Shown: positions 1-48,815 of the stretch, in pieces
Position numbering within the stretch: the stretch's first letter is position 1
How the letters are laid out: each line of letters opens with the position of its first letter
From: an uncultured Pseudomonadota bacterium
Lineage (GTDB): Bacteria > Desulfobacterota > Binatia > Binatales > Binataceae
Direction: 5' to 3'
DNA length: 48,815 bases
Assembly (NCBI GenBank): GCA_937889395.1
Contig: CALAOW010000057.1
Span: 1 to 48,815 of the forward strand
Made by a program: the position numbers and the translations under genes
The notes under the pieces: generated by a model
Databases searched by the model: none
Told to the model about the DNA's origin: nothing
The model's input: only the letters and a program-made list of their open reading frames with translations

Positions 1-142
1 TCAATCGGCAGTCGTACTTCTCTTCCAGGCTTCGGACCTGCTGGCTGACCGCCGATTGAGTGACGAAGTTTTGCGATGCGGCATAAGAAAAACTTCCGCT
101 TTCGATTATGTCGCAGAAGACCTTTAGCGTTTCTATATGCAT
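1..142 (-). CDS. LysR-type transcriptional regulator, N-terminal part (cut by window edge)
   Basis: Only the first 47 codons are inside the window. They read as a classic LysR winged helix-turn-helix start: [12 protein letters not shown], then ESGSFSYAA and the recognition-helix segment [13 protein letters not shown]. The start is the ATG whose complement lies at 140-142. LysR proteins bind DNA as tetramers, respond to a small-molecule effector and commonly control a divergent neighbour. Here the neighbour is a glutaryl-CoA dehydrogenase, and the shared 235-base gap presumably holds both promoters, so a role in controlling glutarate or aromatic-acid breakdown (as for GcdR) is plausible. The family call is firm. 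The target is inferred from position only, and the effector domain is not visible. Confidence 0.9.
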
Positions 143-377
143 GTTGCCAACTTGGTGTATAAGGCTACGTGATAGTCAAATTGGACGCAAGTAGTAGCCG
201 TGATAATTCGGCCCTCAATCGGCGTGCGGAACGAACGCGCGTGGATCAAAAGCGCACGATAGCGGGGGGCATGATTTCGCTCATCCGGAAGATCGCTGGA
301 CCCGGCCGGACTCTGGCGGCGATCTGCGTCCGCAATCTCACAGTGAAACACATTTCAAAAATCGCATGGAGCGCAAA

Positions 378-1547
378 ATGCCGGATTTATTAAGAGATCT
401 CGATTTTTTTCACCTCGACGAACTGCTCACCGATGAAGAACGGATGGCCCGCGAGACGGCCAAACGTTTCGTGGATCGCGAAATTTTGCCGCAGATCGAG
501 CGCCATTTTGCCAGTGAAACCTTCCCGATGGATCTTGTACCGCAAATGGCCGAGCTTGGAATGTTTGGCGCTAATCTCAAGGGCTACGGATGCGCCGGCA
601 TGAATAACGTCGCGTACGGCCTGATCATGCAGGAGCTCGAAGCGGGAGACTCGGGGCTGCGCTCGTTCGCGTCCGTGCAAAGCGCGCTTTCGATGTACGC
701 GATTTATGCAAACGGCAGCGAGGAACAGAAGCAGCGCTACTTGCCGGAAATGGCCAAGGGAAAATTGATCGGATGCTTCGGTCTGACCGAGCCTGACCAC
801 GGGTCGGACCCGGGCGGGATGGAAACGCGGGCGCGGCGCGATGGCGACGGGTGGATCCTCAACGGGACCAAGCGATGGATCACCAACGGCTCGATCGCGG
901 ACGTCGCGATCGTGTGGGCGAAGGTCGACGAGGGCATAACCGGGTTCCTCGTCGAGAAGGGGACGCCGGGATTCTCGACGCGCGATATCCACGGGAAATT
1001 TTCGATGCGCGCGTCGATCACTTCGGAACTGATTTTCGAGGACGTGCGAATTCCCCGGACTGCTCATCTGGAAAAAGCGCGCGGGCTGAAGGGTCCGCTC
1101 GGATGCCTGACGCAGGCGCGCTACGGAATCGCGTGGGGCGCGATCGGTGCGGCGCGGTCGTGTTTCCATTGCGCGCTGGATTACACGAAATCCCGCAAGC
1201 AATTTTCGCGTCCGCTGGCCGGCTATCAACTGGTGCAGGCAAAGCTGGTGAGGATGCTGACCGAGATCACCAAGGCGCAGATGGTTTGCCTCCGGCTGGC
1301 TCATCTCAAGGACCAGGGCAAGATGCGCCCGGAGCACGTGTCGTTCGCAAAGAGAAATAACGTCAACGAGGCGCTGAAGATCGCACGCGACGCGCGCGAC
1401 ATGCTCGGCGCCAACGGAATCGTCAACGAGTACCCTGTTATCCGTCACATGCTGAACCTCGAGACGGTGAACACCTACGAGGGTACCTTCGACGTGCATA
1501 CGTTGATCCTCGGCCGCGACATCACGGGCGAGAACGCGTTCGAGTAA
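378..1547 (+). CDS. gcdH: Acyl-CoA dehydrogenase, glutaryl-CoA dehydrogenase type
   Basis: This is an FAD-dependent acyl-CoA dehydrogenase of 389 residues, the usual length. Glutaryl-CoA dehydrogenase oxidises and decarboxylates glutaryl-CoA to crotonyl-CoA in lysine, tryptophan and benzoyl-CoA catabolism. Visible signatures are FGLTEPDHGSDPGG in the FAD/substrate region, SRKQFSRPL, and the C-terminal NTYEGTFDVHTLILGR, whose Glu (about residue 368) is the catalytic base. The Arg in GLRSF (about residue 95) matches the residue that pairs with the gamma-carboxylate in glutaryl-CoA dehydrogenases, which favours this subfamily over short-chain enzymes. The ATG at 378 has GGAG six bases upstream. 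An in-frame ATG at 366 lacks one. The gene is divergent from a LysR regulator and is followed 72 bases later by an SDR. Confidence 0.92.
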   Translation: MPDLLRDLDFFHLDELLTDEERMARETAKRFVDREILPQIERHFASETFPMDLVPQMAELGMFGANLKGYGCAGMNNVAYGLIMQELEAGDSGLRSFASVQSALSMYAIYANGSEEQKQRYLPEMAKGKLIGCFGLTEPDHGSDPGGMETRARRDGDGWILNGTKRWITNGSIADVAIVWAKVDEGITGFLVEKGTPGFSTRDIHGKFSMRASITSELIFEDVRIPRTAHLEKARGLKGPLGCLTQARYGIAWGAIGAARSCFHCALDYTKSRKQFSRPLAGYQLVQAKLVRMLTEITKAQMVCLRLAHLKDQGKMRPEHVSFAKRNNVNEALKIARDARDMLGANGIVNEYPVIRHMLNLETVNTYEGTFDVHTLILGRDITGENAFE

Positions 1548-1619
1548 ACGCCCGCAAGCGCGCTTACCGCCATCGGCGGCCGTCGTGCTGGATAACACGC
1601 AGAGCAGGGAGAAAATCGG

Positions 1620-2435
1620 ATGGAACTCAAGGGCAAGAATGCAATCGTCACCGGCGCGGCGCGGGGAATCGGCCGCGGAATCGCGCTCAAGCTGGCGGCG
1701 GCGGGCGCAAACCTCGCGCTCGTCGATCTCGGCAGTCCGGCAGACCACGCGCTTACCTACAATCTAAGCGCGCAAACTGAACTCAATCGCACGGTCGAGG
1801 AAGTCAAGGCGCTCGGCGTGAAGGCTATCCCGATCCTCGCCGACGTGACGCGGTTCGCCGACCTGGAGCGGATGGCGTCCGACGTGGTCGCGAAACTCGG
1901 CGCGATCGATATCCTCGTGAACAACGCGGGGATCATCGCGTTCGGTCCCGTCAGTACTCTTGCCGAAGAAGCGTGGGACCGCGTGATGGCGGTCAATGCC
2001 AAGGGCGCGTTCCTGTGCGCCAAGGCCTGTATCCCGCACCTGACCAAGCAGAGCGAGGGCGCGATCGTCAATATCGCGTCGGTGGCGGGCAAGACCGGCC
2101 ACGGCGACCTGTCGGCATACTGCGCCAGCAAGTTCGCCATTGTCGGCTTCACCCAAGCGCTCGCCGAAGAGCTTGGCCCGGCCAACATTCGCGTCAACGC
2201 GGTATGCCCCGGGTATCTGCGCACTGCGATGTGGTCCGACGTGCTCGGGCCGATCATCGGCGTTCAGTACGGGATGGATCGCGAGGCGGCGTTCAACGAA
2301 TTTATCGCGCACAACACCTTCCTCAAGCGCGAGCAGACCCCGGCCGATATAGGCGAGGCGGTGGTCTATTTGTGCCGCGCGGAAAACATCACCGGCGAAA
2401 CAATCAACGTCGCCGGCGGCGGCGAACTGCATTAG
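1620..2435 (+). CDS. Short-chain dehydrogenase/reductase (SDR), classical type
   Basis: This is a 271-residue Rossmann-fold NAD(P)-dependent oxidoreductase. The glycine-rich cofactor motif TGAARGIG lies near residues 11-18, NNAG follows the fourth strand, and the catalytic Ser (in NIASVAG) and Tyr-Lys pair (YCASK) are in place. The C-terminal AGGGELH is typical of the family. The start ATG has GGGAGA a few bases upstream. It follows the glutaryl-CoA dehydrogenase on the same strand and may be cotranscribed, which suggests a hydroxyacyl or alcohol substrate in the same catabolic route. SDR substrate cannot be read from sequence, so no specific reaction is claimed. Confidence 0.88.
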   Translation: MELKGKNAIVTGAARGIGRGIALKLAAAGANLALVDLGSPADHALTYNLSAQTELNRTVEEVKALGVKAIPILADVTRFADLERMASDVVAKLGAIDILVNNAGIIAFGPVSTLAEEAWDRVMAVNAKGAFLCAKACIPHLTKQSEGAIVNIASVAGKTGHGDLSAYCASKFAIVGFTQALAEELGPANIRVNAVCPGYLRTAMWSDVLGPIIGVQYGMDREAAFNEFIAHNTFLKREQTPADIGEAVVYLCRAENITGETINVAGGGELH

Positions 2436-2474
2436 CAGCGCGCGCGTAGAGCAGGGGCGAGCCCCTGCACCCTC

Positions 2475-2497
2475 CCGAAACCCAAACTGGGTTTCGG
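2475..2497. repeat. Perfect hairpin downstream of the SDR gene
   Basis: The arms CCGAAACCC and GGGTTTCGG form a 9-bp stem with a 5-base loop. It lies 40 bases past the SDR stop codon. It could be a transcript-end stabiliser or a weak terminator, but no run of T follows. Confidence 0.45.
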
Positions 2498-2532
2498 ACT
2501 TCCTGCAGTATTAAAACGGGGGGAAGGGATGC

Positions 2533-2562
2533 GGGCTTCGCCCTGTTAGAAGGGTAAGGGGG
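2533..2562. repeat. Left arm of a 30-base inverted repeat flanking the GNAT-PIN/ASCH island
   Basis: This 30-base segment, starting GGGCTTCGCCCTG and ending AAGGGGG, is exactly reverse-complementary to 5757-5786. The pair encloses about 3.2 kb containing only the ASCH and GNAT-PIN genes. The sequence type is common among dispersed intergenic repeats, so it may be two copies of a repeat family and not the ends of one element. Confidence 0.75.
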
Positions 2563-2591
2563 AGAAGAGTCGGTTGTTCTGCGTCCGAGAT

Positions 2592-2655
2592 ACCTCGCCC
2601 GTTATTTTCACGGGAGAGGCGGCCGGCCGCCTTGCGGCCGGTAGGTGAGGGTGCA
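2592..2655. repeat. Dispersed intergenic repeat, copy A
   Basis: The segment contains ACCTCGCCCGTTATTTTCAC near its left end and GGTAGGTGAGGG at its right end, with a GGCCG-rich hairpin between. It is closely matched in inverted orientation at 17898-17956, next to the other transferred-looking cassette. It appears to be a small structured repeat family of this genome. Confidence 0.7.
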
Positions 2656-2676
2656 GGCGGATCATGCTGACTCTCT

Positions 2677-2712
2677 TGTGTCATCCCGACCGAAGCGGAG
2701 GGACCCCGGATC
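2677..2712. repeat. Dispersed intergenic repeat (GTCATCCCGA type), inverted partner at 5516-5552
   Basis: The segment reads TGTGTCATCCCGA followed by GGAGGGACCCCGGATC. The reverse complement with a few differences lies at 5516-5552, and a shorter degenerate piece is near 5690-5712. When translated, this repeat gives the familiar spurious peptide VIPSEVEGP seen in many bacterial genomes. Confidence 0.7.
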
Positions 2713-2818
2713 TTTTTCTTTGGACCGTCCCTATCCGATGCCGTCGCAATTACGGCTGATTTCCCAAAAAAGCGGGTTATTTCCTTGGATCCAGAGACGA
2801 CTGACATTGGTCAAAAAC

Positions 2819-3250
2819 TCAGATTAGTGCTGAACGAAAAAATGACAATTCGGGCCCATCGGCCGCGAGGCGCTTGAAGAACTGGGGCGGATGGAAACCC
2901 TTTACCCGTTGACGCAGATCGTTCAAGCGCAAGATGGGCCGCAGACGCCGGACTTCCTGGAAAACAATGACATGACCAACCTCCACTTCATCGAAGTATC
3001 TATAGAACTCCTCCATTGAGAGGCCACTCGCCCGCCCATACTCTCGCCAAATTTGGTCTGGGCGGCGCTCAACCGCCTTTTTCACAATTCCCAACGCCTC
3101 GACCTGTCCGCGAGGAACCTTGCTGTAAATCCACACTCTTGCTCCCCGGCTGAGTGGGATCCGTCGCCGCCGCAACTCGACGGTTTTTCTGCCTTCAAGA
3201 ATGTTTTTCGCGTGTCTTGCTTCGACCGAAATCAAAATGTTTTCAGGCAC
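2819..3250 (-). CDS. ASCH-domain (PUA-like fold) protein
   Basis: The protein has 143 residues. Its N-terminus (ILISVEARHAKNILEGRKTVELRRR) carries the hallmark of the ASCH superfamily: a beta strand, a helix, then the G.KTVELRRR segment lining the presumed RNA- or nucleotide-binding cleft. It is followed by VWIYSKVP and a conserved VEALGIVKK strand. ASCH proteins have a PUA-like beta-barrel, and characterised members bind or act on RNA or modified nucleosides. The start overlaps the end of the GNAT-PIN gene by 8 bases, so the two are almost certainly translated from one message. Base composition is lower in GC than nearby housekeeping genes. The domain call is confident; the function is unknown. 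Confidence 0.8.
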   Translation of the reverse strand: MPENILISVEARHAKNILEGRKTVELRRRRIPLSRGARVWIYSKVPRGQVEALGIVKKAVERRPDQIWREYGRASGLSMEEFYRYFDEVEVGHVIVFQEVRRLRPILRLNDLRQRVKGFHPPQFFKRLAADGPELSFFRSALI

Positions 3251-5408
3251 CGGCTGCTGCCTCTTTGAGAATCGCCACGACCTGCTTCCCGTCCAAGCGT
3301 TTGGCCGTCACAAAGTTAGAGCGATCTGCGCAACCCAATTCTCGAAGGCGAGCGAGGCTTACCGGGCGCCGAAGCATGATCAGATTGTCAAATCTCGTCA
3401 CTGCAATCTTTTCGTCGCTGCCCAATCGTTTCAAACTTTTGACATCGAGGACGCCGCGCCGCTGGCTGGCAGAAGATACCAGCTCTTTCAGTTCAATCGT
3501 GACCCGAAGCACCCGGGCGACGGCGACCACCGCCGACTGACCGCCACTCTTACCTGACTCGTAGAACAGCAGACAACTTCCTTCCAATATGATCGAGGCG
3601 GTGCGCGGACTACTGAAATACGTCCTCTCGTTCAGAAAGGTGGCTTCTGGCGATTCCAACATTCGAAATTGGCGAGACTCCAGCAGGAGATCAGCAAATT
3701 TCTTTCTTACGGGAACAATGGCGCCTATTCGTTGGCTCGAAACGAACAAGACTGGCGAAAGCAGCGTCTCTAGGTCATTTAGCGTCGCCTGAACTCTCTT
3801 ACGGTTTGGACTTCTAACGAAAATCCGATCGCTCAGGACATCCGTCGGCATAGATTCCGGCAGCAGGACCCCTGCCAATGATTGCAATTCGGTTCTCACC
3901 CATCCCCAATTGGAGTCGTGAATGGGTCGCCCGACAGCAATCTTCTGAAGGACCCCTTCAGTCTGGCTAAAGCCTTCCGTTGCCCGGAAGCCGTGCGCCA
4001 TGGCTGTCCGTAGTGTCACCGAGTGGCCCGGCATTTGACGCAGTTTTATCAGCGCCGGTGCCGCCCGGCTACATTCTTTGCAAATCTTGCCGACCAAATA
4101 TTCGGCCGCAGATTCCGCTGACTGGTGATCCTGATCCAAGCACAGAAATGCTTCGGAAACTGGCTTTGGTCCGGGCGGTAATGTCCACGGACCGAAAGCT
4201 ATCGTCTGTCCGCCCGCAGTAATGATCATCCGGCGAACTGGCACATCGACCGGCGTGCCCATCGATGCCTCGAGAACTTGCTGCGCCGGAACGTACATTT
4301 TGGTTAAGAAGTCCGAAACCGATGACCGATTTTCTTCATTGACCTCTGCAGCGCAGACCTGAATCCCCTCTAATTTCCCGCGCAACACGCCGCTACTTGC
4401 GTCGGAAGAAACCATGGTCTCAGCGAACTCGCCGACTCCCACGACCTCGATGCCGTACCTTTGTCGCAAATTTTCTCTTGCACGCAGTATCGACTTCTCT
4501 CCCGTCACAAATCCCGCTGCTTTGTGGTGTATAGCCGTAGCCAAATGCACTAGATCGGAACAGTCCTGAATGGTGAGTGCGCTGTGTTCGCCACGATGCG
4601 GGAACACAAGAGTAGCCAGCTCTTCAACGATCTTATCTTGAACGGTTTTACAGGGTGGGCTCAGCCGTGGAAGTTCCAGAGCCAACGCCAACAGAGGATC
4701 GGCAGTGTTGGGAATCGACGTACGGCGTAGCTCCTGCACAAATTCCTCGCTCACCGCCACGCGCACTAGATTCCTAAAACCCGCGTTCATCACCAATCCA
4801 GATTCCTTGGCCCGCAGTCGCTGCTTCGTCACGTCGAACAGAACATTCAAATCGATCAGATATACCGGAGATTGGGCGAATAGGCGGTCCACCAAGTGCA
4901 AATCGGCCGCTCTTCCAGAGGTGACCAAGTCTTGGAAGTTGAAAAGGTTCGGCGTGTTCAGGTCTCGAACCCGGATGTTGAGTATGCGTCCTCTGCTTGC
5001 CCCGCCCGGTTTCGTTTGGACTAGTGTAAATCCCATCTTCTCCCAGAACGCGTTCGCCTGAATCAGGTCGGCGGCTACATGCGCAGTGATGCTTAGGTAA
5101 TAGGATCGCTCCATGTCTGCCACCAAATGACGGAGAAGAAGCTGGCCAACTGCCTGTTGCCGATATCGCGGCAACACGAAAATTTGGAAGACGCGCCCCC
5201 GCGGCGGAATGCCTCCAAACAATAAGTGGCCCGCGTATTTTCTCGTTCTGTCCTCAACGGCTACCAGAAGCTTGGACTGAAGCGCCATTTCTGAGTAAAC
5301 GCGTTTTGGCAGAAAACCCAGCGAATGTTTATTCGCGTCAGCATGTTTCTGGACGATTGGAGATAGGCTGGCGACGTCTTCCGGCTTAGATAGTATCTGT
5401 ATCTTCAT
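3243..5408 (-). CDS. Multidomain GNAT acetyltransferase-PIN nuclease fusion protein
   Basis: The protein has 721 residues. Residues 1 to about 150 look like a GNAT N-acetyltransferase: FQIFVLPRYRQQAVGQLLL (acetyl-CoA loop) and NAFWEKMGF (motif B). A PIN ribonuclease-like domain follows at about 175-345: YLIDLNVLFD with the first acidic residue, VSEEFVQEL, then DLVHLATAI and FVTGEKS near its end. Residues 360-520 contain another region ending in HGFRATEGF that may be a decayed second GNAT. Near 600-660, GSCLLFYESGKSGGQ resembles a PUA/EVE-like barrel strand. I start at the ATG at 5406-5408, preceded by a run of G. The open frame runs 80 codons further upstream, but that part is translated repeat DNA. 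The gene is coupled to the ASCH gene. A toxin or defence role acting on tRNA is a hypothesis. Confidence 0.7.
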   Translation of the reverse strand: MKIQILSKPEDVASLSPIVQKHADANKHSLGFLPKRVYSEMALQSKLLVAVEDRTRKYAGHLLFGGIPPRGRVFQIFVLPRYRQQAVGQLLLRHLVADMERSYYLSITAHVAADLIQANAFWEKMGFTLVQTKPGGASRGRILNIRVRDLNTPNLFNFQDLVTSGRAADLHLVDRLFAQSPVYLIDLNVLFDVTKQRLRAKESGLVMNAGFRNLVRVAVSEEFVQELRRTSIPNTADPLLALALELPRLSPPCKTVQDKIVEELATLVFPHRGEHSALTIQDCSDLVHLATAIHHKAAGFVTGEKSILRARENLRQRYGIEVVGVGEFAETMVSSDASSGVLRGKLEGIQVCAAEVNEENRSSVSDFLTKMYVPAQQVLEASMGTPVDVPVRRMIITAGGQTIAFGPWTLPPGPKPVSEAFLCLDQDHQSAESAAEYLVGKICKECSRAAPALIKLRQMPGHSVTLRTAMAHGFRATEGFSQTEGVLQKIAVGRPIHDSNWGWVRTELQSLAGVLLPESMPTDVLSDRIFVRSPNRKRVQATLNDLETLLSPVLFVSSQRIGAIVPVRKKFADLLLESRQFRMLESPEATFLNERTYFSSPRTASIILEGSCLLFYESGKSGGQSAVVAVARVLRVTIELKELVSSASQRRGVLDVKSLKRLGSDEKIAVTRFDNLIMLRRPVSLARLRELGCADRSNFVTAKRLDGKQVVAILKEAAAGA

Positions 5409-5515
5409 TTCCCCCCAAAGATCACATACATCTCTTGCCCCTTCCCGACCGGGGGAAGCAAGTCCCCCTGCGAGCAAGCCTTCTCGGAACCTCTGCCGGG
5501 TATATCGAATGTAGC

Positions 5516-5552
5516 GGATCCGGGGTCCCTCGACTTCGCTCGGGATGACACA
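5516..5552. repeat. Dispersed intergenic repeat, inverted partner of 2677-2712
   Basis: It reads GGATCCGGGGTCCCTCGAC and then GGGATGACACA, the reverse complement of 2677-2712 with a few mismatches. It lies inside the 5' extension of the GNAT-PIN open frame, which is why the upstream start was rejected. Confidence 0.7.
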
Positions 5553-5756
5553 AAGATAGCAAGCGGGCGGGGGGTGAAGAATACAGAGGCAGAATCTTGA
5601 ATCGCGCGCGAAAAGAGTCGCGCGCTGTACGCGGACCCTCACCTTCATCCTCTCCCTAACAGGGCGAGGCTAGGAAGGAACCGGGATTCTTCGCTTCGCT
5701 CTAGAATGACACAAAAAACACGACACGAAAAAAGAGCGACCCTCGCCTCGACCTTC

Positions 5757-5786
5757 CCCCCTTACCCTTCTAACAGGGCGAAGCCC
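5757..5786. repeat. Right arm of the 30-base inverted repeat flanking the island
   Basis: This is an exact 30-base reverse complement of 2533-2562 (CCCCCTTACCC at its left end, GGGCGAAGCCC at its right end). A shorter relative (CTAACAGGGCGAGGC) lies near 5655-5670. Confidence 0.75.
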
Positions 5787-5973
5787 GGCCGTTGGCACGG
5801 CTGGCCAGTATTACGAGGCCGCGCGCCCTCGACTCTTCCATCGCGTAGTCGCGAAAAGATGCGCTGCGCAGATTTTCGCGTCTTCTCACTGCGGGTGCAG
5901 GGGCCGCAGCCCCTGCCGCCCACCGCGCAGGTGATTCTTCCTTGGCGTGCAGGGGTCACCCCTGCTTTCGCAT

Positions 5974-7407
5974 TCAATCTATTTTCGCCAGCTTGCGGGC
6001 GTAGGCGGCCGCCGTCTTGAAGTCGTACTCGCGATAAGCCTGCAACTTCTCGGCTTCGAAGCCGCCTTCTGCGTGCACCGCCAGCACTTCCTGGTAGCCG
6101 CCGAAATCCGACGACGTCAGATCGCCAATCAGGTTCATCAATCTCAGCCGATCTTCGGCATCGAAGCCTTTCGCGCCGCCCATGTATTTGAGCACGTAGG
6201 CGCGCGTCGCCTCGCTGCTGAGATCTTCAGCCGCAGGTCCGGTCACCAGCAGACCGCCGGCGAGGTCCTGCACGATTTGCACCGCCTGATGGTAGTTGTG
6301 AGCGAAGTGATACTTCGCGACGTTGGTGAGCAGCGTATTGGGCACCGCGACGCCGTCCTCGAGCGTGCAGGTGCGTGCGGCATGCTCGATAAGTCCGCGC
6401 ACGATGGTGTGATACGCCGCGAGATGAGTGAGCTTGTCGCGCACGTGACCCGCGCGTGAGATTCCGTTGGCCTCCGCGATCGCATGGCCGGCGCCCGCCA
6501 TCAGTTCGAGCAGCGGCAATTTGTACGACACCGCGGTGAAGCGATGGAATCGCACGAAAGTCAGCACGAGCAACCCGGCGAACTCGATCTCGCCTTGCAG
6601 AAACACACGCTCCTTAGGCACGAACACGTCGTCGAAGACCGTCAGCGTCTCCATCATCTTGTGCCGCGCGCTGATCGGATGCTCGAAATCATTTTTATGC
6701 GAGCTTCCGTGGGGCGACGCGAGCAGCTTCAGTCCCGGCGTGTTGATCGGCAATGCGAACGCGACGGCGTAGGCCTTGTCCTCGGCGCGCATCGCACGCG
6801 TCGGCAGGACTATAACCTCGTTGGTATTGGTCGCGACGCTGGTGTGAACCTTCGCGCCGCGCACGACGATGCCGTCGGGGCGCTCCTCGACGATTCGTAC
6901 GTAGTAGTCCGGATGATCCTGCTGCGTGGGCCCGAGCGCGCGATCGCCCTTGGCGTCGGTTTGCGCGACGGCGACGGCGAGATCGTTGTCGCGGCAATTG
7001 CGGTAGTACTTGTGGATGCGCTCGCGGTACTCGGGCTTGCCGGCAGCCGCGAGCCGCTCGCCGATAATATGCAGCGCGAGCAGCGCGTCGGTGCCGATTT
7101 CCTTGATCAACACCACCAGCGTGGCGCCCTCGCGGGTCGCGGCCGCGATCAGCGCGCTGCGCTTAAGCAGGTCGTCGCCATTTTGCGGAACATGGTAGTA
7201 GCGGCTGTACTCGTCGGCGCCCTCTTTCACGACGGCGAGTTCGCGATACTTGGGATCGTGAGCCATCCGGTAGTCGAGCGCCGCGTGCTCGACTGCTATT
7301 CCGATAACAGGATGCGCGGTTACGTCCGCCACCCTTTCGCCGCGAAAAAACACCGCGCGGCCGTCGCGCAGCGAGCTTTTGTACTGTTCAGCCGTCCGTA
7401 GTCCCAT
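5974..7407 (-). CDS. 4-Hydroxyphenylacetate 3-hydroxylase / 4-hydroxybutyryl-CoA dehydratase superfamily protein
   Basis: The protein has 477 residues, about the family length. It shows the acyl-CoA-dehydrogenase-like fold signatures of this superfamily: NDLAVAVAQTDAKGDR, GIVVRGAKVHTS, VFVPKERVFLQGE and LAGGLLVTGP. Members are either reduced-flavin-dependent aromatic hydroxylases (HpaB, partnered by a flavin reductase) or FAD and [4Fe-4S] dehydratases (AbfD). Only two cysteines are visible (in NCRDND and RTCTLE), and the segment FVRFHRFTAVSYK keeps the active-site His but has Tyr where the dehydratase has a cluster Cys. A hydroxylase or an iron-sulfur-free isomerase-type function therefore seems more likely. 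The flavin reductase gene at 41363 is a possible but distant partner. It is divergent from the SDR at 7560. Confidence 0.8.
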   Translation of the reverse strand: MGLRTAEQYKSSLRDGRAVFFRGERVADVTAHPVIGIAVEHAALDYRMAHDPKYRELAVVKEGADEYSRYYHVPQNGDDLLKRSALIAAATREGATLVVLIKEIGTDALLALHIIGERLAAAGKPEYRERIHKYYRNCRDNDLAVAVAQTDAKGDRALGPTQQDHPDYYVRIVEERPDGIVVRGAKVHTSVATNTNEVIVLPTRAMRAEDKAYAVAFALPINTPGLKLLASPHGSSHKNDFEHPISARHKMMETLTVFDDVFVPKERVFLQGEIEFAGLLVLTFVRFHRFTAVSYKLPLLELMAGAGHAIAEANGISRAGHVRDKLTHLAAYHTIVRGLIEHAARTCTLEDGVAVPNTLLTNVAKYHFAHNYHQAVQIVQDLAGGLLVTGPAAEDLSSEATRAYVLKYMGGAKGFDAEDRLRLMNLIGDLTSSDFGGYQEVLAVHAEGGFEAEKLQAYREYDFKTAAAYARKLAKID

Positions 7408-7559
7408 CGTCGTGATTTTTCCTCGTCGGAGATTGATGCCACCGGCACAACGCCAACCGCAAACGCGCCGCTGATGGCGTTTCGGTTGCGGCGGGTGCGA
7501 AACGCCAATATAGAAGCGCTGAGCATTCGCTGTCCAACTGCTCGGGTAGGAGAAGCATT

Positions 7560-8324
7560 ATGGCGAGTCCAAAGATGTTCGATTTGAGCGGCGAGGTCGC
7601 CGTGGTCACTGGCGGAAATGGAGGAATCGGGCGCGGAATCGCGCTCGGCCTGGCGCAAGCCGGCGCAGCGGTCGCGATCCTTGCGCGCAACGAAGGGAAG
7701 AATCGCGCCGTGGTGGACGAGCTCGCCAACGCGGGCGTACCTGCTATAGCGATACCGCTCGACGTGACGCGGCGCGACGACCTGCGCCCGGCGATGGAGG
7801 AAGTCGAGCGCAAGCTGGGGCCCATCTCGATTCTCGTCAACAACGCCGGAATCGCGATCATGAGCAGTGCGTTGGATTTCAGGGCCGAGGACTGGGATCG
7901 AGTGATCGAAACGAACCTGAGCTCGTGCTTTTTCCTTTCGCAGATCGCGGCGCAATCGATGGCCGCTCGCAAGCAAGGCAAGATAATCAATATCGTGAGC
8001 GAATATTCCGTGTTCGGCGCGCGGGGCATAATTCCTTACGCCGCGGCGAAAGGCGCGCTGGTGCAGGTGACCAAGACGATGGCGATCGAGCTCGGGCCGC
8101 ACAACATCCAGGTCAACGCGATCCTGCCGGGATGGATCGAAACCGACATGACGGTGATCGCGCAGAGCGGCCCGTGGTTTGAGGAAATAATCACGCGCAC
8201 GCCGGCCGGCCGCTTCGGCAAGCCCGAGGAGACGGCGGGTGCGGCGGTGTTTCTGGCTTCGCGCGCGTCGGACTTCGTAACGGGATCGATCGTGTACGTC
8301 GATGGCGGCTACGCGATCAGGTGA
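7560..8324 (+). CDS. Short-chain dehydrogenase/reductase (SDR), classical type
   Basis: This 254-residue SDR has the cofactor motif TGGNGGIG near the N-terminus, NNAGIAIM after strand four, and the catalytic Ser (NIVSEYS) plus Tyr/Lys (YAAAK). The C-terminal FVTGSIVYVDGGYAIR is typical of 3-oxoacyl-ACP-reductase-like or gluconate-5-dehydrogenase-like members. The ATG has TAGGAGAAG upstream. It shares a 152-base divergent promoter region with the hydroxylase-family gene at 5974, so joint regulation is plausible. The substrate cannot be assigned. Confidence 0.88.
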   Translation: MASPKMFDLSGEVAVVTGGNGGIGRGIALGLAQAGAAVAILARNEGKNRAVVDELANAGVPAIAIPLDVTRRDDLRPAMEEVERKLGPISILVNNAGIAIMSSALDFRAEDWDRVIETNLSSCFFLSQIAAQSMAARKQGKIINIVSEYSVFGARGIIPYAAAKGALVQVTKTMAIELGPHNIQVNAILPGWIETDMTVIAQSGPWFEEIITRTPAGRFGKPEETAGAAVFLASRASDFVTGSIVYVDGGYAIR

Positions 8325-8405
8325 GAAGGAGCGCCCGCGTTTTTAACTGTGTTTAACTGTTCAACTGTTTAACGCGGGCGGCGCGGCGGCGTAAGATGCC
8401 GCATC

Positions 8406-9947
8406 ATGACTCGACGCAAAACGCCCTCTTCCGCTCACCCTGAATCAGCGCGTCACGAGCACGGCCTGCCGGCGCTCAAACCATTGCGCGTACTGGTGGC
8501 CGGCGAGGTAATTCTCGATCGTTACCTGTGGGGCGACGTCGCGCGAATCTCGCCCGAAGCGCCGATTCCGATCCTGCGCGTGCAGCGCCGCGAGGAAAAG
8601 CCCGGCAACGCGGGCTTCGTGATGGCGAACTTGCGCGCGCTCGGCGCGGAGGTGAGCGCGCTCAGCGTGGTAGGCGCGGATCGCAACGGCGGTTTGCTGC
8701 GCGAGATTTTCGCCGACCTCGGAATCGATACGCGCTCGATTCTGATCGATCCCGACCGCCCCACCATCGTCAAAGACCGGATGCTCGGTTCCGTGCAGGC
8801 GGCCCATCGCGCGACCCAGCAACTGCTGCGCGTCGATGAGGAAGACCCCAGTCCGCTCAAGCCCGCGCGCGAACGCGAGCTGATTGCGCGCGTCAAGTCC
8901 GAGCTTCGCAACTGCGACGGCGTGCTGATCTCGGATATCGACAAGGGGATGCTGACTCCGGCCGTGTTGCGGGCGCTGATCGACGGAGGCCGGGCGCGCG
9001 GTATCCCGGTGATAATCGATCCGCGCAGGACGGAGGACTTTTCGATTTATCGCGGCGCCACCGCGCTCACGCCCAATCGTCACGAAACCGAAGTCGCCAC
9101 CGGGATGCACCTCACCGACCGCGTCGCGTGGCGCAAAGCGGCCGAAACTCTCGTGCGCAAGCTTGGCCTGGAGGCGTGCCTGATAACGCTCGACCGCGAC
9201 GGGATGTATCTGGCGGAACGCGGCGGCAAAGACACCTACATATCGACGGCGCCGCGCGAGGTTTACGACGTGACGGGAGCGGGCGACGTGGTGCTGAGCG
9301 TGTTCGGGATGTTTTCGATCGCGGGACTGGGCTTCTCGTCGGCGGCGACGATCGCGAACCTGGCCGCGAGTATCGAGGTGACCCGGATCGGCACGGAAGT
9401 GATCACGCGCGAGGACCTCGCGCGCGCACTGAGCCCCGCTCACTTAAGCTACGAGCGCAAGATCCATTCGATCGACGAACTCAAGGCGGCGCTGGAGCGC
9501 GAGCGGCGCGCCGGCCGGCGGATCGCATTCACCAACGGATGCTTCGATCTGATCCACGCCGGGCATATCCAGATGCTCGCGTTTGCGCGCGCGCAGGCCG
9601 ACCTGCTCGTGGTCGGACTCAACAGCGATCGCAGCGTGCGGCGGCTCAAGGGCGACGCGCGCCCCATCTATCCCGCGGCGGAGCGAGCGAGAATCCTCGC
9701 GGCCCTGGAAGCGGTTGATTACGTAGTTGTGTTCGACGAAACGCGCGCCGAGAAAATTATTCGCGCGGTTAAACCCGACGTCTTGATCAAGGGCGAGGAT
9801 TGGCGCGGCAAGCGGGTTGACGGCCAGGCGTTCGTCGAATCGCACGGAGGAAGGGTGGCGCTGGCGCCGATCCTGGGAGGACGCTCCACCAGCGCGACTA
9901 TTGATCGGATGAGTTCGAAGCCGCACGCGGGAAAAGACGGCGCGTGA
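8406..9947 (+). CDS. hldE: Bifunctional heptose-7-phosphate kinase / heptose-1-phosphate adenylyltransferase
   Basis: HldE makes ADP-heptose for the LPS inner core. Residues ~25-340 are a ribokinase-family kinase: GEVILDRYLWGDVARISPEAP near the start, and the catalytic loop DVTGAGDVVLS. Residues ~365-513 are a nucleotidyltransferase: FTNGCFDLIHAGH carries the HxGH motif, followed by VVGLNSDRSVRRLKG and LIKGEDWRG. The 513-residue length fits the fused enzyme; some bacteria have separate HldA and HldC. It probably starts its own transcript. Its last 50 bases lie antisense to the end of murJ, so the two genes converge and overlap tail to tail. Confidence 0.96.
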   Translation: MTRRKTPSSAHPESARHEHGLPALKPLRVLVAGEVILDRYLWGDVARISPEAPIPILRVQRREEKPGNAGFVMANLRALGAEVSALSVVGADRNGGLLREIFADLGIDTRSILIDPDRPTIVKDRMLGSVQAAHRATQQLLRVDEEDPSPLKPARERELIARVKSELRNCDGVLISDIDKGMLTPAVLRALIDGGRARGIPVIIDPRRTEDFSIYRGATALTPNRHETEVATGMHLTDRVAWRKAAETLVRKLGLEACLITLDRDGMYLAERGGKDTYISTAPREVYDVTGAGDVVLSVFGMFSIAGLGFSSAATIANLAASIEVTRIGTEVITREDLARALSPAHLSYERKIHSIDELKAALERERRAGRRIAFTNGCFDLIHAGHIQMLAFARAQADLLVVGLNSDRSVRRLKGDARPIYPAAERARILAALEAVDYVVVFDETRAEKIIRAVKPDVLIKGEDWRGKRVDGQAFVESHGGRVALAPILGGRSTSATIDRMSSKPHAGKDGA

Positions 9948-11571
9948 TTTGGTCGGTGAATTGCTTGAGTTCCGGCATCGCAAGCATCCAGGCGCCGAAC
10001 AGGTAAAGCCCGCCGTAAGTCGAAAGAATCGCCAACCCCTGGATGCGCGGACCGAATCCCGCCATCCGAAGCTTCAAGATGAACGCGAGCGCGGCGGCGC
10101 CAACCGCGAGCGCCCACAACTTCGCCAGATACGAACGCTCGAGCCCGGTCCATCCGATGCGCCCGTTCAGCGCCCATCGCAGCATCACAAACTCGACCCA
10201 TCCTGCCACGCCCGCCGACACCGTCAGTCCGGCAACGCCCCACTTCTGCGCGATTCCGAGCATGGGCGGTAATGGAATCGCGCATAGATAGCCGAGCACC
10301 AGGGTCAGCACGACGCGGATTAGTGCGAATCGCAGCGGGGTGCGGGTGTCGAACAGCGCGTAGAACGCCGAATTGTACAACCGGCCCATCGTGGCTGCGA
10401 GCAACCCGACCCCGGAACCCGCCAGCACGGCCCACACGTAAACGGCGTCGGCCCGGGTGAACGCACCGGATTGATAAATCATCGCGACGATCACGTCGCC
10501 GAGAATCAAAAAGGCCGCCGACGACGGAACCACGAGGAATGCGATTTGGCGCAGTCCGCGGTTCAGCCGCGCGCGCAGAATCGCGTTCATTTGCTCGGGC
10601 ATCGCACCCGCGGCGCGCGACATCGCGGGCAACTCCGACGCGGCCACCGAATATCCGAACAGGCTGATCGGCACCATGTAGAGCAACTGGCCGTAATTGA
10701 GCGCTGCGACGGCGCCGGTCGGCAAAAGGCTCGCCAGCATGTTGTCCACGTAAGCGCTCAGGTTGACGACGCCGCGGCTGATGACCACGGGCGTCAGATT
10801 GTGGAACACGGATCGGAGAGGCGCGGCGATGCGCGCGAAGTCGATGCGATGCTTTCTGAGCAGCGCCAGCGTCTGCGGAACCTGCACCGCGATTTGCAAA
10901 GCGGAGCCGACAACAGACCCCCACGAGATCGCGATCGCAAGCCCATCCTGCGAGCGGCGGGGCCCGTAATAGAGGAGCGCCGCGATCATGGCGACGTTCC
11001 ACGCCACGGGCGCGGTGTACGAGACGAAAAATTTGTGATGGCTGTTCAGGACGCCGAGAAACCACGCCGACATCACGAGCAATCCCGCGCCGGGAAACAG
11101 GATGCGCACGATCTGAATCGTCAAGTCGCGCTTGTCGCCCTCGAAGCCGGGCGCGATCACGTCAATCAGGTACGGCGTCACCAGCACGCCGATCGCCACC
11201 AGCACCGACACGCCGAGAGTCAGAATCGCGCCAACGCCCCATGCGACCATGTCGGCGGTTTCATTGTCGCCCTCGCCAAGCAATTTTCCGTAAACCGGGA
11301 TGAACGACGCGGAGAGTACGCCCTCGCCAAACAGGTTCTGCAGAATGTTCGGGATGCGAAACCCCGCCTTAAACGCGTCGGCGGTGGCCGAATCGCCGAG
11401 GAAATGCGCGAAGATGCTGTCCCGGATGAGGCCGGCAATCCGGCTGAGCAACACGCCCGCGGCGATCGTGCCGGCCCGGCTCGCGCCCGATCCGATCGCG
11501 CTGGCGGGGCCGGGGCTCGCCGCGACGCGCGGTTCGTTGCGATCCTGACGATTGGGTGCGATTTCGGACAA
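9898..11571 (-). CDS. murJ: Lipid II flippase MurJ
   Basis: MurJ moves lipid II across the inner membrane for peptidoglycan synthesis. The 557-residue protein belongs to the MOP/MviN family: the N-terminal segment SRIAGLIRDSIFAHFLG is diagnostic, followed by FRIPNILQNLFGEGVLSASFIPVYG, and about 14 hydrophobic segments run to the C-terminus. A hydrophilic N-terminal tail of about 35 residues precedes the first membrane helix. It is divergent from hemW, with only about 90 bases between the chosen starts, and its end overlaps hldE by 50 bases on the opposite strand. Confidence 0.95.
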   Translation of the reverse strand: MSEIAPNRQDRNEPRVAASPGPASAIGSGASRAGTIAAGVLLSRIAGLIRDSIFAHFLGDSATADAFKAGFRIPNILQNLFGEGVLSASFIPVYGKLLGEGDNETADMVAWGVGAILTLGVSVLVAIGVLVTPYLIDVIAPGFEGDKRDLTIQIVRILFPGAGLLVMSAWFLGVLNSHHKFFVSYTAPVAWNVAMIAALLYYGPRRSQDGLAIAISWGSVVGSALQIAVQVPQTLALLRKHRIDFARIAAPLRSVFHNLTPVVISRGVVNLSAYVDNMLASLLPTGAVAALNYGQLLYMVPISLFGYSVAASELPAMSRAAGAMPEQMNAILRARLNRGLRQIAFLVVPSSAAFLILGDVIVAMIYQSGAFTRADAVYVWAVLAGSGVGLLAATMGRLYNSAFYALFDTRTPLRFALIRVVLTLVLGYLCAIPLPPMLGIAQKWGVAGLTVSAGVAGWVEFVMLRWALNGRIGWTGLERSYLAKLWALAVGAAALAFILKLRMAGFGPRIQGLAILSTYGGLYLFGAWMLAMPELKQFTDQITRRLFPRAASNSSDQ

Positions 11572-11660
11572 GTTCCCTCTGGCACGGGGAGTATAGCGAC
11601 CGTCGCAGCCGCGTAGTAGCGGGCGTTCGCGCGGACCTCAAGGCGCGCTACAATCGTCGT

Positions 11661-12815
11661 GTGAGCTTTTCGCTCTACGTCCATATTCCGTGGTGCCAAT
11701 CGAAGTGTCCGTACTGCGACTTCAATTCGCACGCGGCATCGTCATGGCCGGAAGCGCAATATACCCGCGCGCTGATTTCGGAGCTCAAGTACAGGGCGAG
11801 CACTCCGTCGTATTCAGGCCAGCGCATCCGGACAATCTTTTTTGGGGGTGGAACGCCATCGCTGTTCGATCCCAAATCCATCGGTAAGATTATCGACGCC
11901 GCCAATCACGTTTGCGGGATCGAACCCGACGCGGAGATAACGCTCGAAGCGAATCCCGGCACGATCGACCTGGCGAAACTCGGCGGGATGCGCGCGGCGG
12001 GCGTAAATCGAATCAGTTTCGGCGCGCAGTCGTTCAATGCCGCGACGCTCAAGTTTCTCGGCCGGATTCATTGCGCCGACGAAACCCGCGCAGCTGCAAG
12101 AATGGCGCATCGCGCCGGCTTCGATCGCCTCAATCTCGATTTGATCTTCGCGGTTCCGGGACAGACGGTTGCCGATGTTCTCTTCGACATCGAATCGGTG
12201 GCCGCGCTCGAACCGGATCACATCTCGGCTTACAACCTGACCTTCGAGGAAGGCACCGCCTTTTTCACGGACTTGAAGCGCGGACGAATCAAACAGCTCG
12301 CGACTGACGAGCAGGCCGCGATGTATCAAGCGGTGCGCGAAGAAATCCCGCGGCGCGGCTACGCGATGTATGAAATTTCGAACTATGCGGCGCCCGGCCA
12401 CGAAGCGCGCCACAATCTGACGTATTGGCGCGCGCAGACGTACCTCGGAATCGGCGCGGGTGCTCATAGCTATGCAGGTGATGGACGCGGCGGCCAACGA
12501 AAGCGATGGTGGAATGAAAAGCTCCCGGCGCGTTACATTTCCGCGATCGAAGAGCGCGCGAATGCGGAGGCCGGTGCCGAGACGATCGATGAGTCCACTG
12601 CGCAAAGTGAATTCGTGTTCCTGAATCTGCGGCTGCGCGAAGGCTTCGCGCTGGCCGATTTTCACGAGCGTTTCGGCCGCAACTTCGAATGCATCTTCGG
12701 CGGCGTCGCCACTGCGCTGTTCAACAACGGGTTGCTGACGCTCGATCGCGGCCGAATCAAACTGACCGATCGCGGCCTGGAAATGGCCGACTCCGTGTTC
12801 GCAGAGTTCGTCTAG
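11661..12815 (+). CDS. hemW: Radical SAM heme chaperone HemW
   Basis: HemW (often annotated as HemN-like) binds heme and a [4Fe-4S] cluster and delivers heme to target proteins. The first residues FSLYVHIPWCQSKCPYCDF contain the CxxxCxxC cluster motif, and HIPWC with CPYCDF is family-typical. FGGGTPSLF, EANPGTID, ISFGAQSF and LDLIFAVPGQT follow in the expected order. I chose the GTG at 11661 because homologues begin a few residues before the CxxxC motif. The open frame extends to an ATG at 11556, but that would overlap the first bases of murJ on the other strand. True coproporphyrinogen dehydrogenases carry a longer N-terminus. The stop overlaps the lysS stop region by 4 bases. Confidence 0.9.
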   Translation: MSFSLYVHIPWCQSKCPYCDFNSHAASSWPEAQYTRALISELKYRASTPSYSGQRIRTIFFGGGTPSLFDPKSIGKIIDAANHVCGIEPDAEITLEANPGTIDLAKLGGMRAAGVNRISFGAQSFNAATLKFLGRIHCADETRAAARMAHRAGFDRLNLDLIFAVPGQTVADVLFDIESVAALEPDHISAYNLTFEEGTAFFTDLKRGRIKQLATDEQAAMYQAVREEIPRRGYAMYEISNYAAPGHEARHNLTYWRAQTYLGIGAGAHSYAGDGRGGQRKRWWNEKLPARYISAIEERANAEAGAETIDESTAQSEFVFLNLRLREGFALADFHERFGRNFECIFGGVATALFNNGLLTLDRGRIKLTDRGLEMADSVFAEFV

Positions 12816-14443
12816 GCGGCGCGCCCGATCGTTGCGTCGAGCAGTTCGACGATGCGGGCCGGCGTGGCAAGCCGGATGAACGCGCCCAAGCGCGGGCCGC
12901 GCTCCTGGCCGAGAATCGATCGATACAGGAGCGGGAAAATCTTGCCGGGCTTGTCGTAATTTTCGCGGCCAAGATCGTAAATCTTCTTCTCGATCTCTTC
13001 GGCGCCGGCACCCTGATTTTCAATCAAATACGCCGCGAGACTTTTCAGCTGCGCGCGTTCCGCATCCGACGGCGTGTAGGGCTCCTTCACGATGAAATCG
13101 CGGTAGAAATTGAGCGCGCATTCCATCAGCGCACGGCCCATTTCTTCCGTTTCCGCATCGCCCGCGATCGAGGCGTCGTAGCGGACCAGATAATCCCAGA
13201 TGTGGTCGCGATCCGAAGTACCCAGCGCGCCGACCACGTTCGTCATCAACCCGAAGCTGAGCGCTGAGTTGAATCGCCTCGGCGTCGTGCTCTGGATGAC
13301 AAATTCGAGCACCGATTCGCGCCGCTGTTCATCGGACGCCGCCGCGTAGGCGCGCAACGCGTCGAGATATTCGTCGACGTATTGCGGAATCGACTCGAGA
13401 AACAACTTACGCGCGCGGCGCGGATTGAGCAGCAGGAAAAGTTTGAGCACCTCGATCGGCGCGTAGCGCGTCCACTGTTCAACGGTCACGCCGCGGCCGA
13501 CCGACTTGGAGACCTTGCGGCCTTCCTCGTCGAGAAACATCTCGAACGGAAATCCCAGCGGCGGCTGCGCACCCATCACGCGGAGAATTTGTCCCGAGAG
13601 CCGCGCCGAGTCGGTGAGATCCTTTCCGTACAATTCGTAATCGACCTTGAGCACGTACCATCGCAGCGCCCAATCGACCTTCCATTGCACCTTCGCCTTG
13701 CCGCCGAGCACCGATTGCTCGCCGCGAAAACCGCATCCCGACCTGCCACCCGCGCTCTTTTCGCAGATGAACTCGATCGATGCGCGCTCGGGGTGGTACG
13801 CCGACACCGTTCGCTCGACGACTTGCCCGCAGTTGGGACAAATCGGCATGAACGGCGACCATCCCGCGCGATTTTCCTCGCGCAGCGTCGGCGCGATGAT
13901 CGCGGTGATCTCCGCGTGCTTGTCGAGGATCAGCTTCAGCCCCTCGTCGAAGCGCCCCGACGAATACATCTCGGCCGAGCGCATCAGTTCGTACTCGACC
14001 TCGACCGGCGCCAGAAACCCGCCGAGCAGCCCGATCATGTGATCGGCAAAGCTGGCGCAGCATCCGAACGGGTCGGGAATCTTCGAAACCGGAATGCCGA
14101 GGTACTGCTCGGTGGCCTCCCGGTTCGGCACGTTCTCCGGCACTTTGCGAAGTCCGTCGAGATCGTCGATGAAAACGATCAGCCGCGACGGCCGTGACGC
14201 CTCGATCAGAGCAAACGCCTTGCGCACGAACGACGGACGCAGGATTTCCGCCATCGTGCCCAGATGCGGCAATCCCGACGGCCCGAAGCCGCTCGCGAAA
14301 ATTACCGGACGAGCGGGCTCGTACGCCGCGACGCGCTGTGCAAGCCGCCGAGCTTCTTCACGTGGCCATAGTTCCGCACCGGCCGCGTTGCCGGGCTGGG
14401 AATCGGATTTATCCGGCCGGCCGGATCTCGATGCGTCCGCCAT
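12812..14443 (-). CDS. lysS: Class I lysyl-tRNA synthetase
   Basis: It charges tRNA-Lys. This is the class I enzyme (as in archaea, spirochaetes and some proteobacteria), not the common class II type. In 543 residues, the HIGH-type motif appears as GPSGLPHLGT, and the KMSKS-type motif as GRKVSKSVG. Between them, CPNCG and a second Cys pair in SGCGF look like a Zn site. The N-terminal ~30 residues are polar and probably disordered. It is convergent with hemW (4-base overlap of the ends) and preceded 29 bases upstream on its own strand by a small Zn-ribbon gene, possibly in the same transcript. Confidence 0.95.
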   Translation of the reverse strand: MADASRSGRPDKSDSQPGNAAGAELWPREEARRLAQRVAAYEPARPVIFASGFGPSGLPHLGTMAEILRPSFVRKAFALIEASRPSRLIVFIDDLDGLRKVPENVPNREATEQYLGIPVSKIPDPFGCCASFADHMIGLLGGFLAPVEVEYELMRSAEMYSSGRFDEGLKLILDKHAEITAIIAPTLREENRAGWSPFMPICPNCGQVVERTVSAYHPERASIEFICEKSAGGRSGCGFRGEQSVLGGKAKVQWKVDWALRWYVLKVDYELYGKDLTDSARLSGQILRVMGAQPPLGFPFEMFLDEEGRKVSKSVGRGVTVEQWTRYAPIEVLKLFLLLNPRRARKLFLESIPQYVDEYLDALRAYAAASDEQRRESVLEFVIQSTTPRRFNSALSFGLMTNVVGALGTSDRDHIWDYLVRYDASIAGDAETEEMGRALMECALNFYRDFIVKEPYTPSDAERAQLKSLAAYLIENQGAGAEEIEKKIYDLGRENYDKPGKIFPLLYRSILGQERGPRLGAFIRLATPARIVELLDATIGRAA

Positions 14444-14472
14444 CGATTGGTTTTCTTCCTTGGCCTGCCCGC

Positions 14473-14724
14473 CTAGCTTTCCGGCTTGTCGGGATTCTTG
14501 CCGCGCAGCACGCTAGCGACCGCCTCGTGTATCCATGGATCGATCTGCAGGTCGCGATTTTTTTCCGAGGCGAGGCGGAGTTTAACCGCGCAGTTGCCGC
14601 AGATAAAGGCCTGCTGGCGAAAGCCCGCGGTATCTTCGACGGAAATGCGGAGCAACCACTCGGTGAATGCGCGGCGGCAGATCGCACAGTGAAATTGATT
14701 GGAATGGGAATCGGTGGAATCCAT
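14473..14724 (-). CDS. Small putative zinc-ribbon protein, function unknown
   Basis: This 83-residue protein has two CxxC pairs, HCAICRRAF near residue 12 and FICGNCAVKLR near residue 41. They are spaced as expected for a small treble-clef or zinc-ribbon fold. The C-terminal half (KNRDLQIDPWIHEAVASVLRG) is probably helical. It lies 29 bases upstream of lysS on the same strand, so the two may be cotranscribed. I do not recognise a named family. Confidence 0.6.
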   Translation of the reverse strand: MDSTDSHSNQFHCAICRRAFTEWLLRISVEDTAGFRQQAFICGNCAVKLRLASEKNRDLQIDPWIHEAVASVLRGKNPDKPES

Positions 14725-14955
14725 AGGCGGGTGTTATTCTATATCATTGCTTCGACTCTTTGCGCTGTGGTATTTCCCGACCACCCATGAATTCTTCCAC
14801 GGTTCGCCAGGATCGAGAGGACCGGTTGCATTTTCGGACCGCCGGTCCCGTTATTCGAGCCGATCGCGCCCCAAACGCCCGCATTCGAGCTATCCGCGGC
14901 TAAACCAACGACTACACCCGTCGTCGCTCGAGGCGGCGCGGGACTATTTCATCTT

Positions 14956-16002
14956 ATGGATCAGGCGTTCACCAGGCAGAAAATCAAGGAATTGCGCGCG
15001 ATGGTCGGCGAAGGCGATCGCGTTGCGATCGTGCTGCAGGACGATCCCGATCCCGACGCAATGGCGAGCGCGATGGCGCTGCGTACGCTGCTCGGGCGCA
15101 ACAAGCAGACCACGCCGCTGTTCGCGTTCAAGCCGGTCACGCGACCGGAAAATCGCACGATGGAGCATCTGCTGGAGATCGAAATCCAGCCGGCCGATAC
15201 GGAGGAGCTGCGCGCGTTTGACAAGATTGCGATGGTCGATGTTCAGCCGCCGTACTTCGGCGAGAAAATTCCGCGCGCCGATATCGTGATCGATCATCAT
15301 ACCGGCTACCCCGGCGGCGCCGCTGCGTTCGAGGACGTGCGTACGAAATACGGCGCGACTGCGACGATCATGACCGAGTACCTGGTGACGGCGGACGAAA
15401 AAATCAGCGAGCGGCTGGCGACTGCATTGCTCTACGGAATTCGCAGCGACACTTTGGCGTTGTCGCGCCGCGTGACCGACGACGACCTGCAAGCGTTCAC
15501 GCGCCTGGTTCCGCTGGCCAACTACAGTATGCTCCGGCAGATCGATCGTCCCGAGCTGCCGCTTAGTTTTGCGCAAATCCTGGCGCGCGCGATGAAACGG
15601 ATGGTGGTCAAGGATCGGCTGGTCGTGCTCAATCTCGGCCACGTCGAGCGCGACGACCTGATCGTGCAGATGGCGGACTTCTGCCTGCAGTTCGAGGGCG
15701 TGGCGTGGGTGGCGGTCGCGGGCAAGCTCAGCGGCAAGCTGGTGATAAGTGTGCGCAACCATGGCATGAGCGGCGACAACGCGGGCGAGGCGGTGAAGAA
15801 TCTGTTCGCCGATATCGGCAGCGCCGGCGGCCATCGCAACATGGCCAAAGCGGTGATCCCGTTGCGAGCATGGCGGCGGCGCGAGGGGACGACCCGCGAC
15901 TCGCAAATCGAGTCGCGGCTGCGCGAGTTGTTCAGCGCGTGGATCAAGGGCGAGGCCGACGATGGCGCGGTTCGCAGCACGCCCGGCCGCAATGGCAACT
16001 GA
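14956..16002 (+). CDS. DHH-family phosphoesterase (NrnA/RecJ-like)
   Basis: The 348-residue protein has the DHH superfamily layout. Motif I is LQDDPDPDAMASA (about residues 27-39), motif II is AMVDVQP, motif III is VIDHHTGYPGG, and a C-terminal DHHA1 domain carries the substrate-binding GSAGGHRNMAKAVIPL. Enzymes of this class hydrolyse nanoRNA, pAp or cyclic dinucleotides with two metal ions. The usual His at the start of motif I (HxNPDxD) is not obvious here; Gln/Asp occupies the place. Two Asp metal ligands remain. The start ATG follows a short spacer, and the gene is divergent from the Zn-ribbon/lysS pair. The specific substrate is not predictable. Confidence 0.85.
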   Translation: MDQAFTRQKIKELRAMVGEGDRVAIVLQDDPDPDAMASAMALRTLLGRNKQTTPLFAFKPVTRPENRTMEHLLEIEIQPADTEELRAFDKIAMVDVQPPYFGEKIPRADIVIDHHTGYPGGAAAFEDVRTKYGATATIMTEYLVTADEKISERLATALLYGIRSDTLALSRRVTDDDLQAFTRLVPLANYSMLRQIDRPELPLSFAQILARAMKRMVVKDRLVVLNLGHVERDDLIVQMADFCLQFEGVAWVAVAGKLSGKLVISVRNHGMSGDNAGEAVKNLFADIGSAGGHRNMAKAVIPLRAWRRREGTTRDSQIESRLRELFSAWIKGEADDGAVRSTPGRNGN

Positions 16003-16021
16003 CGCGCGCCGCGCGCCGGCG

Positions 16022-16051
16022 TTGGCAGCGTCCTAATTTGCGCATTAATAT
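16022..16051 (+). promoter_or_regulatory. Candidate sigma-70-type promoter of the protease cassette
   Basis: TTGGCA (16022-16027) and TAATAT (16046-16051) are separated by 18 bases, about 90 bases upstream of the first cassette gene. This is a motif match only. Confidence 0.45.
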
Positions 16052-16140
16052 ACTTCGCTGATCACTCGTTGGGGTTTTAATCTGAGCCCCGACGTGACAG
16101 GCTTGGCGCTCGTTTGTCGTGCTACAATATTGGGGAGTCC

Positions 16141-17013
16141 ATGAGCATTATTGTGTCGCTGACTGTCCCGGATGCCGTGATTTTGGGTGTGGATAGCACC
16201 GTGTCACTTCCGGGCCTTCCAAAGGGAGCGGATATCCCCCTTCCCGCAAACGTGATCGAATGGGCTCGGGGACCAGCGATTAAGGCTTACGACGGCGCAG
16301 AGAAGTTATTCGCCTTGGGAAACCGGCCAGTTGGTGTTGCCATTTATGGCACTACAATGATTGGTGATCGCTCGATTCGCAGTCATCTACACGAGTTTGT
16401 GACCAAAGACCCCGATGGAGTTTTAAGCCGAGAAACATCACTCCAGCAAATCGCGGAAGGGCTCAGAGCATTCTTTGCAAATCTCTACGAGAAAGTCGTA
16501 AAACCTTTCCTACAGGATTTTCGAAAGATGCCATTCGACCAAATTCCAGTGGACCAACGCCCCGGATTTGGTTTTGTTATAGGCGGTTATTCAGCCAATG
16601 CCTATTTGCCTGAAGTGTTTCATGTGTTCGTCCCAACTGTTTCCGAGCCGCAGGTCATGCGGAGACAGCGAGAACTAAACGCCAATTGGTTTGGTCTTTA
16701 CGAACCGATCGACCGTTACTACAAGGGCTATACGCAGCCAATCCTGAATTCTCTTCTTGAACAATTCGAGAAGATTCACGGCTCTGCTCTATCAGAACAG
16801 AATCGAGCCGATATCAATGCCCTGCTCGCGACATATGAGTATCCAAATACTATTTCCTTGATGCCTGTATCTGTAGGTATTGAGTATGTGCGTTTCTTGG
16901 TCGGGCTAGTGATTAATCACTACCGCTTTGATGTCGGCATACCTCTTGTCGGCGGCTCTGTAAGAATCGGGAAAGCGACCTGCGCCAGCGGTACGTTTGA
17001 AGTTCTCGAATAA
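16141..17013 (+). CDS. Proteasome/HslV-like Ntn-hydrolase family protein
   Basis: The protein has 290 residues. The start MSIIVSLTVPDAVILGVDS aligns well with HslV and proteasome beta subunits. After Met removal Ser2 would be the N-terminal nucleophile (Thr1 position), Asp18 falls on the catalytic Asp17 position, and Lys55 in AEKLFALG fits the Lys33 role with an insertion before it. VGVAIYGTTMIGD matches the next strand pair. I start at 16141 because GGGGAG lies just upstream and the chemistry needs this N-terminus; an ATG at 16114 would bury the Ser. The protein is longer than HslV (~175), with a helical C-terminal half. It heads a three-gene, A/T-richer cassette with a DUF5678-like gene and a retropepsin-like gene. 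Activity is inferred. Confidence 0.7.
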   Translation: MSIIVSLTVPDAVILGVDSTVSLPGLPKGADIPLPANVIEWARGPAIKAYDGAEKLFALGNRPVGVAIYGTTMIGDRSIRSHLHEFVTKDPDGVLSRETSLQQIAEGLRAFFANLYEKVVKPFLQDFRKMPFDQIPVDQRPGFGFVIGGYSANAYLPEVFHVFVPTVSEPQVMRRQRELNANWFGLYEPIDRYYKGYTQPILNSLLEQFEKIHGSALSEQNRADINALLATYEYPNTISLMPVSVGIEYVRFLVGLVINHYRFDVGIPLVGGSVRIGKATCASGTFEVLE

Positions 17014-17032
17014 TGCAAATGGAGTATCTGTC

Positions 17033-17401
17033 ATGCTAAATCCAAGTCAAGCCGGAGGAGCTACCGAGGCAATGAACTACAATTCATGGCTCCCCAGTAT
17101 TCCCACTATGGGGAAGCCCTCCGGCCCGACGAATCACCCTTTATCATTCGGGTGTGTAGATGAGCCGACAATTGAAGAACCGAAAGATGATTCTTTGGCT
17201 TGGTTTGCGCGCAACCTAGAGATGCTTAGAAAGCGATACGGCAGGCGATGGATATTAATCAAGAATAATGACGTTGTTGACTCTTCCGATGATCCAACCG
17301 AGTTGCAAACGGTTGCGGAAAAGCAGGGTATCGTGAGCCCATACATAACCAAGATTCCACCTTCATCGACTAGTTGGAGAACGGCATACTGTAGCCGGTG
17401 A
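17033..17401 (+). CDS. DUF5678-like protein
   Basis: The product has 122 residues. The N-terminal ~55 are Pro/Ser/Gly-rich and probably disordered. The C-terminal part (MLRKRYGRRWILIKNN, then a turn and VAEKQGIVSPYITKI) fits the small DUF5678 fold: a helix, the pattern Y.G+W, a strand pair (here ILIKNNDVVDSS), a helix and a last strand. GGAG at 17021-17024 supports the ATG at 17033, 19 bases after the previous stop. The stop codon overlaps the GTG start of the protease gene (GTGA), so the two should be translationally coupled. The function is unknown; an adaptor or substrate role for the neighbouring proteases is a guess. Confidence 0.65.
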   Translation: MLNPSQAGGATEAMNYNSWLPSIPTMGKPSGPTNHPLSFGCVDEPTIEEPKDDSLAWFARNLEMLRKRYGRRWILIKNNDVVDSSDDPTELQTVAEKQGIVSPYITKIPPSSTSWRTAYCSR

Positions 17402-17814
17402 AACCGTTCAGCAAAGACTTCACAGAAACCATCAAATTCACGTACATCCCCGGGGAAGGGGAAGAATGGTTTCCAATTGTCGAGATTAGCCTTGTCAAGC
17501 CGACGGGTCGGCGAATTCCGCTGAAGTTGTTGTTCGACACGGGCGCCACCCAGATCACCTTACGAGCGGATCATGAACAGTTCTGTACTGATGTTGAAGA
17601 TGCGGAGTTCGATACGGCAAATGGCACGGTCCGGGGCCGTGTCGCCAAGAATCAGACCATAGAGTTTCTCGGAGTCGCTACGACTTGCGATATTGGACTT
17701 CTCAATTTACGCGAGCGTGTCTGGGCGGGACTCTTTGGTCGGGATTGCTTCAGGTCTTTCGGCTTCGGCTTTTGGGAGAACGCGCGCGAGCTTTATGTGA
17801 CCTCGAAACCATGA
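17398..17814 (+). CDS. Retropepsin-like aspartic protease
   Basis: This 138-residue, single-lobe aspartic protease candidate has LLFDTGATQITL at about residues 44-55, the D-T-G-A active-site motif preceded by hydrophobic residues. Near the end GLFGRDCFRSFGFGF matches the hydrophobic-hydrophobic-Gly strand before the last helix. Such enzymes work as homodimers, each chain giving one Asp. No signal peptide is present, so a cytoplasmic location is expected. It starts at a GTG overlapping the upstream stop by 4 bases. It may cleave the DUF5678 partner or a shared target. The family call is good; proteolytic activity is inferred. Confidence 0.78.
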   Translation: MKPFSKDFTETIKFTYIPGEGEEWFPIVEISLVKPTGRRIPLKLLFDTGATQITLRADHEQFCTDVEDAEFDTANGTVRGRVAKNQTIEFLGVATTCDIGLLNLRERVWAGLFGRDCFRSFGFGFWENARELYVTSKP

Positions 17815-17897
17815 GGGCGGAGCCGACCTTCGACGCGCGCACGCCGCATTCCTTCTGCACCCTCACCTACCGACCGCCGCTCCCGGGTCAGCAGAAC

Positions 17898-17956
17898 CCT
17901 CACCTACCGGCCGCCAGGCGACCGGCATCCTCTCCCGTGAAAATAACGGGCGAGGT
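17898..17956. repeat. Dispersed intergenic repeat, copy B (inverted relative to 2592-2655)
   Basis: It begins CCCTCACCTACCGGCCGCC and ends AACGGGCGAGGT, with CTCTCCCGTGAAAATAACGG inside. It is the reverse complement of the element at 2592-2655 with small differences in the hairpin loop. A partial direct copy of its first bases (CCCTCACCTACCG) lies at 17860-17872. It sits in the 228-base gap between the protease cassette and the MFS gene. Confidence 0.7.
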
Positions 17957-18042
17957 AAATCTTTATGCGGGCGCGCCGCGGGCGGTTTACCGGTTGCGGC
18001 GATTTCCATATCGTGATTGGCGCCGATGTGTGATCTGATCCG

Positions 18043-19497
18043 ATGAGTCCGAGGCTGTTCAGAATTTCCCCGCTCGAATTTCTGGCGCCGATGATCGTCG
18101 GCTGCGCGCTGTTCATGGAGATGCTCGACTCGACGGTCATCTCGACCGCGCTGCCGGTGATGGCCAAGTCGCTGGGCGAGGATCCGATCAAGCTCAACCT
18201 CGCGATCACCTCCTACCTGCTGAGCCTGGCCGTTTTTATTCCGATCAGCGGCTGGATGGCGGATCGATTCGGCGCGCGCACGGTGTTTCGCGCCGCGATC
18301 GTGATCTTCACGATCGGTTCAATCCTCTGCGGAGTGTCGCAATCGCTGCCGCAGCTGGTCGCCGCGCGTATTGCGCAGGGCTTCGGCGGAGCGATGATGG
18401 TCCCGGTCGGCCGTTTGATCGTTCTGAAGACTGTCGCCAAGTCCGAGCTGGTAACTGCGATGTCCTATTTGACCGTGCCGGCGGTGTTGGGTCCCGTGGT
18501 CGGGCCGCCGGTCGGCGGGTTCATCGTGACCTATTATTCGTGGCGCTGGATTTTCTTCATCAACGTGCCGATCGGCCTGATCGGCATCACGCTGGTTACC
18601 TGGTACATCCCAAACATCCTCGAGGAGGCGGTCGTCCCGCTCGACTGGCGCGGCTTTCTGCTTACCGGCCTGGGATTGGCGGGTCTGGTCTTCGGCTTCG
18701 AGTCGATCGGCCGCGGCGTCATTCCTGCCGGTATCATCATGTGCGTGATGGCCGCAGGCGGCATGTGCCTGGCGCTCTACATCCTTCACGCCAAGCGCAT
18801 CGACTATCCGATCGTCGACCTGGGGTTGATGAAAATCCCGACCTTCAACGCGGCTACGCTGGGCGGCGGACTTTTTCGGATGGGCATCGGCGCGTTGCCG
18901 TTCTTGTTGGCGATGCTTCTGCAGGTGGTTTTCGGACTCACCCCGTTCGCTTCGGGAATGCTGACGTTCGCCAGCGCCGCGGGCGCCTTGTTCATGAAGG
19001 CCACGGCGACGCCAATCATCCGGCGCCTGGGTTTCCGCTCGGTGCTGATCGGCAACGGCGTGCTCAGCGCTTTCATCATGATGGGCTACGCGCTGTTCCG
19101 CTCGACGACATCTCACTACGTCATCATATTGACGCTGCTGACCGGAGGATTCTTCCGCTCGCTTCAATTCACCGCGCTGGGAAGCCTGGCCTATGCCGAC
19201 GTGCCCAACTCGTCGATGAGCGGCGCGAGCAGTCTGTCGAGCATGGCGCAGCAACTGTTCCTGAGCCTGGGCGTGGCGCTGGGCGCGATGCTGCTGCACA
19301 TCAGCCTGGGCGGGCGCAGTTCGGCTCATCTGTCGGTGCATGATTTCACGCCGGCCTTTGTGGTCATGGGAGTTCTCGCGCTGATGTCGTCGCTGCTTTT
19401 CATCCCGCTGGAGTATCATGCCGGCGCTGAAGTGAGCGGGCGCCGGGCCGGCGTCGAGCTTTCTCGCACGGCCCAGACAATTCCGGAAGCGGATTGA
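18043..19497 (+). CDS. MFS transporter, DHA2 family (EmrB/QacA-like drug/proton antiporter)
   Basis: The protein has 484 residues and about 14 hydrophobic segments. The first helix MEMLDSTVISTALPVMA contains the conserved LDxTVxxxALP (motif D1) of 14-helix exporters. GWMADRFGARTVF is the loop 2-3 motif A, and GPVVGPPVGGFIV is antiporter motif C, followed by WRWIFFINVPIG. Together these place it in DHA2, which exports drugs, bile acids or amphipathic compounds by proton antiport. No membrane-fusion (EmrA) gene is adjacent, so it may act alone in the inner membrane. The substrate is unknown. Confidence 0.9.
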   Translation: MSPRLFRISPLEFLAPMIVGCALFMEMLDSTVISTALPVMAKSLGEDPIKLNLAITSYLLSLAVFIPISGWMADRFGARTVFRAAIVIFTIGSILCGVSQSLPQLVAARIAQGFGGAMMVPVGRLIVLKTVAKSELVTAMSYLTVPAVLGPVVGPPVGGFIVTYYSWRWIFFINVPIGLIGITLVTWYIPNILEEAVVPLDWRGFLLTGLGLAGLVFGFESIGRGVIPAGIIMCVMAAGGMCLALYILHAKRIDYPIVDLGLMKIPTFNAATLGGGLFRMGIGALPFLLAMLLQVVFGLTPFASGMLTFASAAGALFMKATATPIIRRLGFRSVLIGNGVLSAFIMMGYALFRSTTSHYVIILTLLTGGFFRSLQFTALGSLAYADVPNSSMSGASSLSSMAQQLFLSLGVALGAMLLHISLGGRSSAHLSVHDFTPAFVVMGVLALMSSLLFIPLEYHAGAEVSGRRAGVELSRTAQTIPEAD

Positions 19498-19540
19498 TCG
19501 CGCGCGGTCGTTTACCGAAGCCGGCGATACCTTTATCGTA

Positions 19541-19819
19541 ATGCTCGTGAATGCGGCGGAGGCGACCGTGGAGGTCAAGAACCGGCTCGGACTTCATCTG
19601 CGGGCCGCATCGGCGCTGGCGCAGACGGCCGCGAAATTCGCCTCGCAGATCATGATTGGCCGCGGCAAGAACCTGGTCAACGCCAAGAGCATGACCAGCC
19701 TGATGATGCTGGGGGCAGCGCAGGGCTCCAAGCTGAAGGTGCGGGCAGAAGGGGGCGACGCGCGCGAGGCTCTCAAAGCCGTGCAGACGCTGTTCGACGA
19801 GCGCTTCGGCGAGGAATGA
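19541..19819 (+). CDS. ptsH: Phosphocarrier protein HPr
   Basis: HPr accepts phosphate from PEP-dependent Enzyme I on a His and passes it to EIIA proteins. The 92-residue product has the active-site motif RLGLHLRAAS (His19) and the second conserved segment NAKSMTSLMMLGA, which carries the regulatory Ser region. No Enzyme I or sugar-specific EII gene lies in the window. With ptsN and rapZ elsewhere in the window, it looks like part of a regulatory PTS more than a sugar uptake system. It lies 44 bases after the MFS gene on the same strand. Confidence 0.93.
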   Translation: MLVNAAEATVEVKNRLGLHLRAASALAQTAAKFASQIMIGRGKNLVNAKSMTSLMMLGAAQGSKLKVRAEGGDAREALKAVQTLFDERFGEE

Positions 19820-19863
19820 GCGCGCAGATTCGACCAGTCCCGGCGAACCGGATAGCGCCCGTC

Positions 19864-19892
19864 TTGATTCTGTCCGATTGGTCAGTTATACC
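19864..19892 (+). promoter_or_regulatory. Candidate promoter upstream of metK
   Basis: TTGATT (19864-19869) and TATACC (19887-19892) are 17 bases apart, about 180 bases before metK and just ahead of the leader hairpin at 19914-19952. Motif match only. Confidence 0.35.
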
Positions 19893-19913
19893 CTTCACTA
19901 CCTGAAAATCTTG

Positions 19914-19952
19914 AGGCGCGCTGCCGTTTTTTTCACTATCCGGCAGGCGCCT
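19914..19952 (+). promoter_or_regulatory. Strong hairpin in the metK leader
   Basis: AGGCGC-G-CTGCCG (19914-19926) pairs perfectly with CGGCAG-GCGCCT (19941-19952) apart from one bulged G, giving a 12-bp stem with a T-rich 14-base loop. No T-run follows the stem, so it is not a standard terminator. It lies in a ~250-base untranslated region before S-adenosylmethionine synthetase. I could not match it to any SAM or SAH riboswitch consensus. Confidence 0.5.
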
Positions 19953-20073
19953 ATGCTGACCCTTCTGGAACAAAACTCAATTGAACTCCTCAGTCCCGCG
20001 CGCCGACCGCATAAGTTGAATTCCGGTCTGCGACGGGCCACCCGAGAAGGCGCTTTTCAAGGAGCAATCGCTA

Positions 20074-21261
20074 ATGCCGCTTAAAGATTTCCTGTTCACG
20101 TCCGAGTCGGTCTCCGAAGGCCATCCGGACAAAATGTGCGATCAGATTTCAGACGCCGTGCTCGATGCGCTCATCGCCGAGGACCCCGACTCGCGCGTCG
20201 CGCTCGAGTCGCTCGCCAAGACCGGGCTTATCGTGCTGGCCGGCGAGATAACCAGCCGCGCACGCCCCGACTATGTGAAAATCGCGCGGCAGACCGCGGT
20301 CGAAATCGGGTACGACAGCACCGACGTCGGTTTCGACGGCAACCGGTGCGCGGTGCTGACCGCCATCGAGCCGCAGTCGGCCGATATCTCGCAGGGTGTC
20401 ACCGAGGGACAAGGGCTGCACAAGGAACAGGGCGCCGGCGATCAGGGCCTGATGTTCGGTTTCGCGTGCGACGAGACGCCGGAGGCGATGCCGCTGCCGA
20501 TCGCGATGGCGCATCGGCTGATGGAAAATCTCACCAAGCTGCGCAAAAGCCGTCAGCTCGATTTTCTGCGTCCCGACTCGAAGAGCCAGGTCACGGTGCG
20601 CTACGCCGACAGCCGGCCGGTCGAAGTGACGGCGGTCGTCATCTCGACGCAGCATTCGCCGGACGTGAAATACGAAAAAATCCGCGAGTCGGTGATCGAG
20701 GAATTGATCAAGAAGACGATTCCCGAACAGTATCTGACGCGCGCCACGGTCTATCACGTCAATCCCACCGGCAGCTTCATCATCGGCGGACCGCATGGCG
20801 ATTGCGGACTCACCGGGCGCAAAATCATCGTCGATACCTACGGCGGCTACGGCCGTCACGGCGGCGGCGCGTTCTCGGGCAAGGACCCGAGCAAGGTCGA
20901 TCGCTCGGCCTGCTACATGGCGCGTCACGTGGCCAAGAATGTTGTCGCGGCGGGACTCGCCACGAAATGCGAAATCCAGGTTGCCTACGCGATCGGCGTC
21001 GCCGAGCCGGTCTCGATACTCATCGATACCTTCGACACCGGCATCGTGCCCCAGCACAAACTCTCATCCACCCTGCGCGAGCTGTTCGATTTCCGGCCCG
21101 CCGGAATCATCAAGACGCTGAACTTGAAGCGTCCGATCTATCAGCCGACCGCAGCCTACGGGCATTTCGGCCGCACCCCGCATGACGGGCTGTTCCCGTG
21201 GGAGCGAGTCGATATGGCCGAGACTCTGCGCAGCGCGTTCGGGCTCGACGGCCGCGGCTGA
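20074..21261 (+). CDS. metK: S-adenosylmethionine synthetase
   Basis: MetK makes S-adenosylmethionine from ATP and methionine. The protein has 395 residues. Hallmarks include [21 protein letters not shown] at the N-terminus, the metal-binding [10 protein letters not shown], and the P-loop-like [21 protein letters not shown] near the end completes the family pattern. AAGGAG lies about 10 bases before the ATG. The enzyme is followed 54 bases later by ahcY, forming an activated-methyl cycle pair. The long leader with a hairpin (19914-19952) suggests post-transcriptional control, but this is unproven. Confidence 0.97.
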
Positions 21262-21315
21262 TAGCGCCCCGCGCTCTCCATCAAACCAGACAGAAACTTT
21301 TGGAGCTTGAAGACG

Positions 21316-22632
21316 ATGGCCACGACGGCAAAAAAGGCCAAAGCAATCCCTAAATCCCGCGCCAACGGAAACGGCCGCGACTTCGACGTGCACGACCTCG
21401 GACTCGCCGAGGCCGGACGCAAGCGGATCGAATGGGCCGACAAACAGATGCCCGTGCTGCGCCGGCTGCGCGAGCGATTCGCGAAAGAACTGCCGCTCAA
21501 GGGCCAGCGGCTGGGCGCCTGCCTGCATATCACCTGCGAGACCGCCAACCTGCTGCGCGCCCTGAAGGCGGGCGGCGCCGAAGTGCTCGCTTGCGCGTCC
21601 AATCCGCTCTCGACGCAGGATGACGTGGCGGCGGCGCTCGTCGATCAGTACGGCATCCCCACCTTCGCCATCCACGGCGAAGATCGCGACACCTATTACG
21701 GCCATCTGCGCGCCGTGCTCGAACGCCGTCCGACGATCACGATGGACGACGGCGCCGACCTCGTCAGCCTGCTTCACACCGAGTTCGCCAGCCATGCCGG
21801 CAGCGTCAAGGCAAGCATGGAGGAAACGACCACGGGAGTAATCCGGCTGCGCGCGATGGCCAAGGATGGCGCGCTCAAGATTCCGGTGGTCGCAGTCAAC
21901 GACGCACAGACCAAGCATCTGTTCGACAATCGTTATGGCACGGGACAGTCCACGCTCGACGGCATCATCCGCGCTACCGGGGTTCTGATCGCGGGTTCGG
22001 TCGTGGTGGTAGCGGGCTACGGCTATTGCGGCCGCGGCATCGCGTCACGCGCGCGCGGGCTTGGCGCCGACGTAATCGTCACGGAAGTGGACGCGATACG
22101 CGCGTTGGAAGCCGCGATGGACGGATTCCGCGTGATGAAGATGGTCGAGGCGGCGAAAGTCGGCGATATTTTCATCACCGCGACCGGCGACAAGCACATT
22201 CTCACTTCCGCGCATTTCAGCCTGATGAAAGATGGCGCGTTCCTGAGCAACTCGGGCCATTTCGATGTCGAGATCGACGTCGCTTACCTGAACGACGCCG
22301 CGAAAAAGGTCGATCGCGACGTCACCCGCAACATCGACGCGTACCATTTGTCCAACGGGCGCATCGTCTATCTCCTCGGCGAGGGCCGGCTGGTTAACCT
22401 CGCGTGCGCCGAAGGCCATCCCGCGCAGGTCATGGACATGAGTTTCGCGACGCAGGCGATGGCGTCGGAATGGGTGGCAAAGGGCGCGCAGCTCGCGGTC
22501 AAGGTTCACGAGGTGCCAGTCGAGATCGAGGAGGAAATCGCCGGCGTGAAGCTGGCCGCGATGAGCCTCAAGATCGATACGCTGACCGCCGAGCAGCGCA
22601 AATACCTGGCAAGCTGGGAATCCGGCACCTAG
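21316..22632 (+). CDS. ahcY: S-adenosylhomocysteine hydrolase
   Basis: AhcY splits S-adenosylhomocysteine to adenosine and homocysteine, with tightly bound NAD. The product has 438 residues. [53 protein letters not shown] and the NAD-binding [13 protein letters not shown] are all present and in order. The short form without the ~40-residue insertion of many proteobacterial and eukaryotic enzymes fits the length. I use the ATG at 21316 with TGGAG upstream; a TTG nine bases earlier is in frame. It is probably cotranscribed with metK. Confidence 0.96.
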
Positions 22633-22690
22633 CCAGCCGACGCCGCGCGGCGACGGCCGGCGCGGGCCGGGCGAATCAGCACTTCAGCAT

Positions 22691-22716
22691 TGTAACCCAT
22701 CACGTTATGGGTTACA
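22691..22716 (+). promoter_or_regulatory. Perfect palindromic operator upstream of higBA
   Basis: TGTAACCCAT (22691-22700) and ATGGGTTACA (22707-22716) are exact reverse complements separated by 6 bases. The site ends 9 bases before the higB start chosen here. HigA-type HTH antitoxins repress their own operon through such sites, so this is most likely the HigA operator. Confidence 0.8.
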
Positions 22717-22725
22717 GTGAGTTTC

Positions 22726-23004
22726 GTGATTCGCAGTTTTGCCCATAAGGGACTGCGCGATTTCTTTGATACCGGAAGCAACGCCGGCATCAGGCCGGAG
22801 CACAACAAGAGACTCCGGCTGATCCTCGGCGTACTGAACGCCGCCGTAAGAGTTCAGGATGCGGCACTACCGGGTCTTGGCCTTCATCGGCTGACAGGCA
22901 GGCTTTCGGGCTTCTGGTCCGTGTCCGTAAGCGGAAACTGGCGAGTCATTTTTCGATTCGAAGACGGCGAAGCACTCGACGTTGACTACCTTGACTATCA
23001 TTGA
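22726..23004 (+). CDS. higB: HigB-family toxin (RelE/ParE superfamily)
   Basis: HigB toxins are ribosome-dependent mRNA endonucleases. The 92-residue protein begins MIRSFAHKGLRDFFDTGSNAGI, very close to the HigB family start. It ends with the RelE-fold core (SVSVSGNWRVIFRFEDG, then VDYLDYH), including the conserved Arg and the C-terminal His region. I choose the GTG at 22726 because the family start is I-x-S-F-x-H-K-G; a GTG at 22717 would add three residues. The toxin gene comes before the antitoxin, the usual order for higBA, and a perfect palindrome lies immediately upstream. Confidence 0.92.
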   Translation: MIRSFAHKGLRDFFDTGSNAGIRPEHNKRLRLILGVLNAAVRVQDAALPGLGLHRLTGRLSGFWSVSVSGNWRVIFRFEDGEALDVDYLDYH

Positions 23005-23016
23005 AGGAGTCCGGCA

Positions 23017-23304
23017 ATGACTATGCACAATCCGCCGCATCCCGGCGAAGTGATCCGCGAACTGTGCCTCCAACCGCTTGGCATTTCTGTTACTGCGGCG
23101 GCCAGGAGTCTCGGCGTGACACGCAAGGCTCTGTCGGAACTGCTCAACGGCAAGTCGGGAGTCAGCCCCTCGATGGCGTTGCGGCTCGCTATCGCTTTCG
23201 ATTCATCGCCCGAGAGTTGGCTCAACATGCAGCAGCAGTACGATCTTTACCGCGCCCGAAAGAATCCGGCCCTTCGGCGCGTCAAAAGGCTGAAAGCCGC
23301 TTGA
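23017..23304 (+). CDS. higA: HigA-family antitoxin, XRE-type helix-turn-helix
   Basis: This is a 95-residue HigA antitoxin. [15 protein letters not shown] is the typical start of the family, and the HTH is [30 protein letters not shown], followed by MALRLAIAF and [11 protein letters not shown]. It neutralises HigB by direct binding and represses the operon. GAAGGAG lies just before the ATG, 12 bases after the higB stop. The basic C-terminal tail is short. Confidence 0.94.
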
Positions 23305-23311
23305 TCGCCGA

Positions 23312-25081
23312 CTAGCGCGTTTTGAGCTCGGCGTCAGGCGTCTGATCGAGATAATCGCCGGCGGACAACCGACGCGGATTGCGATCGCGGATCGCCCTCA
23401 CCAAGCTCTTCAGCGCTTCGATCAACTCGCTCTCGCCAAGCCGCGGATAGAGCACCCTCGCGAGCCGGCTGCCGTTACGGGCGCCGCCCACCATCAAGAC
23501 GTAGTCATTCTTGCCGTAGCCGATTATCCCGATCTCGGCCGTCGGCGGACGCGAGCAGCTGTTCGGGCATCCAGCCATCCGGATTATCACGTCAATGTCT
23601 CCGAGCCCCGCCGCCTCCAGTTCCGCAAGATAGCGCGGCAGCACGCGCTCCGCATGCGTCATCGCAAGGCCGCAGGTCGGCTTGGCGGGACAGGCCATCG
23701 CGAGTCGCCGAATCTGCGCCACTTCGCCATCGAAGGGCACGCCATGCTCGGCGAGCGTCCGCTCGATCCACTCGCGACGCGCGGCCGGAACGTGGGCCAA
23801 TATCAGATGCTGGTTGGGCGTGACGCGCACGCCGATTGCCTCCACCTCCGAGACGATGCGGCGGATGGCGCTCCGATAGCGAACCGTTGCCTCGTCGTGC
23901 ACGCGTCCGTTGGGAATCATGATCCCCGCGTAAAGATGATCGCCGGCGCCAGCTTCCGGGTACCATCCCAGGTGATCGCGCACCGGCGGGATCGGGACCG
24001 GTTCGGCGTCTTCGAGCGCGATTTCAAAGCGTTGGCGCAGAGTCTCTTTGACCGCGGCCACTCCGATGCGGCGAATCGTGTATTTCCAGCGCGCCACGCG
24101 ACGGTTGCGGCGTTCGCCGTGCTCGCGCTGGATCGCCGCGATCGCGAGCACTGTGTCCAGCACCTGGTCGCGTTGGACGACCCCCAGGAAAAGCGCAAGC
24201 AGGGGCATCGTGTCGGGCTGGTTGTGCGTCGCGCCCAAGCCGCCGCCGCTGTATAGGTCATAGCCCGTGACCTCGCGGCCGCTGACGCGCGGGATGAAGC
24301 CGACGTCCTGCGTCAGCAGATCGACACTGTTGTCGTGCGGGTGCGCGAAGCCGACTTTGAACTTGCGCGGGAGGTACTGCGCGCCGTAGATCGGCTCTTC
24401 CGAGTTCAGCGGCGCAATCTGCTGCCCGCTCTCGTCGGCGAGGAACACCTGGTAGTAGGCCGAACTTCGCGGCGTCATCTCGCGCGCCACCGCGTGAGCC
24501 AGTTCGTGCGAATCGAGAGGCAGCTCGGCGTCCAGATCATCGATGGGGCTTGCAACGGTATTGCGATTCACGTCGCCGCACGCGCCGAGCGTGGTGAGCT
24601 GGCAGCCGTTATTGCTGTAGCTGGTATTGATGTCGCGAATCAGCGGATGCAGATTGTGCCCGCGCACGTAGTGGAATTGCACGCCCTGGCGCGCGGTGAG
24701 GCGGAGGCTGCCGTCGGCGAAGCGAGCGGCGGCCTCGTCGAGCGCGAGCCACTGCGCAGGCGTAAGCTCGCCGCCGGCGGGATTCTTGACCCGCACCATG
24801 AAAATGAAGTCGCCGTCCTTCTTGCCGCTCTCGTTGCGCTCGCGCTGTTTGTAGATGCCGAAATGCTTGGCGATCTCCTTGGCATGCTCGCTGATCGTCT
24901 CGGCTTCGCGCGCGCTGAGCGCGTCGATCTCCGAGCGCATCGTATGACGGCTCTCGTGCGTTGATTGGACGTAGAAGAGTCCCTCGCTCGCATGCTTGAG
25001 GCGCTCGACGGTGGACATTTCCGCCGCGCTCGCGTTTGCGAGCGTTACCGGTCCGGCGTCATGTGGATGCTTGGGTGCCAT
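23312..25081 (-). CDS. Siroheme-dependent nitrite/sulfite reductase (ferredoxin type)
   Basis: This 589-residue assimilatory reductase makes sulfide from sulfite or ammonium from nitrite in a six-electron step. The [4Fe-4S]-siroheme ligands are visible as ACPAKPTCGLAMTHAE (CX5C) and GCPNSCSRPP (CX3C). The duplicated ferredoxin-like half-domains (LRLTARQGVQFHYV and VTPNQHLILAHVP) are present. The order is standard for CysI/NirA-like proteins. No flavoprotein CysJ is adjacent, so ferredoxin is the likely donor. I cannot decide between sulfite and nitrite from sequence alone. It ends 7 bases beyond the convergent higA gene. Confidence 0.92.
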   Translation of the reverse strand: MAPKHPHDAGPVTLANASAAEMSTVERLKHASEGLFYVQSTHESRHTMRSEIDALSAREAETISEHAKEIAKHFGIYKQRERNESGKKDGDFIFMVRVKNPAGGELTPAQWLALDEAAARFADGSLRLTARQGVQFHYVRGHNLHPLIRDINTSYSNNGCQLTTLGACGDVNRNTVASPIDDLDAELPLDSHELAHAVAREMTPRSSAYYQVFLADESGQQIAPLNSEEPIYGAQYLPRKFKVGFAHPHDNSVDLLTQDVGFIPRVSGREVTGYDLYSGGGLGATHNQPDTMPLLALFLGVVQRDQVLDTVLAIAAIQREHGERRNRRVARWKYTIRRIGVAAVKETLRQRFEIALEDAEPVPIPPVRDHLGWYPEAGAGDHLYAGIMIPNGRVHDEATVRYRSAIRRIVSEVEAIGVRVTPNQHLILAHVPAARREWIERTLAEHGVPFDGEVAQIRRLAMACPAKPTCGLAMTHAERVLPRYLAELEAAGLGDIDVIIRMAGCPNSCSRPPTAEIGIIGYGKNDYVLMVGGARNGSRLARVLYPRLGESELIEALKSLVRAIRDRNPRRLSAGDYLDQTPDAELKTR

Positions 25082-25137
25082 TGATGCAATTCGAGCGCGC
25101 GCAAGGTCCAGGCGCGCGCGAGTAGAATCGAGACTAG

Positions 25138-26037
25138 TTAAATGGATCGCACGGCTCGAGGCGAGCCCCGGTCGGCCAACGCTTCATCAGCGCTTGCGAC
25201 AGTAGGCTTTCTCAATTCCATTAGGTAGTCGTCGAAAGCCAACACCCGAAATTGCGCAATCGGGACGCGAGCCGCCCATGTCCTGAGCCGCTTTTCGCGC
25301 GTTGCAAAAACGTCCGCTCGCGCGGCGGCTAGGATAGCATGCTGTAGATCCCTTGAGTCTCCGATGTCTACTTCTTGCGGCTGCTTTTGCAGAGCCTTCG
25401 CATGAAAATACGACAAAGCGATTCCAATCGCCATTCTGACACTCTTCAGCTTGAGCAGCCCGTTGATGCCTCGCCGATTGCAGGCGTCTAGTACGCCGAC
25501 CCGCCGCGCGTAATTCTCGGCGAACCGAACGCATTGATTTTCCCAAACGAACTCAAAAGATATCCCCCTGATCTGTTCGGTATCGCGCCACATCTCCGCA
25601 CGTCGATTCATCATTCTATGAAGAAAGCTTTCCTTCTGATGCTTTGCCTCTTGAATCATCGATAATCGTGCTTCACGATTTTCCTCGGCTTTGTTGAGCA
25701 GAAGCGTCTCTACCCGCGCTGATGCGGTTAGCAAATCTTCGCCCGACAAAACTGGACTCGTGGCCCGTCCACACTCCGCGTAAGAAACGAGATCATCTCT
25801 TAGAAGCATATTCGTGTCTTTTAGGAATCGACTCCGATCAACAAGCCTCAGGAGGCGTCGTATTCTTGGGAACACCTCGTCTTCCGCGGACTTCTCCATA
25901 GCGGCAAGAAGCTCCTCAAGGTTGACGGCGCTGAGCAGTATCGAGATTTGCTTCGCGTCTATCGCCTTTCGGAGGATTGTCTCCTCATCTGCTGTCAGAT
26001 GACGAAAGACATTTGTGTCGAAATAGACGGTCGTCAT
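25138..26037 (-). CDS. PIN-domain protein, orphan
   Basis: The protein has 299 residues from the ATG at 26035-26037; a GTG at 26052 is an equal alternative. VYFDTNVFRHL supplies the first PIN Asp and Thr-Asn, VNLEELLAAM the next acidic residue, and near the C-terminus DSRDLQHAILAAARADVFATREKRL gives the last acidic residues in the usual helix-strand context. A long charged helical insertion (about residues 75-185, rich in Lys/Glu/Arg) separates them. PIN proteins cut RNA or DNA and are often toxins, but no antitoxin gene is adjacent. It is lower in GC than its neighbours, consistent with transfer. Confidence 0.8.
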   Translation of the reverse strand: MTTVYFDTNVFRHLTADEETILRKAIDAKQISILLSAVNLEELLAAMEKSAEDEVFPRIRRLLRLVDRSRFLKDTNMLLRDDLVSYAECGRATSPVLSGEDLLTASARVETLLLNKAEENREARLSMIQEAKHQKESFLHRMMNRRAEMWRDTEQIRGISFEFVWENQCVRFAENYARRVGVLDACNRRGINGLLKLKSVRMAIGIALSYFHAKALQKQPQEVDIGDSRDLQHAILAAARADVFATREKRLRTWAARVPIAQFRVLAFDDYLMELRKPTVASADEALADRGSPRAVRSI

Positions 26038-26128
26038 GTTGAGTACGGGCACCGCTCTAATGCTCAGCCGAGTTCAAGCTCTAAGGCTATAATCAGTACA
26101 GGCGCTGCTGGTCGAGTGAGCAGTCGCG

Positions 26129-26833
26129 CTATGCGTCGATTTTGACGCGCGACCAGCGGCGGTAGATCTCACCGCATCCGACCGACGCGCCGATCAGCAA
26201 CAGCGCAAGGAAGAACCTCAGCGAGAGCGGATGCCATAGCGCGTCGCCCAAAAAGGCGAACAGGATCGTGCCCGGAATCATGCCGATCATCGTCGCCCAG
26301 AAGTAATCGTGAAACGTGATCGGAGACGCGCCCGCCAGCAGGTTCAGCGCGTTGTACGGAATCACGGGGACCATCCGCAGGTAAAGGATTATCTGGAATC
26401 CGTGCTTCGCGATTCTGCGCAGCATCGACTCGAAGCGCTTGCCGACGATCTGCTCGACGAACGACTTGCCGAGAAACCTTCCCGCCGCAAACGCAACCAG
26501 CGCGCCGACATCTCCGCCGATGAGCGAGTACACCGATCCCCATTTGGTGCCAAACGCCAGTCCGCCCGCGATAGTCATCACCGCGCCGGGCACCAGGAAC
26601 GACGGCCCCACCGCGTACAGCAGCATATAAACGACCGGCCCCCACGCGCCCCACTGAATCACCTGGGCTTTGACCAGGGCGGGATTGGTGAACCATTCGG
26701 AGTGCGCAATCAGAAGCCAGATCGAGCCGCCAAACAGGATCGCGATTACCGCGATCTTCACGACGTTCATCAGCCACGAGCCGTTTGCGCTCGGTTTGGG
26801 TGCTGGAGTCCTGATTGGATTCACGGCGGCCAT
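26129..26833 (-). CDS. TVP38/TMEM64 (VTT-domain) family membrane protein
   Basis: The protein has 234 residues. A first membrane helix (KIAVIAILFGGSIWLLIAH) is followed by the VTT domain: VVYMLLYAVG, then VPGAVMTIAGGLAFG, then GDVGALVAFAAGRFLGKSF, and LRMVPVIPYNALNLLAGAS. The domain ends with helices in the GMIPGTILFAFLGDAL segment. VTT/DedA-like proteins are inner-membrane transporters or scramblases for phospholipids or undecaprenyl phosphate; the exact role of TVP38 members in bacteria is not settled. It is divergent from the SDR at 26967. Confidence 0.88.
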   Translation of the reverse strand: MAAVNPIRTPAPKPSANGSWLMNVVKIAVIAILFGGSIWLLIAHSEWFTNPALVKAQVIQWGAWGPVVYMLLYAVGPSFLVPGAVMTIAGGLAFGTKWGSVYSLIGGDVGALVAFAAGRFLGKSFVEQIVGKRFESMLRRIAKHGFQIILYLRMVPVIPYNALNLLAGASPITFHDYFWATMIGMIPGTILFAFLGDALWHPLSLRFFLALLLIGASVGCGEIYRRWSRVKIDA

Positions 26834-26966
26834 GAGTCCTCAATGATATTGGGCGGCAACGGATTGAAACAAGGCTTCGCGCGCGCGCGTTGTAGGCGCG
26901 TCACGATGCTATTAAAGTCGGCGCAGCGATCGACCTCCCGAAATCGCCAAGGAATAAACCATTTCC

Positions 26967-27749
26967 ATGAACGGACTCTCGGATAAAGTCGCAATCATCA
27001 CCGGCGGCGGCTACGGAATCGGCAAACAGATCGCGCTGAAATACGGCGCAGCCGGCGCGAAAATCGTAATCGCGGCGCGTTCGATCGAACCGATGAAACA
27101 GACCTGCGCCGAACTCGAGCGCCTCGGCGCCCGCGCGATTTACGTGAGCACCGACGTCTCCAAGGAAGCCGACTGCGCAAAGATGGCCGGCGAGACGGTG
27201 AAGGCATTCGGCCGCATCGACATCCTCGTCAACAACGCCGGTATCTCGGGACCGACCAAGCGGATCACCGATATGTCGCTCGCCGAATGGCAGGAGACGA
27301 TCGACATCGACCTGACCGGAACGTGGCTCGCAACTCGCGCCGTGATCCCGGTGATGGACAAGCAGCTCTCCGGCAACATCATCAACATCTCGTCGGGCGC
27401 GGGACGGCGCGGTTTTCCGATGCGCTCGCCGTACGCGGCGGCGAAGTGGGCAATGATCGGGCTGACGCAAACGGTGGCCGGCGAATGGGGTCAGCGTGGA
27501 ATCCGATGCAACTGCATTTGCCCCGGCGCAATCGAGGGCGAACGAATCGAACGCGTGATGCGCGCGCGGGCCGAGGCCCTCAAGCGACCGTACGAGCAAA
27601 TACGCGGTCAGTTCGTGGGGCAGGCGGCGATGAACAGAATGGCGACGGAGGAGGAGGTCGCGCGCGTCGCGCTATTCCTCGCGCTCGATTTGTCGGCGGG
27701 AGTCACCGGTCAGACGATGAACGTCGATTGCGGCAGCATCATGAACTAA
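26967..27749 (+). CDS. Short-chain dehydrogenase/reductase (SDR), classical type
   Basis: This is a 260-residue SDR with TGGGYGIG near the N-terminus, DILVNNAGISG, catalytic Ser (INISSGAG) and YAAAK, and the closing GVTGQTMNVDCGSIMN. The P-G motif after strand six (ICPGAIEGERIERV) is present. It resembles sugar-alcohol or cyclohexanol-type dehydrogenases, but the substrate is not readable. It shares a divergent promoter gap of 133 bases with the VTT gene and ends 15 bases before the convergent rapZ end. Confidence 0.88.
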   Translation: MNGLSDKVAIITGGGYGIGKQIALKYGAAGAKIVIAARSIEPMKQTCAELERLGARAIYVSTDVSKEADCAKMAGETVKAFGRIDILVNNAGISGPTKRITDMSLAEWQETIDIDLTGTWLATRAVIPVMDKQLSGNIINISSGAGRRGFPMRSPYAAAKWAMIGLTQTVAGEWGQRGIRCNCICPGAIEGERIERVMRARAEALKRPYEQIRGQFVGQAAMNRMATEEEVARVALFLALDLSAGVTGQTMNVDCGSIMN

Positions 27750-27764
27750 GTGCGGCGCCGGCAG

Positions 27765-28640
27765 CTAACGCGCGATGTCATGGTCGCGCACGCTGCTTTC
27801 GAAACCGCCGCTCTCGAGCCGCTTCATCAGCTCACGCGCGAGCACGGGAGAGCGATGCCGTCCGCCGGTGCATCCGAGACCTACAGTCAGGTAACTCTTG
27901 CCTTCGCGCTGATAGAGCGGAATCAGAAAGTCAAAAAGACGGCCGACCTCGTCGATAAAGCGACCCGACTCCGGCTGCGCCATCACGTATTCGCGCACGC
28001 GCGGGTCCAATCCGGTGAGCGGCCGCAGCTCGGGGACAAAAAACGGATTCGGAATAAACCGCACGTCGAGCACGACGTCCATTCCGACCGGCAATCCGTA
28101 CTTGTAACCAAAAGAAACGATCGATATCGACATCCTGGATCCCGCGCCCGCGCCCAGCACCGCCGCGGTGACGACCTCGCGCAGTTCGTGGACCGTGAGC
28201 GCGGTCGTATCGATCACCCGGTCGGCCCGCTCGCGCATCTCGGCCAGCGCGAGACGTTCGCGGCGAATGCTCTCGGCGACGGTCGCTCCGCTTGCAGCCA
28301 TCGGATGCGGCCGGCGGGTCTCAGAGTAGCGGCGCGCGAGCACGTCGTCGGAGGCGTCAACAAAAATCACTTCGGGATGGATTCCAGCGGCATCGAGTTC
28401 CGCGAATACCCGCGGCCATTGCGGGAAGAACAGCCGTTCGCGCGAGTCCACTCCGAGCGCGACGCCCCGTAGAGCGGGATCGCGTCCCGCGGCGAGCATC
28501 GCGACATTGGGCGCCAGCGCAACCGGGAGATTGTCGACGCAGTAGAAGCCGAGGTCCTCGAGCACGCGCATCGCAGATGCGCGTCCCGATCCTGAGACAC
28601 CGGTAACTATTATCAGGCGAGGTGACTGAGGCGAGCTCAT
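27765..28640 (-). CDS. rapZ: RNase adapter / nucleotide-binding protein RapZ
   Basis: The RapZ/YvcJ family binds nucleotides and, in enterobacteria, guides RNase E to the sRNA GlmZ to tune amino-sugar synthesis. The 291-residue protein has DLGFYCVDNLPVAL, VIFVDASDDVLARRYSETRR, SFGYKYGLP and the C-terminal GCTGGRHRSP, all typical. The P-loop reads GVSGSGRAS: the Lys normally contacting phosphate is Arg, and the first Ser is Ala. It is last in the rpoN-hpf-ptsN-rapZ block, the standard order. No GlmZ-like RNA was found in the window. Confidence 0.95.
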   Translation of the reverse strand: MSSPQSPRLIIVTGVSGSGRASAMRVLEDLGFYCVDNLPVALAPNVAMLAAGRDPALRGVALGVDSRERLFFPQWPRVFAELDAAGIHPEVIFVDASDDVLARRYSETRRPHPMAASGATVAESIRRERLALAEMRERADRVIDTTALTVHELREVVTAAVLGAGAGSRMSISIVSFGYKYGLPVGMDVVLDVRFIPNPFFVPELRPLTGLDPRVREYVMAQPESGRFIDEVGRLFDFLIPLYQREGKSYLTVGLGCTGGRHRSPVLARELMKRLESGGFESSVRDHDIAR

Positions 28641-28688
28641 CAGGCTGTGGGTTTGCGCCGCGCTATGAGGCGGACGCGGTTCGTCGTC

Positions 28689-29150
28689 TCAGTACTTGTT
28701 GTCTTCTTCCTTGATCAGGGAATACAGCTCGGCGCTGTCCTTGGCCGCGAGCAGGCGGCTTCGAAAAGACCCGTCCTTAAGCAATCGCGACACGCGCGCG
28801 AGGGCTTTCAGATGCAGGCTGGCGGAATCCTCCGGCGCGACCAGCACGAAGAATAGTTGCGACGGGCCGCCGTCGAGCGAATCGAAATCGACTCCCTGGG
28901 TATGGCGGCCGAACACTCCGATTATCTTCGTCACGCCGCGCAGCTTGCCGTGCGGGATTGCGATTCCGTCGCCGATCGCCGTCGAGCCCAGCCGCTCGCG
29001 CTCCGCGAGCACCGCGGTCAGGTCAGCGAGCTTGATCTCCTGGTACTTGGCGGCCAGCGCTTTGGCCAGTTCATTCAAGACGTCGGGCTTGGTGGCGCCC
29101 TTCAAGTCGGCAATGACCATGTCAGGACTGAGGATATCGGTAATTTTCAT
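28689..29150 (-). CDS. ptsN: PTS IIA-like nitrogen-regulatory protein PtsN
   Basis: The 153-residue protein has an EIIA-Ntr/fructose-type fold. The phosphorylated His is in GIAIPHGKLRGV, preceded by RERLGSTAIGDG and followed by LFFVLVAPE. EIIA-Ntr receives phosphate via the Ntr PTS (EI-Ntr, NPr) and regulates K+ uptake and other targets. It is the third gene of the rpoN block, 80 bases after hpf and 48 bases before rapZ. HPr at 19541 is a possible donor, since no NPr gene is next to it. Confidence 0.95.
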   Translation of the reverse strand: MKITDILSPDMVIADLKGATKPDVLNELAKALAAKYQEIKLADLTAVLAERERLGSTAIGDGIAIPHGKLRGVTKIIGVFGRHTQGVDFDSLDGGPSQLFFVLVAPEDSASLHLKALARVSRLLKDGSFRSRLLAAKDSAELYSLIKEEDNKY

Positions 29151-29230
29151 CTCGTCGTCCAGGTCCAGTGAAAAAGTGAACTAAGCGGATGCGGATTGGC
29201 GAACTCGCAGCCGGAGGACACTGCCGCGAA

Positions 29231-29656
29231 TCAAGTTTCCTCGTCGGCGCTAAGGACCTCGCCGGTCGAGGGCGATCTGACTTTCTTCGCCTTGAATTTT
29301 TCCAGGTGCTTCTTCAGTTGGCGTCCGACCTTGTCCGCGAGCAGATCGATCACCGAGTAAAGGTCCTTGGTTTCTTCCTGCGCGCTCACCGACAGGCGCC
29401 CTGATTTGACGGTAACTTCGCCGTGCTGCCGGTATTTGTCAACCGTGAGAATCAGATGAGCCTGACAGGCGCGTTTGATCAACTTGCCGACGTGCGCGAA
29501 TTTTCGTTCCGCGTACAGCCGGAGCGCATCGGTTGGCTCGACGTGACGAAACGTCACCGTCACTTGAGTGGCCGGGGCGTCTGCGATCCGCGCCGCGCGC
29601 CGCACCTTTCGGGTTGTCGCCCGGCCGCGCTTGCCCTGTTTGTCGATTTTACTCAT
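29231..29656 (-). CDS. hpf: Ribosome hibernation promoting factor (HPF/RaiA family)
   Basis: HPF binds the 30S decoding region and inactivates ribosomes in stationary phase. The core from about residue 31 (QVTVTFRHVEPTDALRLYAE, then KRACQAHLILTVDK, and VIDLLADKVGRQLKKHLEK) is the short-HPF fold. There is no long-HPF dimerisation domain; only ~15 residues follow. An unusual basic N-terminal extension of about 30 residues precedes the core. I give the ATG at 29654-29656. The frame also opens from an ATG at 29713 that overlaps the rpoN stop (ATGA), but those 19 codons consist largely of a 7-base tandem repeat. Confidence 0.88.
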   Translation of the reverse strand: MSKIDKQGKRGRATTRKVRRAARIADAPATQVTVTFRHVEPTDALRLYAERKFAHVGKLIKRACQAHLILTVDKYRQHGEVTVKSGRLSVSAQEETKDLYSVIDLLADKVGRQLKKHLEKFKAKKVRSPSTGEVLSADEET

Positions 29657-29661
29657 CTTGC

Positions 29662-29691
29662 TTTTTTCGTTTTTCGTTTTTCGTTTTTCGT
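29662..29691. repeat. Heptanucleotide tandem repeat (TTTTTCG) between rpoN and hpf
   Basis: About four copies of the 7-base unit TTTTTCG (CGAAAAA on the other strand) lie between the ATG coupled to rpoN and the internal hpf ATG. A similar array is at 39825-39850. Confidence 0.75.
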
Positions 29692-29709
29692 TGCCCGCAC
29701 CCGGATCTG

Positions 29710-31275
29710 TCATCCGATCTGTTTGCGATTTGCCGACGGAGGGATTCCCATCGCCTGTCGATACTTGGCCACCGTGCGCCGCGCGATATTGATCTGCCGG
29801 GTCCGCAGCATCTCCGCGATCGCCTGATCCGACAGCGGATTTTGCGGAGCCTCCGCCGTCACCATCCCGCGGATCTGTTCCTTGACAGTCTCGGCGCTCA
29901 CGTCCTCGCCGCTGGCGCCCTTGACCCCCGAGGTGAAGAAAAACTTCAACTCGTAGATTCCCTGCGGAGTATGCGCGTACTTGTTGGCGGTCGCGCGGCT
30001 GATCGTGGATTCGTGCATCCCGATATCTTCGGCGACATCCTTGAGCACCAGCGGTTTGAGCAGGCTGATGCCGTGATCGAAGAACGCGCGCTGGAATTTC
30101 ACGATCGAGGTTGCGACCTTGAAGATCGTCTGCTGGCGCTGGTAGATCGATTTGACCAGCCAGCGGGCCGAGCGCAGCCGTTCCTGCAGATATTCCCGCG
30201 TCTCGGGCGCAACGTCCACGTCATTGAGCACGCGTTGGTAGTAACCTGCCAGGCGCAGGCGCGGCACCGCGTCGCGATTGAGCGTAACGACGTAATCCTC
30301 GCCAACCTTGTGGATATAAACGTCGGGCACCACGTAAGTTGGCTCGTCGCCGCCGTAGTCGCGTCCCGGTTTGGGCTCGAGCAACGAGATTATTTTGGCC
30401 GACTGCCCTACTGTTTCGACCGGCACGCCGAGAACCTTGGCGATTTCGGCGTAGCGATGCTTTTCGAGCAAATCCAGGTGATTGCTGACGATTCGCGCCG
30501 CCAGCGATTCTTCCATCCCCAGGTTCTGCAACTGCGCGAGCAGACATTCACGAAGATCGCGCGCGGCGACACCGGGCGGATCGAAACGCTGCACGCGCGC
30601 GAGCACGCGCTCGACTTCGGCGGGCGCAACTTCGAGCTGCGCCGCCAGCTCATCGAGGGGAGTTTCCAGGTATCCGTCTTCGTTGAGATTGTAGATGATG
30701 GTCGCGCCGATCTGCTGGTCGGATTCGGTCAGGTTCGAAAGCCTGAGCTGCCACATCATGTGGTCTTCGAGCGAACTTCGGCGCAGGGGCGTGTTTTCGA
30801 GCGCGCTTCGATGGTCGTCGTCGGAGTCAGGAGGCGTGCTTTCCTGCCAGTTGTTCGAATAGGTCTCGAGATATTCCCGCCAGTCGAGCTTTTCGAGATT
30901 GTTCAGCTCCTTGAGTTCGAGCGCGGCGTCACGCGCTTCGGTCTCGACGCTGGGCGCGGGTTTTTCCTCGCGCGAGCCGGTTTCCCAATCGTCATCGGAA
31001 TTTGCGCCGGCGGCGGCGTCGGCGTCGGGCGGGAGCGGTTCACCGTCGGCTTGGGCGGGGGCTTCGGAATCGGACACCTCGGATTCGGAAGCGGCTTCGG
31101 CGGGACTCTGATCGAGCGGCTCGAGCATCGGATTCTGTTCGAGTTCCGACTGCACGATCGCTTCGAGTTCAGGGAGCGAAAGCTGCAGAATTTTGATCGC
31201 CTGCTGGAGCTGCGGCGTCATCACCAGTTGCTGGCGAAGCCGCAGATCCTGTCCGAGTTTTACTTCCAGCGCCAT
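29710..31275 (-). CDS. rpoN: RNA polymerase sigma-54 factor
   Basis: Sigma-54 directs RNA polymerase to -24/-12 promoters and needs AAA+ activators. The 521-residue protein starts MALEVKLGQDLRLRQQLVMTP, the Gln-rich region I that contacts activators. An acidic region II (about residues 50-110, rich in Glu, Asp, Ala, Pro) follows. The C-terminal HTH and the RpoN box (ARRTVAKYRQ) are intact. The open frame begins 31 codons earlier, but the conserved N-terminus fixes the start. It lies 14 bases after lptA; the usual lptB between them is absent. Confidence 0.96.
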   Translation of the reverse strand: MALEVKLGQDLRLRQQLVMTPQLQQAIKILQLSLPELEAIVQSELEQNPMLEPLDQSPAEAASESEVSDSEAPAQADGEPLPPDADAAAGANSDDDWETGSREEKPAPSVETEARDAALELKELNNLEKLDWREYLETYSNNWQESTPPDSDDDHRSALENTPLRRSSLEDHMMWQLRLSNLTESDQQIGATIIYNLNEDGYLETPLDELAAQLEVAPAEVERVLARVQRFDPPGVAARDLRECLLAQLQNLGMEESLAARIVSNHLDLLEKHRYAEIAKVLGVPVETVGQSAKIISLLEPKPGRDYGGDEPTYVVPDVYIHKVGEDYVVTLNRDAVPRLRLAGYYQRVLNDVDVAPETREYLQERLRSARWLVKSIYQRQQTIFKVATSIVKFQRAFFDHGISLLKPLVLKDVAEDIGMHESTISRATANKYAHTPQGIYELKFFFTSGVKGASGEDVSAETVKEQIRGMVTAEAPQNPLSDQAIAEMLRTRQINIARRTVAKYRQAMGIPPSANRKQIG

Positions 31276-31289
31276 CGAAGAATTGTTTG

Positions 31290-32498
31290 CTAATCCGTCG
31301 CAGCGGCCGGCGTCGCGCCCGCACCCGGGGATGCGTCCGAATGAGGGAAAAGTACAGCATGAGCGCAATCGACCACGCTCTGGCTGGTGTTGAGAAAAAC
31401 CGTGATCTTGCAGCCGGTAATCTGATCGCTGCCGTCATGCGCGACCGGACTGCCGGTCAAGACTACGGTGTGCTTGGTCTGGTCCATTACGCCGCGCTTG
31501 CCAGTAGCCCATCGCGTGCCCTGACTGAGCCGAACGTTCCCGTCCGCGACCATGTCCTTCATCTGTTTGAAGTCTTTGTCTAAATAGTTTACGCGCAGCT
31601 GGTCGCTGGTAAGTTGCGCGTCCGCCTGGGTAGCGTGCACATTTCCGCTCCACAGGACCGAATGATTCTGGTAATCGAGCGACATCGACTCGGACTTTAT
31701 ATCGATCGGGGACTTGTTGTTGCCGAATTGCATCCCCCCAAACGCACCGCCTTGTTGGGGAGGATTTGACGCGAGCTTGGTGCCGCCGCCGGCCGCCTTG
31801 TGCGCCCTGTGCGGCGCGACAGCCTCGGCCGGCGCGGTGGCGGCGCTCACTGGGGGAGTCGCGGCTGCGGGAGCGCTCGCCGCAGAAGCCGGCGGTTCGG
31901 GTGCGGCCACATCAGCCGGCACCGGCGCGAGCGTCATCGGCGGCGCAATCGCGCCAGCCGGTGGAGCTGTCGCGGCGGTCGTTACTGGCGTTGATTCCGG
32001 GGCAACCGCTCCCGGAGCGGCCGTGGTGGTAGCAATTGACGGCGCCGCGGCAGGTGCAGCGTCTGCTGCGGTCACCGGCACGTCGGGAGCCGAAGGCGGC
32101 GCCGGAGCAGGCGCGCTCGCGACGGCGGGCGCCGAAGGTGGCGCTTCTGCCGGAGCCGTCGCCACGGCGGGTTGGGCCTGCGAGCCGCTGCCGTTGGTGT
32201 CCGATGCGGCTGCAGATGGCGGCGTGCCCGGCACTCCGCCGGTCACGCTGATCGAATCGCCGCTTGAATCGTCGCTGTTGGCGGCTTGGGGAACGGACGC
32301 GGCTGGCGGCGCCGAATTCGCAGGTTCGTTGCGGATCGAATCACCGACCGTCCCCGAACCCATCGCAGGCCCTGAATCCGGCGACGACCTCGGCGCGTTG
32401 ACGCCATCCTGAGCCCACGCCGGCGATGCGAGCGCGATGGCGACTATCGCAGTCGCGACGATACGCGACGCCCGACTAACTTTGCTTGGATTTTTCAC
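31290..32498 (-). CDS. lptA: LptA-like periplasmic LPS transport protein with a long Ala/Pro-rich linker
   Basis: LptA forms the periplasmic bridge that carries LPS from the inner to the outer membrane. The 402-residue product has a signal peptide (IVATAIVAIALASPAWA), then about 200 residues of low-complexity Ala/Pro/Ser/Thr/Val, and only then the OstA/LptA beta-jellyroll (about 258-385: SPIDIKSESMSLDYQNHSVLW, KDMVADGNVRLSQG, GKRGVMDQTKHTVVLTG). Typical LptA proteins are about 180 residues, so the linker is unusual. It starts at a GTG inside the end of lptC (23-base overlap), suggesting translational coupling. Confidence 0.85.
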   Translation of the reverse strand: MKNPSKVSRASRIVATAIVAIALASPAWAQDGVNAPRSSPDSGPAMGSGTVGDSIRNEPANSAPPAASVPQAANSDDSSGDSISVTGGVPGTPPSAAASDTNGSGSQAQPAVATAPAEAPPSAPAVASAPAPAPPSAPDVPVTAADAAPAAAPSIATTTAAPGAVAPESTPVTTAATAPPAGAIAPPMTLAPVPADVAAPEPPASAASAPAAATPPVSAATAPAEAVAPHRAHKAAGGGTKLASNPPQQGGAFGGMQFGNNKSPIDIKSESMSLDYQNHSVLWSGNVHATQADAQLTSDQLRVNYLDKDFKQMKDMVADGNVRLSQGTRWATGKRGVMDQTKHTVVLTGSPVAHDGSDQITGCKITVFLNTSQSVVDCAHAVLFPHSDASPGAGATPAAATD

Positions 32499-33081
32499 TA
32501 TCTTTCTTCGGCGTGACTACAGTCTCCACCTGCGTATTAAGCTGGAAGACACGCGTTTTGGGATGACCGATCAGCCCCACCCCGGTCACTTTCAGTCCGT
32601 CGCCCACGAGCGTCACAAGACCCGGCGCTTCGACCTTGTCATCGTCAGGTATAAAGGTCGCAGAATCGGTAGTGAGAACGTAATCGCCGAAGTGGATGAT
32701 GGTGCCTCCGGTCAAATACGCGCGCGTCACATGATTCCCGTTCAAGGTCAAATCCGCATGCGGTGCGTTGACGACCACCGGCTTGCCGTCCGACGAGACC
32801 ATCGTGACGACAGCGTCGGTCAGCTTCAGCGTGGTCTTGTCAGCCGTGTAGTCTGCTTCGCCCGCGGTCAGCACCCACTGCCGCTCGCCGGCTTTCATCT
32901 GCGTCCAGTGAAAATTATGCGCACGAAGGAGAGTTCCGGGTACCAGCCCGGCCGCGGTCTCCAAGACTTGAGTAGCGGAGCGATGGCGCACGATCCAAAC
33001 GGTCGCAATCAGCAGGATAATCAGCGCGGCCGCGCCGAAACCCGCCAGCGCCTTGGCGATTCTCTTGGGACTCAACTTCAA
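32476..33081 (-). CDS. lptC: LPS export protein LptC
   Basis: LptC is a bitopic inner-membrane protein passing LPS from the LptBFG extractor to LptA. The 201-residue protein has an N-terminal anchor helix (FGAAALIILLIATVWIV) and a periplasmic jellyroll: WVLTAGEADY, LKLTDAVVTM, ADLTLNGNHVTRAYLTG, DSATFIPDDDKV. It starts at a TTG with GGGAGAG upstream. It overlaps lptA and is likely transcribed with rpoN and the following genes. Confidence 0.88.
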   Translation of the reverse strand: MKLSPKRIAKALAGFGAAALIILLIATVWIVRHRSATQVLETAAGLVPGTLLRAHNFHWTQMKAGERQWVLTAGEADYTADKTTLKLTDAVVTMVSSDGKPVVVNAPHADLTLNGNHVTRAYLTGGTIIHFGDYVLTTDSATFIPDDDKVEAPGLVTLVGDGLKVTGVGLIGHPKTRVFQLNTQVETVVTPKKDSEKSKQS

Positions 33082-33194
33082 TCTCTCCCATCTTTCACGG
33101 TATCAAGTGCTTTTTTCCAAGTAAACCGAGCAGCACTTCGGGGTAGTCGGTCATTTTGAAAAATGAAGCCAGTCAACGGCCAAAGCAGCGCAGG

Positions 33195-34016
33195 CTAGCT
33201 GTTCAGCTTGTGAGCCGCGAGGATCAAATGGTCGTGCATCAGCACTTGCCGGCTCAGCATCCATCCGAGCAGTTTCCGGTTTAGGGCCAGCGACGGCCGC
33301 GCGCGGTTGTGCCGAACAAGATATCTGCGCTGGCGCTTCATCAGCAGGAACCAGGTGTTGAGAGCCACCAAGGGCAAGAATAGCGGGTAGAGGAAATATG
33401 CAATGGCTTTTACCCGGCTGCGCCCCAAAGCCGTCAACTCCAAGCCGTTTCGGATGAGCAGGTAATAAAGGTAGGGGAACATCACCGGATGGTTGTGGTA
33501 TAACCGCGCATCGCCGAGCGGAGTGTCGAACGGCATCACGCGGCGCTTGGTTTTATGGAACCCGGAGAGCAGGAAGGCCAGTCTGCTATCAAGCCTCATC
33601 ACGTTTACGGTGCTGATGATCAGGTATCCTCCGGATTTGACGATACGGGCCAGTTCACTTATCAGGCGAGCGTGAGGTTCCAGATGTTCGATGACGTCAG
33701 TGATGATGACTACATCGAAACTGCCGTCGGGATAGGGCAAGCCGCGGATCAGATCGACCCCGTTGTCAATTGCCAGCTCGCCGATAGGCGGAAGATTGGT
33801 CTCGAAACGCGTACCTCGCGCGTCGAAGCCGCGTCTGTTTAGTTCACGCAACAATTCTCCGTGGCGGCAACTGACCTCCAGGATTCGAGCGCCCCTCGGA
33901 GCGCCGAGCTTGTCCAACAGTGCGAGAACGCCTTGAAGATCCGATCGCCGAAGAACACGCTCGTGGCTTCCGGCATCACCCCCACCAGAATTTTCTTCGG
34001 CCTCAGCTAAACTCAC
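33195..34016 (-). CDS. Class I SAM-dependent methyltransferase
   Basis: The protein has 273 residues. A Rossmann methyltransferase domain occupies about residues 30-190: motif I is ILEVSCRHGELLREL (two of the usual glycines are replaced), the acidic strand-2 end is near RGTRFETN, and SFDVVIITDVIEHLEPH is the motif II/post-II region typical of type-11 methyltransferases. VKSGGYLIISTVN is motif III. A hydrophobic C-terminal segment (FLYPLFLPLVALNTWFLLM) suggests membrane association. It lies between kdsA and lptC, where kdsD/kdsC are found in related gene orders, so a role in surface glycan or lipid modification is plausible. The GTG start has GGAGGGCGGGG-like SD sequence upstream. Confidence 0.8.
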   Translation of the reverse strand: MSLAEAEENSGGGDAGSHERVLRRSDLQGVLALLDKLGAPRGARILEVSCRHGELLRELNRRGFDARGTRFETNLPPIGELAIDNGVDLIRGLPYPDGSFDVVIITDVIEHLEPHARLISELARIVKSGGYLIISTVNVMRLDSRLAFLLSGFHKTKRRVMPFDTPLGDARLYHNHPVMFPYLYYLLIRNGLELTALGRSRVKAIAYFLYPLFLPLVALNTWFLLMKRQRRYLVRHNRARPSLALNRKLLGWMLSRQVLMHDHLILAAHKLNS

Positions 34017-34180
34017 CCCGCCCTCCGTTAATATCTTTAATTATTGGGATTTCATGTTTGGACGCGGACTCAAAATGAGCCACTACCCGATTCGGCAGCA
34101 TACTTGCGAAGCGCCGCGAACTTGCGCTCACTACTTTGCAACCGCCGCGCGTAACCTCACACAAGCCCGGTTAGCGCAAA

Positions 34181-37414
<3,234 letters not shown>

Positions 37415-37593
37415 TGAGACGTCGGCCAGAAACTTTCTCCGCTGTTCGAGATTATCGATCCAAGCGGCACGTACGAACGTAACCGACCGCCGAAGCCTTT
37501 GTCAATTTCGCGCGCGCCGATTACCAACACCCACAAATAAACGGGCGACCCGCTAAGGGCCGCCCATCGAAAAGACATCGCGACGCGCGCGAA

Positions 37594-37719
37594 CTACTTG
37601 CCGCGAATTCGCGTCCGCCGCATCTTGCGCAGCCGTGACTTCGCCTGATGCGGATCGCTCTTCTTCTTTCGCGCAAGTTTGCGATTGCGCCGATTTCGCT
37701 GCTTCGAGGCTACCTTCAT
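37594..37719 (-). CDS. 41-residue highly basic protein overlapping the carboxypeptidase gene
   Basis: The short frame starts at the ATG complement 37717-37719 and ends at TAG 37594-37596. It encodes 41 residues, about half of them Lys or Arg (start MKVASKQRNRRNRKLARKKK, end LRKMRRTRIRGK). The ATG overlaps the stop of the upstream carboxypeptidase gene (ATGA), and AGGAGAACCA lies just upstream, so translation is likely. The composition suggests an RNA- or ribosome-binding peptide, loosely like small ribosomal or COX24-type proteins. I recognise no specific family. Confidence 0.6.
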   Translation of the reverse strand: MKVASKQRNRRNRKLARKKKSDPHQAKSRLRKMRRTRIRGK

Positions 37720-38981
37720 TGGTTCTCCTGGTTCTGATTATACGACGGCGGCGCTGATGCGTTGTACGCCTCGCCCGGTCCTGTCTGCGGGGCGGCGAAC
37801 GCGACCGGGCTTATCGCCATCACTTCCGTCATCGCCTGCCCCTGGTTCTGCACCAGCACTCGGCCGAGCGCTTCTCCCGACCTAACCGGCCCGTCGATTG
37901 CCGCCGGCACATCGTACACCAGCTTGACCGCCGAGGCATCGGCCTTCAGCACCACAACTTTGAGATCGCTCGCCGCGACCGGTTGAATCAGCGGGCCCGA
38001 ACTGACCTGCACCTGGACCGGAAGCGGCTGGCCGGACTTGAGCAGCGGCACCGAGGTGAATTGCTCGAAGCCCCACTCCATCACTTTCGCCGCCTGCGCA
38101 AAGCGTTGCTGATTCGACGGCGCGCCGAGAATCACCGCGATCAGCCGCATGCCGCCGCGCTTGGCCGTGGTCGTGACGTTGAACCCCGCCCGAAACGTGA
38201 ATCCGGTCTTGAGCCCGTCGCATCCTTCGAAATGGCCGACCAGATGGTTGGTATTGCGCAGCATGCAGACGCCGTTGTCGAAATCCATCGTCTCCTGACT
38301 CGACCACATCAGCAGATTGGTCTCGCGGATTATCGCGCGACCCACCGTCGCGAGATCGTAGGCGTTGGTGCGATCTGCATCATGGGTGGGACGCGGCGGC
38401 AGTCCATCGACGGTCTGATATTCCGTATGCGTCATCCCGAGTTCGCGCGCCCGCTCGTTCATCATGCGGACCATCGCCTCGACCGATCCGCCGATCTTTT
38501 CGGCGACTGCGACCGCGGCGTCATTTGCCGATTTGACCAGCGCCGCCTTCATCAACTCGCGCAGCGGATAAACGTCGCCCTGCTTGAGGCCGACGCGCGA
38601 GCCGCCGGTATGCGCGGAGCGTTCGGAAATTCTGACCAACTCATCGGACTTGAAACGACCGGCGTTGATCTGCTCCTGCGCGACCAGCAGGAGCATCATC
38701 TTGGCCATCGAGGCCGGCGGCCACTCCATGTCGGCGTTGTACGCCATCAGCACGCGGCCGCTGTCGGCATCCTCGAGCAGCGCACCCTTGTAGAGTGGCC
38801 CTGCGGCCGCCCTCGCCGCCCGCTTCGAATGAACTGCCTTATGCAGCCGGCGCCATTGCGCGGTCGCGCCCGCGGGCGACGCCGCGAACACGACGACCGC
38901 GCTCAACATCACTGCCGAGCCGAACAAGACTGCAGATTTTAAATTAACGATTGCCCGCCTCCACCTGCCCAATTCCACCAC
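37716..38981 (-). CDS. D-alanyl-D-alanine carboxypeptidase (PBP5/6-type, DacA-like)
   Basis: This is a low-molecular-weight penicillin-binding protein that trims the terminal D-Ala from peptidoglycan stem peptides. The motifs are all present: SxxK in PPASMAKMM, SxN in VKSANDAAV, KTG in GLKTGFT. A C-terminal PBP5-type domain (about the last 100 residues) follows. From the GTG at 38979-38981, preceded by GAGGACAAACC, the protein has 421 residues, with a signal segment (LKSAVLFGSAVMLSAVVVFAA in shortened form) ending near AGA. A longer frame opens at 39134 but overlaps the TPR gene. Confidence 0.92.
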   Translation of the reverse strand: MVELGRWRRAIVNLKSAVLFGSAVMLSAVVVFAASPAGATAQWRRLHKAVHSKRAARAAAGPLYKGALLEDADSGRVLMAYNADMEWPPASMAKMMLLLVAQEQINAGRFKSDELVRISERSAHTGGSRVGLKQGDVYPLRELMKAALVKSANDAAVAVAEKIGGSVEAMVRMMNERARELGMTHTEYQTVDGLPPRPTHDADRTNAYDLATVGRAIIRETNLLMWSSQETMDFDNGVCMLRNTNHLVGHFEGCDGLKTGFTFRAGFNVTTTAKRGGMRLIAVILGAPSNQQRFAQAAKVMEWGFEQFTSVPLLKSGQPLPVQVQVSSGPLIQPVAASDLKVVVLKADASAVKLVYDVPAAIDGPVRSGEALGRVLVQNQGQAMTEVMAISPVAFAAPQTGPGEAYNASAPPSYNQNQENQ

Positions 38982-39018
38982 CGGTTTGTCCTCTGCCGTA
39001 ATTCGATTCGCCCCGCGC

Positions 39019-39729
39019 TCAAGGAATGCGTATGAAACCGCTTGCTTCGGGCGCACCCTTCGAGCCGCTGCTTTTGACGTGTTGCAGAATCGCGAGGTTG
39101 GTCCGCGCCGGCGCGTAATCGGGAATCTCACCAACCAGTTCGTTCCATTCCTGGCTCGCTCTGACGTACTTGCCTTCCTCGGCGTAGATTGCGCCGAGCG
39201 TGTTGCGCGCGTCCGGTTGACTCGGATCTATTTGCAGCGACAGTAGCGCTTCCTGCTCGGCTTGTGCGAGCGCTCCGCGCCGCTCATATGCGAGTGCGAG
39301 GTTGAAATGCGTCTCGGGCCGTTCCGGTCCGAGCAGCGCCGCCAGCCGCAGCACTTGAGTCGCGTCGCGAGTCTGCCCGCTTTCGAGGTAGAGCAGGCCG
39401 AGGTTCAGGAACAACTGCCAGTCATCGAGGCCAAGACGGATCGCCTTCTGATACTCGGCGAGTTCCTGGCGATGCTGTCCGACGACGCCGTACGCGAAAC
39501 CCAAGTGGTAATGTGCAAGCGCGTTGGTGGGATCGTCGCTGATAACGACGCGATGGCGGCGGATCGCCTCGGGGTAATCTTCCATACCCAGAAAGTAGTC
39601 CGCCAGCGGATCGCAAACTTGCTCGTCGTAAGAACTGCTTTTGGCGCTGGCCTGCGCGCCGATCGGCGACTGGAGTACCAGCGCGATCAGAACCAAAAGA
39701 CAAATGCTCGAACGGCGACAGCTCAACAA
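39019..39729 (-). CDS. Secreted tetratricopeptide-repeat protein
   Basis: The protein has 236 residues. A signal peptide (SICLLVLIALVLQSPIGAQA) is followed by at least four TPR units: PEAIRRHRVVISDDPTNALAH, ELAEYQKAIRLGLDDWQLFLN shortened form, THFNLALAYERRGALAQAEQ, and ARNTLGAIYAEEGKYVRASQ. TPR proteins are periplasmic or envelope scaffolds. It starts at a TTG preceded by GGGAG. It lies directly upstream of the carboxypeptidase (37 bases between), so a cell-wall role is plausible. No enzymatic domain is present. Confidence 0.85.
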   Translation of the reverse strand: MLSCRRSSICLLVLIALVLQSPIGAQASAKSSSYDEQVCDPLADYFLGMEDYPEAIRRHRVVISDDPTNALAHYHLGFAYGVVGQHRQELAEYQKAIRLGLDDWQLFLNLGLLYLESGQTRDATQVLRLAALLGPERPETHFNLALAYERRGALAQAEQEALLSLQIDPSQPDARNTLGAIYAEEGKYVRASQEWNELVGEIPDYAPARTNLAILQHVKSSGSKGAPEASGFIRIP

Positions 39730-39824
39730 CTTATTATCTCCCGCGTCCCCGCAGGAAGAGATCTGATGCTAGCAGGAATGTTCGCGACAAAAAAACGCGC
39801 AGCGTGTTTTTGACGCCGCGAGCC

Positions 39825-39850
39825 AACGAAAAACGAAAAAACGAAAAAAA
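39825..39850. repeat. CGAAAAA-type tandem repeat
   Basis: About three imperfect copies of ACGAAAAA lie upstream of the TPR gene. They resemble the array at 29662-29691, in opposite orientation. Confidence 0.6.
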
Positions 39851-39907
39851 GGCGTCGTGCCAGCCGCGGACCGGATAAATCCGGGTTCGCGCGGCTGGCC
39901 GGACGCC
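39851..39907. repeat. Long imperfect inverted repeat
   Basis: GGCGTCGTGCCAGCCGCG pairs with CGCGGCTGGCCGGACGCC around a ~20-base loop. A shorter hairpin (GGAGGCAAAG / CTTTGCCCCC) follows at 39908-39931. The rest of the 39730-40021 gap holds no gene I can support. Confidence 0.55.
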
Positions 39908-39969
39908 GGAGGCAAAGCCAACTTTGCCCCCCGATCCTGGATGGATCGATGTACCTTAAGCGATTCGAA

Positions 39970-39999
39970 CGAGGGCGGCAGCCAATGCAACCGCCCTCG
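39970..39999 (-). terminator. Candidate terminator of the collagen-like gene
   Basis: CGAGGGCGG and CCGCCCTCG form a perfect 9-bp stem with a 12-base loop, 23 bases past the stop codon. The T-run on the minus strand is short. Confidence 0.5.
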
Positions 40000-40021
40000 T
40001 GGTTATCAAGCCTGAGCGAAA

Positions 40022-40408
40022 TTACGGAGTTGCGGGAGCCGGAGCGGACTCTGGAACCGCCGCGCCACCAGCCGCTGCACCTGCCGCTCCTCCTGCCGCT
40101 GCGCCTGCCTCAGCACCAGCTTTTGAGCCAGCCGCCGCGCCTGCTTCGGCCGCCTTCTTGTGGTGACGATGCTTATGGTTGGTCGCCGCCGGCGATGCTG
40201 CCGCGCCAGGTTCTCCGGTGGCTCCGGTCGCGCCGGTCTCCCCGGTGGCTCCCGATGCGCCAGTCGCGCCCGTTGCGCCAGTCGCGCCAGTCGCGCCGGT
40301 CGCGCCGGTCGCGCCCGGAGCTGCAGGCGGGGTATCCTGGGCGAAAGCCGGCATCGCCAACGCGGCGGCGAAGAAAGCTGCGGAAAGGACTGAAAGGGTG
40401 CGCTTCAT
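40022..40408 (-). CDS. Secreted collagen-like repeat protein
   Basis: The 128-residue product has a signal peptide ([19 protein letters not shown], cleaved at AQD) and then about 13 collagen-type Gly-X-Y triplets, mostly GAT with GAS, GET and GEP. A His/Lys linker (NHKHRHHKK) and a Gly/Ala-rich tail follow. Bacterial collagen-like proteins form triple helices on the surface; here the stretch is short. No membrane anchor or sorting motif is present, so it is likely periplasmic or secreted. AAGGAG lies before the ATG, and a GCGGCCC hairpin sits at 40432-40450. Confidence 0.8.
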
Positions 40409-40431
40409 ACTCTTGGATCTCCTTGATCTGG

Positions 40432-40450
40432 GCGGCCCTTAATGGGCCGC
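40432..40450 (-). promoter_or_regulatory. Hairpin in the 5' leader of the collagen-like gene
   Basis: GCGGCCC and GGGCCGC form a perfect 7-bp stem with a 5-base loop, starting 24 bases upstream of the start codon. It may affect translation or message stability. Confidence 0.4.
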
Positions 40451-40621
40451 AATGTGACTATTAGGGCTATTGCTATACCCGTGCCATCGGAGTGACGGCA
40501 GGATTCCCACGGATCGACAAGGCATTTTGCCGGGGCCGGCCGGTCGGCAATGACGCAATCGGTGTATCGTCTATCCGCTTTGCGTCTGCGTTTGTCTCCC
40601 TTCACTGTCCCCCCCGACCCC

Positions 40622-41347
40622 CTATTCGCGCGCCCGGCGCTCATCCTTGAGCTCTCGATATAGCGCTATTAGCTCCTTAAATGCCCGCGCGACCACTTTG
40701 AGATTGGCGCCCGACTGCTCGCCCGTCAGCCGGGGCAGATGCTTCACCTCCACCTCTATTACCTTTGCATTACGGCCCGCCAGCCGCGCCATTAATTCCG
40801 TCGAGATCATCGCGCCATGCGCCCGCAAATCCATCCCCTCGAGCTTCTCGCGCTTGAACAATTTGAAGCCGCAATCGATATCGCTGATCGTGATGCCGAG
40901 TAGCACACGGACCAGAATCGTCCACGCCTTGCCGTTGATTCTGCGAATCAGAGAGTCGGCACGGCGCACTCGGTGCCCGGCAACAACGTCGTATTCGGGG
41001 ACAAACGGGGTCAAACGCTCGAGATCTGAAGGATCGAATTGCCCGTCGCCGTCGCATAGCAGTACATACTGCTTGGTCGCGGCCCGAATTCCGGAGATCA
41101 CCGCACCGCCGTAGCCTTTGTTGACATGATGACGCACGACTTTGACGTGCGAATCTTCCGCGGCGAGGCGCTCGGCGATTTCGCCGGTGCGATCGCGGCT
41201 GCCGTCGTCAACTACGATTATCTCAAAGTCGTCTGCGACGCGTGGCAATTCGGCCAGGTATGAGCGCACGACGCGCTCGACGTTGCCTTCCTCGTTATGC
41301 GACGGCAGGAAAACGCTGATTGCGGGGATTCGGGCCGGGGAGCTCAC
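40622..41347 (-). CDS. Family 2 glycosyltransferase (polyprenyl-phosphate type, DPM1-like)
   Basis: The 241-residue GT-A-fold enzyme has SVFLPSHNEEGNVERVV at the start, IIVVDDGSRD, the acidic metal motif DGDGQFDPSDL, and the acceptor-side segment DIDCGFKLFKRE. The fit is to dolichyl/undecaprenyl-phosphate mannosyl- or glucosyltransferases, which load a sugar on a polyprenyl carrier at the membrane. There is no C-terminal membrane domain, as in soluble DPM1-like members. The start is a GTG. It sits 15 bases after the flavin reductase gene on the same strand. Confidence 0.88.
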   Translation of the reverse strand: MSSPARIPAISVFLPSHNEEGNVERVVRSYLAELPRVADDFEIIVVDDGSRDRTGEIAERLAAEDSHVKVVRHHVNKGYGGAVISGIRAATKQYVLLCDGDGQFDPSDLERLTPFVPEYDVVAGHRVRRADSLIRRINGKAWTILVRVLLGITISDIDCGFKLFKREKLEGMDLRAHGAMISTELMARLAGRNAKVIEVEVKHLPRLTGEQSGANLKVVARAFKELIALYRELKDERRARE

Positions 41348-41362
41348 GTTGGCATGGGCGAT

Positions 41363-41842
41363 CTAGTCGCCGAGCTCACGGTATCCGCCGCGGAAAAACA
41401 GCAGCGGCTTGCCCTCGCGGGGCGTTTCGGCCTGCTCGACCTCGCCGATGTAAATCGTATGGTCGCCGCCGTCGATCACGGTGGTCACTTTGCACTCGAG
41501 ATAAGCCAGCGCACCGTCGAGGATCGGGGCGCCGTTCGCGCCAATTTTGTGACTGACGCCCTCGAATTTGTTGCCGCCGCTGACCGCGAACTTGCGCGAC
41601 AACGCTTCCTGGTCGTGGCCCAGTACATTGACGGTGAAGATTTTGCTCTCCTCGAAGCAGGGATAGCTCTCGGCCTTCTTGTCCACGCAAATCAGGGCCA
41701 GCGGAGGAACCAGCGAGACCGAGGTAAACGCGTTGGCAGTCAGGCCGTGCAGCTCACCCGAGTTGCGACGCGACGTGACCACGGTAACGCCGGTTGCGAA
41801 ATGACCCATCACGCGCCGCAGTTCGTTCGGTTCGATTGCCAT
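41363..41842 (-). CDS. Flavin reductase-like protein (FMN-binding split barrel)
   Basis: This 159-residue protein belongs to the HpaC/RutF-type flavin reductases, which supply reduced FMN or FAD to partner monooxygenases. MGHFATGVTVVTS at the start and GLTANAFTSVSLVPPLALICVD are family signatures, as is FTVNVLGHDQEALSRKFA. It could serve the hydroxylase-family protein at 5974, but the distance is large and other partners are possible. It probably forms a two-gene unit with the GT2 gene, although their roles seem unrelated. Confidence 0.88.
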   Translation of the reverse strand: MAIEPNELRRVMGHFATGVTVVTSRRNSGELHGLTANAFTSVSLVPPLALICVDKKAESYPCFEESKIFTVNVLGHDQEALSRKFAVSGGNKFEGVSHKIGANGAPILDGALAYLECKVTTVIDGGDHTIYIGEVEQAETPREGKPLLFFRGGYRELGD

Positions 41843-41965
41843 CCAAATCTCTCTGCGCGCGGATGCTATCAGACGATTTTGCCGACCGTCAAAGGCGATA
41901 GCCCGGCAGATTGACCTGCGTGGTCAAAAAAAGACGTTTCCGCGCGACCGGGCTGGATGAGGGAG

Positions 41966-43138
41966 TCAAAGTTCACCTTCAAACGCGCGATGCAGAAGGG
42001 ACTGAAATAAATCGTCCGAGCGTTGGCGGCGGGCGGCTTGTGCGGATTCGAGTTCGCGGATATCGATCACCCGTTGGGCGAACTCCTTTTGCAGCGGCAG
42101 CGGGGGAAGCGGCACATTAATACGAGAAAGTGCGTCGAGTCCGAGAGTTCTGTTACGACCTGCTCCGCCGGGCGAAGCCTCTCCAATTTTTTCAAGGCCC
42201 TCCGCTGTCAAGAAATAGAAGGAGAGAAAATCACTGGTTGCGACCTCAGCTTTCGGTACGCACGCAATGAAGCGATGGGATCCGAAGCGCCCGCTGTCTT
42301 CACGTTTGACCACCGCAATGGCACCCTCCCAAGCAAAAACATTGCTGAACAGCAGGTCGCCCGGCTCAATTCGATATATCCGCTTACCACCGACTTCGAC
42401 CCCGGAGAGCGACGGCTTATGAAACGTACCTTTACCGAAGGAACGAATCCCGAGCTCTGGGTAGTTGGCTAGAAGATCGACCTGTACTGGGCGACGAACA
42501 ATCGGAGCGACTTCGCCCAGCCGCACAGAGGGCCAGCCTTTCGACCGCGAGTTGCCAAACATTTCGTGGAAGAGAGCGGGGATGAGGACGGCGGTGCGGC
42601 GGTCAGCTTGCCCGCGCAACTTCCGCAACTCGTCCGCTTCGTCCAGCAGCTTCACAAGCCGGCCCTGCTCCGGCAACGGCGGCACAGGAATCGGAAAGTT
42701 CTTGAGAAAATCCACAGGCACACGCTGTTGGCCTGCGGTTCCGGTGAAGTTGGCTTCAGCAGCCGAGCGGAACGATGGCTGACGAATGAAGGCAAACACC
42801 CATTGCGGAAGCAAGCCTTCCGTCGGACGCAGTACGTGAAATTTCGTGGAGCCGAAACCAAGCCCCCCGCGCAGGCCACGAGCAATGGCGGCTTTGCCGT
42901 TCTGCATGCAAGGCGTGATTTTAGCGAAGAGAACGTCGTTTTCTCGAAACGGGGTGTAGCCTTTGGCAACTTGGCTGTATTCGCGGAGTTCGGGCCGGGC
43001 GATGCTACCACTTAGTTCATCGACTGCTGCCATCGGGACAAACGTGACATCGGTGTTTGTGCCAGGAATTTCCGAAGCTACGAGCTTTGGATTGATGGCG
43101 CAGACTTCGCCCAATGGTTTTGTCGGCCAGCGTTTCAT
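41966..43138 (-). CDS. hsdS: Type I restriction-modification specificity subunit HsdS
   Basis: HsdS recognises the bipartite target DNA for the R-M complex. The 390-residue protein has two target-recognition domains, each followed by a coiled-coil: the first ends at about residue 190 with PLPEQGRLVKLLDEADELRKL, the second with PLPLQKEFAQRVIDIRELESA. This two-TRD layout is full length. The start overlaps the hsdM stop by 4 bases (ATGA). The target sequence cannot be deduced. It is less GC-rich than the flanking core genes. Confidence 0.93.
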   Translation of the reverse strand: MKRWPTKPLGEVCAINPKLVASEIPGTNTDVTFVPMAAVDELSGSIARPELREYSQVAKGYTPFRENDVLFAKITPCMQNGKAAIARGLRGGLGFGSTKFHVLRPTEGLLPQWVFAFIRQPSFRSAAEANFTGTAGQQRVPVDFLKNFPIPVPPLPEQGRLVKLLDEADELRKLRGQADRRTAVLIPALFHEMFGNSRSKGWPSVRLGEVAPIVRRPVQVDLLANYPELGIRSFGKGTFHKPSLSGVEVGGKRIYRIEPGDLLFSNVFAWEGAIAVVKREDSGRFGSHRFIACVPKAEVATSDFLSFYFLTAEGLEKIGEASPGGAGRNRTLGLDALSRINVPLPPLPLQKEFAQRVIDIRELESAQAARRQRSDDLFQSLLHRAFEGEL

Positions 43139-44670
43139 TTATTTTCGCCGAGTTGGGCTAGCAGCGCTGTGCCGCGTCGGATGATTTCGTTTTCCAGCGT
43201 GAGCACGTCGCCAAGAATGTCGGCGGGCTTGTCGTGGGTCACGGCTTCCGCGGTCATGGGCTTGTAGCGGCCGGCCGCGAGGCTCCAGTCGTTCTCGCGA
43301 ATCTTTTCAATCGGCACGCGGTAGCTGTTCGCTCCTTCTTCGCGATTGGGCCACTTGGCGAGTACGTCGGGGATATCGTTGGCGTCAATCGGCGCGCGTG
43401 TGTCGCTGAAGCTGAAGCCATCCGCCGTCAGGTCGTAAAACCACACGCTGGCCGTCGGTTTGCCTTTCTGGAAGATGAGCGCTGCTGTGCCAACGCCCGA
43501 GTAGGGTTTGAACACACCGCTGGGCAGGCTGATCACGGCTTGCAGGTCGCACTGTGTGAGGAGCAGTTCGCGCAACGACGTCGCGGCTTTGGTGGAGCCG
43601 AAGAGCACGCCGCTAGGCACGATGACACCGGCGCGCCCGTTCGGAGCGAGGTGGTCAATGAACCATTTCAGGAAGAGCAGTTCAGTAGCACGCGTGTTCA
43701 GTTTGTAATTGAGGTCCCCCAAGATGCTTTCGTCTTGCACTTTCCCAGCGAACGGCGGGTTGGCGACAATGCAGTCGAACATCTTGCCCGGATATGCACC
43801 GCCGAATCCCGTAGTGAGCGGGTTCAACATTGACACTTGAGCCTTTTCCAGTTGATGCAGGTACAGGTTGAGGATGCTGATTTTCACCATGTTGGCGTCG
43901 TTGTCGAAGCCGGTGAACGCCTGTTCTTCGAGGAACTTCCACTGCGCAGGCTTCAGCATCGCGCCATCCACAAGCCCGCGCCGGAGATCGGCGGGTTTGG
44001 TGTGCTGGCGGAGAATGTGCGTGAAGGTGGAAATGAGGAAACCCGCCGTGCCGCATGCGGGATCGCAGATGCGCTGGCTGGGCTTTGGGTTCACGAGCGC
44101 CACGATCAGATCAATGATGTGGCGTGGGGTGCGGAACTGGCCATTTGTGCCGGAAGCCGAGAGCTTGCTTAGTAGGTACTCATACATGTCCCCTTTCAGG
44201 TCACGACCGTCGTGAGCGGACAAATCCAATTGGTGGATGCCTTGAATGACCGCGCGGAGTGTGGGGCGGTCGTAAATCTTGAGCGTCGCGCGGCTGAAGA
44301 GGAGTTTGCCGGTTTCGCTCAGTCGGGGAAGTTCGTGGAAGCTTTCGATGGCATCGCGGACAGCGTTAAAGAGATTGTCACCGGTCAGCGTAACGAAGTT
44401 GCCCCAAGCATACCGCGACCATTTGCCCGAAAAAATGCGCTCGTACTTTTTATCCAGGCCTGCGAGGAGTTCATCTTTTTCCGTCAGCAGACGCAGAAAA
44501 AGCAGATATGAAATCTGCTCGATGGAATCCATGGGGTTGTTGACGCCCCCGGCATAGAGGATGTCCATGAGCTGATCCACTTTTTGGCGCAGCCCGGAGG
44601 AGAAGAAATTGAACGGGGTGGCCAAGGTTTGGGCGGCAACAGATTCTGCCACACCAGCGGTTGAGCGCAT
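43135..44670 (-). CDS. hsdM: Type I restriction-modification DNA methyltransferase subunit HsdM
   Basis: HsdM is the adenine-N6 methyltransferase of the complex. The 511-residue protein has an N-terminal HsdM helical domain (LRQKVDQLMDILYAGG) and the catalytic domain with SAM motif I ICDPACGTAGFLIS and the N-P-P-F motif IV in CIVANPPFAG. It begins one base before the hsdR stop codon region, and overlaps hsdS. Motifs are intact, so the methylase should be active. Confidence 0.95.
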   Translation of the reverse strand: MRSTAGVAESVAAQTLATPFNFFSSGLRQKVDQLMDILYAGGVNNPMDSIEQISYLLFLRLLTEKDELLAGLDKKYERIFSGKWSRYAWGNFVTLTGDNLFNAVRDAIESFHELPRLSETGKLLFSRATLKIYDRPTLRAVIQGIHQLDLSAHDGRDLKGDMYEYLLSKLSASGTNGQFRTPRHIIDLIVALVNPKPSQRICDPACGTAGFLISTFTHILRQHTKPADLRRGLVDGAMLKPAQWKFLEEQAFTGFDNDANMVKISILNLYLHQLEKAQVSMLNPLTTGFGGAYPGKMFDCIVANPPFAGKVQDESILGDLNYKLNTRATELLFLKWFIDHLAPNGRAGVIVPSGVLFGSTKAATSLRELLLTQCDLQAVISLPSGVFKPYSGVGTAALIFQKGKPTASVWFYDLTADGFSFSDTRAPIDANDIPDVLAKWPNREEGANSYRVPIEKIRENDWSLAAGRYKPMTAEAVTHDKPADILGDVLTLENEIIRRGTALLAQLGENK

Positions 44671-47103
44671 TTATTCTCCTATCGCTTCGACGGCAATTGA
44701 CGATTGGCGGGCGAGTGTTGATTGCCGGAGGGCTTCGAACACTTCGTCGCGGTTTTCGAATCCAGCGAGTGCGGCGAGTCCGCCGAGTTGGTTGAATTGA
44801 CTCCCGGTAAAAACTGTTACATCGCCATCCATGAACCGATGCAGGGCATCCGGGTCTTCAATTAGAAGCTGCGCGGTAGCGTCAAGCCACTTCTGTTCGT
44901 TGTACCGAAGGTTAAATCGCGCGGCGATGGAATCAACAGTGTCGCTGACAATCTTCTCGCGAGTCGGCAGCGGGTGACGGCCCACGGCGTTGTACACGAA
45001 AGCTGGCGTTGTTGCGGGTAAACCGTAGGACTGAACAAGCTTATCCGGTGAATAGAACATCTCCGGTCGATGATAGAACCTCTCGTTGACGATGGTCTCC
45101 ACGGCGTCGTCGTCGTCGGCTTCCACGGCGGCTGCGAGGTCCGGGGTGCTTTCGACAAACTCTTTGATGTCACGCTCATAGCAGCCACGGAACGTCATCC
45201 GGTCCACCTTTTCACCGTTGGGGCCGACGATTCGGACCTCCTGACTGACGAATGTGTCAGTGCCTTGCCAGACGGGAATCGTCTTTGGTGGAGGCGGCGG
45301 CTTCTGACCCGATTGCCCTTGCTCGCTCGTCCCTTGCTGGTCTCCACCGGAGGACTGCGAAGTCGTTGATTCTGCCTGTTTTCTGAAGATGGGCAATTTC
45401 AGTGGCAAAGAATAGTCGTACTTCTCTTCGAAATATTCGGCGACGGCGCAGAAATCGAGCATATAGAAGCACGTCTTTGGGTATTCGGTGTGGCCCACGG
45501 CGAAAGTGTATAAGCGCGTGCCGCGTCCCTTAATCTGGATGTATTCGGTGGGCGAAAAAATGGGCCGCATGATGCCGATGTTGAGCAACTCGGGGCAGTT
45601 GTAACCAGTAGAGAGCATGTCCACGGAGACGGCGATGCGCTCCGAGCGTTTACCGTCTCGAAACTCTTTTGCGAATGACGATGCCTCCGGGATGCGCGAA
45701 GTAATCGTCAGAGCGATGCCCGGCTGCAATTCGTTCAGAGTTTTGGTCAGGTTGGTCGCGTGGGTCTGGTTTACGGCGAAGATGATGGACCTGCCGATTT
45801 TGCCGGTCGGGTCTTTTTGGGCTTGTGCCAAAAAGGCTTCGCACATGATGCGGTTGCGAGCCGGAGTGAAAATCTTCTTTTCCAGGTCTTGGATTTTGAA
45901 GTTCTCCTCCTGCTCGTTCACGAAAACCGCCCAACCGGAATCGGCCAGCGCCTTCGTGGTGATGTCAGAACGAAGGTCAAAAATCTTCGGGAGACAAAGG
46001 AAGGGCCCTTCAGGGTCTTTGACCGCGTCAATGATGTCATAGCGGAATGTCGGAAAACCCGGCTTGCAGCCGAAATAATTGTAGGTGTCGCGCAGTTGGC
46101 GCGCTTCGAGTGCGCGCGGATTGTCCTTGCCAAGTTGTTCGATGTCGATGTTCTTGAGATACGCCTTGGGGGTGGCGGTGAGGCCAACGCGGGTCGCCTG
46201 AAAGAATTGGACAACTTCTCGGGCATCGCCGTAGATCGAGCGGTGTGCCTCGTCGTTGATGACCAGATCGAAGTAGAAGGGTGTGAACTCTTCGCGGTAG
46301 TGGCGATCAGTCATGAGAGACTGGATCGTGGCCACGACAACGGATGCGCCAAGCATCTGTCCCGTGCGTCGAGCCGTCTTGTAGATGACGGGCTTGAACT
46401 CGGGCAGTACGTCAGCGAACTCCTCCATCGTCTGCCTCGCCAATTCGATGCGGTCCACGATAAAGAGAACCCGTTCGGCATTTCGAGTCACGAGAAAGCG
46501 ACGAATCAGGGCGGCGCAGAGCACGGTCTTGCCGGTCCCAGTTGCCATTTCGAGCAGGAATTTACGGCGGCCCTCGGTATCGAAAAGGCGGGCAACCTCG
46601 TTCATTGCTTCGATCTGGTATCGCCTCAGGGTGAGGTTGGGTTTCAGTTTGCGCAGATACGCTGGGCTGATGATTTCAGTGCCGAGAGCGCGCGGCGGTT
46701 GGAGATTCCTGAGACGGAGGCGTTCAAGGTCGTCCTGCGAGGGTAACCTCTCTATCCGGTAGGCGTCGCGTTGGTCAGCGCGCTCGTAGTTCCAGAACCA
46801 ATGCTCGCGGCCGTTGGACAGGATGATAAATGGAGCGTGCAGATTCTCGGCGTAGCCTCTGGCCTGCTCCTTGGCGTCATACAGGTCGAGGTCTTCTCGC
46901 TTCGCCTCGATTATGCAGAGCACGCGGCCAAGGCGGTCTTTGAGGAGGTAGTCTGCTCGACCACTCGCGGTATTGAGTTCGAATTGAACCTGCTGATGAT
47001 TCAGGAGGTCCCATTCGCTGAACTCAAGTGCTCTGTCGATCAGGATTCGAGAAAATGCTTCTGGTTGGCCTGGCACCGGGTTCCCGTGGGTCGCTTCGTT
47101 CAC
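44671..47103 (-). CDS. hsdR: Type I restriction endonuclease subunit HsdR
   Basis: HsdR translocates DNA and cuts at a distance from the site. The 810-residue protein, the length of EcoEI-type (type IB) subunits, has an N-terminal PD-(D/E)XK nuclease region (ADYLLKDRLGRVLCIIEAKRED), helicase Walker A ATGTGKT, DEAH box NDEAHRS, and motif VI QIKGRGTR. A Gln/Ser/Pro-rich linker (about residues 575-615) precedes the C-terminal assembly domain. It is first in the hsdR-hsdM-hsdS operon. All expected motifs are present. Confidence 0.95.
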   Translation of the reverse strand: MNEATHGNPVPGQPEAFSRILIDRALEFSEWDLLNHQQVQFELNTASGRADYLLKDRLGRVLCIIEAKREDLDLYDAKEQARGYAENLHAPFIILSNGREHWFWNYERADQRDAYRIERLPSQDDLERLRLRNLQPPRALGTEIISPAYLRKLKPNLTLRRYQIEAMNEVARLFDTEGRRKFLLEMATGTGKTVLCAALIRRFLVTRNAERVLFIVDRIELARQTMEEFADVLPEFKPVIYKTARRTGQMLGASVVVATIQSLMTDRHYREEFTPFYFDLVINDEAHRSIYGDAREVVQFFQATRVGLTATPKAYLKNIDIEQLGKDNPRALEARQLRDTYNYFGCKPGFPTFRYDIIDAVKDPEGPFLCLPKIFDLRSDITTKALADSGWAVFVNEQEENFKIQDLEKKIFTPARNRIMCEAFLAQAQKDPTGKIGRSIIFAVNQTHATNLTKTLNELQPGIALTITSRIPEASSFAKEFRDGKRSERIAVSVDMLSTGYNCPELLNIGIMRPIFSPTEYIQIKGRGTRLYTFAVGHTEYPKTCFYMLDFCAVAEYFEEKYDYSLPLKLPIFRKQAESTTSQSSGGDQQGTSEQGQSGQKPPPPPKTIPVWQGTDTFVSQEVRIVGPNGEKVDRMTFRGCYERDIKEFVESTPDLAAAVEADDDDAVETIVNERFYHRPEMFYSPDKLVQSYGLPATTPAFVYNAVGRHPLPTREKIVSDTVDSIAARFNLRYNEQKWLDATAQLLIEDPDALHRFMDGDVTVFTGSQFNQLGGLAALAGFENRDEVFEALRQSTLARQSSIAVEAIGE

Positions 47104-47276
47104 GGAAGAAATAGCAGGCTCCGTGGTCGGCGGAAAGAAGCCCCGAATCCCGCAGGCTGCCGGGATTGCTCGCCGATAAAAACAGCGCAGATTGACGCTA
47201 CTTTACAATTGACCTGGACCCCAAGCGTCCCCAAAATAGACAATGTGACCGCGATGCTGGAGCTTTGCTGGAGTTG

Positions 47277-48101
47277 ATGGGCCGGATGGTTGGATCGATC
47301 GCCGCCGCATTGGTCGCCGCGACCATGGTAGCGATGTGTGCCGCCGAGCCCGTGCGCGCCGAATCCTCGGCGGCGATCATGTTGCAGGACACGCCGATCA
47401 CCGCCCTCGATGCGGAGAAAGCAGGCACGGAGCCGCCGCCTCCGCCCTACGATCCAACCGTGGTGAAATACGTCGATCCGGGGATGCCGACGCCCGAGCC
47501 GCCCGACCCGTGGGCCACTCTCACCCCGACGCCGTCCGCGACGCCAACTCCTCCCGCGCAGGTGAAAATCGACGGGGTCCGGACCGATCGCGTGCCGACT
47601 CCGGGTCAACTTCTCTTCAAAGCGACGCGCGACATAACTTTCATGAATCCGCTCAGTTGGTCGGTGAATATTTTCAAAAAGCGCCACCAGCTGGTCCTCT
47701 ATTACAAAGGCCGGATGTTTAAGAACTACCATGCCGTGTTCGGGCGCACCTTCGAGCCCGGCACGAAACTGTGGGAAGGGGACCGGCGCACGCCCGAAGG
47801 CGTTTACACAATCGTCGAGAAGCATCCCAGCCGCCGCTGGGATTGGTTCCTGACGCTGAATTATCCAAACCTGCTTGACCGGCGCCGCTACGAGGAACTC
47901 CGCGACGGCGGCGCGGTGCCGGACGAAGATGGCCATCCGCTCGGCGTGGGCGGCAGAATCGGAATCCATGGCAGCGACGAACCGATCCTGAACCGGGGCA
48001 ATATCAACTGGACCACCGGATGCATCTCGGTGGACGACGAAGATGTCGAAGAGCTGAAGCGGCTGCTCCCCGACGGCACGGTAGTGATAATCAAGCCCTG
48101 A
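47277..48101 (+). CDS. L,D-transpeptidase (YkuD domain), secreted
   Basis: L,D-transpeptidases form 3-3 peptidoglycan cross-links or attach lipoproteins to the wall. The product has 274 residues. A signal peptide (GSIAAALVAATMVAMCAAEP) is followed by a Pro-rich stalk (about residues 50-100), then the YkuD domain from about 125. The catalytic segment is GIHGSDEP ... NWTTGCISV, with the active-site His and Cys. It ends LLPDGTVVIIKP. I use the ATG at 47277; TTG and ATG alternatives lie nearby at 47265 and 47286. It is divergent from hsdR. Confidence 0.9.
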   Translation: MGRMVGSIAAALVAATMVAMCAAEPVRAESSAAIMLQDTPITALDAEKAGTEPPPPPYDPTVVKYVDPGMPTPEPPDPWATLTPTPSATPTPPAQVKIDGVRTDRVPTPGQLLFKATRDITFMNPLSWSVNIFKKRHQLVLYYKGRMFKNYHAVFGRTFEPGTKLWEGDRRTPEGVYTIVEKHPSRRWDWFLTLNYPNLLDRRRYEELRDGGAVPDEDGHPLGVGGRIGIHGSDEPILNRGNINWTTGCISVDDEDVEELKRLLPDGTVVIIKP

Positions 48102-48162
48102 CGCGCTCCCGCCGCGTCGCGCGAATCGACAAAGGCGATCTCTGTCAGAACCAAAAAAGAGC

Positions 48163-48191
48163 TTGCGCAACTCTGTCGAAATAGATATAAG
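48163..48191 (+). promoter_or_regulatory. Candidate sigma-70-type promoter
   Basis: TTGCGC (48163-48168) and TATAAG (48186-48191) are 17 bases apart, about 85 bases before the small frame at 48277. Motif match only. Confidence 0.45.
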
Positions 48192-48276
48192 CTATTCTTA
48201 ATCGCGGATACTGGAGGTATTAGCATACTTTAAGTCGTACCGGATGATTTCCTCGTCAAGCATGGAGGAGACACAA

Positions 48277-48366
48277 ATGGACAAGTACGCAGGAAAAGCA
48301 CGGATCGGCGCGGTCGCAATCTTTGGCGTCGCCGGCGCTCCAGGCGCGACGCGATTAGGGGCGTAG
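48277..48366 (+). CDS. 29-residue short frame, start of a possibly broken gene
   Basis: An ATG with a strong GGAGGAG 6 bases upstream opens a 29-codon frame (MDKYAGKARIGAVAIFG ...) that ends at TAG. One codon later the same frame continues as the lipoprotein-like frame at 48370. It may be a leader peptide, or the two may be one gene split by a nonsense codon. Confidence 0.4.
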   Translation: MDKYAGKARIGAVAIFGVAGAPGATRLGA

Positions 48367-48369
48367 GCC

Positions 48370-48612
48370 GTGATAGCGATTGCCTTAGTCGCGACTATGA
48401 TGCTTGTCGGATTGACGATCGGATGCGCGGCCGTGGACGTCCACTTCGACGAGCAAGAGCGTCGTCTCAAGGAAAAGTACCTAAAAAACAGGTTGCGCGA
48501 TTGGTACCAGCAGCGCGAAACTGGCCGTCGGGGTTGCACAAGATCTGGCCAGTCCGCACAACGTCAGCCTCACGGGCGCCAGCCTGTAGCCGGGCTATAC
48601 CGATCCCGATGA
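48370..48612 (+). CDS. Small putative lipoprotein
   Basis: The 80-residue frame from a GTG has a hydrophobic segment ending in a lipobox-like LTIGC at about residue 19, followed by AAVDVHFDEQERRLKEKYL, which is charged and helical. The C-terminal third (RRGCTRSGQSAQRQPHGR) looks unlike a conserved protein and could be read past a frameshift. It lies in phase with the short frame at 48277. The existence of this gene is uncertain. Confidence 0.4.
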   Translation: MIAIALVATMMLVGLTIGCAAVDVHFDEQERRLKEKYLKNRLRDWYQQRETGRRGCTRSGQSAQRQPHGRQPVAGLYRSR

Positions 48613-48725
48613 CGAAACCACCGGGGCGAATTAATCGTTCCGGCGGTTCAACTTCGCTTCACGACTTCCATCCCCGATCCCGCCCGGCCGCTGCATGACG
48701 CGCATGCTTCGGCGCTTGTTAGTGG

Positions 48726-48764
48726 CTACTTCCCGACGGCACGGTTGTGATAATCAAGCGCTGA
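48726..48764 (+). pseudogene. Remnant of a second L,D-transpeptidase gene (last 12 codons)
   Basis: The segment encodes LLPDGTVVIIKR and a stop. It matches the end of the L,D-transpeptidase at 47277-48101 (LLPDGTVVIIKP and a stop), including most third-codon positions. A stop codon (TAG at 48720-48722) precedes it in frame, and nothing upstream resembles the rest of the gene. It marks an old duplication mostly lost by deletion. Confidence 0.65.
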
Positions 48765-48815
48765 CGGCGCCGCGGGCGTTGGCCGAAATGCGGCTGAGTG
48801 TCTAAAGTGGCGGGC

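Follow-up and report, generated by a model that had tools for sequence, protein, structure and literature searches.

A three-gene cassette in a recent insertion

The window, that is, the entire 48,815-nucleotide stretch of DNA analysed, carries three co-directional genes with intact frames between 16141 and 17814 (Table 1). Genes 1 and 2 are separated by 19 bases, and genes 2 and 3 overlap by 4 bases (GTGA), in agreement with the tight plus-strand spacing described in the original prediction. A small upstream gene that overlaps a downstream effector gene within one operon is the layout of type II toxin-antitoxin loci, and the cassette has this layout. Its G+C content is 49% in gene 1, 49% in gene 2 and 53% in gene 3 (51% over the whole cassette), compared with 61% in the remainder of the window, confirming that it is richer in A/T than its neighbours, and gene 1 has the lowest G+C content among the window's 36 long ORFs. 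The promoter that had been proposed in front of gene 1 exists as a sequence match, but such sigma-70-like matches number three in total against 1.6 ± 1.3 by chance, a count near chance.

The cassette lies between the gene for a 348-aa protein (14956–16002) and a transporter gene (from 18043), both of which are present in sister species. The segment is absent from two of these (G002 and G004), where the flanks are contiguous, while in two others (G001 and G006) the same spot is filled by unrelated sequence, 2.2 kb and 0.8 kb long. The cassette is thus a single, recent insertion of ~1.95 kb at a variable site, and it was acquired horizontally. Among the 41 genomes of the order that were searched, gene 1 is present only in the host genome. 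Two short stretches recur elsewhere in that genome: a 24-base stretch at 17855–17878, downstream of the cassette, is repeated exactly on contig C9, and 17782–17818 is repeated at 89% on contig C36. Elsewhere in the 61% G+C window, a minus-strand ORF (25138–26052) has a G+C content of 53% and is possibly a further acquired gene.

Table 1. Coordinates of the cassette genes and associated features, in window positions
Feature	Position	Strand	Remarks
Inserted accessory segment	16014–17985	+	borders ± ~15 bases; missing from sister species
Sigma-70-like promoter candidate	16022–16051	+	TTGGCA-18-TAATAT, 9/12; just within the insertion
Gene 1, proteasome-like Ntn hydrolase	16141–17013	+	ATG start, 290 aa
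Gene 2, DUF5678-like middle protein	17033–17401	+	ATG start, 122 aa; antitoxin position
Gene 3, retropepsin-like aspartic protease	17398–17814	+	GTG start, 138 aa; effector position

Gene 1 encodes a proteasome-like Ntn hydrolase

Gene 1 matches no Pfam family and no PADLOC defence family, and a single-protein search of plasmids, viral contigs and genome contigs returned no close relatives. We reached its family through weak phage and class-level matches. The predicted active site comprises Ser2, directly after Met, together with Asp18, Lys55 and Gly70. Asp18 aligns with proteasome Asp17, while Lys55 and Gly70 were equated with proteasome Lys33 and Gly47 by order and conservation. Asp18, Ser19, Lys55 and Gly70 are invariant in an alignment of 47 family members, and of 91 distinct members 90 have Ser or Thr immediately after Met, while the start of the remaining one is mis-set.

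The AlphaFold model of the protein, built with 46 relatives, has a pLDDT of 91.3, and its structural matches include Anbu (Z 21.0) and 20S beta subunits (Z 20.6). Residue 2 of the model superposes on residue 1 of mature Anbu and 20S beta-type subunits. In addition, the PDB matches of a ten-member alignment of the family are almost exclusively proteasome subunits, and in several of them residue 1 of the mature beta subunit aligns with profile position 2. The conserved Ser2, Asp18 and Lys55 and the fit of the model to the proteasome beta fold thus verify the HslV/proteasome-like N-terminal chemistry and the Ntn fold that had been predicted for gene 1. The enzyme should become active upon loss of Met, with no propeptide to cleave, in line with the account that Fuchs et al. 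2021 give of proteasome homologues of this kind (PMC8665760). The host carries a separate PF00227 gene (HslV-like) elsewhere in its genome.

Genes 2 and 3 belong to a recurrent DUF5678–retropepsin unit

Gene 2 consists of an N-terminal extension of ~66 residues followed by a DUF5678-like domain (residues 67–110). It scores 20.4 bits against DUF5678 (PF18929; E 4.5e-4), just below the Pfam cut-off of 23.2, and is therefore named DUF5678-like, while its closest relative, in genome G449, lies above the cut-off with 39.9 bits and aligns with it across the DUF5678 domain (E 7e-10). The earlier assignment of gene 2 consequently holds as a likeness, with the protein itself under the family threshold. 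Gene 3 alone is likewise below Pfam cut-offs; a profile of gene 3 and six relatives matches Ddi1 (E 3e-8), FIV protease and rickettsial ApRick. Both retropepsin signatures, D-T/S-G-A and hydrophobic-hydrophobic-Gly, are conserved as LLFDTGA and LFGRD, upholding the retropepsin motif first read from this gene. The model of gene 3, made from the single sequence, has a pLDDT of 34, too low for judging the fold.

Among 390 genomes of the phylum, 32 carry DUF5678 genes, and a retropepsin gene directly follows, mostly overlapping, in 26 of the 30 loci inspected (L170–L199). One more pair was found in another phylum-level sample (L220). DUF5678 and retropepsin genes thus form a widespread, stable two-gene unit of their own, for which we found no describing paper in the open-access literature. 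The window pair is like these bicistrons in gene order, overlapping frames and families, and differs from them by the Ntn gene in front, which the bicistrons elsewhere lack. The retropepsin nearest to gene 3, 40% identical and also from G449, is likewise encoded behind a DUF5678 protein with an extension, and an unrelated gene of 87 aa precedes that pair. An identity of the first gene of the G449 locus as DUF3467 was considered and rejected, there being no Pfam match at E 0.01.

Many relatives of gene 1 precede a small protein and a toxin

The family of gene 1 comprises ~90 distinct relatives across prophages, bacteria and archaea, with Ntn loci in IMG/VR (21) and in GTDB genomes (80 of 113), the latter ranging over Helarchaeota, Methanomicrobiales, Acidobacteria, Actinobacteria, Chloroflexi, Bacteroidetes and Planctomycetes. 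A frequent layout, found in many phyla including archaea, consists of the Ntn gene, a gene for a small protein (70–137 aa) and a toxin gene (89–158 aa). The toxins are of the PIN/VapC, Fic/Doc, MazF/PemK and RelE/ParE types, and Pfam matches bear out the PemK/MazF, Fic/Doc and PIN assignments. A rule governed the listing of downstream genes, and the '+2' ORFs were picked blindly. Toxin domains are present in 28 of 64 '+2' ORFs (PIN 13, Fic 8, PemK 5, ParE-like 1, RelE 1), and these domains are absent from the 25 families listed for 112 flank ORFs. The resulting enrichment has a Fisher P value of 4e-15, or 3e-10 when five unseen flank toxins are allowed for, values that overstate independence because the eleven PIN loci from Acidobacteria are closely related.

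Across the effector-bearing entries of the Ntn tree, the type of effector has switched at least 10 times, which argues that the Ntn gene was joined to whole antitoxin–toxin pairs. The branch of the window Ntn protein is long, and its placement in the tree is unsure. Of the 91 Ntn genes, 56 lack an identified effector, which indicates that the Ntn protein has some effector-free role, and some Ntn genes have just a small partner, or none. The middle proteins of Ntn cassettes match no Pfam antitoxin family. We discarded a shared Y-x-Y-like motif in them, first suggested by eye, for which an ungapped search gave 384 versus 366–380 with shuffled sequences.

The 29 toxin cassettes have median gaps of −4 and −4, a middle protein of 93 aa (70–137) and an effector of 135 aa, and the spacings and sizes in the window fit these values. 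Unlike the window, these relatives have known toxins in the third-gene place; gene 3 lies outside the recognised toxin families, and retropepsins are not a known toxin family. The window's DUF5678–retropepsin pair stands, matched in spacing and size, where other cassettes have antitoxin and toxin, and we read the two proteins accordingly as antitoxin-like and toxin-like. The overlap in DUF5678–retropepsin bicistrons also resembles that of antitoxin–toxin pairs.

The exact combination of Ntn, DUF5678-like and retropepsin genes was found once, in the window: 0 of 103 other Ntn loci contain a retropepsin, and a retropepsin search of 390, 297 and 296 genomes gave no further locus with both proteases. 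Recurrence of all three genes together at further loci, a check proposed with the original prediction, is accordingly not observed in these searches.

A toxin-antitoxin-like reading of the cassette

We estimate a probability of about one half that the cassette represents a toxin-antitoxin-like module in three parts that moved horizontally and combines a dedicated proteasome-type protease with a retropepsin effector. We infer that the retropepsin of gene 3 would be the effector, which if uncontrolled would be toxic by cleaving host or phage proteins. Gene 2, with its extension and DUF5678 domain, would be the inhibitor or antitoxin of gene 3, produced first and from a frame that overlaps that of the effector. 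Gene 1 would be the dedicated peptidase governing the fate of gene 2; upon a trigger, for example phage infection, it would degrade or trim the inhibitor and so free the effector. That the Ntn peptidase sets the stability of the antitoxin is the economical reading. It is usually proposed that general proteases release toxins by degrading the antitoxin (PMC8165232), and chaperone modules are a known case of a third gene on which the fate of the antitoxin depends (PMC5105189, PMC6377645). Furthermore, Ntn relatives are cargo of prophages, satellite phages and plasmids, homes that suggest a conflict between elements or with phages. Several findings count against the module reading: the single occurrence of the trio, the middle proteins outside all Pfam antitoxin families, the many Ntn genes with no identified effector, the unsure tree position of the window Ntn protein, and the DUF5678–retropepsin pairs that in most genomes function with no Ntn gene beside them.

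The two proteases are best taken together as a protease regulator and an effector, because DUF5678–retropepsin units exist separately and the small-protein and effector pairs behind Ntn genes are interchangeable and include effectors that are non-proteases (MazF, VapC, Doc, RelE). On the same grounds the 'self-contained proteolytic system' or cascade of the original prediction is not favoured, while its protease classes, the cassette nature and the 'conflict-related' option hold; a proteolytic cascade is probably the wrong frame for the cassette.

An Ntn gene ahead of a small protein and a toxin would suit either sign of control, and the Ntn enzyme could instead be a safety device that degrades free toxin or processes the antitoxin to maturity, so that loss of the cassette or a phage block of the enzyme kills, as in addiction or guard systems. 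Many Ntn genes have a small partner and no toxin, as for a protease–inhibitor or protease–substrate pair, and the toxin-antitoxin-chaperone modules are tripartite with a protecting third gene (PMC5105189, PMC6377645). We nevertheless regard such a device as unlikely, as the usual protease substrates are antitoxins and not toxins (PMC8165232).

A chance neighbourhood, in which one insertion hotspot gathered a DUF5678–retropepsin unit for processing and, independently of it, an Ntn cargo gene, would account for the single occurrence of the trio, for the DUF5678–retropepsin and Ntn genes that are each found alone, and for the unrelated genes at the insertion spot in sister species. It appears improbable in view of the 19-base gap, the 4-base overlap, the shared strand and composition, and the one-to-one match between the window layout and the 29 toxin cassettes. 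Finally, a processing cascade, in which both proteases act in sequence on the DUF5678 protein or other substrates with no toxin-antitoxin logic, is very improbable: the catalytic residues are kept in Ntn hydrolase and retropepsin alike, but the third gene in Ntn relatives encodes an RNase, a Fic enzyme or a RelE-type toxin, not a protease.

Relation to known systems

The window Ntn protein resembles the proteasome homologues PMI-1 to PMI-6 (Fuchs, Alva and Lupas 2021, PMC8665760) in its proteasome-like fold, in Thr/Ser after Met without a propeptide, in the Asp17 and Lys33 equivalents, and in an extra segment between helices 3 and 4. The two groups are also alike in their spread over bacteria, Euryarchaeota and phages (PMI-4); this taxonomic spread and the insertion between helices 3 and 4 make the window protein a candidate member of the PMI subgroup. 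Fuchs et al. 2021 report no function-suggesting genomic context or co-occurrence for PMI homologues (PMC8665760), a description from which the Ntn family differs by the toxin-antitoxin context found here. The fold is common to Anbu and HslV/20S beta as well, with only ~9–18% identity in structural alignments and no Pfam match.

As proposed for the window, a third gene beside an antitoxin–toxin pair decides the antitoxin's fate in toxin-antitoxin-chaperone modules, and there an antitoxin extension confers the dependency; the window DUF5678 protein is also extended. The third component of the window is a proteasome-like peptidase and is placed first, while these modules have a SecB chaperone. 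We found no report of an Ntn–toxin link in open-access papers, consistent with the earlier statement that no system of this composition had been described.

Extended to the whole family, the toxin-antitoxin-like reading would tentatively define a widespread new tripartite class, possibly anti-phage, in which a proteasome-type peptidase releases interchangeable effectors including a retropepsin toxin, and DUF5678–retropepsin would be a new toxin-antitoxin family. The retropepsin effector, unproven as such, would be the most novel part of the module. The layout places many orphan proteasome homologues in a functional context for the first time, the cassette suggests that retroviral-protease-type enzymes act as bacterial effectors, and the module is a testable one, with its own protease instead of Lon or Clp.

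Other members of the Ntn family

Pseudomonas aeruginosa phages, including LESphi2, carry a lone Ntn relative at the prophage end (L006, 287–1309; L007, 5001–6023), annotated as 'proteasome subunit beta' or hypothetical, which adjoins the integrase in L007 and is lysogenic cargo. Similar cargo is present in Stenotrophomonas, Providencia and Porphyromonas phages and in a Streptococcus satellite phage. A distinct chromosomal clade in Beijerinckiaceae/Hyphomicrobiales ('MTIVISISVQDGVVLASDSAVE'; L132, L135, L141–L147, L150) is tight in the tree and lacks small-protein and toxin partners, and perhaps has a different, housekeeping role. At the effector position of three Ntn cassettes (L078, 5918–6613; L079, 6879–7547; L073, 4228–4698) there is a 150–230-aa protein marked by an LSxxCDLE stretch, which makes it a candidate for a new family of effectors. 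Longer Ntn relatives of ~410–480 aa, of the MTAEI/MTSEV type, are encoded on Rhizobium and Mesorhizobium plasmids (L038, L039, L040, L043), and in 4 of 4 a multiubiquitin and ThiF (E1-like) operon lies a few genes away, a possible bacterial pairing of ubiquitin-like and proteasome-like components.
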